Positions 1 to 64,000 of a stretch of DNA of 64,000 bases are shown here, one piece after another. The stretch lies in contig NZ_JAOQMX010000001.1 in assembly GCF_025960985.1 (NCBI RefSeq), forward strand, positions 62,001 to 126,000, read 5' to 3'. Source of the stretch: Flavobacterium psychraerolatum (lineage in GTDB: Bacteria; Bacteroidota; Bacteroidia; Flavobacteriales; Flavobacteriaceae). Every line of letters begins with the position of its first letter. Positions within the stretch are counted from its first letter, which is position 1. The notes below the pieces were generated by a model. That model was not told the DNA's origin, searched no databases, and worked only from the letters and a program-made list of their open reading frames with translations. The translations under genes and the position numbers were made by a program.

Positions 1-2067
1 ATCACATTTACACTTGCTATAAAGTACCCTGACCAACTTGTCGAACTTCAGTCCTCTGAGATGCTGTACGATCCGAAAACAGACAAATACCAAGACCGAA
101 ATCAATCTTTTGAAGATAACTTCCTTGAGGAATTCAAACAATTGCATCCTGAATTTTCTCAACAAGAAGAGCTCTTTTTCCTAAGTCCTGATCAGCTTTT
201 TGAAAACTACTGGATGTTGCATTCTATTGAGCGAATGAAACAAATGGGAATTAATGTTTTTGGTGCAAACGATTTAAAATCATTCAAATTCAACTTAAAC
301 AAAGCCGTTATTAGGGTAAATCTAAAGTCGGATATTGATTGGTTTGATATTGAAATTGACATTAGTTTTGGAAATCAAAAAGTCAATATAAAAGACTTGC
401 AAAAAGCATTTTTAAAGAAGTCTAATTATGTGACGCTTGGCGATGGTACTTTAGGGATTCTTCCGGAGGAATGGATGAAAAAGTTTGCCAATTACTTTAA
501 AACAGGAGAAGTAAAGAAGAATGGTATTCAGATCTCCAATTATCAATTTGGAATAATTGATGAACTGTATGAAGAAATAGAAACTAAACCAGCGTTTCTA
601 GAAGAGTTGTACAACAAGAAAATGCGTTTGCAAAATATATCCGAAATCGAAACTATTGCAATTCCAAAAGGAATCAAAGCTACATTAAGAGAGTACCAAC
701 ACCATGGCTTAAATTGGTTGGCATTTTTAGATAAAAACCAATTAGGTGGATGTTTGGCTGACGATATGGGATTGGGGAAAACCCTGCAAACTATCACTTT
801 TTTGCAACACCTTAAGTTAAAAAACCCAAAAGGGCAGCCTTCGCTAATCATTGCACCTACATCGCTAATCTTTAATTGGAATAACGAAATTGAAAAGTTT
901 TGCCCAACGCTAAAAATCTTAACTTTTACTGGTGCGAATCGCTCAGAGAACAAAGACAAATTCAATAAGTACGATCTAATCATTTCTACTTACGGCTCCT
1001 TGCTAAATGATATTGAGTTCCTCAAGGATTTTAAATTTAATTATATCATTTTAGACGAAAGTCAAGCGATAAAAAACCCAAACTCCAAACGTTATAAAGC
1101 TGTACGATTGTTGAATTCGTACAATAAAATTGCACTTACAGGTACGCCTATCGAGAATAATACCTTTGATTTGTATGCGCAGCTTAATTTCTTGAATCCT
1201 GGATTATTGGGTAATATGACCCACTTCAAAACCAATTTTTCTGATGCGATCGACAAAGAAAAAGACGTTGATGCATCGCAAATATTAGGTAAAATCATCG
1301 CTCCGTTTATGTTGCGAAGAACAAAAGAGCAAGTCGCTACAGAACTGCCAGAAAAAACTGAAAGCATCATTTTTTGCGAAATGGAAAAAGAACAACGCAA
1401 AGTATATGATACGTTCAAAAATAAATACCGCGATTATCTACTCAACAAAATAGACGAGAATGGAGTAGAAAAATCGCAAATGTATATCTTGGATGGATTG
1501 ACCAAATTAAGACAAATTTGCAACTCGACAGCCCTGATTCCATCAGAAGAAGATTTCGGAAATTACTCCGTAAAACTGGAAACCTTAATAGAAAATATCA
1601 AAGAAAAAACAGGAAATCACAAAATTCTAGTCTTTTCACAATTTGTAAAAATGCTTCAAATTGTAAAAACTCGTTTGGAGGAAGAGCATATTACTTTTGA
1701 ATATTTGGATGGACAAACCACCAATAGACAAGACCGTGTAGAAAATTTTCAAAACAATGCTGATGTTCGAGTTTTCTTAATTAGTTTGAAAGCGGGAGGA
1801 ACAGGACTCAATCTTACCGAAGCAGATTATGTTTTCATCATTGACCCATGGTGGAATCCCGCAGTCGAAAACCAAGCTATCGACCGCTGTTACCGCATTG
1901 GACAAACGAAAAAAGTTATGGCTTATCGAATGATTTGTAAAGATACTATTGAAGAAAAAATTGTTTCCTTACAGCAAAAAAAGAAAAATGTAGCATCGAG
2001 TATTATTTCAATAGACGAGGAGAAAAAATCGTTTGATATTAATGAGGTGAAGGAATTGTTTAGATAG
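1..2067 (+). CDS. SNF2-family DNA-dependent ATPase/helicase, 5' end cut by window edge
   Basis: This is the C-terminal part of a Swi2/Snf2-type ATPase, an enzyme that uses ATP to move along double-stranded DNA and displace bound proteins. The reading frame is open from base 1, so the true start lies outside the window; the ATG at 61 is only the first in-frame Met. The motor shows motif I (DDMGLGKT, coded near 761-784), a DESQ motif II near 1054 in place of DEAH, and a helicase C lobe ending in QAIDRCYRIGQTKKV (near 1873-1917), which is diagnostic of the family. The next gene codes a SWIM zinc finger, a module often linked to bacterial SNF2 proteins. An imperfectly placed hairpin (2091-2112) follows but lacks a T run. 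Family certain, target unknown. Confidence 0.93.
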   Translation: MTFTLAIKYPDQLVELQSSEMLYDPKTDKYQDRNQSFEDNFLEEFKQLHPEFSQQEELFFLSPDQLFENYWMLHSIERMKQMGINVFGANDLKSFKFNLNKAVIRVNLKSDIDWFDIEIDISFGNQKVNIKDLQKAFLKKSNYVTLGDGTLGILPEEWMKKFANYFKTGEVKKNGIQISNYQFGIIDELYEEIETKPAFLEELYNKKMRLQNISEIETIAIPKGIKATLREYQHHGLNWLAFLDKNQLGGCLADDMGLGKTLQTITFLQHLKLKNPKGQPSLIIAPTSLIFNWNNEIEKFCPTLKILTFTGANRSENKDKFNKYDLIISTYGSLLNDIEFLKDFKFNYIILDESQAIKNPNSKRYKAVRLLNSYNKIALTGTPIENNTFDLYAQLNFLNPGLLGNMTHFKTNFSDAIDKEKDVDASQILGKIIAPFMLRRTKEQVATELPEKTESIIFCEMEKEQRKVYDTFKNKYRDYLLNKIDENGVEKSQMYILDGLTKLRQICNSTALIPSEEDFGNYSVKLETLIENIKEKTGNHKILVFSQFVKMLQIVKTRLEEEHITFEYLDGQTTNRQDRVENFQNNADVRVFLISLKAGGTGLNLTEADYVFIIDPWWNPAVENQAIDRCYRIGQTKKVMAYRMICKDTIEEKIVSLQQKKKNVASSIISIDEEKKSFDINEVKELFR

Positions 2068-2192
2068 AATAAATTATTATACGAATCAATACTGTTCAAA
2101 ATAAAGAACAGTAACTACAAACACTTTAAGAGAACAAAAACTGACCTCTAAAATATGTTAAAGAGGGCGATGTAAAATATAACCATAATCCA

Positions 2193-3842
2193 ATGAATAT
2201 AACAGCTTTTTTAAAAGAAAACCATTCTAAACTAAAAACAACTCAAAAACTAAAAGTGAGAGATTTAGACAAAATAGATGCGTTTTCGACAGTTGCCTAT
2301 GTTGATGATAAAAATGAAAGTTATGATGTGAAAATTGTGATTGATAGTCGCAAAAATATTATTGACACCATTTGTGATTGCCAAGAAGGAGGCATCTGTA
2401 ACCATGTTTTTGCCTTAGTTTTACATATTTCAGAAAGTAAAACAGAAAAAACCCTTAAAAAACCAAGAGCAAAAAAACTAACAGACACTGATATCTTATT
2501 AAATTCTCTAGACAATGAAAACTTACGTTTTTGGCTTTCTGAGGTTTTAAATACCAATAAAGAATTAGCATTTTTATTTAAAAATCAATTTGAAGTTAAG
2601 CAACAAGATTTTGACACCGACTTTATCGAAAAAATCATCAAAGAAAGTTTACAATCGGTAATTGGTAAACGCAGAAAAATAGAAACTGCAGAAGTCAAAA
2701 AAATTGTAGACGCATTAACGCTGGCTTCAAAGGAGTTATTAGAACACTTATGTTTTGCTCCAATAACAGATGAAAAATACAAATTAACACTATTTTTAAT
2801 TGAGAAATTAGAGGCTATACATTACGAGTATCAAATAAACAGCATTAAAATAAACCGTTTTATCGAATCTATTTTAGCCGATTTAATCAAAAATCTATTT
2901 ACCCTAAAAGATATTGATGTTTGGGAACAAAGCGTAAAATTCTATTTCTCGAAAATATTTCAAGAAAAATTTTTAACACATGAATTTGAACAGTGCCAAA
3001 AAATATATGAGTTTTCAAAAATAAACAAGAACCAAGAAAACTACATAGTACAATTCATTGAACAAAACGTTGAGGTAAATTTCGAACAATCAAAACTCCA
3101 TTATTATGATTATGGTCACGAGATGACTACTTTTATTTTTAAAATTTTCACAGAAAATAATTTATTCCATAAACACGCAAACAAATTTAGACCGCGATTG
3201 TTTCAAAACGACTATAATATTAAATTGTTAGATGCATTAATGGAGCTACAATATTATGATTCTGTTGAAGTATATTGTACTGAAATTATAGAACGTAATT
3301 ATCAAGAAAAATACAATGTTCCTTATATTAGATTTCTGGTTGCTATATATAAATCCAACAATGAGAATGAAAAGTTAGCCAAATTGTATAGTGTTTACGG
3401 AAAATTTATTTATGATATTAAGGTCTATAATTTTATAAAAGAAAATTTACCTGTAGATGAATTTAAAAAATATAGGATGTCTGCTTTTAGCCACGCTCGC
3501 AATAGTTATCAATCAGGTGATTTGGAAGCGTTTAATTTTTATTTTGAGATTAAAAAACTAGACGAAAAACAAGATGATTTGTTTGAGATGCTAAAAAATA
3601 GTAGAAACATATCCTTCCTTAATAAATATAAAGAAATAGCGTTTGGTATAAACGAAAACTTGCTAATTGGAACACTATTATCATTTGATTACAACTATTA
3701 TGACAAAATCGAAGAAATTGAAAGTCTAGCTCAATTTTTAGTTAAAAACGTAAATACCGAAAAATTAAAGATTTCTTTGAAGCAGTATTCACGCTACAGT
3801 TACAGCGGATTTTATAAAAAATTGACTGAATTGCTAAACTAA
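2193..3842 (+). CDS. SWIM zinc-finger domain protein
   Basis: A 549-residue protein with a SWIM zinc-binding motif near the N-terminus: C61-x-C63-x5-C69-x-H71 (CDCQEGGICNH), the CxCx(n)CxH pattern of the family. The remaining 450 residues are Lys/Glu/Ile-rich, predicted mostly helical, and match no family I can name. SWIM domains bind DNA or protein and in bacteria are often fused or adjacent to SNF2 ATPases. Here the gene lies 125 bases after such an ATPase on the same strand, so a functional partnership is a reasonable inference. No clear promoter separates the two. The protein has no signal peptide or membrane segment and should be cytoplasmic. Confidence 0.82.
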   Translation: MNITAFLKENHSKLKTTQKLKVRDLDKIDAFSTVAYVDDKNESYDVKIVIDSRKNIIDTICDCQEGGICNHVFALVLHISESKTEKTLKKPRAKKLTDTDILLNSLDNENLRFWLSEVLNTNKELAFLFKNQFEVKQQDFDTDFIEKIIKESLQSVIGKRRKIETAEVKKIVDALTLASKELLEHLCFAPITDEKYKLTLFLIEKLEAIHYEYQINSIKINRFIESILADLIKNLFTLKDIDVWEQSVKFYFSKIFQEKFLTHEFEQCQKIYEFSKINKNQENYIVQFIEQNVEVNFEQSKLHYYDYGHEMTTFIFKIFTENNLFHKHANKFRPRLFQNDYNIKLLDALMELQYYDSVEVYCTEIIERNYQEKYNVPYIRFLVAIYKSNNENEKLAKLYSVYGKFIYDIKVYNFIKENLPVDEFKKYRMSAFSHARNSYQSGDLEAFNFYFEIKKLDEKQDDLFEMLKNSRNISFLNKYKEIAFGINENLLIGTLLSFDYNYYDKIEEIESLAQFLVKNVNTEKLKISLKQYSRYSYSGFYKKLTELLN

Positions 3843-3923
3843 GTAAGCCAATAGCTTAAAGTTAATAAAACTTACTTATCCCATACTTACATACCCGATT
3901 ATGTTTTACATTTATGAAAACAC

Positions 3924-3949
3924 AAACTTTCATTTATTTTTGAAAGTTT
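3924..3949. promoter_or_regulatory. Inverted repeat, probable operator 1 of the GbsR-type regulator
   Basis: Perfect inverted repeat AAACTTTCA - 8 bases - TGAAAGTTT, centred about 88 bases before the regulator start. The same 9-base arms with the same 8-base spacing recur at 4548-4573 before the next operon. The right arm overlaps the TTG of the promoter -33 element, so occupancy should block transcription; negative autoregulation is the simple inference. Confidence 0.7.
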
Positions 3950-3970
3950 AAAAACTTTTACATACATTTG
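3940..3970 (+). promoter_or_regulatory. Bacteroidetes-type promoter of the GbsR-type regulator
   Basis: TTG at 3940-3942, 20 bases, then TACATTTG at 3963-3970, matching the Bacteroidetes sigma consensus (TTG / TAnnTTTG). The predicted transcript start is near 3977, leaving a leader of about 48 bases before the ATG at 4025. Confidence 0.65.
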
Positions 3971-4024
3971 TACTATGACAATGAGCAATTATCCGATTTG
4001 CATTAAAAATAACAAAAGCGTCTA

Positions 4025-4528
4025 ATGAAATTCAAAGAAGCAAAAAATAAGTTTGTACAAACCTGGGGAGCACTAGGATCGCAATGGGGAATTAATAAAA
4101 CCATGGCGCAAATTCACGCGCTTTTGATGGTTTCAGCAGAACCGGTTTCTATGGAAGATGTGATGGAAGAATTGCAAATTTCCCGTGGTAATGCTAGTAT
4201 GAACTTACGCGCTTTGATGGATTGGGGAATTGTTTACAAAGAATACAAAGCGGGAGAACGTAGAGAGTTTTTTACCGCTGAAAAAGACCTAGACGAATTA
4301 GCCGTAAAAATAGCTAGAGAACGCAGTAAAAGAGAAATCAAACCTGCTTTGAAAGTTTTAAAAGAAGTTTCCTCTATTAGTGCGAATCAAACAGCAGAAG
4401 AAAAACATTTTGTAGATCAAACAACCAAATTGTATGATTTCGTTTTAAAAGCCGATAATGTTTTAGACAAAATCACCGAATACAAAGACAATTGGTTGAC
4501 TAAGCTCGTTGTGAAATTCATGAAGTAA
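4025..4528 (+). CDS. GbsR/MarR-type winged-helix transcriptional regulator
   Basis: 167 residues, the usual length for the GbsR subgroup of MarR-like regulators. A winged helix-turn-helix spans roughly residues 25-85, with the recognition region around MEELQISRGNASMNLRALM and a wing near YKAGERREFF. The C-terminal third is helical and probably dimerises. A cytoplasmic DNA-binding repressor is the likely role. Its own promoter carries a palindrome repeated exactly before the adjacent four-gene operon, so these genes are its most likely targets. The ligand is unknown; GbsR of Bacillus senses choline but the downstream genes here give no sign of osmoprotectant metabolism. Confidence 0.85.
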   Translation: MKFKEAKNKFVQTWGALGSQWGINKTMAQIHALLMVSAEPVSMEDVMEELQISRGNASMNLRALMDWGIVYKEYKAGERREFFTAEKDLDELAVKIARERSKREIKPALKVLKEVSSISANQTAEEKHFVDQTTKLYDFVLKADNVLDKITEYKDNWLTKLVVKFMK

Positions 4529-4547
4529 AATCAAAAAAATTTAATCA

Positions 4548-4573
4548 AAACTTTCATTTTTTTCTGAAAGTTT
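4548..4573. promoter_or_regulatory. Inverted repeat, probable operator 2 before the DCC/TIGR01777 operon
   Basis: Perfect copy of the arms seen at 3924-3949 (AAACTTTCA - 8 bases - TGAAAGTTT); only the spacer differs. It lies between the regulator stop (4528) and the operon start (4590), with 16 bases to the ATG. I see no clear TAnnTTTG box here, so the operon may have a weak promoter under the palindrome or be read through from the regulator gene. Confidence 0.7.
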
Positions 4574-4589
4574 AAAAATAAAAAGAATT

Positions 4590-4952
4590 ATGAAAATACT
4601 GAATTTTTTAAACCTAGCGATTGTTCTAACTGTAGTAATAACTGGAATATTAAGTCCTTTCATCAAAGATTGCGGACTTATTGTTTTCTTCACTGGACTA
4701 TTTATAATGCCAGCCTATCAGCTATTATCTGGACTCATTTGGTTGACAAACGAAACTAATAACAAAGATGTGACTAATTATTTCAAAGGTGTTTTATGCT
4801 ATTTCTTTTTAATGTTCGCCATTTCATTATTACACAACTCTTTTATAAATCAATCAGTAATTGAAAGCATAATGATGTGTGTAGGAGTTTCTATACCTAT
4901 ACTACTCGCTTTGTATTTTACTTTCATACTAAACAAAAACGCAAGAAGATGA
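4590..4952 (+). CDS. Small integral membrane protein, unknown function
   Basis: 120 residues with four hydrophobic stretches (about 5-22, 28-50, 68-88 and 93-113), so probably a four-helix inner-membrane protein. I do not recognise the family. It is the first gene of the operon behind operator 2, and its TGA overlaps the ATG of the DCC protein gene (ATGA), which implies translational coupling. Its role is unknown; membership of this operon suggests it acts with the DCC and TIGR01777 proteins. Confidence 0.7.
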   Translation: MKILNFLNLAIVLTVVITGILSPFIKDCGLIVFFTGLFIMPAYQLLSGLIWLTNETNNKDVTNYFKGVLCYFFLMFAISLLHNSFINQSVIESIMMCVGVSIPILLALYFTFILNKNARR

Positions 4953-5770
4953 AAACCCTAGCCGACCACACCCTTCTTTACGACGAAGAATGCCCAATGT
5001 GCAACCTCTACACTGCAGGTTTTATCAAAGCAAACATGTTAGATAATCAAGGTAGAAAACCATTTGTAAATATTACAACTGAAGAAGAAAACTATATTGA
5101 TATACAAAGAGCCAAAAATGAAATAGCCTTAGTTGACACCCAAAACAAAAGAGTTTACTACGGTATTGAAAGTCTATTAAAAGTAATAGGGAATTCTTTT
5201 CCATGGATGGAGAAACTGGGCAATTGGAAACCTATAAATTACTTTTTGAAAAAGCTGTACAAATTCATCTCTTACAACCGAAAAGTAATAGTACCTAGTA
5301 AACTGAAAATAGAACACAAGATAAATTGCATTCCAGATTTTAATATAAAATATCGTTTGTTTTATATTGCATTTGCAACTTTATTTACCGCATTGGTTTT
5401 ATTTCAATACGCAGAATTGATTGTCTTTTTACCAAAAGCTACTTTCGTTAGAGAAATCCTTCTAGCAACTGGACAAATAGGTTTTCAAGCGCTTTTTATT
5501 CAAAAATTAGACAAACATAAACAATTGAATTACATTGGGAATTTAGTCACCGTTTCTATAATAGGAAGTTTACTTTTGATACCGATACTATTCTTAAACT
5601 GCTATTTTAATTTAAATGAATATTTTATTATAGCTTGGTTTGGATTAATCGTAAACTTTATGATTTACGAACATTATAGAAGAATCAGTTTACTCGAATT
5701 ACCCAAATATCTAACTCTAACATGGATTTTGTATCGAATACTAGCTTTGGCAATTATCTTAAATTTTTAA
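4949..5770 (+). CDS. DCC (DUF393) thioredoxin-fold protein with C-terminal membrane domain
   Basis: 273 residues from the ATG at 4949, which overlaps the preceding stop; an upstream in-frame ATG at 4877 lies inside the previous gene and is unlikely. The N-terminus has the DCC-family signature YDEECPMC (Cys15 and Cys18), the CxxC of a predicted thiol-disulfide oxidoreductase. After about residue 130 the protein becomes membrane-embedded, with four or so hydrophobic segments (FYIAFATLFTALVLFQYAEL and others). It lies in an operon with a TIGR01777 epimerase and an SRPBCC protein. The substrate is not known. Confidence 0.75.
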   Translation: MKTLADHTLLYDEECPMCNLYTAGFIKANMLDNQGRKPFVNITTEEENYIDIQRAKNEIALVDTQNKRVYYGIESLLKVIGNSFPWMEKLGNWKPINYFLKKLYKFISYNRKVIVPSKLKIEHKINCIPDFNIKYRLFYIAFATLFTALVLFQYAELIVFLPKATFVREILLATGQIGFQALFIQKLDKHKQLNYIGNLVTVSIIGSLLLIPILFLNCYFNLNEYFIIAWFGLIVNFMIYEHYRRISLLELPKYLTLTWILYRILALAIILNF

Positions 5771-5780
5771 TTTTAACATC

Positions 5781-6689
5781 ATGAAAAAACTAATTATAGC
5801 AGCAGGAACAGGATTTTTAGGTGAAGTTGTAGTGAATCATTTCGAAAATAAATTTGAAGAAATCGTCATTCTTACACGAGGACAAAACAGCAGAACCGGT
5901 AAAATAAAATTGGTCAATTGGGATGCCAAAACTTTATCTGGTTGGGAAAAAGAATTAGAAAACGCAGATGTACTAATCAATTTGGCGGGCAAATCTGTGG
6001 ATTGTCGCTATACCGAAAAGAATAAAAAAGAAATATTACTTTCTCGTATACAAAGTACCAAAGTGCTTAACCAGGCCGTACTTGCTTGTACAAATCCACC
6101 AAAACACTGGTTGAACTCATCAACCTCAACCATCTACCGTTTTTCATTAGACAAACAAATGAGCGAGGAAAATGGAGAAATTGGCAATGATTTCTCTATG
6201 AATGTAGCGCAATCTTGGGAGAAATCATTTTTTAAAACTGCAACACCTAATACCTTAAAAACAGCCTTGCGTACCTCAATAGTTTTGGGTAAAAATGGTG
6301 GTGCTTTTATACCGTTAAAACGATTAACACAATTAGGACTGGGAGGTAAACAGGGGAAAGGAAACCAATTCATCAGTTGGATTCATGCCGAAGATTTTGC
6401 TAGAGCCATTGATTTTATTATCGAAAGACAAATGACAGGCGTTGTAAACATCGTTTCACCTCAACCGATTTCAAACCAAGATTTCATGGTAACTTTGAGA
6501 AAACAATTGAACGTTTTCATCGGAATACCAACACCTGAGTTTATTTTAAAAATTGGAGCAAAAATCATTGGAACCGAAACCGAATTGGTTTTAAAAAGCA
6601 GAAATGTGATTCCAAATCGACTTTTAGAAAACGGATTTGTATTCGAATACAAAACTTTAGAAACTGCCTTAAAAAATCTAACAAAATGA
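5781..6689 (+). CDS. TIGR01777-family NAD(P)-dependent epimerase/reductase (SDR)
   Basis: 302 residues, normal for the TIGR01777 (SDR39U1-like) extended short-chain dehydrogenases. The nucleotide-binding glycine motif G9-T-G11-F-L-G14 follows the first strand, and the family segments LINLAGKSVDCRY (near residues 70-82) and SRIQSTKVL are present. Family members are predicted NAD(P)-binding oxidoreductases of undetermined substrate, often found with SRPBCC genes. The next gene overlaps by four bases (ATGA), so the pair is probably translated together. Cytoplasmic. Confidence 0.88.
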   Translation: MKKLIIAAGTGFLGEVVVNHFENKFEEIVILTRGQNSRTGKIKLVNWDAKTLSGWEKELENADVLINLAGKSVDCRYTEKNKKEILLSRIQSTKVLNQAVLACTNPPKHWLNSSTSTIYRFSLDKQMSEENGEIGNDFSMNVAQSWEKSFFKTATPNTLKTALRTSIVLGKNGGAFIPLKRLTQLGLGGKQGKGNQFISWIHAEDFARAIDFIIERQMTGVVNIVSPQPISNQDFMVTLRKQLNVFIGIPTPEFILKIGAKIIGTETELVLKSRNVIPNRLLENGFVFEYKTLETALKNLTK

Positions 6690-7156
6690 CAACGATACAT
6701 TTAACAACCGTAATTAAGGCACCAATATACATCGTTTTTGATCATGCTCGTAATATTGATACGCACCAACAATCTGCAAGTAAAACTAGTGAGGTTGCCA
6801 TAGCAGGAACAACACACGGATTGATCAATAAAGGAGAAACCGTAACTTGGAGAGGTAAACATTTTGGCTTCTTCCTACAGCATCAAAGCATTATATCGCA
6901 AATGGAGCTGTACTCCTATTTTGTAGACGAACAATTAAAAGGTCATTTCAAATCCTTCAAGCACCAACATTTCTTTGAAGAAATAGATGGACAAACGATT
7001 ATGAAAGATGTGATGGAATACGAAACTCCGTTTGGGATTTTCGGAAAATTGTTTGACAAAATGCTATTGAAAGATCATCTCAGCCAGTTTTTGATTGAAA
7101 GGAATAAAATAGTAAAAAAACTGTCCGAACAAGATACAAAATCAAAATTACCCTAG
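6686..7156 (+). CDS. SRPBCC-family (START-like) ligand-binding protein
   Basis: 156 residues resembling the SRPBCC/cell-division-inhibitor-like proteins that often sit beside TIGR01777 epimerases. Typical features are the opening strand with VIKAPIYIVFDHARNIDTHQQS, the central strand motif FKSFKHQHFFEE and the end segment MKDVMEYETPFGIFGKLFD leading into the C-terminal helix. The fold makes a deep hydrophobic cavity for a small lipophilic ligand. It is the last gene of the operon and its stop overlaps the stop of the convergent histidine kinase by four bases. The cell-division label common in databases is not supported by anything here. Confidence 0.8.
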   Translation: MTTIHLTTVIKAPIYIVFDHARNIDTHQQSASKTSEVAIAGTTHGLINKGETVTWRGKHFGFFLQHQSIISQMELYSYFVDEQLKGHFKSFKHQHFFEEIDGQTIMKDVMEYETPFGIFGKLFDKMLLKDHLSQFLIERNKIVKKLSEQDTKSKLP

Positions 7157-8898
7157 TCGTTCGCTTGATCTCTTGGGATCTTAATGATGATTTTCGTCCC
7201 AATTCCTAATTCGCTTTCCACATCAAAAACAGCGTTGTTCTTTGTGACCAACGACTTGCACAGCTGCATTCCAAGACCTGTTCCTATTATGTTTTCGTTC
7301 TCTTTTTTAGAAAGTAATGACGTAGATTTCACCAAATTCGATCGCGTTTCTGCTGTCATTCCTAGCCCATTATCTTCTACTACCAAGGTGCAAAAATCTA
7401 AATCATCATTTCTTGTGTAGACTTTAATAGTCCCCGAATCGTTTGAGAATTTAATTGCGTTATCCAATAGATTTCGAAGAATTAATTTAAGGGATTCTTG
7501 ATCGAACAAAACAAGGTCTTTCTTAGCAATATTATTTTCGAACAGCATATTTTTCTCCTCCATCAAAGGGATATAATTGTAGGCCACCTGCTCTACCATA
7601 AAAAACAAACGCAAAGAGGTAATTTCGAAAAAAGACTGACCTGTTTGCAAAATAGCCCAATTAAGTAAATTATCGAGTAAGTTATAGGTGCTGTTTGCAA
7701 TACCGCTGTTCTGGTGCAATAGTTGATCTATTTCTTCTAGGTCTTTTGTGGCTACTTTTTTGATTAATTTGGCGTTACTACGTTTCATAGCATTCACAGA
7801 TGAGCGCAAATCATGACTCACAATCGAGAATAATTTATCTTTCGTGGCATTCAACTCATCTAGATTTTCTTTTTGAGCCAAGATAATTTTGTTGGTTTTT
7901 ATTTTTTCTCGGTACAAATAAATTCCAGCTCCCAGCAACAGCAATAAAAACAGTGCTGAATATAGAAATCCATTTCTTTCTGCAATTTTTACTTTATTTT
8001 CGGCTTGCAGTAGACTAACTTCCTTTTGTTTTTGCTTGACGGCAAATTGTTTTTCAAGCTTGGCTACTTCCCAAATCTTATTTTGATCGTTTAGAGAATC
8101 TTTCCACGTATCTGACTCTTCTCTGTACGCTAAGGCTTTGTCAAATTTACTTCTGTTTTTTTCGACAACCGCCATGTTTAGGGCTGTCCTTCTTTTTAAA
8201 TCAAAATCGCTAGTTTTTTTCGAAAGTTCATACGCTTTTACAAAATACGGAATCGCCATAGCATCCTTAAACTGTACATAATATAAAGTACCTAGATCAC
8301 CATAAGAACCGCTTAACATCATTGGATCGCTATACAACTTTTGCAGGTCAATACTCTTGAGTAGGTACTTTTCGGCATCGTCAAACTTTTCAAGATGTAA
8401 GTACGATATACCAATATTATGTTTTAAACCACTTTTATTATAAATATAATTCTTTCCCTTTTCTGTGTTTTCAATATCCTGATAATATGAAATGGCATCC
8501 TCATATTTCTCTTTGCCTAAGGCTATGTTTCCAAGATAAATTTTGACCAAATAGTAATAACCGAATGATTTGGATACCTGACTAAATTCTTTTTCAGCAG
8601 CATTCATCAATTTTTTTTGATAAAAAGAATAAGCCCTAAAAAAATGACAATAATCAACAACTAGTTTATTATTGTTGGCCATGCTCAACTGCTTCATTGC
8701 ATGAACTAAGGTTGAATCCCATTTTTTTTCTACAAAAAAATGAGCTGCTTGGGATAAGTTAGTTTCCGCTTTAAAAACTTTGATTTTTTGCAGTAACTCT
8801 CTTCCAAGCAAAGTATCAATCTGTTTTTGTTGAGCAGTGCTTGATAAGCATATAAAAAACAGCAAAACACCAAGGTAAAGTCTAATTTTAATCAACAT
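7153..8898 (-). CDS. TPR-containing membrane sensor histidine kinase
   Basis: 581 residues: signal peptide (MLIKIRLYLGVLLFFICLSSTAQ), a periplasmic TPR-rich region (about 40-290), a single membrane helix (about 310-330) and a cytoplasmic kinase. The phosphoacceptor box is IVSHDLRSSVNAMK near residue 360. The ATPase domain has an N box (RNLLDNAIKFS), a G1 box (EDNGLGM) and a G2 box (GTGLGMQLCKSLV). No response regulator lies next to it, so it is an orphan kinase in this window. A matching promoter lies 22 bases upstream. The sensed signal is unknown. Confidence 0.9.
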   Translation of the reverse strand: MLIKIRLYLGVLLFFICLSSTAQQKQIDTLLGRELLQKIKVFKAETNLSQAAHFFVEKKWDSTLVHAMKQLSMANNNKLVVDYCHFFRAYSFYQKKLMNAAEKEFSQVSKSFGYYYLVKIYLGNIALGKEKYEDAISYYQDIENTEKGKNYIYNKSGLKHNIGISYLHLEKFDDAEKYLLKSIDLQKLYSDPMMLSGSYGDLGTLYYVQFKDAMAIPYFVKAYELSKKTSDFDLKRRTALNMAVVEKNRSKFDKALAYREESDTWKDSLNDQNKIWEVAKLEKQFAVKQKQKEVSLLQAENKVKIAERNGFLYSALFLLLLLGAGIYLYREKIKTNKIILAQKENLDELNATKDKLFSIVSHDLRSSVNAMKRSNAKLIKKVATKDLEEIDQLLHQNSGIANSTYNLLDNLLNWAILQTGQSFFEITSLRLFFMVEQVAYNYIPLMEEKNMLFENNIAKKDLVLFDQESLKLILRNLLDNAIKFSNDSGTIKVYTRNDDLDFCTLVVEDNGLGMTAETRSNLVKSTSLLSKKENENIIGTGLGMQLCKSLVTKNNAVFDVESELGIGTKIIIKIPRDQAND

Positions 8899-8920
8899 CT
8901 TTCTTTTAATGATTGAATGA

Positions 8921-8949
8921 CAAATGTATCCAAAAAAAAAGTTTTACAA
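8921..8949 (-). promoter_or_regulatory. Promoter of the TPR histidine kinase
   Basis: On the minus strand TACATTTG (8928-8921) is preceded by TTG (8949-8947) after 18 bases. The predicted transcript starts about 16 bases before the ATG at 8898. The -33 element lies inside the terminator hairpin of the upstream gene. Confidence 0.6.
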
Positions 8950-8968
8950 ACTTTTAAATTTGTAAAAC
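8932..8968 (-). terminator. Intrinsic terminator of the orphan gene at 9002-9436
   Basis: Read on the minus strand: stem GTTTTACAAA/TTTGTAAAAC (arms 8959-8968 and 8941-8950) with an 8-base loop, followed by nine T. It starts 34 bases after the stop of the 9002-9436 gene. Confidence 0.75.
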
Positions 8969-9001
8969 TCTTTTGAAATGAGGATCTTATTGTTTTAAAA
9001 A

Positions 9002-9436
9002 CTAAACGTTTTGCACTGTTGTTTCTGTTCCTCTTGATGATATTGGGTCAATATTCCATAAATACGACTCTAGCGTTTTGATGGTATGACCATGAGATTG
9101 AATTGGCATTTCAAAGCTAAAATAGTATGGATATAAACTAGTTGGAACAACTTCTTTATAATCATAAGCGATATACAACTCCTGCGTATGTGCGCCCAAA
9201 ATTTGATGCGCCAAATAAATATCCAATGAAGCAATAGCGTCTGATGCGTCAATAAAAACAGTTCCGCTCACGGTAACTGTGGTAAGCGCTTCGTTGTACT
9301 TAGCGCTAACTAAGGGTGGTAATGGTGCTACCGTAGTTTGTGTTGACGGACTTATTAATTCTCCTTTGGTGAGCGCATTGATCGTGGTAAAAAATACTGC
9401 ACCGTTTGACAAATTTGTTTTGGAATCTGTACTCAT
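9002..9436 (-). CDS. Hypothetical protein, 144 residues
   Basis: I do not recognise this protein. It has no signal peptide, membrane segment or cysteine. The N-terminal third is Ser/Thr/Pro-rich (TTVAPLPPLVSAKYN), followed by alternating strand-like segments (TTVTVSGTVFIDASDA) and an aromatic-rich C-terminal half (YIAYDYKEVVPTSLYPYYFSFEMP), which together suggest a small beta-sandwich. It is a single-gene unit, with its own strong terminator and about 180 bases to the next gene on each side. ATG at 9436 is the only sensible start. The lack of a recognisable family makes it the least explained intact gene here. Confidence 0.65.
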   Translation of the reverse strand: MSTDSKTNLSNGAVFFTTINALTKGELISPSTQTTVAPLPPLVSAKYNEALTTVTVSGTVFIDASDAIASLDIYLAHQILGAHTQELYIAYDYKEVVPTSLYPYYFSFEMPIQSHGHTIKTLESYLWNIDPISSRGTETTVQNV

Positions 9437-9612
9437 TTTAAATATGTTTTTGGATTAAGTCCGTAAACATAGCAAAAATTGTGTCTGTTTTGCAAAAATA
9501 GAAGGCGTTGAACTATAACATTTCCTCATTAATCAATTAGACAAACTCTAAAGCTATAAATACAAAAAGGATCGTAATTATTGATGCAGTATCGGTTATT
9601 TAGTTAGAAAAA

Positions 9613-10728
9613 TCATTTAATAAACTCCCTAAAATTCTCTTTGGTCACCACCAAATATTCCGGATGATACGCTTCTTCAAAGGATTTTGGTAATTTTACT
9701 TTTTTTAAAGGAGACCATTTGAACTCAAAAGCACTCACTGCATCAGCTGTGGTTTCGATATAATCAATTTCTTGCTGAGCAGTTGTTCTCCAAAAATAAG
9801 GTTTTGCCAAACTATTTGCATATGACAATTTTTTCACCCGCTCCGAAACTAAGAAATTCTCCCACAATGCGCCTTTGTCTTGTCTAAATTCTAAAGAATT
9901 GAAATTACCTATCAACATATTGCGAACACCATTATCATAAAAATATAATTTACGATTGGCTTTGATTTCGTTTCGAATGTTCTTACTAAAACTATTCAAT
10001 CTAAAAATCACAAAAGCTTTTTCGAGCAAATCAATATAATTACTCACCGTATTTTTATCTACACCAACGAGTTGCGCAATTTCGTTATAGCTTACTTCAC
10101 TTCCTACTTGCAATGCTAAAGCTTGTAGAATCTTCTCTAAAACTTCTGACTTTCTAATGCCTGCTAAACTCAGCACATCTTTGTATAAATAACTTGAAAC
10201 TAAGTTTTTTAAGATTTCATACTCATTTCCAAAATTATTGATTACATCCGGATACATTCCGTAGAGCAAGCGCAACTCCAATTGCTGCTGTGCTTTGATG
10301 TAACCGACATTATTTTCGAATTCGTTCCATGAAATTGGGTATAAGTGGTACTCAAATTTTCTACCAGTAAGCGGCTCTTGGGTAACAAGATTAATATCGA
10401 AAGCAGAGGATCCACTCACAATCACTTGCACCTCTTTGATTTGGTCCACAATGATTTTTAGTTTTAATCCAATATTTGGTATTCGCTGTACCTCATCAAT
10501 GAAAACGTATTTATAAGTCCCTATAATACTTTTCAGTGTTTCGGTATTAGCATTTGACAAAGTATCCACCACAACAGCGTCATCTCCATCCAAAAATAAG
10601 AACGGAATTCCATCTAATAAGCTATTTACCAATGTAGTTTTACCAACTTGCCTTGGTCCTATTAGTAAAACAACCTTGCCTTTGTTCAGATTACCTTTAA
10701 TTCTACGGGTTAAATCTCTAAAAATCAT
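9613..10728 (-). CDS. AAA ATPase with C-terminal DUF4143 (nuclease-fold) domain
   Basis: 371 residues from the ATG at 10728; a TTG 30 bases upstream also reads in frame but lies upstream of the predicted -7 box. Walker A is GPRQVGKT (residues 24-31), Walker B is FIDEVQRI (about 80), and a winged-helix segment (IAQLVGVDKNTVSNYIDLLEKAF) lies near residue 210. The C-terminal EIDYI...EFKW pattern is the degenerate PD-(D/E)XK-like core of DUF4143. Such ATPases are widespread accessory genes of unclear role. The winged helix and the operator-like tandem repeat before the gene suggest autoregulation. Confidence 0.87.
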   Translation of the reverse strand: MIFRDLTRRIKGNLNKGKVVLLIGPRQVGKTTLVNSLLDGIPFLFLDGDDAVVVDTLSNANTETLKSIIGTYKYVFIDEVQRIPNIGLKLKIIVDQIKEVQVIVSGSSAFDINLVTQEPLTGRKFEYHLYPISWNEFENNVGYIKAQQQLELRLLYGMYPDVINNFGNEYEILKNLVSSYLYKDVLSLAGIRKSEVLEKILQALALQVGSEVSYNEIAQLVGVDKNTVSNYIDLLEKAFVIFRLNSFSKNIRNEIKANRKLYFYDNGVRNMLIGNFNSLEFRQDKGALWENFLVSERVKKLSYANSLAKPYFWRTTAQQEIDYIETTADAVSAFEFKWSPLKKVKLPKSFEEAYHPEYLVVTKENFREFIK

Positions 10729-10744
10729 GACTTTAAATTTAAAC

Positions 10745-10775
10745 CAAAGATAATACAAAAAACTCTATTCACCAA
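10745..10775 (-). promoter_or_regulatory. Promoter of the DUF4143 ATPase
   Basis: On the minus strand TATCTTTG (10752-10745) is preceded, after 20 bases, by TTG (10775-10773) that lies inside the first copy of the 33-bp repeat. The transcript should start near 10738, ten bases before the ATG at 10728, which supports that start. Confidence 0.6.
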
Positions 10776-10846
10776 TATTATAGTGTTTTTGGTGAACGTA
10801 TTCACCAATATTACCCTATTTTCGGTGAACGTATTCACCAATATTA
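10768..10846. repeat. 33-bp tandem repeat with palindromic GGTGAA-N4-TTCACC junctions
   Basis: TTCACCAATATTA occurs at 10768, 10801 and 10834, a period of exactly 33. The first two units end in GGTGAACGTA, so each junction forms GGTGAA-CGTA-TTCACC (10791-10806 and 10824-10839). Only the ten bases in the middle of the unit vary. It covers the -33 region of the ATPase promoter and looks like a multi-site operator. Confidence 0.85.
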
Positions 10847-10992
10847 CAATTATTAAAGAAAAATAACGAGGCTCTACCTCAAAATCAACTCTCTTTCTAC
10901 CCAAAAAGAAGCAGAATAGAATTTATTTTCATAAATAGAAGCAGTTTGAAGAATGAACCTAAAATATAGAAAAGCAATTCAAACCTGGTATT

Positions 10993-11622
10993 TCATATTG
11001 TTTTCTCAAAGACAAATGCGTCGATGAACCTACCATAATACTGCTTTTTTTGGAGGACAGCATAGTTGTTTTTTATAAAGTAGGGATACATCGTAACCAA
11101 TTCTTTTGCCTCAACACTTGCTACTTTTTCGAAGAAAAAATACATTGTTTTTAGCAAATAATATTGCCAACGGCTCGTGGTGTGGTTATTACTAAAATCT
11201 GAAAACAACCAAAGTCCGTTTTCTTTTAATGTATTATGTAGTCGCTCAAATACAATTTCAGCTCGCTGTCTTGCAAAATTATCAAATAGAAAAGCAGTAA
11301 TTAGTACATCATAAGATTCGTGATCGATAAAATTTTCTATCGGAAGATGGACAAACGAAACCTTGTTGTTTCTAATTTTTCTCTGTTTGGCTAGCTGGAT
11401 CATATTAGCCGAAATTTCTACAAAAGTAATTTGTAGGTTATCATGACTTTTAGCTATTTCTTCGAGAATCCAACCGGTTCCACCACCGACAATCAATATT
11501 TTTTGATCGCTTTTGATATAAGACAACTGCTCTTTTTGCGCATTGACCTGAGATTTCAAAAATACAATTCTGCTAAGACCATCGTACCACGAAGCGATAA
11601 AATCATAATTATTGGTTTTCAT
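10993..11622 (-). CDS. Class I SAM-dependent methyltransferase
   Basis: 209 residues with a Rossmann-type methyltransferase core: motif I ILIVGGGTGWILEEIAK (about 44-60), the acidic end of strand 2 (ITFVEIS, about 70), and motif IV YDVLITAFLFDNF (about 105-117). It resembles small-molecule methyltransferases of the UbiE/type-11 group but I cannot name a substrate. It lies downstream of the UbiA-like gene on the same strand with a 128-base gap, so a joint role in isoprenoid-linked modification is possible but only inferred. ATG at 11622 gives a natural N-terminus. Confidence 0.82.
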   Translation of the reverse strand: MKTNNYDFIASWYDGLSRIVFLKSQVNAQKEQLSYIKSDQKILIVGGGTGWILEEIAKSHDNLQITFVEISANMIQLAKQRKIRNNKVSFVHLPIENFIDHESYDVLITAFLFDNFARQRAEIVFERLHNTLKENGLWLFSDFSNNHTTSRWQYYLLKTMYFFFEKVASVEAKELVTMYPYFIKNNYAVLQKKQYYGRFIDAFVFEKTI

Positions 11623-11750
11623 AGGTAGCTCATATTAGTTTTTGAATGCGAAATAGAATGGCTTTGTTTGTTCTTGAAAACCCCGATTGCACCACTTGAT
11701 TCTTGCTTTCGACCAAATCTTACTTATGCTGCTATTGTATCGGCTATATT

Positions 11751-12671
11751 TTACCAGTGATTTTTCAAAATTAGCTCAGCCAAGATACCGCAAATGGCTT
11801 TTACTAGAATTAATCCATCAATAATAATTAAATAAAAGAGAATGTTTTTTTTGGTATACATGAAAAAAGCAACCATGATGGTGAGCAAGAACGGAATCAA
11901 ATTGATTCCGATTTTCATGGGACTCAAATCTTGAATGTACCCGAAAATAAGAAAAGAAATCATTCCGATAATTAATAGCGGCAGTAAAATAAAACCAATT
12001 GTTTTTTGAATTCCAATTCGAACCACAAAGGTTTTTAATTCTCTATTTACATCAATTTCATAGTCCTTAATATCAAACATTATTGCATTTACAGTACAAA
12101 ACATCCAGTTTTGAATAAACAACCAAATCCATAAAAAGGTATTTTCTTCTATAAAATTCGATTCAATGCTTAGCATTATGATTGGTAGAATATTGGCCGT
12201 ACTTGCCCATAGAAATCCAATAATAAAAGGCTTTAGCCAACCCGTATTACGCAGGTTGAGATTGAAATACGTAGTAGGCAACAAACCATAGTACAAAGCA
12301 GCTAGACCAAGCATTAAAAACACAATTAGCCAATAATAAAGTGGTAAGTTGACAATGTTCCAAAAATTAACTACGATCTGATAAACTACTATAACAACAC
12401 TTATAAGGGCTAGTATAAATTGATTTTTTTTTAGAAATTTAGCATTACTAATGAACCATTTTGATCTTGGGTTTGTAGCACTTCCAAATTTTATCGCTCC
12501 CATATACGCATAGTTGTAATACACAATTGGTGCGCAAAAAACTAAAATATAATACCCCAATGAATTATACGGAATTCCTAATCTTAAAGTCGCTTCGATA
12601 TTCAGAGCTATGGCTAGTAGTCCGATAAAGAAATTTCCAAAAAAAATGAACTTTATTAATTTCAAACTCAT
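11751..12671 (-). CDS. UbiA-like polytopic membrane protein
   Basis: 306 residues with about eight or nine membrane helices, the architecture of UbiA prenyltransferases. The second aspartate motif is recognisable as DIKDYEID (near residues 198-205), followed by the conserved LKTFVVRIGIQKT stretch. The first aspartate motif (NDxxD) is not evident; the equivalent segment YYNYAYMGAIKFG lacks the acids. The protein may therefore be a divergent or catalytically altered family member. Flanked downstream by a methyltransferase gene on the same strand. Confidence 0.65.
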   Translation of the reverse strand: MSLKLIKFIFFGNFFIGLLAIALNIEATLRLGIPYNSLGYYILVFCAPIVYYNYAYMGAIKFGSATNPRSKWFISNAKFLKKNQFILALISVVIVVYQIVVNFWNIVNLPLYYWLIVFLMLGLAALYYGLLPTTYFNLNLRNTGWLKPFIIGFLWASTANILPIIMLSIESNFIEENTFLWIWLFIQNWMFCTVNAIMFDIKDYEIDVNRELKTFVVRIGIQKTIGFILLPLLIIGMISFLIFGYIQDLSPMKIGINLIPFLLTIMVAFFMYTKKNILFYLIIIDGLILVKAICGILAELILKNHW

Positions 12672-12976
12672 AGTAACAACTTCTTTTTTAATTTGCTTTA
12701 GTTTTGATACGGTATCAAGTGGTACAAACAGTAAACAAATTCAATATATAAATGTCACCTAGCTCAAGCTACCTTTTCTAAATTCATTCCAAAACCTAAA
12801 CTCCCTTAAATTTAGAAATCCAAAAAGCCTTGCAGTCGGTTCATCTGACAAAAATAAGGAATTGCTTAGAATATCAACCGCGATATATTAAAATCTAGTA
12901 AATTCAGTCTTTAATAGAATTACGCTTGATTAATAATGCTTATTTTTATTTCATTTATAAAATAACCCAGAAACAG
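12672..12976. other. Intergenic stretch between divergent genes
   Basis: About 300 A+T-rich bases hold the divergent starts of the UbiA-like gene and the ABC permease. I see a short palindrome (GATACGGTATC, 12706-12716) but no convincing TTG/TAnnTTTG pair, no RNA gene and no dispersed repeat. Confidence 0.5.
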
Positions 12977-13891
12977 ATGTTCCAAATAGTCACCAGACTG
13001 ATTGAAATACGATTGCGTAAATTTTTACCTCCCAAAGATAAAACCGCCATTGTTCTATTTATAGGTTTGTACTTCTCCTTAGCTTACCTTTTGAATTCAA
13101 AATATGAAATGCTCCAGAATTATATTTTTTTATTCGCTATCGAAATATTTACCTATCACACCAACAGAACCGATTTAGAATTATTACAACTCAATAAAAA
13201 ATACAGAAGCATTCTTTTTATCGAATACCTTTGCTATAGTTTGCCTTTTTTACTGATTTTAGTGCTGCACCTAAATTACATACAACTCAGTTTGTACCTA
13301 ATCATGATCGCAGCCGCTATCTATACTCCAAGGGCACAAACCAAAAAAATTAAATATCCATTTCGACTGTTTGATCCTTTTTGACATATTTCTTTTCGAA
13401 AAAATAAATTATGGTTCGTTTTACCGCTTCCATTATTGCTCTTATACATGGGCGCGACACACAAAAATGACAATTTGATTCTGGTTTCTTTTGGTATTAG
13501 CGCACTACTTTCGAGTAGTATCTTTAATAATAGAGAACCCATTCAATTCATTAAAGCCACGGTTTTCGAACCAAAAAAATACCTACAACACATTATTAAA
13601 AACAGTGCCATCAATAGTTTGATGATCATCATTCCTACTGTACTTGTTTTACTTATTTTACAAAAAACAAAGCTATTGCTATTTGTACCGTTATTATTTA
13701 TTTTTCCGATTATCAATATGCTATTAAAATATGCGTATTTCAAAAACCAGTTTATACAGCAAATTTATTTTGTGTTTGTAATAGGCAGTTGTATTCAAAT
13801 TTATTTGGCTCCCGTCATTTTACTATTACTGCCGTACTTGTACAAAAAAGCTGTTACCAACCTTCAACTCATGCACTATGCTTCAAATTAA
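12977..13891 (+). pseudogene. ABC transporter permease interrupted by one in-frame TGA
   Basis: One reading frame runs from the ATG at 12977 to the TAA at 13889-13891 with a single TGA at 13382-13384. An in-frame TTG at 12926 is an alternative start. The two halves are polytopic membrane sequence, and the frame does not shift across the stop: FRLFDPF is followed by HISFRKNKLWF and then hydrophobic segments. A Trp (TGG) at the TGA would restore a 304-residue permease of the size expected beside the ATPase gene, which overlaps its end by 14 bases. Either the gene has recently died, or the base is a sequencing error, or UGA is read through. Codon use on both sides is normal and the partner ATPase is intact. 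Confidence 0.8.
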
Positions 13892-14510
13892 TATTGTCGA
13901 AAAAAAATATAAAGATCAGGTAGTTTTGAAAGAGGCTAATTTTCATATTCTTCAAAACGGAATTTATGGTATCGTTGGAAAAAACGGCCAAGGAAAAACA
14001 ACTTTATTCAAATGCATATTAGGATTCGAGCCCTTTGAAGGCAGCTGCACATTCGATAATAAAAAAATCGTTTTACAAGATGTAGCTTGGTGTCCGGCAG
14101 AGTCACCAATATATGAGGAGTTAAGTCCGGCCGAATTCTATACCTTTTACTGTTCTATTTTGGGTATCGAAAACAACCAATCTCCAAAACTTTTTGATGT
14201 GCCCGAGGACAAATTAGTCAAAGAATTTTCGACAGGTATGAAAAAGAAAGCTTTTTTGAATGCTCTCTTTCAAAAAGACTATCCTGTTTACATTCTTGAC
14301 GAACCATTCAACGGTCTGGATATTGAGGCTAACTACATATTAATGAATTACCTAAAAGAAAAGGCCCAATATAGCATTGTACTGATCTCCTCTCACATTT
14401 TGGATGTTTTATTCACTAATTGCCTTAGAATTTTTGTGGTAAATAAAACTACAATTTCTGCTTACGATAAGGAGGAATACAATGAAATTCCGGCTAAATT
14501 ATTTGGTTAG
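13878..14510 (+). CDS. ABC transporter ATP-binding protein
   Basis: 210 residues, compact ABC ATPase. Walker A GKNGQGKTT is at about residues 36-44, the Q-loop region is short, the signature is a divergent STGMKKK (about 119-125) and Walker B is YILDEPFNGLD (about 140-150), followed by the switch His in LISSHILDV. The small size and signature resemble ATPases of bacteriocin/antibiotic-export or gliding-type ABC exporters. The start overlaps the last 14 bases of the interrupted permease, so the two form one transporter operon. With the permease broken, this ATPase may have no partner. Confidence 0.88.
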   Translation: MLQINIVEKKYKDQVVLKEANFHILQNGIYGIVGKNGQGKTTLFKCILGFEPFEGSCTFDNKKIVLQDVAWCPAESPIYEELSPAEFYTFYCSILGIENNQSPKLFDVPEDKLVKEFSTGMKKKAFLNALFQKDYPVYILDEPFNGLDIEANYILMNYLKEKAQYSIVLISSHILDVLFTNCLRIFVVNKTTISAYDKEEYNEIPAKLFG

Positions 14511-14727
14511 TTAATTTGATATAAAGCGCTCGCATTTATCTTCTTAATTTTAACAAAATCAAATCTAAAAAAGAATCATTTCCAATGAATTATGTTTATT
14601 TTTGCATCACGAAAAACACAACTATTTTTACTGAAAAATGTACCAATTCTGATATCAGCTTGTTTTTTGACAATTTAAAATCAGAATACAGCACATTCTT
14701 TAGATATAAAACAATAATTAGCTACAA

Positions 14728-17577
14728 ATGAAAACAGATGCTTTCGCTTTAAGACACATTGGACCTGAGGAATCAGACCTACAACACATGCTAAAAACCA
14801 TCGGGGTAGACTCTGTTGAACAACTTATCTCTGAGACGTTACCTGATGAAATTCGTCTAAAAGCTCCGTTGAACTTGGATCCAGAAATGACGGAATATGA
14901 ATATTTAAAACATATAACGCTGCTAGGAAACAAGAACAAAATGTTCAAAACCTATATTGGTTTGGGGTACAATCAAGCAATCGTTCCGGCGGTAATTCAA
15001 CGAAATGTTTTTGAAAGTCCAGGATGGTACACGGCATACACGCCTTACCAAGCAGAAATAGCTCAAGGAAGATTGGAAGCTATTTTGAATTTTCAAACAA
15101 CTGTAATTGAACTTTCTGGAATGGAAATTGCAAATGCTTCGTTACTAGATGAGGCTACTGCAGCAGCAGAAGCGATGGCACTTTTGTTTGATGTTCGAAC
15201 AAGAGACCAAAAGAAAGCTAATGTGTGTAAGTTCTTTGTTTCTGAAGAAATTTTACCACAAACTCTATCTGTTTTGCAAACTCGTTCTACACCAATTGGC
15301 GTAGAATTGGTTATAGGAAACCATGAAACTTTTGATTTTTCATCTGAGTTTTTTGGAGCCGTTCTTCAATATCCAGGTAAATTTGGACAAGTTTATGATT
15401 ACGCATCGTTTATTGCTACGGCAGCTGCAAACGAAATTAAAGTAGCTGTTGCTGCTGATATTTTGAGTTTGGCAAAACTGACTCCTCCAGGAGAAATGGG
15501 CGCTGCGGTAGTTTTTGGAACCACACAACGTTTCGGAATTCCGTTAGGGTACGGTGGACCACATGCCGCATACTTTGCTACAAAAGACGAATACAAACGC
15601 TCAATGCCAGGTAGAATTATCGGTGTGACTGTTGACACAGACGGAAATCGTGCCTTGCGTATGGCGTTGCAAACACGTGAGCAACACATAAAGCGTGACA
15701 AAGCAACCTCTAATATTTGTACTGCACAGGTTTTATTATCTGTAATGGCGAGTATGTATGCTGTTTATCATGGACCAAGAGGTTTAAAATATATTGCAAA
15801 CAAGGTTCATGCCTCGGCAGTGACCTTGGCAAATACGTTAGCAACTTTAGGATTTGAGCAAACAAACACGGCTTTCTTTGACACTGTAGTATTCAAAGCC
15901 GATGCTAAAAAAATAAGAGAAATTGCCGAAGCAAATGAGGTGAATTTTTACTACCCTACAGCAGATACGGTTTCAATTTCGATGAATGAAACAATTGGTT
16001 TTGCTGATTTGAATAAGGTAATTGCGATATTTGCAGAAGCAAAAGGAGTAAAAACTATTGTAGTTGCTGAATTATCAACTACCAACCATTTTCCTGAAAG
16101 TTTAGTTCGAACGTCAACTTTTTTACAACACGAAGTTTTTAACAGATACCATTCTGAAACTGCTTTGATGCGTTATATCAAAATGTTGGAGCGCAAAGAT
16201 TTGGCCTTGAACCATTCGATGATTTCGTTAGGTTCTTGTACGATGAAATTAAATGCAGCTGCTGAGATGTTGCCATTGAGTGCACCTAGCTGGAACAGTA
16301 TTCACCCGTTTGCTCCACTAGATCAAGCGCAAGGATACCAAGAAATGCTGAAAAAACTAGAAGAGCAGTTAAACGAAATTACTGGTTTTGCAGCTACAAC
16401 TTTGCAACCTAACTCAGGTGCACAAGGAGAATATGCTGGATTAATGGTAATACGAGCGTACCACGAATCTAGAGGTGACGAACACCGAAAAATTGCTTTG
16501 ATTCCATCCTCGGCACACGGAACCAATCCGGCATCTGCTGCCATGGCAGGAATGAAAGTTGTGGTTACTAAAACACTTGAAAACGGAAATATAGATGTAG
16601 ATGATTTACGTGAAAAAGCTATTTTGCACAAAGACAACTTGTCTTGCTTAATGGTGACCTACCCATCAACACATGGTGTGTACGAAAGCGCAATTAAAGA
16701 AATCACTCAAATTATTCATGATAATGGTGGGCAAGTCTACATGGACGGAGCCAATATGAATGCTCAAGTGGGATTGACAAATCCTGCAACTATTGGGGCT
16801 GACGTTTGCCACTTGAATTTACATAAAACATTTGCGATCCCTCACGGTGGTGGTGGACCTGGAGTAGGACCTATTTGTGTTGCTCCACAATTGGCACCTT
16901 TTTTACCAACCAACCCATTAATTCCTACAGGTGGAGATAGCGCAATATCTGCGATATCTGCAGCACCTTGGGGCTCTGCTTTGGTTTGTTTGATTTCTTA
17001 CGGATACATCAAAATGCTTGGTGCTGATGGTGTAAAATCTGCTACAGAATATGCTATTTTGAACGCCAATTACATCAAAGAAAAACTAAGCGGTCATTAC
17101 GAAACTTTATATTCTGGAGAAAATGGTCGTGCGGCACATGAGATGATTTTGGAGTGTCGTCCATTTAAAGAAAAAGGAATTGAAGTAACAGATATCGCCA
17201 AACGTTTAATGGACTATGGTTTTCATGCGCCTACAGTTTCTTTCCCAGTAGCAGGTACTTTGATGATCGAACCTACAGAAAGTGAAAACCTAGAAGAATT
17301 GGACCGTTTCTGTGACGCTATGATTTCGATTCGAAAAGAGATCGAAGAAGCTACCATTGAGGACAAAAACAATGTGCTAAAAAATTCACCTCATACCTTG
17401 GCAATGCTAACAGCTGAAAATTGGACGTTACCGTACTCCAGAGAAAAAGCAGCATACCCATTGGAGTATATTGCTGATAACAAATTTTGGCCATCTGTAC
17501 GTCGCGCCGATGATGCGTATGGAGATAGAAATTTGGTTTGCAGCTGTGCTCCAATTGAAGCTTACATGGAAAGTTAA
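14728..17577 (+). CDS. gcvP: Glycine dehydrogenase (decarboxylating), glycine cleavage system P protein
   Basis: 949 residues, the full length of the single-chain P protein (fused P1 and P2). It decarboxylates glycine with pyridoxal phosphate and passes the aminomethyl group to the lipoyl H protein. The PLP lysine lies in HLNLHKTFAIPHGGGGPG near residue 700, followed by the glycine-rich loop. N-terminal FALRHIGP and internal TREQHIKRDKATSNICTAQ are family hallmarks. Other gcv genes are not in the window, as is usual in this group. A strong terminator follows. The 217-base leader region has a TATTTTTG box at 14597-14604 but no clear TTG partner and no sign of a glycine riboswitch. Confidence 0.97.
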   Translation: MKTDAFALRHIGPEESDLQHMLKTIGVDSVEQLISETLPDEIRLKAPLNLDPEMTEYEYLKHITLLGNKNKMFKTYIGLGYNQAIVPAVIQRNVFESPGWYTAYTPYQAEIAQGRLEAILNFQTTVIELSGMEIANASLLDEATAAAEAMALLFDVRTRDQKKANVCKFFVSEEILPQTLSVLQTRSTPIGVELVIGNHETFDFSSEFFGAVLQYPGKFGQVYDYASFIATAAANEIKVAVAADILSLAKLTPPGEMGAAVVFGTTQRFGIPLGYGGPHAAYFATKDEYKRSMPGRIIGVTVDTDGNRALRMALQTREQHIKRDKATSNICTAQVLLSVMASMYAVYHGPRGLKYIANKVHASAVTLANTLATLGFEQTNTAFFDTVVFKADAKKIREIAEANEVNFYYPTADTVSISMNETIGFADLNKVIAIFAEAKGVKTIVVAELSTTNHFPESLVRTSTFLQHEVFNRYHSETALMRYIKMLERKDLALNHSMISLGSCTMKLNAAAEMLPLSAPSWNSIHPFAPLDQAQGYQEMLKKLEEQLNEITGFAATTLQPNSGAQGEYAGLMVIRAYHESRGDEHRKIALIPSSAHGTNPASAAMAGMKVVVTKTLENGNIDVDDLREKAILHKDNLSCLMVTYPSTHGVYESAIKEITQIIHDNGGQVYMDGANMNAQVGLTNPATIGADVCHLNLHKTFAIPHGGGGPGVGPICVAPQLAPFLPTNPLIPTGGDSAISAISAAPWGSALVCLISYGYIKMLGADGVKSATEYAILNANYIKEKLSGHYETLYSGENGRAAHEMILECRPFKEKGIEVTDIAKRLMDYGFHAPTVSFPVAGTLMIEPTESENLEELDRFCDAMISIRKEIEEATIEDKNNVLKNSPHTLAMLTAENWTLPYSREKAAYPLEYIADNKFWPSVRRADDAYGDRNLVCSCAPIEAYMES

Positions 17578-17598
17578 AAACCATGTCGATACAGCGAT

Positions 17599-17636
17599 AA
17601 CGTCCCGATTATTCGGGACGTTTTGCTTTTTTTTCA
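17599..17636 (+). terminator. Intrinsic terminator of gcvP
   Basis: Perfect 10-bp stem AACGTCCCGA/TCGGGACGTT with a TTAT loop (17599-17622), then a T-rich tract. It starts 21 bases after the gcvP stop. Confidence 0.9.
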
Positions 17637-17814
17637 AACTTATTATTTCGGAAAACTTATTTGAATAATATTACAAATTAAGGAAAACACAAACAATTTA
17701 TCAAAAAAACAAGCTGGATAGACCCAAAGAATTCCAAATTACTAATTATGCATGCATAATATTTCATTTCTTTATTTTATCCTTACATTGCCTTAATTAT
17801 TTTACAACAACATC

Positions 17815-18873
17815 ATGAACATAAAAATAACAGGTTCAGGGAGTTATATCCCTGATAACACAATAAACAATGCCGATTTCTCGGAGCATCACTTCTTAAA
17901 CGAAGACGGAACACCTTTTAAATACCCAAATGATGTCATAATTCATAAATTTAAAGGAATTACAGGAATAGAAAAGAGACGTTATGCTGAAGACCAGTAT
18001 ACATCATCTGATTTAGCCTTTTTTGCTGCTCAAAAAGCAATTGCAAATGCCAATATTGATCCCGAAACATTAGATTATATCATTTTTGCACACAATTTTG
18101 GTGATGTAAAAAAAGGGGCTTTACAATCGGATATGCTTCCAAGTTTGGCTACACGTGTCAAAAATAAACTTCAAATTAAAAACCCAAAATGTGTCGCTTA
18201 CGATTTATTGTTTGGATGCCCCGGATGGATCGAAGGAGTTTTGCAAGCCAATGCCTTTATCAAATCTGGAATGGCCAAGCGCTGTTTGGTTATCGGTTCT
18301 GAGACGTTATCTCGAGTAGTAGATGATCACGATCGTGACTCCATGATTTATTCTGATGGTGCTGGAGCAACAATAATCGAAGCTTCGGAAGATGAAACAG
18401 GACTATTAGCATACGAAAGTGCAACCTATGCCTACGACGAATCCGGATATTTATTTTTCGGAAAATCATACAATCCTGAATTGGATCCAGACATTCGCTA
18501 CATCAAAATGCACGGTCGTAAAATCTACGAATTTGCATTGATTAATGTACCTGCTGCTATGAAAAGCTGTCTAGACAAAAGCGGACTCGCCATTACCGAC
18601 GTTAAAAAAATATTGATTCACCAAGCTAATGAAAAAATGGACGAGGCAATAGTTGACCGTTTTTACAAACTATACAACCAATCAACTCCAGCGAACATCA
18701 TGCCTATGTGCATTCATGAACTTGGTAATAGCAGTGTTGCAACAGTACCTACTCTGTTTGATTTATTGGTCAATGGTCAAATAGAAAACCACGAAATTAA
18801 CAAAGGAGATGTCGTAATTTTCGCTTCTGTTGGAGCAGGAATGAATATTAATGCATTCGTTTACAGATATTAA
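17815..18873 (+). CDS. 3-oxoacyl-ACP synthase III-like (FabH-family) condensing enzyme
   Basis: 352 residues with the thiolase fold of KAS III. The catalytic triad is visible: Cys in LLFGCPGW (near residue 135), His in LIHQANEKMDEAI (near 268) and Asn in HELGNSSVATVPTLFDLL (near 303). Canonical KAS III starts fatty-acid synthesis from acetyl-CoA and malonyl-ACP; this copy stands alone, without plsX or other fab genes, and its N-terminal region (HHFLNEDGTPF) fits the longer FabH paralogues of Flavobacteria. Substrate specificity is therefore uncertain. The preceding 240 bases hold the gcvP terminator and no obvious promoter box. Confidence 0.9.
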   Translation: MNIKITGSGSYIPDNTINNADFSEHHFLNEDGTPFKYPNDVIIHKFKGITGIEKRRYAEDQYTSSDLAFFAAQKAIANANIDPETLDYIIFAHNFGDVKKGALQSDMLPSLATRVKNKLQIKNPKCVAYDLLFGCPGWIEGVLQANAFIKSGMAKRCLVIGSETLSRVVDDHDRDSMIYSDGAGATIIEASEDETGLLAYESATYAYDESGYLFFGKSYNPELDPDIRYIKMHGRKIYEFALINVPAAMKSCLDKSGLAITDVKKILIHQANEKMDEAIVDRFYKLYNQSTPANIMPMCIHELGNSSVATVPTLFDLLVNGQIENHEINKGDVVIFASVGAGMNINAFVYRY

Positions 18874-19032
18874 AACACCCCTTGTAATTCCTAATTTCAG
18901 CCCGTCGAAGATCTCGTTTTAAATATTTTTTTTTAGAGAAGCGCTTTTTGATACATTTAATACAACTATAAAACTGATTTCGACGACCTACAAAATTTGT
19001 TTCTGGGTATTAAAGTAATTTTAAAAAATCAT

Positions 19033-19085
19033 CCGTCTGAGCCTATCAAAAAGCTCGATAAGACGAATATCACTTCGACAAGCTC
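19033..19085. repeat. Decayed copy of the CTGAGCTTGTCGAAG repeat
   Basis: CCGTCTGAGC (19033-19042) and CACTTCGACAAGCTC (19071-19085) match the arms of the intact inverted repeat at 22755-22817, with the left arm degraded after the first ten bases. Confidence 0.6.
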
Positions 19086-19119
19086 TTTTCGAAATAAAAC
19101 CGAAGAACTATATTGTTTA

Positions 19120-19267
19120 TTAGGAGCCAATCCAGCTATACACTACAAGTCCAGCCTTAAAAAAGTGTTTTTCTATCACTCAAAAAGAGCTTCCTCCGGT
19201 CGCTTTTTTGAGACAAGAAAAACTACTTTTTTAAGCCTCGGGCTTTTCGTTTCTATCTGGGCTAAAA
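19120..19267 (+). repeat. 3' hairpin element, copy E
   Basis: Begins TTAGGAGC and ends TTTCTATCTGGGCTA, the same borders as copies at 22445 and 52343. The interior forms a long imperfect hairpin (arms around 19156-19185 and 19201-19235). It lies 3' of the FabH-like gene in the same orientation. Confidence 0.65.
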
Positions 19268-19386
19268 AATCGTCACAAAACACAATTATCACTATATTTG
19301 CAGCACCAAATTCCATTCAACTTTGGAAGAACGTAAATTCAACTATAAATCAATGAACAACAAAATCGTTGTTCTTCGCAATAACT

Positions 19387-19932
19387 ATGTACGAAAAAAC
19401 ATTTCCAAATAAGCGATTCAAACACACGTTAGAATTTTTACAAAAACACGTTGCTACGTCCGAGACCATTTTTGATTTGGGTGTACCCAATCCGTTTTCA
19501 AAAATTATGGTCGAGAATGGCTTTACAGTAAAAAACACTACTGGTGAAGATATTGACAAAGACCAAACCGCATTACAAACAGAAACGTACACTGTTTTTA
19601 CGGCTTTTGAGATATTTGAACATCTACTAAATCCTTATACCGTATTAGAAAATATTAAATGTGATAAATTATTAATTTCTATTCCGTTACGCCTTTGGTT
19701 TTCCCCAGCTTACAGAAGTAAAACAGATATATGGGACAGACATTATCATGAATTTGAAGACTGGCAATTGGATTGGTTACTGGAAAAAACAGGCTGGAAA
19801 ATTACTGCGAGAGAAAAATTCACACATCCTGTAAAGAAAATAGGTTTTAGACCTCTATTGCGTTACTTCACACCACGATATTATATTGTATGTGCTGAGA
19901 AAATCCCCCTAACCCCTAAAGGGGGAATGTAA
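19387..19932 (+). CDS. SAM-dependent methyltransferase-like protein
   Basis: 181 residues from the ATG at 19387; a TTG 18 bases upstream is also in frame. ETIFDLGVPNPFS (about 29-41) sits where motif I is expected but is a poor match to the GxGxG loop. The acidic TGEDID and TVFTAFEIFEHLLNPYTVLENI (about 70-92) match the methyltransferase type-11/23 pattern, and a WDRHYHEF segment follows. It precedes a glycosyltransferase by 21 bases, so a shared role in sugar or lipid modification is likely. The last ten residues (IPLTPKGGM) are encoded by a dispersed repeat, so the natural C-terminus was probably different. Confidence 0.72.
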   Translation: MYEKTFPNKRFKHTLEFLQKHVATSETIFDLGVPNPFSKIMVENGFTVKNTTGEDIDKDQTALQTETYTVFTAFEIFEHLLNPYTVLENIKCDKLLISIPLRLWFSPAYRSKTDIWDRHYHEFEDWQLDWLLEKTGWKITAREKFTHPVKKIGFRPLLRYFTPRYYIVCAEKIPLTPKGGM

Positions 19933-20009
19933 TTATCGTAAAATTAATTTAAAATGAACAATCCCATTTCACAAAGTATATCAAACTCCCCCTTCGGGGG
20001 CTGGGGGGA
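19904..20009. repeat. Inverted G/C-run repeat pair overlapping two gene ends
   Basis: Two 23-base elements in opposite orientation: 19904-19926 (TCCCCCTAACCCC...) and 19987-20009 (TCCCCCTTCGGGGGCTG...). Reversing the first gives 19 of 23 identical bases, all four differences being transitions. The left element codes the C-terminus of the methyltransferase, the right one residues 12-19 of the glycosyltransferase. Confidence 0.85.
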
Positions 20010-20865
20010 TTACTACTTAGTCATTCCTACACATAACGAAGAAGCCTTTATATCTTTAACATTAGATTCTTTAGTCAATCAAACGATCACTCCATCCAAA
20101 ATAGTAGTTGTCAACGACAATTCTACTGATGGAACCGAGGAAATCGTGAAATCATACGCCGCAAAACATCCGTATATCACTTTGGTTAACAAAAAATCAT
20201 CGGCGGCACACATGCCTGGGAGCAAGGTGATTCAGGCTTTTCATGAAGGAGAAAAACACATTGATGACAATTACGATATTCTAGTAAAAATCGATGCTGA
20301 TTTAATTTTTCCACTTAATTATTTCGAAACTATCATCAACCATTTTAAATCGGATGACCGAATAGGAATGGCGGGTGGATTTTGTTATATCGAAAAAAAT
20401 GGTGATTTTGTACTCGAAAATTTAACAGACAAAGACCATATTCGTGGCGCATTGAAAGCGTACCGAAAAGAAACCTACAAACAAATTGGCGGACTAAAAC
20501 CAGCCATGGGTTGGGATACGGTAGATGAATTACTTTGTGAATTTTATAATTGGAAAGTAGTTACAGACCAAACTTTAAAAGTAAAACACTTAAAACCTAC
20601 TGGAGCAAACTATAACAAAACGGCGCGATACAAGCAAGGAGAAGCCTTTTACACCTTAGGATATGGCTTTATTATTACAGCGATCGCCTCAGTAAAGTTG
20701 GCAATGATGAAAAAAAAGCCAAGACTTTTTATCGATTACATTATTGGATTCATGAATGCCAAAAATGCCAAAACTCCACTATTAGTTACTTCAGAACAAG
20801 CTAAATTTATTCGCAACTATCGAATAAAAAAAATGAAAGCAAAAGTTTTTGGCAATGCTAGTTAG
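19954..20865 (+). CDS. Family 2 glycosyltransferase
   Basis: 303 residues with a GT-A fold. The core begins YYLVIPTHNEEAFISLTLDSL (about residue 20), continues to the nucleotide-binding VVNDNSTDGTEEIV and the DxD-like KIDADLIFP (about 112-120); the acceptor region GLKPAMGWDTVDELLC (about 182) contains the conserved acids. One possible C-terminal membrane-proximal helix (GFIITAIASVKLAMM). The first 19 residues (SPFGGWGD) come from a dispersed repeat and match no GT2 N-terminus; no later start codon precedes the core. Acceptor unknown. Confidence 0.88.
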   Translation: MNNPISQSISNSPFGGWGDYYLVIPTHNEEAFISLTLDSLVNQTITPSKIVVVNDNSTDGTEEIVKSYAAKHPYITLVNKKSSAAHMPGSKVIQAFHEGEKHIDDNYDILVKIDADLIFPLNYFETIINHFKSDDRIGMAGGFCYIEKNGDFVLENLTDKDHIRGALKAYRKETYKQIGGLKPAMGWDTVDELLCEFYNWKVVTDQTLKVKHLKPTGANYNKTARYKQGEAFYTLGYGFIITAIASVKLAMMKKKPRLFIDYIIGFMNAKNAKTPLLVTSEQAKFIRNYRIKKMKAKVFGNAS

Positions 20866-20887
20866 TAGAAAAAGTGGCAGCACATAC

Positions 20888-20912
20888 CTTATAACTCGTA
20901 ACTTATAACTAA
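20888..20912. repeat. TTATAACT-type short tandem repeat
   Basis: CTTATAACT, CGTAACT, TTATAACTAA in succession. The same low-complexity motif recurs at 25068-25119 and 25548-25580. It lies in the 69-base gap before mlaE. Confidence 0.65.
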
Positions 20913-20934
20913 TTTTGACAATATTCACATACTT

Positions 20935-21684
20935 ATGATGCTCATTCGATACATATCACAAATAGGGAAGTACTTTCTTATGATAAGGGAAATATTCAGC
21001 AAACAGACCAAATGGTCGGTGATGCGCAACCTTATTTTCAAAGAAATTGATGACTTAATTATAGATTCACTTGGTATTGTAGCCTTCATTTCCTTTTTCG
21101 TTGGTGGTGTTGTTGCCATTCAAACGGCTTTGAACTTGACGAATCCTTTAATTCCAAAATACCTTATTGGTTTTGCTACACGTCAATCAATAATTTTGGA
21201 GTTTGCACCAACTTTTATCTCGGTCATTATGGCTGGAAAAATGGGGTCATTCATTACCTCTAGTATAGGTACTATGCGCGTTACAGAACAAATTGATGCG
21301 CTAGAAGTAATGGGAGTGAACTCTTTGAACTATTTAGTTTTTCCAAAAATAATCGCACTCCTTTTATACCCTTTCCTTATCGGAATTGCCATGTTTCTTG
21401 GTATTCTAGGTGGATGGATGGCTGGTGTTTACGGCGGCTTCACCACTAGTGATAATTTTGTCATGGGTGCACAAATGGAATTCATTCCTTTTCATGTGGT
21501 CTATGCCTTTATCAAAACATTAATTTTTGCCTTATTATTGGCTACTATACCCTCTTTTCATGGCTATTACATGAAAGGTGGTGCTCTTGAAGTAGGAAAA
21601 GCAAGTACTGTTTCCTTCGTTTGGACTTCGGTTTGCATCATCCTTTTCAATTATATTCTAACACAATTATTACTGAGCTCATGA
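20935..21684 (+). CDS. mlaE: MlaE-family ABC transporter permease
   Basis: 249 residues, five or six membrane helices, with the MlaE signatures GGVVAIQTA, ISVIMAGKMGSFITSSIGTMRVTEQIDALEVMGV and YLVFPKIIA. It is the inner-membrane permease of a lipid transporter that keeps outer-membrane asymmetry or moves phospholipids between membranes. Its last codons overlap the ATG of the ATPase gene (ATGA). The MCE-domain substrate-binding partner (MlaD), usually adjacent, is not next to it here. Confidence 0.93.
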   Translation: MMLIRYISQIGKYFLMIREIFSKQTKWSVMRNLIFKEIDDLIIDSLGIVAFISFFVGGVVAIQTALNLTNPLIPKYLIGFATRQSIILEFAPTFISVIMAGKMGSFITSSIGTMRVTEQIDALEVMGVNSLNYLVFPKIIALLLYPFLIGIAMFLGILGGWMAGVYGGFTTSDNFVMGAQMEFIPFHVVYAFIKTLIFALLLATIPSFHGYYMKGGALEVGKASTVSFVWTSVCIILFNYILTQLLLSS

Positions 21685-22442
21685 TAGAAGTAAAAAATAT
21701 AGAAAAATCATTCGGTGAAAATAAAATTCTCAAAGGCATCTCTACTGTTTTTGAAACTGGAAAAACCAACCTCATCATTGGACAAAGTGGTTCTGGAAAA
21801 ACAGTATTATTAAAAAGTCTTTTGGGTATCCATACTCCAGAATCTGGACAAATTATTTTTGATGGTAGAGTTTACTCTGAATTAGAAGATCAAGAAAAAC
21901 GTGAACTACGTACCGAAATTGGAATGGTTTTTCAAGGAAGTGCCTTGTTTGATTCCATGACCGTATGCGAGAATGTAGCTTTCCCATTGAAAATGTTTAC
22001 CAAAGACGACAAAGCTAAAATTGCCGATCGAGTAGAATTTGTACTTAAGAGGGTCAACCTCATCGACGCACACAAAAAGCTACCCTCAGAGATATCTGGA
22101 GGAATGCAAAAACGTGTTGCTATAGCTCGCGCCATTGTAAATCACCCAAAATACTTATTTTGTGATGAACCCAATTCAGGATTAGACCCTAATACGTCTA
22201 TCTTGATTGACAACCTCATCAAAGAAATTACCGAAGAATACAATATCACCACTGTGATCAATACCCACGATATGAACTCGGTTATGGAGATAGGTGACAA
22301 CATCCTTTTCCTGAAAAACGGACTAAAAGAATGGCAAGGTAACAAAGAAGAAATTTTCTATACCGATAACGAAGCTGTAACTACTTTTGTGTATTCGTCC
22401 AACTTGTTTAAAAAAGTTCGCGAAGCGCATTTGAAGAAATAA
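21681..22442 (+). CDS. mlaF: MlaF-type ABC transporter ATP-binding protein
   Basis: 253 residues from the ATG at 21681, which overlaps the mlaE stop; an in-frame ATG 60 bases upstream lies inside mlaE. Walker A is GQSGSGKT, the signature is ISGGMQKRVAIARA and Walker B YLFCDEPNSGLDP, followed by the switch His of NTHDMNSV. It powers the lipid transporter with MlaE. A 3' hairpin element and then a terminator follow. Confidence 0.93.
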   Translation: MIEVKNIEKSFGENKILKGISTVFETGKTNLIIGQSGSGKTVLLKSLLGIHTPESGQIIFDGRVYSELEDQEKRELRTEIGMVFQGSALFDSMTVCENVAFPLKMFTKDDKAKIADRVEFVLKRVNLIDAHKKLPSEISGGMQKRVAIARAIVNHPKYLFCDEPNSGLDPNTSILIDNLIKEITEEYNITTVINTHDMNSVMEIGDNILFLKNGLKEWQGNKEEIFYTDNEAVTTFVYSSNLFKKVREAHLKK

Positions 22443-22444
22443 AA

Positions 22445-22556
22445 TTAGGAGCAGAAAACTCGAATTTATAATTACGATTCCTCCCGCTATTCACTACAAT
22501 CTTTTGTTACGGAAGGCCGTCACAAAAGGATTTTCGTTTCTATCGGGGCTAAAAAA
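22445..22556 (+). repeat. 3' hairpin element, copy A
   Basis: Starts TTAGGAGCAG three bases after the mlaF stop, contains CCCGCTATTCACTAC, a CTTTTGT...CACAAAAG hairpin (22501-22528), and ends GGATTTTCGTTTCTATCGG-GGCTA. Its borders match copies at 52343 and 24345. Same strand as the upstream gene. Confidence 0.8.
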
Positions 22557-22576
22557 CAACTTATTATTTCCATATC

Positions 22577-22616
22577 AAAAAAGCACAGTACGTTTTCTGC
22601 GACTGTGCTTTTTTTG
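22577..22616 (+). terminator. Intrinsic terminator after the mla genes
   Basis: Stem AAAAAAGCACAGT (22577-22589) with ACTGTGCTTTTTT (22602-22614) and a run of T. It lies 135 bases after mlaF, beyond the repeat element, so the element would be part of the mRNA. Confidence 0.8.
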
Positions 22617-22754
22617 TATTTATAAAAGTAATATTTCATTACTTTAAATGGTCAAAACTGTTGCTTTAAACTAATTTATTTTGAACAAAGCTCCCCTAAC
22701 AGGTTCATAACTTAATCCTAATCTTCTACTATAATGAAATACCACTTTGTCCGT

Positions 22755-22817
22755 CTGAGCTTGTCGAAGACTTTTGTCAAAGGGAAGCTTATTTGGATTG
22801 CACTTCGACAAGCTCAG
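22755..22817. repeat. CTGAGCTTGTCGAAG inverted repeat
   Basis: Perfect 15-base arms at 22755-22769 and 22803-22817, 33 bases apart, extended outward by GTCCGT and TGTGACAG. I know this motif as a common dispersed repeat in Bacteroidetes genomes. It sits between the convergent mlaF and DUF445 genes. Confidence 0.85.
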
Positions 22818-22893
22818 TGTGACAGATTTAATTTGAAATTGATGTTTTGCTATTAATTTTAACTATCGGGTAAACTTCCAACAAACCTTTACC

Positions 22894-24171
22894 TTATCCC
22901 AAGGCCAGTTTAACAACGGCATTTAGGATACCAACCAAACCACCAACAACAGCACCATTTAGTCGAATGTACTGCAAATCGTTCCCTATTTTGTCTTCGA
23001 TTTGATGCACCAGTTCTGCATTATCCAATTTTGCCAAACTGTCTCGCACCATGTTCCCTATCTCACCATGAAATTCGGTAATTAGGTTTGAAATCGTATC
23101 TTTTATCCAGCGATTCACATTTGCTTGGGTTTCTGGATTCTGCTCTAAATCGGACAATACGGCATTTAATTTTGTAATCACAAACTTCATAAGTGGCGTT
23201 TCGTGATTTTCTAGTTGCGCTATCAAAGTATATTTGAAATTCACCAACAACTTCTGAATCATACTTTCGGCATCGGCATTCTCTGTAAAACCATTGATAA
23301 AGTTATCAATCATTTTTTTACTGTCTTCGTCACCCGTAGCCAGTTTGTGTGCGAAATCTAAAATCCAATCATCAAATTTTACTCGAATCGGGTGCTCAGG
23401 ATTGGATTTTGCTTCCTCAATAAAAACATTGGCTTGTTCTAAAAGTGAATCCGCTATACTGTCCAAATCTATTCCGCCTGTTGATTCGGCTAGAAACAGA
23501 GTGATTTTCTTGACTAATCCTTTTTCTTTGTATTCGGTCGCTGCAATAGCTAATTTAGAAAGCAATTTCTCTCTCGTATCTTCATCGCTGATTGCTTTGG
23601 ATCCTGCCTGAATCATTAGCTCCCAAATTTGGTTGTGGTCGCCATTTTTAATTGATTTCTCTAGCCATTGCCCTAAAGTGGAACCTAAGTCTAACTGACC
23701 AATTTGCTTCGTAAAAACGGTCTTTAAATTCGCCGCCAATTTTGGACTGTCCAAATCATCCGCCAACACCAAAACTATTTTTTGAATGACTTCAATAGAC
23801 TTTTTTTGATTGTCCGGCTTTTTCAAAAACTGAATTATTTTTTCGACCAAATTAATTTCGCTCAACTTGCCTGAAATCACTTCAGGCGAAAGCCATTTGG
23901 TAGTCACCAAATCTACAATTCCCTCCGTTAGTTTTGCTCGGTTTTTGGCAATGATATTGGTATGCTTCCGCACGATCGGAATAGGAATCTCCCGAAATAA
24001 AGCACTGACCGCAAACCAATCGGCAAAGCCACCAATAGTTGCCGCTTCAAATCCTGCAATCACTATTTTCCAAGCTGGATGGCTTAGAATATCTATACGA
24101 ACTAGTAGCTCAAACAGTACTAAGCCTGAGAAAGCGATTAGAAGTGATATGGAGCCTAGGTTGTTTTTCAT
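22894..24171 (-). CDS. DUF445-family membrane-anchored protein
   Basis: 425 residues. An N-terminal membrane helix is followed by the DUF445 signature GGFADWFAVSALFREIPIPIVRKHTNIIAKNRAKL (split here over residues about 46-80), a long helical middle region, and a C-terminal hydrophobic segment (VVGGLVGILNAVVKLAL). Family members are inner-membrane proteins of unknown function related to YjiN. It is a single-gene unit. The function cannot be read from its neighbours. Confidence 0.88.
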   Translation of the reverse strand: MKNNLGSISLLIAFSGLVLFELLVRIDILSHPAWKIVIAGFEAATIGGFADWFAVSALFREIPIPIVRKHTNIIAKNRAKLTEGIVDLVTTKWLSPEVISGKLSEINLVEKIIQFLKKPDNQKKSIEVIQKIVLVLADDLDSPKLAANLKTVFTKQIGQLDLGSTLGQWLEKSIKNGDHNQIWELMIQAGSKAISDEDTREKLLSKLAIAATEYKEKGLVKKITLFLAESTGGIDLDSIADSLLEQANVFIEEAKSNPEHPIRVKFDDWILDFAHKLATGDEDSKKMIDNFINGFTENADAESMIQKLLVNFKYTLIAQLENHETPLMKFVITKLNAVLSDLEQNPETQANVNRWIKDTISNLITEFHGEIGNMVRDSLAKLDNAELVHQIEDKIGNDLQYIRLNGAVVGGLVGILNAVVKLALG

Positions 24172-24344
24172 GGTTGCTAAAATTTATACACTAAAAATAC
24201 AAATTTTTATATTTTTAGCTTCAAATGGAATAAAATGATTTTATGATTACTAAAAAAAATAGAAAATTATTCCCCGCAAAAATAAGGAGAATAATCCCTT
24301 TAATCTCCGCAAAGTTGTAATTCCAAAAAAAAGACTGTATTCAC

Positions 24345-24460
24345 TAATTAGCCCTGATTGCAGTGAAAATCCTTTTGGGGGCTTTTGTTTTGCCCCCAAA
24401 AGTTTGCAACGGAAAGCAGGAACTCAAACCTCCTGAAAAAGCCAAGATTTTCGCTCCTAG
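24345..24460 (-). repeat. 3' hairpin element, copy C
   Basis: On the minus strand it starts TAGGAGCGAAAAT and ends CACTGCAATCAGGGCTA. The core hairpin is CTTTTGGGGGC/GCCCCCAAAAG (24372-24382 and 24392-24402). It begins four bases after the stop of the SprT-like gene and has the same orientation. Confidence 0.8.
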
Positions 24461-24463
24461 AAA

Positions 24464-25066
24464 CTACATTTGAATAATTTCTACCTCTGCGTTGGGATTG
24501 AATAAATAGGTTTTGCCTGAACTGATTTCGATGCATTCGAAGCGTTTGGTGCGAACAGCCATTTTTTTAAATACTTTTCCGTTTTTGATACGGAACACAG
24601 TACCATACGGAATTTCGAAGACGTAATTTGCGTTGTCTTTTTGTACATCAAATTGTTTGAGCGCCAAGGACAAAGTGGTGTCTGTATCACTGCTGGCAGA
24701 CGGATTTCTGAAATGTCGAGCCAAAAGTGGCAACAATTGATTGGGGAAAATCTCTGGTCGAATATAAGGTACCATCAATTGTTGAAAGGTGTGTTTCCAC
24801 TCGTTTCCGTGTGGTTTGATGTTGCGTCCGTATTTCTCAAAGGCGACCAAGTGCGCGATTTCATGTATGAGCGTGACCAGAAAACGGTACTTATTCAAAC
24901 TGCCGTTTACGGTAATTTCATGTTTCCCATTGAGGGCTTTGCGGTAATCGCCATGGCGCGTGGCACGCTCGTTGACGATTTTTAAATGCACACCATGTGT
25001 CACGATCAACTCAAAGGCTGGGCTGACCGCGAATTCTGGTATGTATTTGGCTAAGGTTCCTTCCAA
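24464..25066 (-). CDS. SprT-like zinc metalloprotease-domain protein
   Basis: 200 residues. The zinc motif HEIAH (H68, E69, H72) lies in LVTLIHEIAHLVAFEKYG, with the third ligand expected in HGNEWKHTF (about 84-92). SprT-like proteins are predicted DNA- or protein-associated metalloproteases. The only possible starts upstream of the conserved region are non-ATG: TTG at 25066 fits the family N-terminus (TLAKYIPEFAV) and has an in-frame stop 15 bases upstream. A TTATAACT repeat abuts this start and may have replaced a former ATG. Cytoplasmic. Confidence 0.85.
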   Translation of the reverse strand: MEGTLAKYIPEFAVSPAFELIVTHGVHLKIVNERATRHGDYRKALNGKHEITVNGSLNKYRFLVTLIHEIAHLVAFEKYGRNIKPHGNEWKHTFQQLMVPYIRPEIFPNQLLPLLARHFRNPSASSDTDTTLSLALKQFDVQKDNANYVFEIPYGTVFRIKNGKVFKKMAVRTKRFECIEISSGKTYLFNPNAEVEIIQM

Positions 25067-25067
25067 T

Positions 25068-25119
25068 TTAGTTATAAGTTACTTTTGAGTTATAAGTTAT
25101 GAAGTATGAGTTATGAGTT
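25068..25119. repeat. TTATAACT-type repeat between SprT-like and four-helix-bundle genes
   Basis: A run of AGTTATAAGTT / GAGTTATGAGTT units. It fills nearly all of the 62-base gap between the two genes and ends one base before the TTG start of the SprT-like gene. Confidence 0.75.
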
Positions 25120-25128
25120 GCGGTGCGT

Positions 25129-25500
25129 TTAAGTGTTGTCTTTATTTACCGAGTTTTTTTTGGTGGTAATGATTATACTTCTAATTATTTTAAGTACTTC
25201 ATGACTTTGATTATGAATTTTTTGAACTTCTTCTTGAGAGATATAATCTGTTGCTTTTAGTAGTTCGAGCCAATACATGGTTTCATCACACTCTTTTTGA
25301 GCAATAGCTAATTTATGTATAAAATCAGGTTTGCTTTGTGCATTTACAGCTTCACGAACATTTGCACCCACAGAGGTTATGGAACGCAAAAACTGTTTGC
25401 TCATCACATATTCCTTTTTTTCGCTCACAATATGTTTGTAGAAAAAAACTCCACTCACAACCAATTCAAAACTCTTAGTTTTAATGATGCTATCACTCAT
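25129..25500 (-). CDS. Four-helix-bundle protein (S23-intervening-sequence family)
   Basis: 123 residues of the small four-helix-bundle family often annotated as S23 ribosomal or TIGR02436. Typical motifs are TSVGANVREAVNAQSKPDFIHKL (about 39-61), AIAQKECDETMYWLELL and the C-terminal EVLKIIRSI. These proteins are found in rRNA intervening sequences and as scattered chromosomal genes, usually inside repeats; their function is unknown. Here the gene is bracketed by TTATAACT-type repeats and its first 10 codons are duplicated upstream, so the whole locus resembles a small mobile or repeat-associated cassette. Confidence 0.85.
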   Translation of the reverse strand: MSDSIIKTKSFELVVSGVFFYKHIVSEKKEYVMSKQFLRSITSVGANVREAVNAQSKPDFIHKLAIAQKECDETMYWLELLKATDYISQEEVQKIHNQSHEVLKIIRSIIITTKKNSVNKDNT

Positions 25501-25573
25501 AGTTTATTACTAATAATTATTAACTCTTATTTTTAACGATGCCGTCACTCATAACTCATAACTAATAATTCAT
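25470..25573. repeat. 52-bp tandem duplication covering the start of the four-helix-bundle gene
   Basis: Unit 1 is 25470-25521 and unit 2 is 25522-25573, exactly 52 bases each with about 42 identical positions, followed by seven bases of a third unit. Read on the minus strand unit 2 still encodes MSDGIVKNKS then TAA, a copy of the true N-terminus MSDSIIKTKS encoded in unit 1. Confidence 0.9.
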
Positions 25574-25581
25574 AACTCTTT

Positions 25582-26259
25582 TTAAGGATTTGAAGACGTA
25601 ACCTGTATTACTCTACCGTTAAAAAATTTGTTTCCAGTAAGGGTAAAATCACAAATATAATTGGCAATTTCATCTGCTGATACTGGCGCTTGATAGCCTG
25701 GGAAAGCTTCTGCCAACATTTCGGTTTGAACTGCGCCAAGTGCCAAAACATTGAATGCTATTCCTTGCTCTTTGTACTCTTCTGCCAACAGTTCTGATAG
25801 TGTGATTACTGCGCCTTTACTTGAGCTATATGCTGCTAAACCTGGGAATTTTAAGGATCCTTGGATTCCGCCCATTGAACTTATCGTGACTACATGACTC
25901 CCTTTGGGCAAAAACGGAATACAAATACGAGTCAAATTGGCTACTCCAAAAACATTTACTTTGTATACGTACTCAAAATCGGCTTGGGTTAAGTCCCCAA
26001 ACGGTTTGTTGACCAAACTACCTGCATTATGAACCACTGCATCTATTTTGTCCCAAGTAGTGCTTATGAAATTGGTGATTTTTTCTAAATCGTCTTCTGT
26101 AGATAAATCAACAGATAAACAACTAATATTTTTGTGCTCAAGCAACACGCGAGGTGTTTTTCTTGATAGTGCTAGGACTTGATGTCCGGCATTTGCAAAT
26201 TGCAATGCAAGCTCATACCCTATTCCGCGACTGGTTCCTGTGATAATAATATTCTTCAT
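25582..26259 (-). CDS. Short-chain dehydrogenase/reductase
   Basis: 225 residues, classical SDR. The cofactor motif TGTSRGIG is at residues 7-14, NAG at about 85-87 (VHNAGSL), and the catalytic Ser-Tyr-Lys appears as ISSMGG and AAYSSSKGA (about 130 and 145). The substrate cannot be predicted. It ends beside the repeats of the four-helix-bundle gene, and a LysE-type transporter gene lies 41 bases upstream on the same strand. Confidence 0.9.
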   Translation of the reverse strand: MKNIIITGTSRGIGYELALQFANAGHQVLALSRKTPRVLLEHKNISCLSVDLSTEDDLEKITNFISTTWDKIDAVVHNAGSLVNKPFGDLTQADFEYVYKVNVFGVANLTRICIPFLPKGSHVVTISSMGGIQGSLKFPGLAAYSSSKGAVITLSELLAEEYKEQGIAFNVLALGAVQTEMLAEAFPGYQAPVSADEIANYICDFTLTGNKFFNGRVIQVTSSNP

Positions 26260-26300
26260 CTAACAAAAATACAAAAATGAATGTATCTGAAAATGATTTA

Positions 26301-26960
26301 TCAGGCTTCTAGTTGATTTTTATTGGAAAAGTATTTTTGATACACTTTATAGCTTTGATAGACAGCCATAACCAAGAAGAAAATTGGCAAAACAATCGGA
26401 AGTAAATATTCGGTGACAAAAGCAATTTGCTTTGAAATTTTGTCTAAAAAATAAATTATAGACAGCATCCCTACATATACCCCAACCATTGTACCACCAA
26501 CATAATAAAACTTTAAGGCCTTATCTGTCACAATAAACTTACCATTGATGAAATAGAGATTCCATGCCAACCAAAACGGAATTTGTAAAAAGTTCAAACA
26601 GTTTAAAAAGACACCAAACCAAAACATGGGCCAGTTTAAATATCCTTGCAAATACCCACCTCCCTCTTGCGTTGCTTCGCCTTGTTCATAAAAAACTACT
26701 GCTATGGCTAGAAAAAAGAAGATTCCAAATATGTCAATCCACTTCATGAGTTTTTTATTTTGGACCAACTCATTGGCAAAAATCAAAGTGTAGTATGCCA
26801 CGATGCATTCGATTGCTATAATACCCAAAATAAACCATGAAACCGCCTGTAACCCCAAAGTTGAATAGACTTCTAATCCTACAACATTAAGGAAGCCCAA
26901 TGGCAATGAGCCTAAGAAACTGACCGTAAAACCTATGGCAATATTTTTTAAAATTTGCAT
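26301..26960 (-). CDS. LysE-type amino-acid exporter-like membrane protein
   Basis: 219 residues with six hydrophobic segments and the LysE/RhtB-like N-terminus (IAIGFTVSFLGSLPLGFLNVVGLEVYSTLGL) in which the conserved Pro-Gly turn is kept. Family members export amino acids or other small cations. It is three bases from the end of the ATP-grasp gene upstream, so the two are probably cotranscribed. The family is moderately divergent, so the substrate is open. Confidence 0.72.
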   Translation of the reverse strand: MQILKNIAIGFTVSFLGSLPLGFLNVVGLEVYSTLGLQAVSWFILGIIAIECIVAYYTLIFANELVQNKKLMKWIDIFGIFFFLAIAVVFYEQGEATQEGGGYLQGYLNWPMFWFGVFLNCLNFLQIPFWLAWNLYFINGKFIVTDKALKFYYVGGTMVGVYVGMLSIIYFLDKISKQIAFVTEYLLPIVLPIFFLVMAVYQSYKVYQKYFSNKNQLEA

Positions 26961-26963
26961 GGG

Positions 26964-28016
26964 CTAGAAATTTACAATTTTGGACGATTGCTCAAAATGC
27001 AATCGCATTTGCTGCATACCTTCTTTGTATGATAAATAAGCGACTCCAGATTTGTGGTTCTGCACACTGATTTGGTACAAGTATTTTAAATGTCTCGCTA
27101 ATTCTTTCCAAGCAAAAAATAGCGAATGTTTTGGGTCGTATATATGTGTAGGCTCGCTACCTGCGCCATTGAGTTCTACGATCGAAAAGTTTTTTCCTTG
27201 CTGTAAATCTTCTAAATTGTGGTACATGACATCCAAGCGTCCAAAATAGAAACCGGGGATTTGTGTGCAAACCGTATTTAAAACAGTCTCCAAGGCCGGA
27301 CTTATCCATTCCTTTCCGTCTACAAATTTTGCACCTCGGGCATGATTCCCATAAGGAACGAGATTTAGTTTTTGTCCAACAGGCAAGACTTCGTTCAAAG
27401 TATCGCCATATTCTTTTTGCAAAACGGTAAGTTGTAAAGCATACCTAGGATTCTGACTCAATAATGCTCTAGTGGTTGACTTTCCGTCACCGGTTACGAC
27501 AAGAAATTCTTTGGAAACGATTCCGGTAATTTTACCTGTTTTTTGATTGGGGTAACGAACGTAAAAGATTCCAACTTCGTTTGCATACGGAATCATATCT
27601 TGCAATAAGAAATCAAAATTAGCTTTATGAGCGTACGCTTCCAAATCTCCAATAGTATCGATTTTTTTGACTGCCGATCCGCGCAAGCCAATATCTGGCT
27701 TAGCAATAAACGGAAACTGAATGCCCGATTGGAGCAATCTGTTTTCTATTTCGCTCCAAGTTGTACCCTCTTTCACCAATTCGGTTTTAGGGTAAAACTG
27801 TGGCGGAATAATATCATAAATTTCTTTTTTGGATTCCATTACAAAACCACCATTCTTAATAGTAGGATTGGACGCTGTGAAAAAGAAAAAAGATCTCGCT
27901 TTAATAATGTAATAGAGCCACAAAAATGAAATCGGAATGTACACCAATTGGTACGGCCAATATTCCCAATGGGTTATTTTGTGTATAGAAAGCGACAAGC
28001 GATTATAGGTAGTCAA
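26964..28016 (-). CDS. ATP-grasp-fold protein related to D-Ala-D-Ala ligase/carboxylate-amine ligases
   Basis: 350 residues. A short N-terminal membrane segment (YQLVYIPISFLWLYYII, about 21-37) precedes an ATP-grasp domain: FIAKPDIGLRGSAVKKI (about 102-118) is the lysine strand and phosphate-binding loop, LQDMIPYANEVGIFYVRYP the hinge, and DVMYHN...FSIVELNGAGSEPTHIYDP (about 265-295) the Mg-binding acidic strand and Asn. Such enzymes join a carboxylate to an amine using ATP. The product is unknown. Membrane anchoring is unusual. It probably forms an operon with the LysE-type gene. Confidence 0.75.
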   Translation of the reverse strand: MTTYNRLSLSIHKITHWEYWPYQLVYIPISFLWLYYIIKARSFFFFTASNPTIKNGGFVMESKKEIYDIIPPQFYPKTELVKEGTTWSEIENRLLQSGIQFPFIAKPDIGLRGSAVKKIDTIGDLEAYAHKANFDFLLQDMIPYANEVGIFYVRYPNQKTGKITGIVSKEFLVVTGDGKSTTRALLSQNPRYALQLTVLQKEYGDTLNEVLPVGQKLNLVPYGNHARGAKFVDGKEWISPALETVLNTVCTQIPGFYFGRLDVMYHNLEDLQQGKNFSIVELNGAGSEPTHIYDPKHSLFFAWKELARHLKYLYQISVQNHKSGVAYLSYKEGMQQMRLHFEQSSKIVNF

Positions 28017-28028
28017 TGTGAGAAAAAT

Positions 28029-28739
28029 TTAAATAAGGACAAAAGAGGAATTATATTCTTCTTCTTTTATCAAATCATAATAGGTAAGTTTGAGCTGATC
28101 AGCTTCCAAAACAGTTTGGGTAATACTCAATGTCTTAAGTTCATTGTTGATATTAATAACCAGTCCGCTTCGGAGATCCTCAGGTTCAGTATAGCGGTGA
28201 AATTGAAATAATTCTTTTTCAGAAATAGTATCTTTTTTACATAAAAAAGATTGAAAAAGAACTTCTCTTTTTGCTCTAACAACAGCAGGATACAGAGTAG
28301 CAGATGACCAAATATGGCTTTTATCAGTATCTAATACAAGTGTATCCTTGTTCTGACCATCCCAACGTAGCTGATATAACATTTTATCTTGATATAAAAC
28401 TAGGGTAAAAGGCTCTATATCGTCTAAATCAATTGCTTTCCAAAATGCAATAGGGGAATTGCTACCAATCATATCAAGTACAATTAATCCCCTACTTTTG
28501 CGATAGGGCGGACTTATTTGGTGCTCTTCATGGGCGCCATTGAGTAATACAAGTATGGTTCCTTTCTCATCTACTACATACCAAGTACCCCCCGCTAGAG
28601 GATCTTTGGGATACATAACATTCTTATTGTTGACAGCATATTGCTGTGGATAAAGAGCACTCAACCTAATAACTCTTTCATCACGGTTGGAGGTCACAAT
28701 AACTTTATCTCCTGTTTTTACAAAACTTACTGTGCACAT
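28029..28739 (-). CDS. NRDE (TANGO2-like) family protein
   Basis: 236 residues beginning MCTVSFVKTGDKVIVTSNRDER: the initial MCT, with Cys2 exposed once Met1 is removed, and the NRDE motif define the family, which shares features with N-terminal nucleophile hydrolases. TANGO2 of eukaryotes is linked to heme or lipid handling; bacterial roles are unknown. Its start overlaps the end of the DinB-like gene by 13 bases, so the two are coupled. Confidence 0.87.
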   Translation of the reverse strand: MCTVSFVKTGDKVIVTSNRDERVIRLSALYPQQYAVNNKNVMYPKDPLAGGTWYVVDEKGTILVLLNGAHEEHQISPPYRKSRGLIVLDMIGSNSPIAFWKAIDLDDIEPFTLVLYQDKMLYQLRWDGQNKDTLVLDTDKSHIWSSATLYPAVVRAKREVLFQSFLCKKDTISEKELFQFHRYTEPEDLRSGLVININNELKTLSITQTVLEADQLKLTYYDLIKEEEYNSSFVLI

Positions 28740-29215
28740 TGTTGTCTGTATTCAATTGTGGATCTAGCAACACCAAAGTTTGCATTCAATATTATTTTAC
28801 AAGTTTGCAGTACACCTACTTTGATTAAGGCTTGATGATGGATACAATGTTCCAAATTATACAACAATTCTCGATAATAATTGGTTTCAATTTGAAGTTC
28901 CTCACCGTCAATAATTTGCTGTAAAAACATTTTTTTATCAGATTTGTCTACCACGTTTTGAATCTGCTCTATTTGCAGAATAGCAAATTGAGTGTCGGTC
29001 TGAATTTGAGGATTGCGTAGTCTATTATCATAATTCACCATTCCTGAATCATAATTATTTTGCAAACATTGAAACATTTCTATGATGTGCCTTGTATGTT
29101 CACCAATGCTGGAGTTGCTCAAAGTAGCACATGACTTTGAAAACTCTTCATTGGTCAATTCACCCAATAAGTGAACCAATTCATTCAAACTATTATTTAC
29201 AGATTGTTTAAGCAT
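28727..29215 (-). CDS. DinB-like four-helix protein
   Basis: 162 residues, helical, with histidines spaced as in DinB/YfiT metal-binding bundles: IGEHTRHIIEMFQ (about 50), and LEHCIHHQALIKVG (about 133). DinB-type proteins include thiol transferases such as bacillithiol S-transferase; a similar role is possible but not shown. ATG at 29215 is natural. The gene is cotranscribed with the NRDE gene. Confidence 0.8.
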   Translation of the reverse strand: MLKQSVNNSLNELVHLLGELTNEEFSKSCATLSNSSIGEHTRHIIEMFQCLQNNYDSGMVNYDNRLRNPQIQTDTQFAILQIEQIQNVVDKSDKKMFLQQIIDGEELQIETNYYRELLYNLEHCIHHQALIKVGVLQTCKIILNANFGVARSTIEYRQQCAQ

Positions 29216-29337
29216 ATGGGGATTATTTTCTTAGTAGTATTTTTAATCTTGTAGTATAGTCTCATAAAATACCTGATACTGACAAATCGTCAAGTAAAAA
29301 AGAAACAAAAATTTTTATTTTATAAATTTAGTGTTTT

Positions 29338-29799
29338 TTACTGAGTGATTTTCGTCCAATTACCATCGGCTTTTAATTTTAATTTGGCTTCGTCTTTATT
29401 CCAATCTTTCAAGGTATTATTGAAAAACGCATTGTAGAACAAATATAGTTTTCCATCTAACACCTTAAAAGTACTAGGGTCTACTGATACTTTCTCTCCA
29501 GAAAGCCCCATCGCATAGGCACACCAGCCACCATATCCTGGTTCATATTTAATGGGATTCTTCAAAAACAATTCTTTATTTCCAACTGTTACAAAATAGT
29601 AAATTACTCCTTTATAATCGGTGGTAAATTCTTTTTTCCCCTTTAATGCTTTCGATTTTGTAAAATAAGCAACAGGATCATACCCTTGAATAGCGACTGA
29701 TTTGTCTAAATTAAATAGTGCTTTTCTTTGACTTTCTTTTTGGGCGAAAGCAAAAGTTGTGAGCAGACATAACACAAAAATGAAAATCACTTTTTTCAT
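29338..29799 (-). CDS. Secreted YHS-domain protein
   Basis: 153 residues from the ATG at 29799; an in-frame extension upstream adds 19 residues before a good signal peptide (MKKVIFIFVLCLLTTFAFAQ) and is unlikely to be used. The mature part is a YHS-type domain: VAIQGYDPVAYFTKSKALKG, with YYFVTVGNKELFLKNPIKYEPGYGGWCAYAM. YHS domains occur in metal-handling proteins, and one Cys remains (GWCAYAM). The function is unknown. It stands alone, with promoterless-looking A+T-rich flanks. Confidence 0.85.
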   Translation of the reverse strand: MKKVIFIFVLCLLTTFAFAQKESQRKALFNLDKSVAIQGYDPVAYFTKSKALKGKKEFTTDYKGVIYYFVTVGNKELFLKNPIKYEPGYGGWCAYAMGLSGEKVSVDPSTFKVLDGKLYLFYNAFFNNTLKDWNKDEAKLKLKADGNWTKITQ

Positions 29800-30188
29800 A
29801 CGTTTTATTTTATAACTCGATAGTTGTTTTATTATTGTACTACTATTAATTAGCATCTTAACTTATACATACGAAAATAAGAAGATAGTAGTTTTCTCAG
29901 ATCGAAAGCAACACACATGATTCAATCCATTGCCTACCCCATTAAAGCTCTAGAGACATCATTATTATCAATTTACAATAAAACGTACTACATCGATAAT
30001 AAATTGCCATTAACTTTTGTTTTTGCCTTTTTAAATAATTTTCAAAAATAACCTATTCATTTGCTTCTTTCCGTATCGAAAGCAAGGACTTTGATTGTAC
30101 ACTTCAAGTAATAAAAGGTGAAATTAAACCAAAAAATCCACCCCTACGATTGTACAGGTGGATTTTGTAAATAATTTATGAATTATAA
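29800..30188. other. Intergenic stretch before the YHS gene
   Basis: About 390 bases with no gene. Apart from the terminator of the acyl-CoA dehydrogenase near its right end, I see no repeat and no structured RNA. Confidence 0.6.
30132..30168 (-). terminator. Intrinsic terminator of the acyl-CoA dehydrogenase
   Basis: Stem AAAATCCACC (30134-30143) with GGTGGATTTT (30158-30167). On the minus strand the hairpin is followed by TTTTTTGG. It lies 21 bases after the gene's stop. Confidence 0.8.
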
Positions 30189-31328
30189 TTAAGAAATTAA
30201 AGTTCTAGAAATTACAATTTTCTGAATCTCTGATGTCCCTTCGTATATCTGCGTAATCTTGGCGTCACGCATCATACGTTCCACATGATACTCAGATACG
30301 TATCCGTTACCTCCGTGAATTTGCACCGCTTCGATGGTTACGTCCATTGCTGTTTGCGAAGCATACAATTTGGCCATCGCACCCGATTGGGTAATATCTT
30401 GACCTGCATCTTTTTCGGTAGCGGCTTTGTAACACAACATTTTGGCCGCCATAATTTGGGTTGCCATATCTGCCAGTTTAAAGGCAATTGCTTGGTGTTT
30501 AAAAATCTCTTTACCAAAGGCTTTACGCTGTTGCGAATAGGCCAAAGCCAAATCATAGGCTCCAGTTGCGATTCCGAGAGCTTGCGCAGAAATTCCAATT
30601 CTACCACCATTAAGTACTTGCATCGCAAATTGAAAACCAAAACCATCAGCTCCGATTCTATTTTCTTTTGGCACCTTCACATCATTAAACATAAGTGAAT
30701 GCGTATCCGATCCCCTGATTCCCATTTTCTTTTCTTTGGGTCCAATGTCAAAACCAGCCCAACCTTTTTCGATAATAAAAGCATTGATTCCTTTATGGCC
30801 TTTTTCAATATCTGTTTGTGCCATCACGATATATGTAGAGGCTGACGAACCGTTTGTGATCCAATTTTTGGTTCCGTTCAACAAATAATAATCTCCTTTG
30901 TCAATCGCTGTCGTTTTTTGTGAAGTAGCATCAGAACCTGCTTCTGGTTCTGATAAACAAAACGCCCCTAAAACTTCTCCTTTGGCTAGTGGTACCAAAT
31001 ATTTTTGTTTTTGTTCTTCGTTACAATATTTTTCCATTCCGGCGCAAACCAAAGAATTATTGACAGACATAATTACTGCTGTCGAGGCATCAACTTTTGC
31101 CAATTCTACCAATGCCAAGACATAGGATAAATTATCCAATCCTGCACCTCCATATTCTGGTGAAACGACCATCCCCAAAAACCCTAATTCAGCCAACTTC
31201 TTGACTTGTTCTATAGGGAATTTTGAATGTTCATCCCTTTCTATAACTCCGGGTAACAGTTCGGTTTGAGCAAAGTCTCTTGCGGCTTGTTGAATCATTA
31301 ACTGTTCTTCTGATAAATTAAAATCCAT
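30189..31328 (-). CDS. Acyl-CoA dehydrogenase
   Basis: 379 residues, the normal length of short-/medium-chain acyl-CoA dehydrogenases. It oxidises acyl-CoA with FAD, passing electrons to ETF. FAD-contact segments CLSEPEAGSDA (about 126) and WITNG (about 158), the helix RIGISAQALGIATGAYD, and the C-terminal TQIYEGTSEIQKIVISR with the conserved catalytic-glutamate region are all present. It most resembles butyryl/short-chain enzymes involved in fatty-acid or branched-chain amino-acid degradation. Divergent from anmK, which starts 157 bases away. Confidence 0.94.
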   Translation of the reverse strand: MDFNLSEEQLMIQQAARDFAQTELLPGVIERDEHSKFPIEQVKKLAELGFLGMVVSPEYGGAGLDNLSYVLALVELAKVDASTAVIMSVNNSLVCAGMEKYCNEEQKQKYLVPLAKGEVLGAFCLSEPEAGSDATSQKTTAIDKGDYYLLNGTKNWITNGSSASTYIVMAQTDIEKGHKGINAFIIEKGWAGFDIGPKEKKMGIRGSDTHSLMFNDVKVPKENRIGADGFGFQFAMQVLNGGRIGISAQALGIATGAYDLALAYSQQRKAFGKEIFKHQAIAFKLADMATQIMAAKMLCYKAATEKDAGQDITQSGAMAKLYASQTAMDVTIEAVQIHGGNGYVSEYHVERMMRDAKITQIYEGTSEIQKIVISRTLIS

Positions 31329-31484
31329 AAAATGTAATAGTTAATATGTGAAAATTGGCTTTCGAAAAAAATAACATTTCTAAATTAGAATTCTTAATTT
31401 TACGAATTAGAAAATTAACCTATTTACATGACTTAAACAACTATGCGTGCATATAATTTTTAATTTTCTAAAAATAGCTATAAA

Positions 31485-32549
31485 ATGAAACACAAACAGA
31501 ATTATCACGTAGTCGGAATCATGTCAGGCACTTCTTTGGATGGCGTAGATTTAGCAGAAATAGCATTCACAATCAATAATGGACAATGGAATTTTGAAAT
31601 ACTTCAGAGTGAAACAGTAAATTATAAAGGTGTTTGGCTTTCGATCTTAAAAAATGCAATTACATTTTCACATCCTCAATTAAAAGAACTCAACCGTGAT
31701 TATACACAACTCTTGTCGGGTATCATTAATGATTTTATAGCAAAACACAAGATCGATAACCTTGATGCTGTGTGTTCTCACGGGCACACAATTTTGCACC
31801 AACCACAAGATGGTTTTACATTGCAAATTGGTAACCTACCCGAAATTGCAACACTTTTAAACCAAACCGTAATTTGCGATTTTAGAGTTCAAGATGTAGC
31901 TTTAGGTGGTCAAGGTGCTCCACTAGTTCCAATTGGTGATAAAATCTTATTTTCAAAATATGATTATTGCATGAACTTAGGAGGCTTCTCGAATGTTTCT
32001 TTCGAAGAAAATGGCAAACGAGTGGCATTCGATATTTCTCCAACCAATACCATCCTTAATTATTATGCCAACCAATTACAACTGGATTATGATGATAAAG
32101 GAAGTATTGCCCGAACAGGTGAAATCGACCAATCCTTACTCGATGAATTAAATGCTTTGGATTTCTACCAGAAAACCTATCCAAAATCGCTAGGTTTCGA
32201 ATTTGTAAAAGAAATTGTTTTACCTATTATGGAGTCTTACTCTATTTTGCCAAAAAATAAATTAGCCACTTTTGTAGAACATATTGCTGTTCAAACTGGT
32301 TGTGTATTACCCACAAAATCTGGAACACTCTTGGTCACTGGTGGTGGTGCTTATAATGATTTTTTAATCGAAAGAATTAAAGCATACCTACCGAATATGG
32401 AAATCGTTATCCCTGAGAATAAAATATTAGAATATAAGGAAGCCGTGATATTTGGATTGTTGGGTGTTTTAAAACTTCGCAATGAAATTAATGTTTTGAG
32501 TAGTGTCACAGGAGCATACAAGGACCATAGCGCTGGGGTAATTTTTTAG
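31485..32549 (+). CDS. anmK: Anhydro-N-acetylmuramic acid kinase
   Basis: 354 residues. The N-terminal GIMSGTSLDGVDLAE phosphate loop is diagnostic; the family motif GQGAPLVPIGD (about 140) and the second phosphate loop LLVTGGGAYND (about 284) follow. The enzyme opens and phosphorylates 1,6-anhydro-MurNAc released during cell-wall recycling, yielding MurNAc-6-phosphate. MurQ is not in the window. Cytoplasmic. No clear TAnnTTTG box was found in the 156-base upstream region. Confidence 0.96.
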   Translation: MKHKQNYHVVGIMSGTSLDGVDLAEIAFTINNGQWNFEILQSETVNYKGVWLSILKNAITFSHPQLKELNRDYTQLLSGIINDFIAKHKIDNLDAVCSHGHTILHQPQDGFTLQIGNLPEIATLLNQTVICDFRVQDVALGGQGAPLVPIGDKILFSKYDYCMNLGGFSNVSFEENGKRVAFDISPTNTILNYYANQLQLDYDDKGSIARTGEIDQSLLDELNALDFYQKTYPKSLGFEFVKEIVLPIMESYSILPKNKLATFVEHIAVQTGCVLPTKSGTLLVTGGGAYNDFLIERIKAYLPNMEIVIPENKILEYKEAVIFGLLGVLKLRNEINVLSSVTGAYKDHSAGVIF

Positions 32550-32551
32550 CA

Positions 32552-32590
32552 CAAAAAAAACCCCAGATAATACCACTTACCTGGAGGTTT
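32552..32590 (-). terminator. Terminator of the secreted metallopeptidase
   Basis: On the minus strand, AAACCTCCAG (32590-32581) pairs imperfectly with CTGGGGTTT (32566-32558) and is followed by eight T in total. It lies 20 bases after the gene's stop and abuts the anmK stop. Confidence 0.65.
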
Positions 32591-32610
32591 AGCAACAAAT
32601 AAAAAAAATA

Positions 32611-34896
32611 TTAATTAACTAAAATCTTTCTTACTTCTTTATTTTTTCCATTTTGAACAGTTACAAAATAGAAACCATTTTGAACACTTGAAAGTCCAAT
32701 ATGCTCAGAAAATGAAGTAGAATTATTTTTAAAACTTTGACTGTACACTTGTTTACCCAAAACATCTGACACTGTAATTAAAGTATCATCACTGTTTTTA
32801 GAATCAAAATTCACTGTAAAAGTTCCATGGTTTGTGTTTGGGTACAAAGCAAATTGGTCTAATGCGTTAGCAACCGTTGATAAGGTATTTGTAATCTCAA
32901 ATGCTTTTGCATTGACAGCATAATAAATATTTGCTGTAGGCTTCACCATAATACGACAGCTAGCAGCATTGACATTTGGCAAAGTAACTACTGCTGTTCC
33001 TGAATTTGCAACAGATGAAGCCAAAGTTGTAGTAAATGAGACTCCACCATCTGTTGACATCATGATAGATACCATAGCCGAACCAGCTATAGTAGTTGTA
33101 TTATTCACATCCCATGAAATAGTTTGCGATGATCCACCAGGAAATGATTGCCCCTCAATATTTTGAGAAGTAACCGCAAACGGACCAGCAGTTGTAACTA
33201 CAGAAACCTTCATTGAAGCTGTTTTTGTTTGTCCTTCACCTGGATGATTATCTCTTGCAGTAAAAGTAAAGTTCAAATCTCTTGCAACATTTGAAACCGA
33301 TTCATATTCTACATCTTTTACATCATTAATAGTTCTACCCAATTTACCCATTAGTACACTAGTCAATTTTGGCATGTAACGCACGGGAGAAAAAGACGGT
33401 TCTTGCATTCTAAAAGTTGGCCCCTCTACTTTGGTATCATAGGTCATACTATTTGCTTGACTTGTATTGTCTGTACTCGCATCATTTTGTTCCCAGCTGT
33501 AAGTCAACACATCTGATGCATCTGCATCTGTACCAGTTCCTGTCAAAATAAAAGCAGTTCCTTTTGGAATTGTATAATCTGTACCCGCGTTAACTATTGG
33601 TGCAGTATTACTAGTAGGAATAGAAATTGGACACGTTTTTGTTGCTAAATTTTCTTGAACTTGTTTGATGCTCACATAAGCAAAGTTACGCATATTGTGC
33701 GGTTGTACATCCCAATCAGTAACTCCTGCATACCCCATTGTAGTGCATCCGCTTCCTGGTTCAACTTGCGTTATTGACTCTTCAAAATTATAGCTAAAAG
33801 TATGGTTGGCACCCAACTGATGTCCAAACTCATGTGCTGCAAAATCAAAATCAAAAACATCTCCTTCTGGTGCAGCTGTATCCGATTCTGGTGAAGTATA
33901 TCCTCCTCCTTTATTAATATCTGTCAAATTATTTATATCATCGTCAACACAAATACAACCAATACAACCTGCATTTCCTCCACCACCAGTTTTGCAATAT
34001 AAGTGACCTATATCATAAGCTGCATTACCAATTTTTGACGAAATCGTGTTTTGGACTTCTTTGTTCCAAACATCATTCTTTGTTCCTATGGCAGCATCAG
34101 AATAAGGATCTGTTGCAGCATCTAAATAAATCAATTGATCATTATTGGCAATCAAATTCATGTGAACTGCAAAATCTTTTTCAAAAATCCCATTGATTCT
34201 TGTTATCGAAGCATTCATTCCCGCTAAAGCATCAGCAACTGTTCCCCCAAAATGCTGTGCATATTCACCGTTACATGACAAAGCCAATCGTACTGTTTTG
34301 TATGACTGTGCGCTAGAGGTTATTCTATTTGTATTACTTTTTGAACTCGTATTTACTTTTGCTTCTGGCGTTGTACATTTAAAACCTGCTTTACCAGAAA
34401 TACTTTTATTCGAATCGAAAACAACATAAGCTGCAGCCGATTTATCATAACCTTCAATAAACTCAGTTGCATTCTCACCTCTAAAAACTACAGATTGAAA
34501 ACCTAATGGAGACATACTAAAATGAATCGTGGCCGTTTTATCCGAAACTCCCTGACCAACATACGCACGAATACTTGGATATTTCGCTTGCAATTCTGGA
34601 TCAAAATTAGAATTTTCGATCACTTTATAACTTTCCATTGTTCCTTTAGTGTTTGGCACTGTAATTTCCAAAGCAGCAGGTTTTACCGCCTTACCAGTTA
34701 CCGCAGCTAACTTCTGTTGTAAAACAGCAGTATTTAATTGAAAATATTTCTCACCCTCTTTTTTATCGCTCGTAATTTTTCGAGCCAATTTAGACACTTT
34801 TGAGGTTTGCACTTCCGTCCAATAAGAAACGGTTTGAGCTTGTAATTGCACAACAAATGACAACACAAAGACCACGTTAAGTAATGTTTTTTTCAT
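32611..34896 (-). CDS. Secreted reprolysin-like zinc metallopeptidase with type IX sorting domain
   Basis: 761 residues: signal peptide (MKKTLLNVVFVLSFVVQLQAQ), a propeptide-like region, then a catalytic domain with HEFGHQLGANH (near residue 353), the extended metzincin zinc site, and a Met-turn CTTMGYAG. It is followed by a Gly/Ser/Thr-rich beta-sandwich region (IVNAGTDYTIPKGTAFILTGTGTDADASDVLTY and more, split here by words) and a C-terminal sorting domain of about 75 residues (LYPNTNHGTFTVNF... VRKILVN) typical of type A T9SS cargo. It should be secreted by the T9SS genes present elsewhere in the window. It is transcribed away from the TPR/LuxR regulator; a TACATTTG box lies at 34942-34935. 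Confidence 0.92.
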   Translation of the reverse strand: MKKTLLNVVFVLSFVVQLQAQTVSYWTEVQTSKVSKLARKITSDKKEGEKYFQLNTAVLQQKLAAVTGKAVKPAALEITVPNTKGTMESYKVIENSNFDPELQAKYPSIRAYVGQGVSDKTATIHFSMSPLGFQSVVFRGENATEFIEGYDKSAAAYVVFDSNKSISGKAGFKCTTPEAKVNTSSKSNTNRITSSAQSYKTVRLALSCNGEYAQHFGGTVADALAGMNASITRINGIFEKDFAVHMNLIANNDQLIYLDAATDPYSDAAIGTKNDVWNKEVQNTISSKIGNAAYDIGHLYCKTGGGGNAGCIGCICVDDDINNLTDINKGGGYTSPESDTAAPEGDVFDFDFAAHEFGHQLGANHTFSYNFEESITQVEPGSGCTTMGYAGVTDWDVQPHNMRNFAYVSIKQVQENLATKTCPISIPTSNTAPIVNAGTDYTIPKGTAFILTGTGTDADASDVLTYSWEQNDASTDNTSQANSMTYDTKVEGPTFRMQEPSFSPVRYMPKLTSVLMGKLGRTINDVKDVEYESVSNVARDLNFTFTARDNHPGEGQTKTASMKVSVVTTAGPFAVTSQNIEGQSFPGGSSQTISWDVNNTTTIAGSAMVSIMMSTDGGVSFTTTLASSVANSGTAVVTLPNVNAASCRIMVKPTANIYYAVNAKAFEITNTLSTVANALDQFALYPNTNHGTFTVNFDSKNSDDTLITVSDVLGKQVYSQSFKNNSTSFSEHIGLSSVQNGFYFVTVQNGKNKEVRKILVN

Positions 34897-35027
34897 TTTT
34901 TGGATTATTTATAAGGTTTTAAATTATATTTATACAAATGTACACTTTCATCAATTTTAGACTATTTTTGTATGGTGACAAAAAGGGTGACAACGATAAT
35001 TAAACAATACAAATAGCTAATAAACAA

Positions 35028-36539
35028 TTGATTAGACACCTGTACCTGCTTTTAATATTTTTATCCATTTCAAATTCAAAAGCACAACCTTTCTTCAAAA
35101 GAGAAATGATGAAAGAGGACCCTATACCCAAAAAATCGGCACTTAGCGCGAGTCAAAAAATAACAATTCACGAAGCCTATCTCAAAAATGCTATAGCTTC
35201 AAAAAACGAAGTACACCAATTATATGGTTACTTTTTTTTGTTTGCAGACCACTACAACAACAGTGAATATCTAGCCACTAATGATTATTTACTACAAGCA
35301 GAAATTTTAATATCGAAATACAATCGCCCTGACTGGCAAGCCGCCTATCATATTCGAAAAGCATTGGTATTCGATATAAAAAGTAATTCAAAAGCAGCAC
35401 TCAAAGAATATTTATTAGCTTACAACAAAGCAGCTATTGCCAAGGATAGCTTATATATGGCAGAAATTCTAGAACAAATAAGTGCTACTTACGGAGAAAT
35501 CGATAACTATCCCGAAGCAGAAAAATACTTTGCCCAAGCAGAAAAGATGATGCCTAAATTTGCCGATAAAGAGCAAATTGCACAAGCGTATAATAATTAT
35601 AGCAACCTAAAATGCTATCAAAACGACCAAAAAGCGGGTTTAAAATATATCGAAATTGCAATTTCAGTTATCAAAGAATTGAAAGACCCATACATTGAAA
35701 GTATGTACCAGAATAATAAAGCGATCATTTGGACCGAAATGAAGCAATACGACAAAGCAGAAATTTTGTTCAAAAAGCTTGAAATTCAAAATAAAAATAA
35801 TAATTGGAAAGATAGGCAAGTTCAAAACTTTCTCACACAAGCGGTCCTATATGAGTCTTGGGGCAAATATCAAAAAGCTATTCAATACTACATTAAACAC
35901 TATGAATTAAAAGACAAAATAGAGGGAAATGAAGTCAATGAAAAGATGTCTGAGCTAGAAAAACAATTTTTAAACGAGAAAAAAGAAAATATTATTAAGG
36001 ACAACCAAATTAAGCTACATGAGTCTGAACGACGCATTATCCTATTATTGTTGGTGCTATCCATTTCGTTCATCGCTATTGCCACTATCACCTTGTTATT
36101 AAAAAAGCAAAAAAAAGAAACGCGGTACCAATTGAAAACAAAAATTGCCGCTCTAAATGAAGTCACCGCTTTGTTGATCGAAAAAAATAAATCGGTATTA
36201 CAAGAAAAATCGGATGATCAATTTGACACCACAGAAGAGCAATCATCAGAAACATTCTTAAATAAAAAAATCTTAACCGATGCCGATTGGTCTATTTTCA
36301 AGACTTATTTTGAAAATGCGTATCCTAATTACATCAAGAAAGTTCGCGATAATTTCCCAAAAATAACAGCTGGCGAGGAGCGCCTTTTTTTATGCCTTAG
36401 GCTAAATCTGAAAAATAAAGAAATCGCTACAATCCTTGGAATATCAAACGAAAGCGTAAAAAAGAACAGAAACCGATTGCGCAAAAAAATAGGACTGGAT
36501 CTGGATGCAAACTTAAACGAATACATTCTAAATTTTTGA
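35028..36539 (+). CDS. Membrane TPR protein with C-terminal LuxR-type DNA-binding domain
   Basis: 503 residues from a TTG start at 35028 that gives a proper signal peptide (MIRHLYLLLIFLSISNSKAQ); no ATG lies upstream of it. TPR-like helical repeats (about 55-310, including YPEAEKYFAQAEKMMP and YDKAEILFKKLE) would face the periplasm, followed by one membrane helix (about 333-355), a coiled linker and a helix-turn-helix (NLKNKEIATILGISNESVKKNRNRLRKKI, about 460-488). This is the one-component membrane regulator layout common in Flavobacteria. A TATTTTTG box sits at 34963-34970. Divergent placement makes the metallopeptidase gene a candidate target. Confidence 0.85.
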   Translation: MIRHLYLLLIFLSISNSKAQPFFKREMMKEDPIPKKSALSASQKITIHEAYLKNAIASKNEVHQLYGYFFLFADHYNNSEYLATNDYLLQAEILISKYNRPDWQAAYHIRKALVFDIKSNSKAALKEYLLAYNKAAIAKDSLYMAEILEQISATYGEIDNYPEAEKYFAQAEKMMPKFADKEQIAQAYNNYSNLKCYQNDQKAGLKYIEIAISVIKELKDPYIESMYQNNKAIIWTEMKQYDKAEILFKKLEIQNKNNNWKDRQVQNFLTQAVLYESWGKYQKAIQYYIKHYELKDKIEGNEVNEKMSELEKQFLNEKKENIIKDNQIKLHESERRIILLLLVLSISFIAIATITLLLKKQKKETRYQLKTKIAALNEVTALLIEKNKSVLQEKSDDQFDTTEEQSSETFLNKKILTDADWSIFKTYFENAYPNYIKKVRDNFPKITAGEERLFLCLRLNLKNKEIATILGISNESVKKNRNRLRKKIGLDLDANLNEYILNF

Positions 36540-36596
36540 CCAACACTTACAATTTTTATAATATCTTAGCGTTTCAATAAAAAAAGAAAAATCAAT

Positions 36597-37301
36597 ATGA
36601 GCTTATTGTTACAAGCAGACACTTTATCTGTTGCAAATGAAAATTTAGCCGAAGCAGTTCCTGTAGAAAAAACCCTTTCTATCATACAGTTATTAACTAG
36701 CGGAGGACTTGCTGGTCAAATCATTATGACCGCACTATTCTTAATGCTTTTTGTAGCATTATATCTTTATTTTGAAAGATTAATGGCCATCAACGAAGCC
36801 TCAAAAATAGATAGCAGCTTCATGAGCCAAATTAGAGACAACATCCGTAATGGACGTATCGATAATGCAAAAATGACCTGCGCGCACTCCAAATCTCCTG
36901 TGGCACGATTAATTGAAAAAGGAATTTCGAGAATAGGGAAACCATTAGACGATATCAATACAGCAATTGAGAATGCAGGTAAACTAGAAATTTACAAATT
37001 AGAAAAAAACGTGAGTATGCTAGCTACCATTTCTGGAGCTGGACCTATGACTGGTTTCTTAGGTACTGTTGTAGGTATGATTCAAGCCTTTCATAAAATG
37101 GCAACAGCTGGTGGACAAATCGAGGTTGGAGCACTTTCCGAAGGAATCTACACAGCCATGACCACTACAGTTGTAGGATTGGTAGTTGGACTTATTGCTT
37201 TTATTGGGTACAACCACCTTATTGTCAAAACAGACAAAATTGTACACCAAATGGAAGCCAATGCTGTAGATTTCTTAGACTTATTAAACGACCCCGCATA
37301 A
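36597..37301 (+). CDS. exbB: MotA/TolQ/ExbB-family proton channel protein
   Basis: 234 residues with three membrane helices (about 38-60, 135-160, 185-205) and the family core GPMTGFLGTVVGMIQAFHKMATAGG and GIYTAMTTTVVGLVVGLIAFIGYN. ExbB forms the proton channel that energises TonB-dependent outer-membrane transport. First gene of exbB-exbD-tonB; two bases separate it from exbD. No match to the TTG/TAnnTTTG promoter was found in the 57-base gap upstream. Confidence 0.93.
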   Translation: MSLLLQADTLSVANENLAEAVPVEKTLSIIQLLTSGGLAGQIIMTALFLMLFVALYLYFERLMAINEASKIDSSFMSQIRDNIRNGRIDNAKMTCAHSKSPVARLIEKGISRIGKPLDDINTAIENAGKLEIYKLEKNVSMLATISGAGPMTGFLGTVVGMIQAFHKMATAGGQIEVGALSEGIYTAMTTTVVGLVVGLIAFIGYNHLIVKTDKIVHQMEANAVDFLDLLNDPA

Positions 37302-37303
37302 TT

Positions 37304-37696
37304 ATGAATATTAGAGGAAGAAACAAAGTAAACGCAGAGTTCAACATGTCATCCATGACAGACATTGTGTTCTTGTTATTGATATTCTTTATGCTTACAT
37401 CCACCATGGTTACCACCAACGCACTAGATTTGGTACTACCCAAAGCAAAAGGAAAAACAGACAGCAACAAAAACATTTCTGTAAGCATCAACAAAAAATT
37501 AGAGTTTTTTATTGACAAAGAGCCTGTTCAAGAATCTGAATTAGAAGCCAGATTATTGGGAATGTTCACGGCAGACAAAGAAAAAGCGATCATCTTAAGA
37601 GCTGAAGAAGGAGTACCAATAGAAAAAGCGGTAAACGTCTTGGATATTGCCAATCGAAATCAAATAAAAGTGGTACTAGCGGTAAGACCAAAATAA
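37304..37696 (+). CDS. exbD: ExbD/TolR-family biopolymer transport protein
   Basis: 130 residues: a single N-terminal membrane helix (MTDIVFLLLIFFMLTSTMV, with the conserved Asp of the proton path at the start) and a periplasmic domain ending IKVVLAVRPK. It pairs with ExbB and passes proton-motive energy to TonB. It lies two bases after exbB and 37 bases before tonB. Confidence 0.93.
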   Translation: MNIRGRNKVNAEFNMSSMTDIVFLLLIFFMLTSTMVTTNALDLVLPKAKGKTDSNKNISVSINKKLEFFIDKEPVQESELEARLLGMFTADKEKAIILRAEEGVPIEKAVNVLDIANRNQIKVVLAVRPK

Positions 37697-37733
37697 GCCA
37701 ACTACTTTTAAAAACACAAGATTCATTTTATAC

Positions 37734-38531
37734 ATGAAATATTTAGAAACAGAAGAAGAAAAAAAATCATTTGCTATCACCGCGATCATTTTCGGGATAC
37801 TACTTGTATTGTTCTTCTATTTAGGACTAACCTCACTTGATCCACCACCCGAGAACGGCATCGCTATCAATTTTGGTACCACCGAATTTGGCAATGGAAA
37901 AGTACAACCCACAGAAGCAATCCAGTCGGCACCAAAACCTACTGCTGCTCAACCTGCTGCTTCAAAAATAGAGGAAGTACTTTCCCAAGACGTAGAAGAT
38001 GCTCCTGTGATGAAAACTGCCAAAAAAACACAGCCTACCAAGCAAGTTGCTGAAGCTGAAGTAAAACAAAAACCAAAAGAAAGTCCAAAACCTTCCAAAA
38101 GTACCACCGATGCTTTGTCTAGTTTGATTAATGGCCCAAAATCGGATGGTAAATCCAAAGGAGGCGAAGGAAATGATAACAAAGCAGGTGACAAAGGAAG
38201 CATAAATGGCGACCCCTACGCAAGCTCCTATTATGGATCTGGGACTGGTTCTGGCAACGGCAGCGGATGGGGACTTAATGGACGAAGCATCAGTTCAAGA
38301 GGATCAGTGGTACAAAAATGCAACGAATCTGGAACCGTAGTCGTACAAATTACAGTAAACCGAAATGGAAATGTAATCGCCGCCAAATACACCAAAGGAA
38401 CTACAAACACAAATCCGTGTTTGGTTGAACCAGCAATCGCAACTGCCCGCAAATACAGATGGCAACCCGATAGTAATGCACCAGAAACTCAAGTTGGATT
38501 CATTACCGTCAATTTCAAATTAGGAGAATAA
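37734..38531 (+). CDS. tonB: TonB energy transducer
   Basis: 265 residues: an N-terminal membrane anchor (about 14-33, IIFGILLVLFFYLGL), a long Pro/Lys/Ala/Gly-rich periplasmic spacer (about 45-185, with KQKPKESPKPSKST and a Gly/Ser-rich end), and a C-terminal TonB fold (VVVQITVNRNGNVIAAKY ... ARKYRWQPDSNAPETQVGFITVNFKL). It transmits energy from ExbBD to TonB-dependent receptors such as SusC-type transporters. Copy F of the 3' hairpin element follows 15 bases after the stop. Confidence 0.92.
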   Translation: MKYLETEEEKKSFAITAIIFGILLVLFFYLGLTSLDPPPENGIAINFGTTEFGNGKVQPTEAIQSAPKPTAAQPAASKIEEVLSQDVEDAPVMKTAKKTQPTKQVAEAEVKQKPKESPKPSKSTTDALSSLINGPKSDGKSKGGEGNDNKAGDKGSINGDPYASSYYGSGTGSGNGSGWGLNGRSISSRGSVVQKCNESGTVVVQITVNRNGNVIAAKYTKGTTNTNPCLVEPAIATARKYRWQPDSNAPETQVGFITVNFKLGE

Positions 38532-38545
38532 TATTTATTAAAATA

Positions 38546-38683
38546 ATTAGGGCGTGCCACCAATACAAAAGGCAAATCTTGCTACCGCCTAACCTTTTGT
38601 ATTGCTGTCGAGCTATCCATTACTCTCCTCAACAAGTTCCGCTACCGCTGCACTTGTCTGCGGGCTTTTTATTTCTATCTCTC
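38546..38683 (+). repeat. 3' hairpin element, copy F
   Basis: Starts TTAGGGCGTGCC and carries the stem CAATACAAAAGG/CCTTTTGTATTG (38561-38572 and 38593-38604), then GAGCTATCCATTACTC and a trailing GGGCTTTTTATTTCTATC. Its head matches copy D on the minus strand; same orientation as the upstream tonB. Confidence 0.7.
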
Positions 38684-38742
38684 ACGCAAACCTCTGGAGT
38701 GACACGAATTCTTTCTTATTCAAGAAATACTACTCACAACAA

Positions 38743-38809
38743 TTTGTCACGCTGAAAGCATCACAGCAACGTTGCTCGACAAAAAAGGAGATACTTTCAG
38801 CATGACAAA
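38743..38809. repeat. TTTGTCACGCTGAAAG inverted repeat
   Basis: Arms 38743-38758 and 38794-38809 (CTTTCAGCATGACAAA) match at 15 of 16 positions with a 35-base spacer. It resembles the GTCATGCTGA... repeat group of Bacteroidetes. A further TTGTCACGCT occurs just after, near 38893. Confidence 0.75.
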
Positions 38810-38941
38810 CTAGATCGAGAAAATTACCCGAATCCCAAACATGAAAAATGCAAAACTAAACTTGATTCACGTTTAGTATCACAAACTGAATTGTCACGCT
38901 ACTTTGCGTGAAGAATTACTTCACTTTACATTTATTTTTCA

Positions 38942-39052
38942 TAGGAGTTCAGTGAGCTTCGTTTACAGTGGAGCTTTTTTTTATTTGGTTTTTCTCCAAA
39001 TAAAAAAAGCAGGAACGATAAGCCTGACCCGCGCCTTTCAACGGGGGCAATT
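38942..39052 (-). repeat. Possible reversed copy G of the 3' hairpin element
   Basis: On the minus strand it reads GCGGGTCAGGCTTATCG near its head, has the stem CTTTTTTTATTTGG/CCAAATAAAAAAAG around an AGAAAAA loop, and ends GAACTCCTAT. The head resembles copy D. It does not follow a minus-strand gene, unlike the others, so the assignment is tentative. Confidence 0.45.
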
Positions 39053-39086
39053 CTAAAAATTTCGCATCTATTTCCTGAAATTGAAT

Positions 39087-39117
39087 TTGAGCACCACCAA
39101 AAGAAATCGTACTTTTG
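39087..39117 (+). promoter_or_regulatory. Promoter of folC
   Basis: TTG at 39087-39089, 20 bases, TACTTTTG at 39110-39117. The predicted start of transcription is near 39124, just before the ATG at 39136; this rules out an in-frame TTG at 39115 as the start codon because it is part of the -7 box. Confidence 0.7.
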
Positions 39118-39135
39118 AATTCAAAATTACAATCA

Positions 39136-40356
39136 ATGAATTACCAAGAAACAACCCAGTGGATGTTTAATCAGTTACCCATGTATCAAACACAGGGAGC
39201 AACTGCTTACAAAGAAGACTTGCAAAACACATTGGAACTCATAGCGCACCTAGGTAACCCGCATCATGCCCTTAAGTGCATACATGTAGCGGGTACAAAT
39301 GGCAAAGGATCGACATCACACATGCTAGCATCTATCTTGCAAGAAGCAGGATACAAAATCGGACTCTACACTTCCCCGCACCTTAGAGATTACCGCGAAC
39401 GCATCAAAATAAATGGTCAAGAAATTAGCGAAGATTTTGTTTGCAGTTTTATATCAAAAAACAAACCTTTTTTTAAAAGCCACGACATTAGTTTTTTCGA
39501 AATGAGTGTTGGACTCGCATTTGAATATTTCGCAGCCGAAAAGGTAGATTTCGCCATCATCGAAGTCGGCATGGGCGGTAGATTGGATGCTACAAATATA
39601 ATCACACCACTAGTATCAGTAATCACCAATATCGGTTTGGATCACACGCACTTTTTGGGTAACACCCTCGAACTCGTTGCTGCTGAAAAAGCTGGAATAA
39701 TAAAACCAACTATTCCGGTAATCATCGGGGAATATACTCCTGAGACTAAAACAGTTTTTATTCAAAAAGCATTGGAGTGCAACGCACCTATTTACTTTGC
39801 ATCTGAAGACGTAGTTGATGTATATCCTTCAGACTTATTAGGAGATTACCAACTCCAAAATAAGAAAACCGTTTTAAAAACAATTGCCGTTTTAAACGAT
39901 TTAGGAATTTTAAAAATCAAAGAAGAAAACTGCATCTCTGGGTTGGCTAATACTGTCAAAAATACTGGCCTATTAGGGCGATGGCAACAATTACAAGCAA
40001 ATCCAAAAACGATTTGCGATACTGCACACAACAAAGAAGGTCTATCTATAGTTTTCAACCAAATTAAAAAAGAAAATTTTAATACCCTACACATTGTTTT
40101 TGGAGTGGTCAATGACAAAAACCTTGAAGCAATTCTACCTTTACTACCAAAAAATGCTATTTATTACTTTTCAAAACCGGATAATCAACGAGGACTTCCA
40201 GTGGATATACTTCACCAAAAAGCAACAGAATTTGGATTAAATGGAACCGCATTTAACTCTATACCAAAAGCTTACAAAGCAGCCGAGTTAGCAGCAAACC
40301 TAGAGGACTTTATTTATATTGGCGGCAGTACATTTGTTGTAGCAGAAATAATTTAA
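39136..40356 (+). CDS. folC: Bifunctional folylpolyglutamate synthase/dihydrofolate synthase
   Basis: 406 residues from the ATG at 39136. It is a Mur-ligase-fold enzyme: the P-loop HVAGTNGKGSTSHMLASIL (about 54-72), a second motif VDFAIIEVGMGGRLDATNII (about 137-156) with the conserved Gly and Asp, ITNIGLDHTHFLGNT, and a C-terminal domain with DTAHNKEGL. It adds L-glutamate to dihydropteroate and to reduced folates. Transcribed from the promoter at 39087-39117 and followed by tRNA-Val. Confidence 0.93.
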   Translation: MNYQETTQWMFNQLPMYQTQGATAYKEDLQNTLELIAHLGNPHHALKCIHVAGTNGKGSTSHMLASILQEAGYKIGLYTSPHLRDYRERIKINGQEISEDFVCSFISKNKPFFKSHDISFFEMSVGLAFEYFAAEKVDFAIIEVGMGGRLDATNIITPLVSVITNIGLDHTHFLGNTLELVAAEKAGIIKPTIPVIIGEYTPETKTVFIQKALECNAPIYFASEDVVDVYPSDLLGDYQLQNKKTVLKTIAVLNDLGILKIKEENCISGLANTVKNTGLLGRWQQLQANPKTICDTAHNKEGLSIVFNQIKKENFNTLHIVFGVVNDKNLEAILPLLPKNAIYYFSKPDNQRGLPVDILHQKATEFGLNGTAFNSIPKAYKAAELAANLEDFIYIGGSTFVVAEII

Positions 40357-40375
40357 ATATTTTTTCATTTTATAG

Positions 40376-40405
40376 TTGTGTAATCAAAAAAGAGTCTTAT
40401 ATTTG
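40376..40405 (+). promoter_or_regulatory. Promoter of tRNA-Val
   Basis: TTG at 40376-40378, exactly 19 bases, TATATTTG at 40398-40405; a full consensus match. The tRNA begins 38 bases further on. Confidence 0.75.
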
Positions 40406-40443
40406 CACTCGCAATCACAAAATGATAGCGACCTAGTAAAATA

Positions 40444-40518
40444 GGGCGATTAGCTCAGCTGGTTCAGAGCACCTCGTTTACACCGAGGGGGTCGGGGGTT
40501 CGAACCCCTCATCGCCCA
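40444..40518 (+). tRNA. tRNA-Val (anticodon UAC)
   Basis: Cloverleaf of 75 bases: acceptor stem GGGCGAT/ATCGCCC (40444-40450 and 40511-40517), D arm TAGCTCAGCTGGTTCAGAGC, anticodon stem CCTCG/CGAGG with loop TTTACAC giving anticodon TAC, and T arm GGGGGTTCGAACCCC. Discriminator A; the CCA end is not encoded. Confidence 0.97.
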
Positions 40519-40521
40519 CAA

Positions 40522-40553
40522 AACTTCAACAGAAATGTTGGAGTTTTTTTTTT
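40522..40553 (+). terminator. Intrinsic terminator of tRNA-Val
   Basis: Perfect 10-bp stem AACTTCAACA/TGTTGGAGTT with a GAAA loop (40522-40545) and a run of ten T. Confidence 0.93.
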
Positions 40554-40587
40554 GGACTAATTTCTTCCAAATATTTGAAAAAAGACC

Positions 40588-40620
40588 AAAAAAAAAGCCA
40601 TTTCAAATAAACGAAATGGC
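40588..40620 (-). terminator. Intrinsic terminator of murF
   Basis: Stem GCCATTTC/GAAATGGC (40597-40604 and 40613-40620). On the minus strand the hairpin is followed by nine T. It lies 22 bases after the murF stop. Confidence 0.85.
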
Positions 40621-40641
40621 ATATATATTTTTAAAAAAACC

Positions 40642-41925
40642 TTATAAGAATTCAAGCGTTCGCTCTAATGCCATCCCTCTTGACCCCTTAATCAATAACA
40701 TGCTATTTTCAAATTTTAATTCTTTAAAGGCTGCAGCAAAACATTCAAAGTTTTGATAGAATTCAAAATTAGATTTTTCGATCTTATTCCTAAAGAAAGC
40801 TTCCCCAACGAAATAACACTTCACATCGTTGGTAATAACAGCCGACTCAACAATTGCCTTATGCTCTTGTAAACTTTCCTCACCAAGTTCAAACATATCC
40901 CCAAGAACCATCACTTTATTACCACCATCAAGTTGTACAAAATTTGCAATAGCCACCGCCATACTACTTGGATTAGCATTATATGCATCCAATATAATTT
41001 GACTTGAACCTTTAGTCAACAACTGAGACCTATTATTCTCCGGAACATATCCTTCTAAAGCTTCTTTTATAGCCAAATCTGCCACTTTAAAATACTTCCC
41101 TATCGCAAGTGCTGCATTTAAGTTATTAGCATTATAAAGCCCTATCATATTTGATTTAATAACCACATCATCAAATACTATTTCAACAAAAGGATTTGCG
41201 TTAACAGAAGCTATAGTAATATCAGCACACTTTTTTTGAATCCCAAATGAAAAAGATCTTAAACCCATACTCTTATCCACTTGAATAGGGTCTTCTAAAT
41301 TCACAAAAGTAAGTCCATTCGCTTTATTAAGATATTGATACATTTCACTTTTTCCTCTAATCACTCCTTCAATCCCTCCAAAACCTTCTAAATGGGCTTT
41401 ACCGAAATTGGTGATATATCCAAAGTTCGGCATAGCGAGCTCACATAAAAAAGCAATTTCTTTTTGGTGATTTGCTCCCATTTCAACAATACCTATTTCC
41501 GTTTCCTTAGTAAACGAAAGCAAAGTCAAAGGAACACCAATATGATTATTAAAATTCCCTACAGTAGCCTTAGTTTTAAACTTTCGAGCCAAAACAACCT
41601 GAATTAATTCTTTGGTAGTTGTTTTCCCATTACTTCCAGTAAGCGCAACAATAGGCAGATTAAGATAAAGTCTATGGAATTTTGATAACTCTTGCAAAGC
41701 AATCAAGCTATCTTCAACTATAATAGTTCTTTCGTCGATATAATAACTATCATTATCAATTATCACATATGACGCCCCTCTATCTAAGGCTTCTTTTGCA
41801 AAAGTATTAGCATCGAATCGCTCTCCCTTAATAGCCACAAACATCGAATTCAATTCAATTTTACGGGTATCTATCGAAACCGAACTACATTTTAAAAACA
41901 AATTATGAATTGCACTAATATTCAT
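40642..41925 (-). CDS. murF: UDP-N-acetylmuramoyl-tripeptide--D-alanyl-D-alanine ligase
   Basis: 427 residues from the ATG at 41925 (MNISAIHNLFLKCSSV). An in-frame ATG at 41961 is the start of a longer frame but falls inside the gldJ terminator hairpin, so it is rejected. The ATP loop is ALTGSNGKTTTKELI (about 94-108), followed by GNFNNHIGVPLTLL, EMGANHQKEIAFLCELA and the Mur-ligase C-terminal ILDAYNANPSSM (about 315). It adds D-Ala-D-Ala to the UDP-muramyl tripeptide in the cytoplasm. It is transcribed toward the tRNA on the opposite strand to folC. Confidence 0.95.
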   Translation of the reverse strand: MNISAIHNLFLKCSSVSIDTRKIELNSMFVAIKGERFDANTFAKEALDRGASYVIIDNDSYYIDERTIIVEDSLIALQELSKFHRLYLNLPIVALTGSNGKTTTKELIQVVLARKFKTKATVGNFNNHIGVPLTLLSFTKETEIGIVEMGANHQKEIAFLCELAMPNFGYITNFGKAHLEGFGGIEGVIRGKSEMYQYLNKANGLTFVNLEDPIQVDKSMGLRSFSFGIQKKCADITIASVNANPFVEIVFDDVVIKSNMIGLYNANNLNAALAIGKYFKVADLAIKEALEGYVPENNRSQLLTKGSSQIILDAYNANPSSMAVAIANFVQLDGGNKVMVLGDMFELGEESLQEHKAIVESAVITNDVKCYFVGEAFFRNKIEKSNFEFYQNFECFAAAFKELKFENSMLLIKGSRGMALERTLEFL

Positions 41926-41946
41926 TTCAAAAGGATTTAAAAACAT

Positions 41947-41970
41947 AAAAGCCCTAATCAAAGGGCTTTT
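41947..41970 (-). terminator. Intrinsic terminator of gldJ
   Basis: Perfect stem AAAAGCCC/GGGCTTTT (with 41947-41954 and 41963-41970) and a short loop; on the minus strand it continues ATGTTTTT. It lies 22 bases after the gldJ stop and 22 bases before the murF start. Confidence 0.75.
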
Positions 41971-41991
41971 ACAATATTATATATTTTTAAC

Positions 41992-43668
41992 TTAATTTCT
42001 AGCTGACTTCTTTTTATTTGACTTCGGACCAACTCTAGACATTGCACATCTAAACCCAATAAAATCTGTTGCCATATCTTGCGGAAAATATCTTCTTTGC
42101 GCTGGATCCAACCAATACGCTCTATCTCTCCAAGAACCACCTTTGTAAACTCTTACTTCATCATTTACTAATGTTGTTCTTTTACTAGACTTATCAAATT
42201 TTCTTTCCATTTGACCCAAACTATCTGTAGTTACATTATGCTTAGGAGAGTTATACATTTTCCTACCATCTTTAGTATCATTCGATTCTGAATTTCCGAA
42301 GTTATAATAGATAGAAGATTGCTTATCACCATCTCTATAATTTACATTATTACTCTTATCAAAATTTTGTCTCAAATAAGTTTCTTGCTCATCAACAGGA
42401 ACTTGAGCGATTTGACCTGGAAAATTTCTAGAAATAATTTTACCATTACTCAAAGTATCGTATTTGATATTATCTTTAGTAACAATTGAAATTTTACCGT
42501 CTTCACCAATTTTGTTTTTGGTATACATATTACCTCTATAGTAATTAAAGTCATTTGCTTCGTTATCAATGATCGGTCTATAAACATCTGCTACCCATTC
42601 CGCAACGTTACCCGCCATATCATACAAGCCAAAATCATTTGCTGGATACTGTTTAACAGCATTAGTAATATCAGCACCATCATCAGACCATCCTGCAATC
42701 CCACCGTAATCACCGTTACCTTGCTTAAAGTTAGCTAACTGATCCCCCTTAGTTTGTCTTTTACCTGAACGTGTATAACTACCCGACCAAGGATATTTTT
42801 TTTGCCCTTTATAAGTATTATATTCTCTTTGTCCAACATCTGCAGCCGCCGCATACTCCCATTCTGCCTCAGTAGGCAAACGGTATTCTGGCAAAATTAG
42901 CCCTGAACTACGTTGCGCATAAACATTTGTTGCAGGAGTAGCCGCATTAGATCTTGAAGACACTTTACGGCCTTTAGTTCTTTTTAATGCAATTTCCTCA
43001 TTTTTACCACCATAAGTAGAAGTTGGAGAATCAATATAGGTTTCAGTACTGAATAAACTTTCACCATCTACCTCATCTGATTTTGCATTTTTCTTTAAAT
43101 AACCATTTTTCTCTAAAATCGCTTCATTCACACGATCTGTTCTCCATTTACTAAATTCCACAGCTTGAATCCAATTCACTCCAACTACAGGATAATTAGC
43201 ATATGCAGGATGCCTCAAATAATTATTAGTCATGGTTTCATTATACCCCAATCTATTTCTCCACACTAAAGTATCTGGAGAAACTCCAGTATAAATATGT
43301 TTATAACTTTCATCAGTTGGAGGAAAAACTTTTTTCACCCAGTCCAAGTACTCTAAATACATGAAATTTGTTACCTCCGTTTCATCCATATAAAAGGATT
43401 GTACATGTTGCTGAGTTGGTGTATTATTCCAATCGTGCATTACATCGTCCTGTACCTTACCCATGGTAAAAGTTCCTCCTTCAACAAAAACTAACCCTGG
43501 ACCAGCAACTTGTGTCTTACTGCTTCCAGCTTTCTTACCGCTTACATTCCATCCTGTTGCTCTTGAAGAACCATTAGAACTTGATTTTTTGCTACAACTA
43601 GAAAAACCTACCACAACAATTGCAAATGACAAAACAAACTGTAAAATGTTATTTTTAACTACTTTCAT
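41992..43668 (-). CDS. gldJ: Gliding motility lipoprotein GldJ
   Basis: 558 residues, near the known length of GldJ. An N-terminal lipoprotein signal with lipobox FSSC (Cys25) is followed by a Ser-rich stretch and a formylglycine-generating-enzyme (SUMF1)-type fold: GLVFVEGGTFTMGKV, PVVGVNWIQAVEFSKW, YRLPTEAEWEYAA, NDFGLYDMAGNVAEWVADVYR, and near the end VYKGGSWRDRAYWL and GFRCAMS. GldJ is an outer-membrane lipoprotein needed for gliding and type IX secretion. It is distinguished from the related GldK by its length and by its divergent neighbour porU. Its own promoter region is the 207-base gap shared with porU. Confidence 0.93.
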   Translation of the reverse strand: MKVVKNNILQFVLSFAIVVVGFSSCSKKSSSNGSSRATGWNVSGKKAGSSKTQVAGPGLVFVEGGTFTMGKVQDDVMHDWNNTPTQQHVQSFYMDETEVTNFMYLEYLDWVKKVFPPTDESYKHIYTGVSPDTLVWRNRLGYNETMTNNYLRHPAYANYPVVGVNWIQAVEFSKWRTDRVNEAILEKNGYLKKNAKSDEVDGESLFSTETYIDSPTSTYGGKNEEIALKRTKGRKVSSRSNAATPATNVYAQRSSGLILPEYRLPTEAEWEYAAAADVGQREYNTYKGQKKYPWSGSYTRSGKRQTKGDQLANFKQGNGDYGGIAGWSDDGADITNAVKQYPANDFGLYDMAGNVAEWVADVYRPIIDNEANDFNYYRGNMYTKNKIGEDGKISIVTKDNIKYDTLSNGKIISRNFPGQIAQVPVDEQETYLRQNFDKSNNVNYRDGDKQSSIYYNFGNSESNDTKDGRKMYNSPKHNVTTDSLGQMERKFDKSSKRTTLVNDEVRVYKGGSWRDRAYWLDPAQRRYFPQDMATDFIGFRCAMSRVGPKSNKKKSARN

Positions 43669-43875
43669 ACTCTTTTATAAGGTAATAATTTAAAGTGGTG
43701 CAATATAATAATTAACCATTAACGCACAACACCATTAATAAAAAAATTCACGACTCAAATTTTAATATATTCTACAAATCAAACGCAAAAATATACTATT
43801 TATTATTTATTTTCATATTAATTGATTTATTTTTACCCTTAAATATTAATTAAACCAATCCAATTTAGTACAAAA

Positions 43876-46800
43876 ATGAAAAAATTACTTTTTTTATTCA
43901 TTCTTTCGTCTAGTTTCATTTTATTTTCTCAAACTAAGGGAGAAATCTCGATCAGCTGGCTTGACAAAACTGAAATGAATTATGGAACAACAAAAATAAA
44001 TATACCGCAGTTTTCTGGAAATAACTTCAGGTATGATACTAGCAACAAAACCATCGATTACACTCTACCTCTACCAGAGAACATACGTTACGATGATAAT
44101 TACACTCAAATAACGAATATCCAATACGAGGCTATCGCAAATGAACAATTAGGTCAGCTTGACCTCAAAAATATCCCTAATAAAATAACAACTAAGATTA
44201 TAACAACTCTATCAAGAGACATAACTCAGTCGTTTCTTTCAATATCACCAATTATCAAAGATGGATTTGGATATAAAAGAATAACATCCCTTACTTACAT
44301 TCTATTTCCTCAAAATGAAATTAGAACACTGTACAAACAAACGTCTAAAACTAGCACCACGAAGGCAATTACAAATTCTGTATTAGCAAATGGCGACTGG
44401 TATCGATTCTATGTTGAAAAATCGGGTGTTTATAAAATCAGTAAAACATTTTTACAGCAACTAGGTTTAAATCTGAATACTGTTGACCCAAAAAAAATAA
44501 AAATATTTGGTAATGGAGGAAGGATGCTCCCATTATCAAACAAAATATACTATCCAAACGATCTAACAGAAAACGCTATTCAAATTATTGGCGAAGACGA
44601 TGGTAAATTTGACAATGGAGACTTCATACTATTTTATGCTGAAGGTACTGACACTTGGAACGTAGAGAGCAACACCTTTGTGAATCTTTTTGAAAACAAG
44701 TCCTATTATTATATAACCACACAAGGAGATAACGGAAAACGAATCCCTGAAGAGTCACAACCAACCGGATCTTCAACATTATCCATAAGTACATTTGATG
44801 ATATTCAATTTCACGAAGTTGACCTCTATAATATCGCCAATATAGGAAGACAGTGGTTTGGAGAATCATTTGAGATAAAAAACATTCAAGAATTTTCATT
44901 TGACTTTCCTAATATTGAAACAACAGTACCAGTATCCATAAAAATAGCCGCTGGAGCCGCAGCTTTTACCCCAACATCTTTCAGAATACAAGCAAACGAA
45001 ATAGAGGTTGGATCATTAAATTTAGCCCCATTAACCACTACCAATACCGATATCCAATATACTTATAACGACTTTAGCGGTACCTTCACAGGGAAAGAAA
45101 ACATAAAAATAAAACTTACCTTCGATAACAATAGTGTAGCAGGTTCTAAAGGCTACCTTGACTACATTCAACTTTCCGCTACAAGAGAACTAAAATCCAA
45201 TGGCAAGCAGTTCCAATTCCAATACAATGCTGCAGCTTCTAAATTAGGAATCGCCCAATATACTATATCAAGTGCAAAAACAGTATCAGAGATCTGGGAC
45301 ATCACTGATATATATAATACGACTAAATATACCAATCCAAATTTAGATTTATTTTCTTTTAAAGTAAATCTAGGGGAAACCAGAAAGTATATGGCGGTTG
45401 ACACAGCCGACTTCTTAACACCTTTAAAAGAAAACAATACTAACGTTGCGAATCAAGACATTAAAGGAACAGTTTTCAATGATGATAAAGGCCAATTTCA
45501 AGATATTGATTATGTAATTATCGCACCTGCTTTCTTAGTAAATCAAGCCGAAAAACTTGCTGCTTTTCACCGATCCTATTCTAAACTAAATACAAAAGTC
45601 ATAACGTTAGAAAAGATATACCAAGAGTTTTCCTCGGGTAAGCAAGATATCGCTGCTATTCGAAATTGCGTAAAATATATCTTTCAAAACAGCTCCACCT
45701 TTCCTGTCCGAGACAAATGTGTAAAATATGTCAATCTTTTTGGAGATGCTTCTTATGATTATAAAAGCAAAGTAGCCACAAATACAAACATTGTACCTAT
45801 TTATCATGCGTTGCGAGGCAATACCTTAGGTGAGTCTTCATTTGCTTCAGACGACTTTTTTTGTTATATGGATGAAGACGAAGGTAATATCACCAATTCT
45901 TTTGGAGGAATCGATATTGCAGTAGGAAGAATGCTAATAGCAGACAATAAACAGGCCGAAGAAATGGTTAACAAAGTACTCGAGTATTACGACACCAGCT
46001 CTTATGGAAGTTGGAGAAATAATTTCATGATGATTTCTGATGATTCAGACAAATCATCAGATGCTAGTTTACAATTTAGGCAAAATAGATTATCAGACAC
46101 AATCAGCAGTAAAAAACCTTTTCTAAATGCAGATAAAATACTATTAGATTCGTACACTCAAGAAACATCAGCAGGTGGTAATCGATATCCAAAAGCAAGA
46201 ACAGATTTATTCAATGCCTTTGAAAAAGGAGCCTTGTTTGTAAACTACTTAGGACATGGAGGAGAAGACGGCCTTTCTGGAGAACGAATTTGGGAAAAAT
46301 CAGATGGGCAAAACTTAAGTAATCAATACAAATACCCACTTTTTGTGACGATAACTTGCGACTTTTCTCGCTTTGACAACCCAAACAAGCCAACTGCTGG
46401 TGAATTTGTATATTGGAACCCAAAAGGAGGTGCCATTGCGATGATAACAACCATTCGTTCGATTTCTCAAACCCCAGCCGAAAACTTCAATGACAACCTC
46501 TTCTCCTATTTACTATCTTATGATTCAAACCAATACACATCAATAGCAGAAGCATTACGACTAGCAAAAAACCACACCCCTAGCTCTTCCTCAAATGTTG
46601 TTTTTTACATAGGAGATCCAGCACTTACATTAGCAATACCTAAACCTACCATTTTATTAACTAAAGTAAATGACGTACCTATTACTGAAACATTTGATAA
46701 CTTCAAATCTTTATCAAAAATGAAACTAACAGGTGAAGTGAGAGACGAAAGTAATAATTTACTTTCAAGCTACAATGGTGAGGTTTCTACTAGAATCTTC

Positions 46801-47727
46801 GATAAAACAATCACAAGAACAACACTGAACAATGATGGATTTAGTCCACCAATAAATTTCAACATGTTGGGGGAATCAATTTTTAGAGGAAATGCAACCA
46901 TCACTAATGGACAATTTGAATTTAGTTTTATCGTGCCTCGTGATATCCGAATCCCTTTAGGCAATGGAAAAGTCAGCTTTTACGGAACAAAAAATCTAGA
47001 ACTAGAAGATAAAGCAGGTCAAAATACAAGTATCATGATTGGAGGAGTAAATGAAGATGCTCCTGAGGACAATATAAGTCCAATTGTAAAGTTATATATG
47101 AATGATGAAACGTTTGTCTCTGGCGGAATCACCAACTCATCTCCAATTATACTTGCTATATTAGAAGATGAAAATGGAATAAATACCGCAAGTGGAATAG
47201 GACATGACATCACAGCAGTTTTGGACGGTAACGAAAGTGCACCTTATGTATTAAATGATTATTACCAAACCAATTTAGATGATTACACCAAGGGATCATT
47301 ACGATTTCCACTACGTGATATTGCACCTGGATTGCATACAATTACATTTAAAGCCTGGGATGTATACAATAATCCTACCATAACAGAAATTCAATTTTTA
47401 ATGGTAGGGGACGAAGCAATAACATTAACCAATGTTCTTAACTACCCTAATCCATTTGTAAATTATACTGAATTTTGGTTTACACATAATAGACCTTTTG
47501 AACCTTTAGAAGTTCAAATTCAAGTGTACACAATAACTGGAAAAGTAGTTTGGACAAAAAACCAAATTATCACAACAGATGGTTTTTTATCGAAAGAGAT
47601 AACATGGAACGGAAAAGATGATTTTGGAAATAAAATAGGAAAAGGTGTTTACGTTTATAAATTGACCGTCAAATCAAGCCTAACGAATAAAAAGGCTGAA
47701 AAAATAGAAAAACTTGTTATACTTTAA
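43876..47727 (+). CDS. porU: Type IX secretion system sortase PorU
   Basis: 1283 residues. A signal peptide (MKKLLFLFILSSSFILFSQ) leads a long beta-rich N-terminal region and a gingipain-like (C25) cysteine-peptidase domain: the His region is NYLGHGGEDGLSGERIW (near 793) and the Cys region FVTITCDFSRFDNP (near 828). The C-terminus ends in NYPNPFVNYTEFWF and a sorting-like module. PorU removes the C-terminal signal of T9SS cargo on the cell surface and links the cargo to the membrane or releases it. It works with PorV, whose gene follows 39 bases downstream. Confidence 0.93.
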   Translation: MKKLLFLFILSSSFILFSQTKGEISISWLDKTEMNYGTTKINIPQFSGNNFRYDTSNKTIDYTLPLPENIRYDDNYTQITNIQYEAIANEQLGQLDLKNIPNKITTKIITTLSRDITQSFLSISPIIKDGFGYKRITSLTYILFPQNEIRTLYKQTSKTSTTKAITNSVLANGDWYRFYVEKSGVYKISKTFLQQLGLNLNTVDPKKIKIFGNGGRMLPLSNKIYYPNDLTENAIQIIGEDDGKFDNGDFILFYAEGTDTWNVESNTFVNLFENKSYYYITTQGDNGKRIPEESQPTGSSTLSISTFDDIQFHEVDLYNIANIGRQWFGESFEIKNIQEFSFDFPNIETTVPVSIKIAAGAAAFTPTSFRIQANEIEVGSLNLAPLTTTNTDIQYTYNDFSGTFTGKENIKIKLTFDNNSVAGSKGYLDYIQLSATRELKSNGKQFQFQYNAAASKLGIAQYTISSAKTVSEIWDITDIYNTTKYTNPNLDLFSFKVNLGETRKYMAVDTADFLTPLKENNTNVANQDIKGTVFNDDKGQFQDIDYVIIAPAFLVNQAEKLAAFHRSYSKLNTKVITLEKIYQEFSSGKQDIAAIRNCVKYIFQNSSTFPVRDKCVKYVNLFGDASYDYKSKVATNTNIVPIYHALRGNTLGESSFASDDFFCYMDEDEGNITNSFGGIDIAVGRMLIADNKQAEEMVNKVLEYYDTSSYGSWRNNFMMISDDSDKSSDASLQFRQNRLSDTISSKKPFLNADKILLDSYTQETSAGGNRYPKARTDLFNAFEKGALFVNYLGHGGEDGLSGERIWEKSDGQNLSNQYKYPLFVTITCDFSRFDNPNKPTAGEFVYWNPKGGAIAMITTIRSISQTPAENFNDNLFSYLLSYDSNQYTSIAEALRLAKNHTPSSSSNVVFYIGDPALTLAIPKPTILLTKVNDVPITETFDNFKSLSKMKLTGEVRDESNNLLSSYNGEVSTRIFDKTITRTTLNNDGFSPPINFNMLGESIFRGNATITNGQFEFSFIVPRDIRIPLGNGKVSFYGTKNLELEDKAGQNTSIMIGGVNEDAPEDNISPIVKLYMNDETFVSGGITNSSPIILAILEDENGINTASGIGHDITAVLDGNESAPYVLNDYYQTNLDDYTKGSLRFPLRDIAPGLHTITFKAWDVYNNPTITEIQFLMVGDEAITLTNVLNYPNPFVNYTEFWFTHNRPFEPLEVQIQVYTITGKVVWTKNQIITTDGFLSKEITWNGKDDFGNKIGKGVYVYKLTVKSSLTNKKAEKIEKLVIL

Positions 47728-47743
47728 TAAAATACTATATTTG
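47714..47743 (+). promoter_or_regulatory. Promoter of porV, partly inside the end of porU
   Basis: TTG at 47714-47716, exactly 19 bases, TATATTTG at 47736-47743. The first half lies in the porU coding sequence, which ends at 47727. Transcription would start near 47750. Confidence 0.75.
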
Positions 47744-47766
47744 TCAAATAAATTTTTATGTTAAAA

Positions 47767-48924
47767 ATGAAAAAAATAATACTTTTTACTAGCTGTTTAC
47801 TAGCATTTTGGAGCGGAAAAGCTCAATACAACAATGTAATAACGACAGGAGTACCATTTTTAATGGTTTCAGCTGACGCAAGGGCTGCAGGTATGGCTGA
47901 CATTGGTGTCGCTACATCATCAGATGCTTTTTCTCAACAATGGAATCCTGCTAAATATGCTTTTGCTACAGACCAACAAGGTGTTTCTATAAGCTATACT
48001 CCCTATCTAACTGATTTGGCAAATGACATTGCACTTGGGCAACTTACCTATTATAATAGAATAAATGAACGCTCAGCTTTTGCAACTAGTTTACGTTATT
48101 TTAGCTTTGGTGAAATTGAACTCCGACAAACCGGAGACCCTAATGAAGTAACTAGAAAAGTATCACCTAGTGAATTAGCTCTTGACGGATCCTATTCTCT
48201 TAAATTAAGTGAAACTTTCTCTATGGCAGTAGCCGGAAGATATATTCGCTCAGCTCTAAAAGTACCCGATGTCAATAATGATGCAACGGCCGCAAGTACC
48301 TTTGCAATAGATATAGCTGGTTTTTATCAATCGGAAGAAATGGCCTACAACGATTTCAACGGGAGATGGAGAGGTGGATTTAACATTCAAAATTTAGGTC
48401 CAAAAATCAGTTATGACAATAATAACCTTAGCTCGAACTTTTTACCTGCAAACTTAAAAGTAGGTGGTGGTTTTGATTTTATTTTTGATGACTATAATAA
48501 AGTAGCCCTTAATTTAGAATTCAACAAATTATTAGTTCCAACACCACAATTTGCAAGTACCGATACACAAGCAGAAACAGATCAAAAAAAAGAAGATTAC
48601 CGCAACATCAGTTGGACTTCTGGAATTTTCAAATCTTTTGGAGATGCTCCAGGGGGCGTAAGTGAAGAATTAAAAGAAATAACATATGCTGCAGGTGCTG
48701 AGTATACCTACCAAGATTCGTTTGCAATGCGTATGGGCTATTTTAACGAAAGCGCCATGAAAGGTAATAGAAAATATTTCTCATTGGGTGCAGGATTCAA
48801 ATACACCACAGTTAAAATTGATGTTTCCTATCTATTTTCTGCATCGAAAATAAAAAATCCATTAGAAAATACGTTACGTTTTTCTCTTACACTAAATTTT
48901 GGCGATAAATACGAAGAATATTAG
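47767..48924 (+). CDS. porV: Type IX secretion outer-membrane protein PorV (LptO)
   Basis: 385 residues from the ATG at 47767, chosen over 47758 because the predicted transcript starts at about 47750 and because it gives a clean signal peptide (MKKIILFTSCLLAFWSGKAQ). The mature protein is a FadL-like beta-barrel, beginning NNVITTGVPFLMVSADARAAGMADIGVATS and ending in a C-terminal barrel strand FSLTLNF. PorV binds the C-terminal signals of T9SS cargo and hands them to PorU. It has its own promoter in addition to any read-through from porU. Confidence 0.95.
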   Translation: MKKIILFTSCLLAFWSGKAQYNNVITTGVPFLMVSADARAAGMADIGVATSSDAFSQQWNPAKYAFATDQQGVSISYTPYLTDLANDIALGQLTYYNRINERSAFATSLRYFSFGEIELRQTGDPNEVTRKVSPSELALDGSYSLKLSETFSMAVAGRYIRSALKVPDVNNDATAASTFAIDIAGFYQSEEMAYNDFNGRWRGGFNIQNLGPKISYDNNNLSSNFLPANLKVGGGFDFIFDDYNKVALNLEFNKLLVPTPQFASTDTQAETDQKKEDYRNISWTSGIFKSFGDAPGGVSEELKEITYAAGAEYTYQDSFAMRMGYFNESAMKGNRKYFSLGAGFKYTTVKIDVSYLFSASKIKNPLENTLRFSLTLNFGDKYEEY

Positions 48925-48944
48925 TCTCTAATTTCACAAATTAT

Positions 48945-48987
48945 AAAAAATCCAAATTTCTTTAAAATGAAATTTGGATTTTTTTTA
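48945..48987 (+). terminator. Intrinsic terminator after porV
   Basis: Stem AAAAAATCCAAATTTC (48945-48960) with GAAATTTGGATTTTTT (48969-48984), loop of eight bases, then T run. Confidence 0.93.
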
Positions 48988-48998
48988 TATCTTTAAGC

Positions 48999-49481
48999 AT
49001 GAAAAAAATTAGCATAAATACTGAATTTACGGTATTTGAAAACATTCAAGAAATACCACAAAAAACACAAGAATTACTAGAACTAGCAATTGCCATTAGA
49101 AAGAAAGCATACGCTCCTTATTCCAACTTTAGAGTTGGAGCTGCACTACTGTTAGACAACGGGAAAGTAGTTTTAGGATCAAATCAGGAAAATGCAGCAT
49201 ATCCATCGGGACTATGTGCAGAAAGAGTCGCTATTTTTCAAGCAGGAGCATTATATCCAGAAGCAATAATTAAAATGATTGTTATTACTGCAGCATCGGA
49301 TCAGAATACAACAACAACTCCTATCCCTCCTTGTGGTGCCTGTAGACAATCTATTGCTGAATATGAAATTAGACAAAATACTGATATAGAGATTTATTTC
49401 ACAGGAGAAACAGGTGATATTTACAAGTCAGATTCGTTAAAAAACCTACTCCCATTATTATTTAACAAAAACATGTTGTAA
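48999..49481 (+). CDS. cdd: Cytidine deaminase
   Basis: 160 residues. The zinc site of tetrameric cytidine deaminases is complete: SGLCAERVAIFQAG (Cys and catalytic Glu) and PPCGACRQ (two Cys). The APYSNFRVGAALL substrate-binding segment precedes it. It deaminates cytidine and deoxycytidine in pyrimidine salvage. It is about 30 residues longer at the N-terminus than the minimal enzyme, which is usual in this group. The porV terminator lies only 11 bases upstream, so its promoter must be very close or it relies on read-through. Confidence 0.95.
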   Translation: MKKISINTEFTVFENIQEIPQKTQELLELAIAIRKKAYAPYSNFRVGAALLLDNGKVVLGSNQENAAYPSGLCAERVAIFQAGALYPEAIIKMIVITAASDQNTTTTPIPPCGACRQSIAEYEIRQNTDIEIYFTGETGDIYKSDSLKNLLPLLFNKNML

Positions 49482-49624
49482 TAATACTAAAAATGAGCAT
49501 TAAAATTTTAGTTCTTAACTCTAATGTTCTATTTTTGCAATTCGCAATTCTGTACCATTACACTATTTTGCGACAAGATCACAATTGACAATACAATAAA
49601 AACTTTAGCAAAAGAATAATCTAG

Positions 49625-50623
49625 ATGAAAGAAGTTACAAAAGAGGTTTATTTGAAGTGGTACGAAGACATGCTACTTTGGAGAAAGTTTGAGGACAAAC
49701 TTGCAGCATTATACATTCAACAAAAAGTTAGAGGTTTTCTACACTTGTATAATGGTCAAGAAGCAGTATTAGCGGGTGCATTACATGCAATGGATTTGAC
49801 TAAAGATAAAATGATTACTGCTTATAGAAATCACGTACAGCCTATCGGTATGGGTGTTGACCCAAGAAGAGTAATGGCAGAACTGATGGGAAAAGTAACA
49901 GGTACTTCCAAAGGTATGGGAGGATCAATGCATATTTTCTCAAAAGAACACCGTTTTTATGGCGGACACGGTATTGTAGGTGGACAAATTCCTGTAGGAG
50001 CCGGATTGGCTTTTGGAGACAAATACAATAATACTGGCGGAGTTACCATGACCTACTTTGGAGATGGAGCTGCCCGTCAAGGTTCTCTACATGAATCTTT
50101 CAACATGGCTATGTTGTGGAAACTACCTGTAGTTTTCATCGTTGAAAACAACGGATATGCTATGGGAACTTCAGTTGAGAGATCTGCAAATCATACAGAT
50201 ATCTGGAAACTAGGTCTAGGATACGAAATGCCTTGTGGACCAGTAGATGGAATGAACCCTGTAAAAGTTGCCGAAGCAATGACTGAAGCTATTGATAGAG
50301 CTCGTCGTGGTGATGGACCAACATTTTTAGAAATGAAAACGTACCGTTACAGAGGACACTCAATGTCTGATGCACAATTGTATCGTTCTAAAGAAGAGGT
50401 TGAAGAATACAAAAAAATTGACCCAATTACACAAATATTAGACGTAATTAAGGATAAAAAATACGCTACAGAAGAACAAATCGCTGCAATTGACCAAAAA
50501 GTAAAAGACAGAGTTCAAGAATGTGTTGACTTTGCTGAAAGTTCTCCTTACCCAGAAGTTCAACAATTGTATGATGTAGTGTACGCACAAGAAGATTATC
50601 CATTTTTACCTCATAAACTATAA
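49625..50623 (+). CDS. pdhA: Pyruvate dehydrogenase E1 component, alpha subunit
   Basis: 332 residues with the thiamine-diphosphate signature GDGAARQGSLHESFNMAMLWKLPVVFIVENN (about 144-174, given by its ends GDGA and NN), AYRNHVQPIGMG and MGGSMHIFS, and the phosphorylation-loop-like YRYRGHSMSD. It decarboxylates pyruvate and transfers the acetyl group to E2. The gene for E2 starts nine bases after its stop. The beta subunit is not in the window and must be elsewhere. A TATTTTTG box at 49530-49537 suggests a leader of about 80 bases, though no TTG was found. Confidence 0.95.
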   Translation: MKEVTKEVYLKWYEDMLLWRKFEDKLAALYIQQKVRGFLHLYNGQEAVLAGALHAMDLTKDKMITAYRNHVQPIGMGVDPRRVMAELMGKVTGTSKGMGGSMHIFSKEHRFYGGHGIVGGQIPVGAGLAFGDKYNNTGGVTMTYFGDGAARQGSLHESFNMAMLWKLPVVFIVENNGYAMGTSVERSANHTDIWKLGLGYEMPCGPVDGMNPVKVAEAMTEAIDRARRGDGPTFLEMKTYRYRGHSMSDAQLYRSKEEVEEYKKIDPITQILDVIKDKKYATEEQIAAIDQKVKDRVQECVDFAESSPYPEVQQLYDVVYAQEDYPFLPHKL

Positions 50624-50631
50624 AATCAATT

Positions 50632-52266
50632 ATGGCAACAATTATAACAATGCCTCGTTTGAGCGATACTATGACGGAAGGAACGGTAGCGACTTGGCTT
50701 AAAAAAGTAGGTGACAAAATAAGCGAAGGGGATATCCTTGCTGAAATTGAAACTGACAAAGCAACAATGGAATTTGAGTCTTTCAACGAAGGAACTCTTT
50801 TGTACATTGGAATTCCAGAAGGAGAAACTGCTCCAATCGACTCTTTATTAGCAATCATCGGTGAAGAAGGTGAAGATGTTTCTGCACTTATTGCAGGTGA
50901 CGCTACTCCCGCTGCTGCTGAAGCTCCCGCAGCTACTGCTGAGGTTACAAAACCAACAGAAACTAAAACTGCTGCTGCTGCTCCAGCTGCATTGCCAGAA
51001 GGAGTTATCGTAGTAACGATGCCTCGTTTAAGCGATACTATGACAGAAGGTACTGTTGCAACTTGGTTGAAAAAAGTAGGTGATGTTATTGCTGAAGGTG
51101 ATATCCTTGCTGAAATCGAAACAGATAAAGCGACAATGGAATTTGAGTCTTTCAACGAAGGAACTCTTTTATATATCGGAATTGAAGAAGGCGATTCTGC
51201 TCCTATTGATAGTTTATTAGCTATCATCGGGCCTGCAGGAACTGACATCTCAGGAATTGCACAAGGTTTCACTGCTGGAGGATCTGCTCCTGCTGCTGCA
51301 ACTGAAGAAGCTAAACCTGCTGCCGCTGCACAAGCTCAAGAGCCTGCTACTACTGTCGCAACTGATGGTGGAAGAATTTTCGCCTCTCCTCTTGCTAAGA
51401 AAATCGCAAGTGATAAAGGTGTTAATTTAGCACAAGTTAAAGGTTCAGGTGAAAATGGACGTATCGTGAAAAGCGATATCGAAAACTTCACTCCTGCTGC
51501 TGCTGCCGCACCTGCCGCACCTGCTCCTGCAAAATCTGAAGCTCCTGCTGCTGCCGCACCAAAATTATTCGTACCTGCTGGAGAAGTAGTTACCGAAGAA
51601 ATTAAAAACTCGCAAATGCGTAAAATCATTGCGAAGCGTTTGGCTGAATCATTATTCACAGCACCTCATTACAACTTAGTAATCGAAGTGACTATGGATG
51701 ATGCAATGAAATCTAGAGTTACCATCAATAGCTTGCCTGATACAAAAGTATCCTTCAACGATATGGTAATAAAAGCTTGTGCATTAGCATTGAAAAAACA
51801 CCCAAAAATAAACTCACAATGGTCTGCTGATGCAATTACAATCAATCACCATGTAAATATTGGTGTTGCTGTTGCTGTAGAAGACGGATTGGTTGTTCCT
51901 GTATTGAAATTCACGGACGCTATGAGTTTATCTCAAATTGGCGCTAGTGTAAGAGATCTTGCTGGAAGAGCTAAAAACAAAAAACTAGGACCTGCAGAAA
52001 TGGAAGGAAGCACTTTTACAGTTTCTAACTTAGGTATGTTTGGTATCACTGAATTCAATTCAATTATCAACCAACCAAACTCTGCAATCCTTTCTGTTGG
52101 AGCAATTGTTGAAAAACCAGTTGTTAAAAACGGACAAATTGTAGTAGGAAACACTATGATGCTTTCACTAGCTTGCGACCACCGTACGATCGATGGAGCA
52201 ACTGGAGCACAGTTCTTACAAACATTGAAACAATACATTGAAAACCCAGTTACTATGCTTGCATAA
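50632..52266 (+). CDS. pdhC: Dihydrolipoamide acetyltransferase (E2) with two lipoyl domains
   Basis: 544 residues: two lipoyl domains (about 1-80 and 125-205), each with the lipoylated Lys in EIETDKATMEFES, an Ala/Pro-rich linker, a peripheral-subunit-binding domain (FASPLAKKIASDKGVNLAQVKGSGENGRI, about 242-270), a second Ala/Pro linker and a catalytic CAT domain ending with the active-site LACDHRTIDGATGAQFL (about 515). It transfers acetyl from E1 to CoA. The two lipoyl domains are near-identical, and their coding DNA forms a direct repeat at 50650-50875 and 51019-51244 (offset 369). A strong terminator follows. Confidence 0.95.
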   Translation: MATIITMPRLSDTMTEGTVATWLKKVGDKISEGDILAEIETDKATMEFESFNEGTLLYIGIPEGETAPIDSLLAIIGEEGEDVSALIAGDATPAAAEAPAATAEVTKPTETKTAAAAPAALPEGVIVVTMPRLSDTMTEGTVATWLKKVGDVIAEGDILAEIETDKATMEFESFNEGTLLYIGIEEGDSAPIDSLLAIIGPAGTDISGIAQGFTAGGSAPAAATEEAKPAAAAQAQEPATTVATDGGRIFASPLAKKIASDKGVNLAQVKGSGENGRIVKSDIENFTPAAAAAPAAPAPAKSEAPAAAAPKLFVPAGEVVTEEIKNSQMRKIIAKRLAESLFTAPHYNLVIEVTMDDAMKSRVTINSLPDTKVSFNDMVIKACALALKKHPKINSQWSADAITINHHVNIGVAVAVEDGLVVPVLKFTDAMSLSQIGASVRDLAGRAKNKKLGPAEMEGSTFTVSNLGMFGITEFNSIINQPNSAILSVGAIVEKPVVKNGQIVVGNTMMLSLACDHRTIDGATGAQFLQTLKQYIENPVTMLA

Positions 52267-52286
52267 TCTCTGAGTCATTACAATAA

Positions 52287-52324
52287 ACAAACCCCGTTAG
52301 GTCTGACTTAACGGGGTTTTGTGT
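52287..52324 (+). terminator. Intrinsic terminator after pdhC
   Basis: Perfect 11-bp stem AAACCCCGTTA/TAACGGGGTTT (52289-52299 and 52309-52319), nine-base loop, T-rich tail. Confidence 0.93.
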
Positions 52325-52342
52325 TTTATAATTTGATCAAAA

Positions 52343-52452
52343 TTAGGAGCAGAAAATTTGTTTTCATCAGAAAGTTGGGCTCCCGCTTTACGCTGTATCT
52401 TGTGGGGGCAAAAGCCAAGCCCCCACAAGGATGCCGCTTCAATCGGGGCTAA
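52343..52452 (+). repeat. 3' hairpin element, copy B
   Basis: Starts TTAGGAGCAGAAAA (as copy A), carries the stem CTTGTGGGGGC/GCCCCCACAAG (52399-52409 and 52419-52429), and ends CCGCTTCAATCGGGGCTA. It lies downstream of pdhC in its orientation, here beyond the terminator. Confidence 0.82.
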
Positions 52453-52491
52453 ATTAGCGCGATTTCGTTCACAAACCAAAGCAACAAAAGT

Positions 52492-53070
52492 TTAGAAATT
52501 ATATCCAATTTTAGCTTGAATATCAGCATAATTTTTTAAATGGTCACAATTACAACCACTCGATTTACTAAAAATAGTATAGTCAAGTCCAAATCCAGCG
52601 GAAAACTCATAACTAAACTTCTTTGCAAAACTGCGTCTGATACCAAAGCTAGGAAGTACTCTAATAGTATTAACGATTCGGATATTATCATCCGATTTAT
52701 AAATCGGAAATCGATTAGCATTAAAAGAAGTCTTCAAGGAAAAGAAATTAGAGCTATTAAATCCAATATTTCTACCCAAACGATTTCTTCTGTCTATTCC
52801 ATAATAAAAGCGTGGTTCAACTACAAAACTGAAAGGTATAATGGTGCCAGAGATCCTAGTATCTGGTGCAATATCATATCTATAAGTCATATAATCAGCA
52901 GCTAATTCGGCACGAAGAGCCCACTTTCTATCCATTTTAAATTCATAAAAGATATCTGCTTTTATAATTCCAAGCTCAACACCGTAGATTTTATCTTCAA
53001 CGCTAATCTCTTGTGCACCAGCAGTTATACCTAATAAAAGAAGTAACAAACCAAAAGTAATTTTTTTCAT
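52492..53070 (-). CDS. Outer-membrane beta-barrel-like protein
   Basis: 192 residues. A signal peptide (MKKITFGLLLLLLGITAGAQ) and alternating aromatic/charged strands ending in a typical C-terminal barrel strand (YADIQAKIGYNF). I do not know a specific family; the pattern of short barrel strands (DYMTYRYDIAPD, FVVEPRFYYGID) fits a small beta-barrel porin-like protein. It is 52 bases downstream of a glycosyltransferase on the same strand and may be cotranscribed with it. Confidence 0.78.
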   Translation of the reverse strand: MKKITFGLLLLLLGITAGAQEISVEDKIYGVELGIIKADIFYEFKMDRKWALRAELAADYMTYRYDIAPDTRISGTIIPFSFVVEPRFYYGIDRRNRLGRNIGFNSSNFFSLKTSFNANRFPIYKSDDNIRIVNTIRVLPSFGIRRSFAKKFSYEFSAGFGLDYTIFSKSSGCNCDHLKNYADIQAKIGYNF

Positions 53071-53122
53071 ATAACAGTTTTAGTATTCAACTGCAAAAAT
53101 ATATTTTATTGATAATAAAAAC

Positions 53123-54361
53123 CTATTTTTTATTTTTTTCTTCAATCCATCTTGACATGTATTTTGTACTATTAAAACTATGATGTTGCAAAAGGTTACC
53201 GAAAAAATTAGTTTTCCGGTGTTGGAACAAATTGACTAATAAATTTGATATCTGTGTTTTGAATTGGGATTCAAAAAGACTTTTATCATAACATTGGGTA
53301 ATGATTTCAACTCCATACTGTTGTGATTGAAGCCAAAGTTTTTCATTATTGTACAATTCAACCATTTTCTGAGCAAAAAGGTCTACATCGTTTTCTACAA
53401 AACCATTCCAAGGCAAATCCTCGTGCATAGCTTCTGCACCAATGGCTGTCGTTACTGTTGGGGTTCCATATTGCATCGATTCGACCAGTTTTCCTTTTAA
53501 CCCTGCACCAAAACGCAAAGGGGCTACTAAAACCCTAGCTTCGGAAATAATTTTTTGAGCATCTACAGCACGTCCTTGAACATGAAATCTTTGTTTTGGG
53601 TTATGAAGTTGCAAGACTTTTTGTGATGGATAAGCACCATAAATATGTAGTTCAGCATCCGATTGTTGCTGTTTTATAAGCGGCCAAATCGTCTCTTTGA
53701 GATACTGAACTGCATTCCAATTGGGTTCATGCAAAAAATTACCGATAAATACATAATTCTTTCTTTGATCGAAAGGAACAAAATTCGAAATAGCATTAGT
53801 ATCTAATAAAAATGGGAGATAAAACAATAATTTCTCATCCACTTTGAAGACAGATTCTAAAACATACATTTCAAATTTGGAAATTATTAATGATAAATCA
53901 CATCTTAAAATACTAGCAATTTCACGTTTAGAAACTTCTTCTATTAATAAATCATCGATTTCAAAAACTCTCTTTTCTTTGAAAGCTTTTTGCCTGGCAA
54001 GACGCAAACAGTGTAAATCTTCGGTATCAAGCAATCGTAAAGCTTGTGGGCAATTTTCGGCTACGCGCCATCCAAATTGCTCTTCCATCATGAACCGATC
54101 AAAAAGAACGATTGTTGGATTTAATTCTTTTATGTATTCATCAAAAGAGGAACAATTGAGTTTGATGTTTTTTTTCTCGACTTTATAATCCTCAAGATTA
54201 ACCATGAAATCGCTATCCATGGCTGGACTCGAAAATATAACGTGATATCCTTCTTCCTGAAAACAAGTAATGAGTTGCAACATTCGGTATCCCGCAGCAG
54301 AGGAATTGGGTTCTGGCCAAACTGAACCTATAATTAAAACTGTATTGCTATCTTTTTCCAT
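53123..54361 (-). CDS. Glycosyltransferase of the GT-B type (family 4-like)
   Basis: 412 residues. An N-terminal Rossmann domain (VLIIGSVWPEPNSSAAGYRMLQLI) and a C-terminal nucleotide-sugar domain with NYVFIGNFLHEPNWNAVQYLK (about 208), AELHIYGAYP (about 240) and APLRFGAGLKGKLVESMQYGTPTVTT (about 285-310), the Glu-containing EX7E-like region of GT4. Substrate and acceptor unknown. The outer-membrane barrel gene follows on the same strand. Confidence 0.85.
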   Translation of the reverse strand: MEKDSNTVLIIGSVWPEPNSSAAGYRMLQLITCFQEEGYHVIFSSPAMDSDFMVNLEDYKVEKKNIKLNCSSFDEYIKELNPTIVLFDRFMMEEQFGWRVAENCPQALRLLDTEDLHCLRLARQKAFKEKRVFEIDDLLIEEVSKREIASILRCDLSLIISKFEMYVLESVFKVDEKLLFYLPFLLDTNAISNFVPFDQRKNYVFIGNFLHEPNWNAVQYLKETIWPLIKQQQSDAELHIYGAYPSQKVLQLHNPKQRFHVQGRAVDAQKIISEARVLVAPLRFGAGLKGKLVESMQYGTPTVTTAIGAEAMHEDLPWNGFVENDVDLFAQKMVELYNNEKLWLQSQQYGVEIITQCYDKSLFESQFKTQISNLLVNLFQHRKTNFFGNLLQHHSFNSTKYMSRWIEEKNKK

Positions 54362-54454
54362 TAGTGTGAAATAAGTGTATTTTGATGAAAAACCATTATT
54401 ATGAAATACGTTTAAACTTGATATTTCGAAATAACCTCTGGAATAGAAAAAGAT

Positions 54455-54573
54455 TTACCCTCGTGATTCTCGCGTGAGGGATTGAAGCGGTATCCTTTTT
54501 GGGCTGGCTTTTTGCCAGTGTAAAAAGATATAGCTGAAAGCCCGACCCGCTTTTTCTGCGGGTCACGCCCCAA
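54455..54573 (-). repeat. 3' hairpin element, copy D
   Basis: On the minus strand it starts GGGGCGTGACCCGC, has the stem CCCGC/GCGGG, then GGGCTTTCAGCTATATC and GGATACCGCTTCAATCCC, and ends in a CCCTC/GAGGG hairpin. It directly follows the pdxJ stop in the same orientation. Confidence 0.78.
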
Positions 54574-55287
54574 TTATTTTAATTTCTGCAAGTACATATT
54601 CACTACATTTTCGAGACCTAAATATAAGGACTCTGCAATTAATGCATGACCTATAGACACTTCTAATAATCCTGGAATATTTTGTTTAAAAAACTGAATA
54701 TTATCCAAACTCAAATCGTGTCCAGCATTGATCCCAAGATCCATTTCTATTGCCAGCTCAGCTGCTTTAACATAAGGATCAATCCCCTTTTTATTCCCCA
54801 AGCTGTATTGGTGTACAAAAGCTTCGGTGTACAATTCTATTCGGTCAGTTCCTGTCAATTTGGCTCCTTCTATCATATCGAGTTGTGGATCTACAAAAAT
54901 CGAAGTACGAATGTTGTTCCGCTGAAACTCCTGAATCATCTCGGTTAAATAGGCTTGGTGCTTTACTGTGTCCCAACCTGCAGACGAGGTAATGGCACCG
55001 ATAGCATCTGGAACTAAAGTCACTTGTTCGGGTTTACACTCTAAAACCAAATCGATAAAATTGTGTTGAGGATTTCCTTCTATATTAAATTCAGTATACA
55101 CGACCGTTTTCAGGTCACGTGCATCCTGATACCTAATGTGACGTTCATCTGGACGAGGATGAATAGTGATACCTTGGCCTCCAAATTTTTGAATATCTGT
55201 GGCTACTTTTAGCAAATCTGGCACATTACCACCACGAGCATTTCGTAAAGTTGCTATTTTATTAATATTTACACTTAACTTTGTCAT
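54574..55287 (-). CDS. pdxJ: Pyridoxine 5'-phosphate synthase
   Basis: 237 residues from the ATG at 55287 (MTKLSVNINKIATLRNARGG), the normal family length; 40 further in-frame residues upstream are not family-like and are rejected. Key segments are HPRPDERHIR, FNIEGNP, EQVTLVPDAIGAITSSAGWD and NAGHDLSLDN. It makes pyridoxine phosphate from 1-amino-acetone-3-phosphate and deoxyxylulose phosphate. Divergent from the CBS protein gene. A TATTTTTG box lies at 55337-55330. Confidence 0.95.
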   Translation of the reverse strand: MTKLSVNINKIATLRNARGGNVPDLLKVATDIQKFGGQGITIHPRPDERHIRYQDARDLKTVVYTEFNIEGNPQHNFIDLVLECKPEQVTLVPDAIGAITSSAGWDTVKHQAYLTEMIQEFQRNNIRTSIFVDPQLDMIEGAKLTGTDRIELYTEAFVHQYSLGNKKGIDPYVKAAELAIEMDLGINAGHDLSLDNIQFFKQNIPGLLEVSIGHALIAESLYLGLENVVNMYLQKLK

Positions 55288-55405
55288 TGGAATACTTTTT
55301 GTTTCATTATTATTAAACAATAATGAGTACAAAAATACAAAGTAAAAGGTAGGTGTTTTTGCCTTTTTTTGATTATTTTGCATAACATTAGAGGATTTAT
55401 TTACC

Positions 55406-56062
55406 ATGAATATTACAGACTACATAACAAACGACTACAAACCACTTGACTGTCAAGAGACTATTGACACCGTGAAGGATTTTTTTGCGGAATTGCATTT
55501 CTCACATTTTCCTATTGTGGAAGAAGGCGTATATATAGGAAGTATTGCTTCTGATGATCTTGAAACATTTGATAATGATAAAAAAGTAATTGATTATAAA
55601 TACACGCTAGAAACATTTTTTACTAGATCGACAGCGATTTGGTTGGAAGTACTAGAAGTATTTGCGAAGAATCATAGTAATTTAATTCCGGTGCTTGACG
55701 AGGAGAATCGCTATGTGGGTTATTATGAGATTGAAGAAATCATGACCTTTTTTCATCAGACTCCATTTTTAAAAGAACCTGGACGCATCATTAAGATAAA
55801 AAAAGGAATTTTGGATTATTCAATGAGTCAAATTACACAAATTGTAGAGAGTAATAATGGTAAATTATTAGGTCTTTTCATCTCTGAATCTGAAGTGGAT
55901 AGTGTAGAAATTACCCTGAAAATTAGTCTTGGAGCAATAAATGAAATCGTACAATCTTTTAGAAGATATAATTATGAAATTACCTCTGAACACATTGAAG
56001 ACAATTATATCAATAATCTAAAAGAACGTTCAGATTATTTAGACAAATATTTAAACATATAA
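55406..56062 (+). CDS. CBS-domain protein
   Basis: 218 residues. Paired CBS motifs fill the first half (PLDCQETIDTVKDFFAELHFSHFPIVEEGVYIGSI and NLIPVLDEENRYVGYYEI), with an ACT-like C-terminal region (GKLLGLFISESEVDSVEITLKI). CBS pairs bind adenosyl ligands and regulate enzymes or channels. The gene is the first of the plus-strand run that continues with nadK, 52 bases downstream; it may regulate NAD metabolism, but this is inference. Confidence 0.85.
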   Translation: MNITDYITNDYKPLDCQETIDTVKDFFAELHFSHFPIVEEGVYIGSIASDDLETFDNDKKVIDYKYTLETFFTRSTAIWLEVLEVFAKNHSNLIPVLDEENRYVGYYEIEEIMTFFHQTPFLKEPGRIIKIKKGILDYSMSQITQIVESNNGKLLGLFISESEVDSVEITLKISLGAINEIVQSFRRYNYEITSEHIEDNYINNLKERSDYLDKYLNI

Positions 56063-56114
56063 GTTTACAAAGTATCAAACTACTTTTAAAACACTTACAA
56101 TCGATTCAAAAGCA

Positions 56115-56999
56115 ATGAAAATAGCCATTTACGGTCAATATTATCAAGATAACACAGAGCCTATCATTTTGGAGATTTTGGAGTTTTTTACTAAAAACAA
56201 AGTCGAATTGGTAATGGAAGAGAAGTATCAAGAAATACTTCTAGAGCATAAAATTATCACTACTACATATCAAACTTTTGTTTCCCATGAGGATATAGAC
56301 CCTAGCTACTATATGCTTGTGAGCATTGGTGGTGATGGTACTATTTTGAGGGCTGCAACTTACGTTAGAGATTCTGGGGTTCCAATTTTAGGAATTAATG
56401 CTGGAAGGCTAGGTTTTTTGGCAACCGTACAAAAGGAAAATATCAGCGAATTTTTACAAGTGGTTATTGACAAAAACCATACATTATCAAAAAGAACACT
56501 ATTAAGTTTGACTTGCTTGCCCAAAAATGAAAGCTTGGAGGATATAAATTTTGCTATGAATGAAGTGTCGGTAAGCCGGAAAGATACAACATCGATGATA
56601 ACAATCGATACTTACCTCAACGGGGAATACCTTAACTCCTATTGGGCAGATGGATTAATCATCTCAACACCTACTGGATCTACGGGGTATTCATTGAGCT
56701 GTGGAGGTCCAATTCTGACTCCAGACACTACAAGCCTAGTAATCACACCTATATCCCCACATAATTTAAACGCAAGACCACTTGTAATTCCGGATAATAC
56801 TGAAATTCGTCTTAAAGTTTCTGGGAGAGAGGAAAACTATTTAGTATCATTAGATTCTAGAATTACCTCAGTTGGAAACGATTCAATTTTAAGTATCAAG
56901 AAAACACCTTTCCAAATCAACATGATTGAAATACCCGACGAGACGTTCCTAAAAACACTACGTTCTAAATTACTTTGGGGAGAAGACAAGCGCAACTAA
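56115..56999 (+). CDS. nadK: NAD kinase
   Basis: 294 residues. The family motif VSIGGDGTILRAATY (about 71-85) with catalytic GGDG, the substrate segment FAMNEVSVSRKDTTSM (about 150) and the STPTGSTGYSLSCGGPIL loop (about 190-207) are all present. It phosphorylates NAD to NADP in the cytoplasm. It stands between the CBS protein and a DUF6089 protein; the latter has its own promoter. Confidence 0.95.
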   Translation: MKIAIYGQYYQDNTEPIILEILEFFTKNKVELVMEEKYQEILLEHKIITTTYQTFVSHEDIDPSYYMLVSIGGDGTILRAATYVRDSGVPILGINAGRLGFLATVQKENISEFLQVVIDKNHTLSKRTLLSLTCLPKNESLEDINFAMNEVSVSRKDTTSMITIDTYLNGEYLNSYWADGLIISTPTGSTGYSLSCGGPILTPDTTSLVITPISPHNLNARPLVIPDNTEIRLKVSGREENYLVSLDSRITSVGNDSILSIKKTPFQINMIEIPDETFLKTLRSKLLWGEDKRN

Positions 57000-57128
57000 A
57001 GCAAATTTATTTTAAAATAATCTATACGAATATGTATTATTTTTCGTTTTAATTGCATTATATCAGGATAAAATATTAATTAAAACGCCTAATAATCAAA
57101 TACAAACATACATTTAACACAAACCATA

Positions 57129-57157
57129 TTGTTTGGTAGTGATAATTATTATATTTG
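57129..57157 (+). promoter_or_regulatory. Promoter of the DUF6089/uppS/bamA run
   Basis: TTG at 57129-57131, 18 bases, TATATTTG at 57150-57157. Transcription would start near 57164, just before the ATG at 57176. An in-frame TTG at 57155 is part of the -7 box and cannot be the start codon. Confidence 0.75.
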
Positions 57158-57175
57158 CAGGCTATTTCAAATAAA

Positions 57176-57862
57176 ATGACATATAAAATCAGCTTATTTA
57201 TTTGCTTATTACTGAGCACTTCATTGTATTCACAAATACATGAGGTAGGAGTTTTTTTGGGAGGAAGTAATTATATTGGAGATATCGGACCAACAACCTA
57301 TATCGCACCAAATGAACCTGCATTAGGGATTTTGTACAAATGGAACAAGAGCCCAAGACATGCATATCGTATATCGTACACACAATCAAAGCTAGCTTCA
57401 AACGACTTAAATTCGAAAGAAGGCAGTCGCAATGTGAGAGGTTACAATTTTGAAAATAATATAAAAGAACTATCTTTAGGCCTTGAATTCAATTTTTTTG
57501 ATTTCAATTTACATGAATTAGGCAATAAAACGACACCTTATGTTTATAGTGGTATAACCTATACGAGATATAGCAGTTTATATTTTAACACATCAGGTGA
57601 ACAAGTTGATGATTCACGAAAAGGAACATTAGGGATTCCTATTATATTAGGAATAAAAACAAGATTAGGTCATATGTTTGTATTAGGATTAGAGGCAGGA
57701 GCACGATATACATTTGCAGACGACATCGACGGTAGCAAACCAGCAAACGCAAATCTAAGCGCACCGAGTTTTGGAAATATTAATAACAATGATTGGTATG
57801 TTTTTTCGGGGGTTACATTAACTTACACCTTTGGAGAAAAACCATGCTATTGCGCACAATAA
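57176..57862 (+). CDS. DUF6089-family outer-membrane-associated protein
   Basis: 228 residues from the ATG at 57176. A signal peptide (MTYKISLFICLLLSTSLYSQ) and a beta-barrel-like body (EVGVFLGGSNYIGDIGPTTYI, NKSPRHAYRISYTQSKLA, LGLEAGARYTFADDIDG) with a C-terminal GVTLTYTFGEKPCYCAQ tail. The family is widespread in Flavobacteria immediately before uppS and bamA. Function unknown; its position suggests a role in outer-membrane biogenesis. Confidence 0.82.
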   Translation: MTYKISLFICLLLSTSLYSQIHEVGVFLGGSNYIGDIGPTTYIAPNEPALGILYKWNKSPRHAYRISYTQSKLASNDLNSKEGSRNVRGYNFENNIKELSLGLEFNFFDFNLHELGNKTTPYVYSGITYTRYSSLYFNTSGEQVDDSRKGTLGIPIILGIKTRLGHMFVLGLEAGARYTFADDIDGSKPANANLSAPSFGNINNNDWYVFSGVTLTYTFGEKPCYCAQ

Positions 57863-57866
57863 AAAA

Positions 57867-58607
57867 ATGAATCTACTAGAAAACATAGATAAAAACAGAC
57901 TTCCTAGCCATATCGCCATTATTATGGATGGAAATGGTCGATGGGCAAAAAAACAAGGTTTTTTTCGTGCATTTGGACATGAAAGAGGAAGTGAATCTGT
58001 AAAAGAAATTATTCAAACCTGTTTTGAATTGGGAATACAAAACCTTACTCTATATACTTTTTCATCTGAAAACTGGAATAGACCAAAGCTTGAAGTAGAT
58101 ACTTTGATGAAAATTTTAGTAAAATCGCTAACTAAAGAATTAGTGTTGCTTGAAGAGAAAAAAATAAGATTGACAACCATTGGGAATTTTGACAAATTGC
58201 CTGACAATGCAAAAAAAGTTATCAAAGGAGTAGTCGATAGAACTAAGGACCACACCAAGATGACCTTAACACTAGCATTAAGCTATGGATCTAGGGAAGA
58301 ACTAGTTGACGTAGTGAAAACCATAAGTGACAAAGTTAAAAATAATATAATTACAATTGACTCTATTGACGATTCAGTTATTAATGAGCATCTTTACACG
58401 CATGACTTACCAGATGTAGATTTATTAATTAGAACTAGCGGAGAACATCGCATCAGCAATTTTCTATTGTGGCAAATAGCCTATGCCGAATTATATTTTA
58501 CTGATATACTATGGCCTGATTTTAAAGAACATGATTTATATGAGGCTATTATTAGTTATCAAAAAAGAGAACGAAGATTTGGAAAAACAAGTGAACAAAT
58601 TAAATAA
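57867..58607 (+). CDS. uppS: Undecaprenyl diphosphate synthase
   Basis: 246 residues from the ATG at 57867, four bases after the preceding stop. The catalytic loop IIMDGNGRWAKKQGF (about 20-34), the FSSENWNRP substrate segment, and RTSGEHRISNFLLWQIAYAELYF near the C-terminus define cis-prenyl transferases. It makes the lipid carrier for peptidoglycan and surface glycan synthesis. The end overlaps the probable start of bamA by 17 bases. Confidence 0.96.
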   Translation: MNLLENIDKNRLPSHIAIIMDGNGRWAKKQGFFRAFGHERGSESVKEIIQTCFELGIQNLTLYTFSSENWNRPKLEVDTLMKILVKSLTKELVLLEEKKIRLTTIGNFDKLPDNAKKVIKGVVDRTKDHTKMTLTLALSYGSREELVDVVKTISDKVKNNIITIDSIDDSVINEHLYTHDLPDVDLLIRTSGEHRISNFLLWQIAYAELYFTDILWPDFKEHDLYEAIISYQKRERRFGKTSEQIK

Positions 58608-61284
58608 ATTTTTAGTGTTGAACAACAGTATAAAAGCAGTATTAACCTTTTTATTTTTGGCAAGTTTTTCGCAAGTCAAAGCACAAAAGAGAGTTGATTT
58701 TGATAAGGGTGAAAAATACATCATCGCAAAAGTAGCTCTAACAAACAAAATAAGTTTTAACGACCAAACTGTAGTTACTTTTTCTGGATTAGAAAAAGGA
58801 CAAACTATAACAGTACCCGGCGAAGAGATTAGTAGCGCCATCAAAAAGCTAGGTAAACTAGGCCTTTTTGATGAAATTTCGTTTTACATTAATAAAATTG
58901 AAGGCGACAGCATTTATTTAGACCTTGATATCAAAGAGCTACCTAAACTTAGTGAGGTAAAATTTGTAGGGGTAAAGAAAAATAAAGTTGATGCATTAAT
59001 AAAAGACAATAGCCTTACACAAGGTAAAGTAGTAAATGAAAATTTGATCACTACAACCAAAAACTATATTGAAAACAAATATAAAAAAGACGGATATTTC
59101 AACACCAAAGTCAATATTAAAACGATTACTGATACCACAACAGTAAACCAAGTCAAAATGCTTGTAAATATTGATAAAGGTGAAAAAATAAAAATAAATA
59201 AAATTGACTTTATTGGTAATGATAAAATCTCTGACAAGACATTGAGAAAAGCCATGAAGAATACCAAGCAAAAAAATATTTTTCGTATTTTAAAAGCTTC
59301 AAAATTCATTAAATCAAAATACAAAGAGGATCTAGAAAAAGTAATTGCTTCATATAAAGAAAAAGGATATCGGGATGCCAGAATTGTATCTGATTCAGTT
59401 ACCTATATCAAAGAGAAAAATGCTTTAGCGATTAAGATTAATATTGAGGAAGGAAACAAATATTACTTTGGAAATATTAAATTTCTTGGAAACACAGTCT
59501 ACCCTGACAATTTTTTAAGCAGAATTATTGGTGTTAAAAAAGGAGAGACTTATAACGGTGTACTCTTAGAAAAAAGGATTGCTGATAAAACAAAACCTGA
59601 TGGTGAAGATATTACTAATCTATACCAAAATAACGGGTATCTATTCTCTACTATCAATGCCGTAGAGGTAAAAACAGTTAATGATAGTATCGACTTTGAA
59701 ATTAGAGTTACAGAAGGACCATTAGCTTATTTCAATAAAATTACTGTTGTTGGTAATGATAAGACAAATGACCGTGTAATCTATAGAGAATTAAGAACCA
59801 AACCAGGAGAAAAATACAGTAAAGAATTATTAGTTAGAACAATTCGTGAGATTGGTCAATTAGGATTTTTTGACCCTGAAGCCATTGATCCAAAATTTAA
59901 GAATGTTGATGCTAGCGCAGGAACTGTAGATATTGAATATAATTTAGTCGAAAAAGGATCTAGTCAGATTGAGCTTCAAGGTGGTTATGGTGGTGGTGGT
60001 TTTATTGGTACTTTAGGACTCTCTTTTAACAACTTTTCGGCCAGAAACATTGGTAATAAAGACGCATACAAACCACTTCCAATGGGAGATGGACAGAAAG
60101 TCTCATTACGCTTGCAAGCGAGTACTTACTTTCAAACGTATAGCTTATCCTTTTCTGAACCATGGTTTGGACAGAAAAAGCCCGTTCAGTTTAGCTCATC
60201 CTTATCATACAGTAAACAATTTTTAACCAACTTCCAATCTGCATCTGGAGTTGATAAGAGTAAAAGTTTTAACATATTGACTTTGTCTGTAGGTTTAGCA
60301 AAAAGACTTACAGTGCCAGATGATTTCTTCGTACTTTCACAAAGTATAAGTTACCAACATTATGATTTAAACAACTATAACACTGGATTATTTACTTTTG
60401 GTAACGGACAATCACGAAATCTAGCCTATACTATTGGTTTAACAAGAAACAATAAAGGAGTCAACCCTATTTTTCCAACTTATGGTTCAGAAGTAAGTAT
60501 ATCGGCTAAATTTACATTCCCATACTCATTGATAAATGGAATTAATTATAGTGGTCTTGGTGACTTGGAGGCTTATAAACTTAAAACTACGGCAAATGCC
60601 TATGATGCAAGTGGGAATTTAACAACTCCTGCTGGTACTTATTTGAGTTCAAATGGAACTGCAGTTTCAACTTATCAAGAAGCAGGAGCTGATGCTGCAA
60701 AAGTCGATCAAGAAAGATATAAATGGTTAGAATATTATAAAGTTAAATTTAAAGCAGATTGGTATACTAAAATTTACGGAAAATTAGTTTTAAGAACTTT
60801 AACCGAATTTGGATTCTTGGGTGCCTACAATCAATCTAGAGGAGTAATTCCTTTTGAACGTTTCTATGTTGGTGGAGACGGAATGGCCAATTATTCTATG
60901 GACGGTAGGGAAACTATTCAATTAAGAGGATACACTAATAACTCATTGACACCTATCATTACTGACAAGACAAGTAGTCGATTTGGACAGCAAATTGGAG
61001 GTACAATTTATAATAAATTCTCTATGGAGATGAGGTATCCAATCACTTTAAAATCGTCTGCATCAATATATGCACTTGGCTTTTTGGAAGCGGGAAATGC
61101 ATTTGCTGATTTCAAAACCTATAATCCCTTTGATTTAAAAAGATCAGCTGGTATTGGATTACGTGTTTTCATGCCGGCATTTGGATTATTAGGGATTGAT
61201 TTTGGTCATGGTTTTGATAATTCAACAGGGCAAACTCAAATAAGTGGATGGCAAACTCACTTTATCATTGGGCAACAATTTTAA
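58591..61284 (+). CDS. bamA: Outer membrane protein assembly factor BamA
   Basis: 897 residues if the GTG at 58591 is the start; GTG at 58615 or TTG at 58618 are also possible, and no ATG begins at the signal peptide. The signal peptide is hydrophobic around LTFLFLASFSQVKAQ. POTRA domains follow (LVNIDKGEKIKINKIDFIGNDKIS, INIEEGNKYYFGNIKFLGN, RVTEGPLAYFNKITVVGND), then the Omp85 barrel with QLQGGYGGGGFIGTLGLSFNNFS-like opening strands and RGYTNNSLTP, ending WQTHFIIGQQF. BamA inserts beta-barrel proteins into the outer membrane. The OmpH chaperones follow. Confidence 0.94.
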   Translation: MNKLNKFLVLNNSIKAVLTFLFLASFSQVKAQKRVDFDKGEKYIIAKVALTNKISFNDQTVVTFSGLEKGQTITVPGEEISSAIKKLGKLGLFDEISFYINKIEGDSIYLDLDIKELPKLSEVKFVGVKKNKVDALIKDNSLTQGKVVNENLITTTKNYIENKYKKDGYFNTKVNIKTITDTTTVNQVKMLVNIDKGEKIKINKIDFIGNDKISDKTLRKAMKNTKQKNIFRILKASKFIKSKYKEDLEKVIASYKEKGYRDARIVSDSVTYIKEKNALAIKINIEEGNKYYFGNIKFLGNTVYPDNFLSRIIGVKKGETYNGVLLEKRIADKTKPDGEDITNLYQNNGYLFSTINAVEVKTVNDSIDFEIRVTEGPLAYFNKITVVGNDKTNDRVIYRELRTKPGEKYSKELLVRTIREIGQLGFFDPEAIDPKFKNVDASAGTVDIEYNLVEKGSSQIELQGGYGGGGFIGTLGLSFNNFSARNIGNKDAYKPLPMGDGQKVSLRLQASTYFQTYSLSFSEPWFGQKKPVQFSSSLSYSKQFLTNFQSASGVDKSKSFNILTLSVGLAKRLTVPDDFFVLSQSISYQHYDLNNYNTGLFTFGNGQSRNLAYTIGLTRNNKGVNPIFPTYGSEVSISAKFTFPYSLINGINYSGLGDLEAYKLKTTANAYDASGNLTTPAGTYLSSNGTAVSTYQEAGADAAKVDQERYKWLEYYKVKFKADWYTKIYGKLVLRTLTEFGFLGAYNQSRGVIPFERFYVGGDGMANYSMDGRETIQLRGYTNNSLTPIITDKTSSRFGQQIGGTIYNKFSMEMRYPITLKSSASIYALGFLEAGNAFADFKTYNPFDLKRSAGIGLRVFMPAFGLLGIDFGHGFDNSTGQTQISGWQTHFIIGQQF

Positions 61285-61316
61285 AAAAGAACTTAACATT
61301 TCTAATATTATAAGAT

Positions 61317-62522
61317 ATGAGAAAACATTATCTAGCTTTAGTTTTAGTTTTAGTTAATCTATATACGATAAACGCTCAAACAAGAGGAACGAAAATAGGC
61401 TATATTGACATGGAGTATATTTTACAAAACGTCCCCAACTATACCGAAGCCAATGCACAACTAGAAATTAAAGCGCAAAAATGGAAACAAGAAATTGAAA
61501 TCAAGAAAAATAACGTTAATAAAGCCAAGGAAGCATTAAATGCTGAAAAACCATTATTAACAAAAGGACTTATAGAAGAAAGAGAAACTGAAATAAAATT
61601 TCTTGAAAAAGAACTATTAGACCTACAACAGCTTCGTTTTGGACCAAACGGAAATTTAACGACACAAAAAACAGATTTAATAAAACCTATTCAAGATCAA
61701 GTTTTCACTGCCATACAAGATATAGCAGAACAACAGAAATACGATTTCATCTTTGACAAAACGTCTGACTTTACAATGATTTTTGCTGCTAAGCGATATG
61801 ACATTAGTGATTTGGTATTGCGCATACTAAACCGATCTGACAAAAGAGAAAAGTTGTCAAAAAAACAACTAGAAGCTGAATTGGAAAGAGAAAAAAAACA
61901 AGATGCAGTTGATGTCAATCCTAACTTGGTGGAGAGACAAAATGCTCTGGAGGCTAGAAAAGCAGAAAGAGATAAAATTATAGAAGACAGAAGATTGGCT
62001 GCTGAACAGAAGAAAAAAGAAGCTGAGGACAAAAGGGCTAAATTAATAGCAGATAGAGAAGCGAAGGCAAATGGCACTACTTCTTCTTCTACAGCTGAAT
62101 CTAATACTGAAAATGCAAAAGAAGATGCAAAAGCAAAAGCAGATGAAGCCCGTCAAAAGCAAATCGAAGCAAATGAAAAAGTATTAGCTGACAGAAAGAA
62201 ATTGGTTGAAGACCGAAAAAGAGAATTAGAAGCAAAAAGAGCAAAAGTACTTGCAGAAAGAGAAGCTAGAAAAAATGGCACGGTTTCTGCCTCTCCTAAA
62301 GCAGAGGAGGTAAAAACAGAAATTAGCAAAACGGTAACCACTACTACAAAAGCTGTTGAAGAAGTGGAGACTATTAGCCCCGAAGATGCACGTGCAAAAG
62401 CACTTGAAGCCCGGGCAAAAATAATTGAAGAACGTAAAAAAGAATTAGAAGCTAGAAGAGAAAAAGCACTTCAAGTGAGAGATTCAATTAAAAGCGCAAG
62501 AGAATTACAATTAAAACAATAA
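61317..62522 (+). CDS. OmpH/Skp-family periplasmic chaperone with a long charged C-terminal extension
   Basis: 401 residues, about twice the usual OmpH length. A signal peptide (MRKHYLALVLVLVNLYTINAQ) precedes an OmpH domain (KIGYIDMEYILQNVPNY ... QDIAEQQKYDFIFDKTSDFTMIFA, to about 165). Residues 175-401 are a Lys/Glu/Ala/Arg-rich helical extension with repeats such as KRAKLIADREAKANGT (about 239-254) and KRAKVLAEREARKNGT (about 306-321). The chaperone holds unfolded outer-membrane proteins for BamA; the role of the extension is unknown. A shorter paralogue follows 25 bases downstream. Confidence 0.88.
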   Translation: MRKHYLALVLVLVNLYTINAQTRGTKIGYIDMEYILQNVPNYTEANAQLEIKAQKWKQEIEIKKNNVNKAKEALNAEKPLLTKGLIEERETEIKFLEKELLDLQQLRFGPNGNLTTQKTDLIKPIQDQVFTAIQDIAEQQKYDFIFDKTSDFTMIFAAKRYDISDLVLRILNRSDKREKLSKKQLEAELEREKKQDAVDVNPNLVERQNALEARKAERDKIIEDRRLAAEQKKKEAEDKRAKLIADREAKANGTTSSSTAESNTENAKEDAKAKADEARQKQIEANEKVLADRKKLVEDRKRELEAKRAKVLAEREARKNGTVSASPKAEEVKTEISKTVTTTTKAVEEVETISPEDARAKALEARAKIIEERKKELEARREKALQVRDSIKSARELQLKQ

Positions 62523-62547
62523 ATAATTACTTAATATTTAAAAACCG

Positions 62548-63048
62548 ATGAAACAGATCAAAACTTTATTAATTGCTGCACTATTTATTTTCGGAGCAAG
62601 TCAAACAATGAACGCACAAGCAAAAACAGCTCACGTTGATGTAAGTGAAATCATGGCCAAAATGCCAGCAATGTTGGAAGCTCAAAAGCAATTAGAAAAA
62701 TTAAGCAGTACTTATGATACTGATTACAAAAAAATGGTAGAAGAATACCAAGGAAAATTAAAAAAATACGAAGCAGAATCTGCTACTGTAACTGACGCAA
62801 TAAACGGTGATCGTTCAAAAGAAGTTCAGGATATGCAAAAAAGAATTGTTGATTTTAGAGATAATGCTCAAAAAGAATTACAACAAAAAGAATCAGATAT
62901 CGTAAAACCATTAATGGAAAAAGTAAGAGCTTCTATCCAAAAAGTTGGAAAAGCTAAAGGTTACCAATATGTACTTGACGGATCTACTTTATTACTTGCA
63001 GATGGTCCAAACATTACTGCTGACGTAAAAAAAGATTTAGGATTTTAA
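62548..63048 (+). CDS. OmpH/Skp-family periplasmic chaperone
   Basis: 166 residues, normal family length. Signal peptide (MKQIKTLLIAALFIFGASQTMNAQ), then AHVDVSEIMAKMPAMLEAQKQLEKL, a coiled-coil arm, and a C-terminal KAKGYQYVLDGSTLLLADG segment. It should act with BamA in the periplasm. It forms a tandem paralogous pair with the longer preceding gene. A strong terminator closes the run. Confidence 0.93.
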   Translation: MKQIKTLLIAALFIFGASQTMNAQAKTAHVDVSEIMAKMPAMLEAQKQLEKLSSTYDTDYKKMVEEYQGKLKKYEAESATVTDAINGDRSKEVQDMQKRIVDFRDNAQKELQQKESDIVKPLMEKVRASIQKVGKAKGYQYVLDGSTLLLADGPNITADVKKDLGF

Positions 63049-63070
63049 AAAACATCTTTTACATAACATT

Positions 63071-63114
63071 AAAAACGTTCTATTTCAATAATTGAGATAG
63101 AACGTTTTTTTTTG
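63071..63114 (+). terminator. Intrinsic terminator after the OmpH genes
   Basis: Stem ACGTTCTATTTCAA with TTGAGATAGAACGT (63075-63088 and 63092-63105), one G-T pair, then a run of nine T. Confidence 0.92.
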
Positions 63115-63263
63115 TAATACAATTTAGGAAAATCAAATAAGAGCGCTTAACTTTGCTTTCACTGTTCGCTTATTTAAGGAAGTAAAAGCTTATTATTATA
63201 TGGACTAAATAGCTATTAACCTTATAATTTTTGATCATACAATATAAATTAGTTTAGTATTAA

Positions 63264-64000
63264 ATGGACAATAATAAACCTATAGGCATATTTGATTCGG
63301 GAATTGGTGGTACCTCTATATGGAATGCTATTCACCATTTATTACCTAATGAAAAAACAATCTATCTAGCAGATAGTAGAAATGCTCCATATGGACAGAA
63401 ATCTAAAGCTGAAATAATTGCTTTATGTATCAAGAATACAGATTATTTACTCCAAATGGACTGTAAATTAATTGTTGTTGCTTGCAACACCGCAACAACA
63501 AATGCTATCAAAGAATTACGTGAAAAATACAAAATCCCCTTCATAGGTATAGAACCTGCCATTAAACCAGCTGCATTAAGTTCTAAAACAAAAGTTATTG
63601 GCATTTTGGCTACTCAGGGCACTCTTACAAGTGACCTATTTAACAAAACAGCTGAGAAATTTCAAACTATAAAAATAATTGAACAGGTGGGGCACGGATT
63701 GGTTCAACTTATAGAGGCAGGCGACATCAATTCTCCAGAAATGGACGAACTACTTCACTCCTACCTTCAACCCATGATTACAGCAGGCATTGATTATCTA
63801 GTTCTAGGCTGCAGCCACTATCCCTATTTAATACCTCAAATACAGAAAATACTACCAGATCATATACATATTATTGATTCAGGGGAAGCAGTTGCTAGAC
63901 AGACGCAAAATTTATTAAAAAAAGAAGTAGGATTCACCAACCAAATAGCATCGAAAAATCTTTTTTATACGAATACTAATCCTAAGGTTTTAAAAGAAAT
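63264..64000 (+). CDS. murI: Glutamate racemase, 3' end cut by window edge
   Basis: 245 codons from the ATG at 63264 to the window end, without a stop; the family is about 260 residues, so little is missing. The N-terminus has IGIFDSGIGGTSIWNAI and APYGQKS; the first catalytic Cys is in VVACNTATTNA (near 74) and the second in VLGCSHYPYLI (near 183), both present. It interconverts L- and D-glutamate, giving D-Glu for peptidoglycan. It stands after the OmpH terminator, so it has a separate transcript. Confidence 0.95.
   Translation, partial: MDNNKPIGIFDSGIGGTSIWNAIHHLLPNEKTIYLADSRNAPYGQKSKAEIIALCIKNTDYLLQMDCKLIVVACNTATTNAIKELREKYKIPFIGIEPAIKPAALSSKTKVIGILATQGTLTSDLFNKTAEKFQTIKIIEQVGHGLVQLIEAGDINSPEMDELLHSYLQPMITAGIDYLVLGCSHYPYLIPQIQKILPDHIHIIDSGEAVARQTQNLLKKEVGFTNQIASKNLFYTNTNPKVLKE

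Follow-up and report, generated by a model that had tools for sequence, protein, structure and literature searches.

Paired palindromes around a GbsR-type regulator gene and a candidate self-repressed membrane operon in Bacteroidia

Two copies of one palindrome with the core TTTCA-N8-TGAAA flank the gene of a GbsR/MarR-type regulator (gbsR) in Flavobacterium psychraerolatum. We found that the paired sites are kept with gbsR across the class Bacteroidia, which makes them likely control sites of this regulator that tie gbsR to the adjoining operon of mostly uncharacterised membrane- and lipid-type genes, whose composition differs between species. Judging from the sequences, we lean towards the view that GbsR acts as a repressor at two places in its own locus, by autorepression and by a roadblock ahead of a perhaps lipid-related operon that a ligand would switch on. 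More tentatively, the locus may represent a class-wide Bacteroidia GbsR regulon that had not been assigned before, in which a leaderless, self-repressed regulator and a roadblock operator inside the operon would govern exchangeable membrane-lipid genes of fixed order.

The palindromes and their link to gbsR

The whole stretch of DNA that was analysed (64 kb) is referred to as the window. It holds the following features of the gbsR control region:

3924..3949, no strand: candidate operator site 1, AAACTTTCA-TTTATTTT-TGAAAGTTT, in the gbsR promoter
3940..3942, + strand: -33 TTG of the gbsR promoter, inside site 1 (TTG there in 106/111 loci)
3963..3970, + strand: -7 box TACATTTG of the gbsR promoter (from sequence; consensus TAHHTTTG; 107 loci)
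3975..4025, + strand: predicted transcription start (3975) and 16-codon leaderless upstream ORF MTMSNYPICIKNNKSV (from sequence)
4025..4528, + strand: gbsR, GbsR/MarR-type winged-helix regulator, 167 aa (sequence and fold)
4548..4573, no strand: candidate operator site 2, AAACTTTCA-TTTTTTTC-TGAAAGTTT, in the gap between the gbsR stop and the operon

A sequence-only reading of the window had reported that AAACTTTCA-N8-TGAAAGTTT occurs exactly twice in it, and both 26-bp sites proved to be exact and correctly placed. With up to 3 mismatches allowed, the window has no match besides these two (0.23 expected from shuffles), and the core has 2 copies only in the 64-kb window. Genome-wide checks were made as pattern searches, which found 2 exact copies in the 4.24-Mb genome and, with 1 mismatch allowed, nothing beyond sites 1 and 2. 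The next best match (C2:61969, 2 mismatches) was rejected as a third member of the regulon; it is a terminator-like hairpin adjoining a tRNA-like gene. A chance origin of the palindromes was rejected on the window shuffles, the genome search and the counts in flanking DNA, the core being found 160 times between -400 and +900 of gbsR, compared with 5 occurrences in 1.14 Mb of flanks.

The same reading had proposed a small self-regulated regulon and a search for the palindrome at homologous loci of relatives, a check that the proposal withstood. Both sites flank gbsR in 80/80 Flavobacterium-type loci, which were collected by a scan of public genomes, and both are present in 108 of 110 distinct GbsR genes when other genera and families are included. 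For 60 loci of other Bacteroidia, which by their group codes lie outside the order of the source organism, an exact-core search located the core ahead of gbsR in 54 cases and between gbsR and the operon in 40, and site 1 lies at -44 to -47 from the start in 43 of the 60. Within the genus a protein search detected gbsR orthologues in 16 of 36 other genomes. All 17 gbsR-containing genomes among the 37 of the genus carry the site, whereas 19 of the 20 genomes lacking gbsR are also without it, the exception being a single match with one mismatch (17/17 versus 1/20, Fisher 1e-9 with relatedness ignored). A third site at up to 1 mismatch is absent from all 17 gbsR-containing genomes, which supports the small regulon. 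In two genomes without gbsR the order M3 peptidase - DUF2071 - SRPBCC - cl3 - gcvP is intact, and gbsR and both palindromes are gone. The palindromes go with the regulator, not with the operon genes. At the level of sequence, the sites and their strict link to gbsR are established.

Identical arms with different spacers had been read as a sign of selection on the arms. Across 110 distinct loci the spacers proved not to be free to vary either: they are T/A-rich and site-specific, with T as the last spacer base at site 1 in 94% of the loci, completing the -33 TTG, and C at site 2 in 87%. The arms vary more at their outer positions than in the 5-bp core, and the C/G beside the core can swap. The spacer of site 1 has 7 bases in one locus (L050), and two loci (L055 and L124) contain an additional palindrome copy within the operon. 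L055 is a contig filed as a Limnohabitans MAG that carries a Flavobacterium-type gbsR locus (92% GbsR identity) and is probably mis-binned.

The assignment of the regulator to the GbsR/MarR type was borne out by sequence and fold. It matches MJ223 (1KU9) with a phmmer E of 7e-17, and its AF2 model (pLDDT 81) has 5JBR and 1KU9 as best Foldseek matches (E about 1e-8). Among 167 GbsR proteins the helix ISRGNxxMNxR hardly varies, and the A/T-rich inverted-repeat operator, a trait of the GbsR family within the MarR superfamily, can be recognised in 108/110 loci. Choline is unlikely to be the ligand, because the score against NCBIfam CudC (53.9 bits) is below the cut-off of 218 and the linker is without aromatic residues in Flavobacterium. 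At linker positions 86-104, which were defined without a direct alignment to B. subtilis GbsR, 83 of 83 proteins of the Flavobacterium set have 0 aromatic residues and most other Bacteroidia proteins have 1. No osmolyte transport or synthesis genes were found among the nameable operon genes, many operon genes being unnamed.

Promoter overlap, the gap behind gbsR and a possible roadblock

The promoter of gbsR was located with the TAHHTTTG consensus and the transcription-start rule of PMC6847099. TAHHTTTG lies 18-21 bp past the TTG of site 1 in 107 loci; TATTTTTG inside site 1 was not taken as a -7 box in this count. With gene starts taken from the alignment, the predicted transcription start is the A of the gbsR ATG in 80/107 loci, i.e. 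the gbsR mRNA would be exactly leaderless there. The window locus is an exception to this pattern and has a 50-nt leader holding a small ORF, MTMSNYPICIKNNKSV, whose stop shares one base with the gbsR ATG. L051, L078, L084, L085, L086 and L088 likewise have a short ORF ahead of gbsR, MTMSIYAICI or a variant of it, which begins at the predicted transcription start. The position of site 1 on the -33 TTG of this sigmaA promoter points to autorepression of gbsR.

Site 2 lies downstream of the sole recognisable promoter, whose transcription start is predicted from sequence, mostly 13-26 nt past the gbsR stop and mostly 16-20 nt ahead of the next ATG. A sigmaA promoter at site 2 was rejected, as 107/110 loci have no -7 box TAHHTTTG between -150 and +120 of the gbsR stop; this lack of a recognisable promoter and the promoter overlap of site 1 are plain from the sequences. 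The gap between gbsR and the next gene is shorter than 30 nt in 9 of 15 loci without site 2 compared to 0 of 40 loci with it, a difference that is partly trivial because site 2 itself takes up room, and in several loci without site 2 the next gene overlaps or abuts gbsR. The missing promoter at site 2 and the abutting next gene where the site is absent favour one transcript with a block inside it. We infer from this analysis that gbsR and the operon are co-transcribed and that site 2, which is probably an operator within the operon and not one at a promoter, would serve as a roadblock of the kind published for Bacillus GbsR (PMC7396694). In some other genera a terminator-like hairpin lies between gbsR and site 2 (6 loci in 4 genomes); such hairpins are ill-suited to simple read-through and keep a separate promoter conceivable. 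A longer gap between gbsR and site 2 (about 97 nt) with a conserved ACTATTCAATGAGACCAATAAAAAACAATAA was observed in L050, L051, L053, L056, L070, L077 and L083.

In the mechanism that we favour, a GbsR-type dimer would bind the TTTCA-N8-TGAAA palindromes. At site 1 it would cover the -33 element of the gbsR promoter, a sigmaA promoter, and thereby repress its own gene. RNA polymerase starting at the gbsR promoter would run through gbsR toward the operon and would be halted by GbsR on site 2, just past the gbsR stop codon, so that the operon could be repressed more strictly than gbsR. A ligand, probably not choline, would free GbsR and turn the operon on, and the products, membrane-associated enzymes and small membrane proteins, would most likely modify or protect membrane lipids. 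Binding, repression, co-transcription, roadblock, ligand and lipid function are all inferred parts of this scheme.

Several other explanations have to be weighed. Site 2 might be a classical operator over a promoter of the operon's own that uses a different sigma factor or has a degenerate -7 box, gbsR and the operon then giving separate transcripts. The terminator-like hairpins in four genomes, the spacing of mostly 16-20 nt to the next ATG and a conserved A/T-only stretch directly upstream of site 2 would fit such a promoter, but TAHHTTTG is absent near site 2 in 107/110 loci and the next gene overlaps or abuts gbsR in several loci without the site, and we regard this arrangement as unlikely, if worth keeping in view. 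The spacing to the ATG is also the weak side of the roadblock explanation, as it would also fit a promoter that went unrecognised or a function at the RNA level. That the palindromes act as RNA, as attenuator, terminator or translation-control hairpins, appears very improbable to us. The site 2 transcript can form a 9-bp stem with a U-rich loop; however, site 1 has the same sequence and lies upstream of the predicted transcription start, hence is not transcribed, the sites vanish with gbsR while the operon genes remain, and an Rfam search returned no family above its cut-off.

Some MarR-type proteins activate transcription, and site 2 is without a visible promoter to repress, which would suit a GbsR that activates, or both activates and represses, from the two sites. 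This is nevertheless improbable, given that site 1 covers the -33 TTG and that repression is the mode of action of the characterised GbsR-type proteins in PMC6207618, PMC7396694 and PMC11837568. Least probable of all is a different regulator binding the palindromes, with gene position as the only link to gbsR. Binding by GbsR is deduced from sequence, which gives this idea some room, yet the genome has no sites elsewhere, presence and absence of the sites track gbsR across genomes, and the operator is conserved throughout the class together with the recognition helix.

A variable operon behind a conserved regulator

The genes following site 2 in the window are:

4590..4952, + strand: small four-helix membrane protein, 120 aa, family m1 (model)
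4949..5770, + strand: DCC thiol-redox protein with hydrophobic C-terminal part, 273 aa (Pfam PF04134, 2.6e-9)
5781..6689, + strand: TIGR01777 NAD-dependent epimerase-like protein, 302 aa (NCBIfam TIGR01777, 9e-81)
6686..7156, + strand: SRPBCC-like protein, 156 aa (Pfam PF03364, 0.0086, below cut-off)

The four-gene operon described by the sequence-only reading was found in the window, where the genes from 4590 to 7156 overlap or nearly touch, but its make-up is the version of this species only. In 81 loci we counted 59 gene strings, some of them cut by contig ends, and the gene order is almost fixed, so that the operon can be described as a mosaic. Its families comprise small membrane proteins, paired membrane proteins (PP, one of them DUF4149-like), DCC, TIGR01777, DUF2071, SRPBCC and DUF4345-like proteins (the DUF4149, DUF4345 and SRPBCC matches being below Pfam cut-offs), and in some loci fatty-acid desaturases or CMAS-like methyltransferases. 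The SRPBCC-like family is conserved in 59 loci, and operon gene 3 reaches 271.6 bits against TIGR01777, above the NCBIfam cut-off of 207. For the small membrane protein a confident four-helix model (pLDDT 92) was obtained, and a fold match in the PDB was not found. No photolyase or crt genes were seen among the genes named in gbsR operons. Because the families include membrane proteins and, in some loci, desaturases or CMAS-like methyltransferases, our guess is that the operon has a role in membrane-lipid modification.

On a tree of gcvP, a linked marker with many weak branches, we counted 17 changes for PP, 18 for DUF2071 and 13 for DCC. In 66 complete Flavobacterium loci PP and DCC occur together in 3 and alone in 34 and 21, respectively. 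Mutual exclusivity of the two, although strong in the raw counts (Fisher 6e-8), was rejected, as a comparison of independent pairs on the linked gcvP tree gave no significance (3.6 pairs opposite and 0.2 same, of 7). TIGR01777 and DUF4345-like genes are found together in 0 and alone in 47 and 11 of these 66 loci, and here too the independent pairs of the gcvP tree show no significant exclusion. In L155-L172, which belong to many other genera, the region between the operon and gcvP encodes an ECF sigma factor together with a small protein of anti-sigma-like type.

Relation to known GbsR-type systems

A survey of the GbsR family in 2018 stated for Bacteroidetes that 'no consistent picture emerges' from gene neighbourhoods (PMC6207618), and our literature search for GbsR with Flavobacterium or Bacteroidota found no paper in the library covered. 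The operator provides such a picture: it defines the target and suggests that the adjoining operon is the regulon, and it makes ligand and function testable in laboratory strains, for example of Flavobacterium johnsoniae. The locus may be a case of one repressor using promoter blocking and a roadblock side by side. It also offers a case of a predicted leaderless repressor mRNA in a group with few leaderless mRNAs (5.5% in F. psychrophilum, PMC9723704).

The other TIGR01777 and SRPBCC genes of the same genome lie in a light/carotenoid cluster on contig C11 (L244, G000:C11:62.4-70 kb). Their products are only 28-29% identical to those of the gbsR operon, and the cluster has a MerR-type regulator together with crt and photolyase genes (named from proteins). 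CioR of Chromobacterium is a GbsR-type regulator that heads and represses its own cytochrome bd operon (PMC11837568), and CydE of Alishewanella, as cited in that paper, is a GbsR-type repressor heading its own cytochrome bd operon. Such a target is not among the named genes of the operons described here.

The resemblance to GbsR of Bacillus subtilis, the repressor of gbsAB and opuB, and to OpcR extends to the winged-helix MarR fold, with 5JBR and MJ223/1KU9 as closest solved relatives, and to A/T-rich inverted-repeat operators, OpcR blocking the -35 region and GbsR acting as a roadblock downstream of the transcription start (PMC7396694). The Flavobacterium proteins differ in that their linker has no aromatic cage (residues 93-101 in OpuAR), and the operon is of a membrane type without osmolyte genes among those nameable. 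The operator, TTTCA-N8-TGAAA, is also a different one and, unlike in Bacillus, one motif occupies both positions in a single locus.
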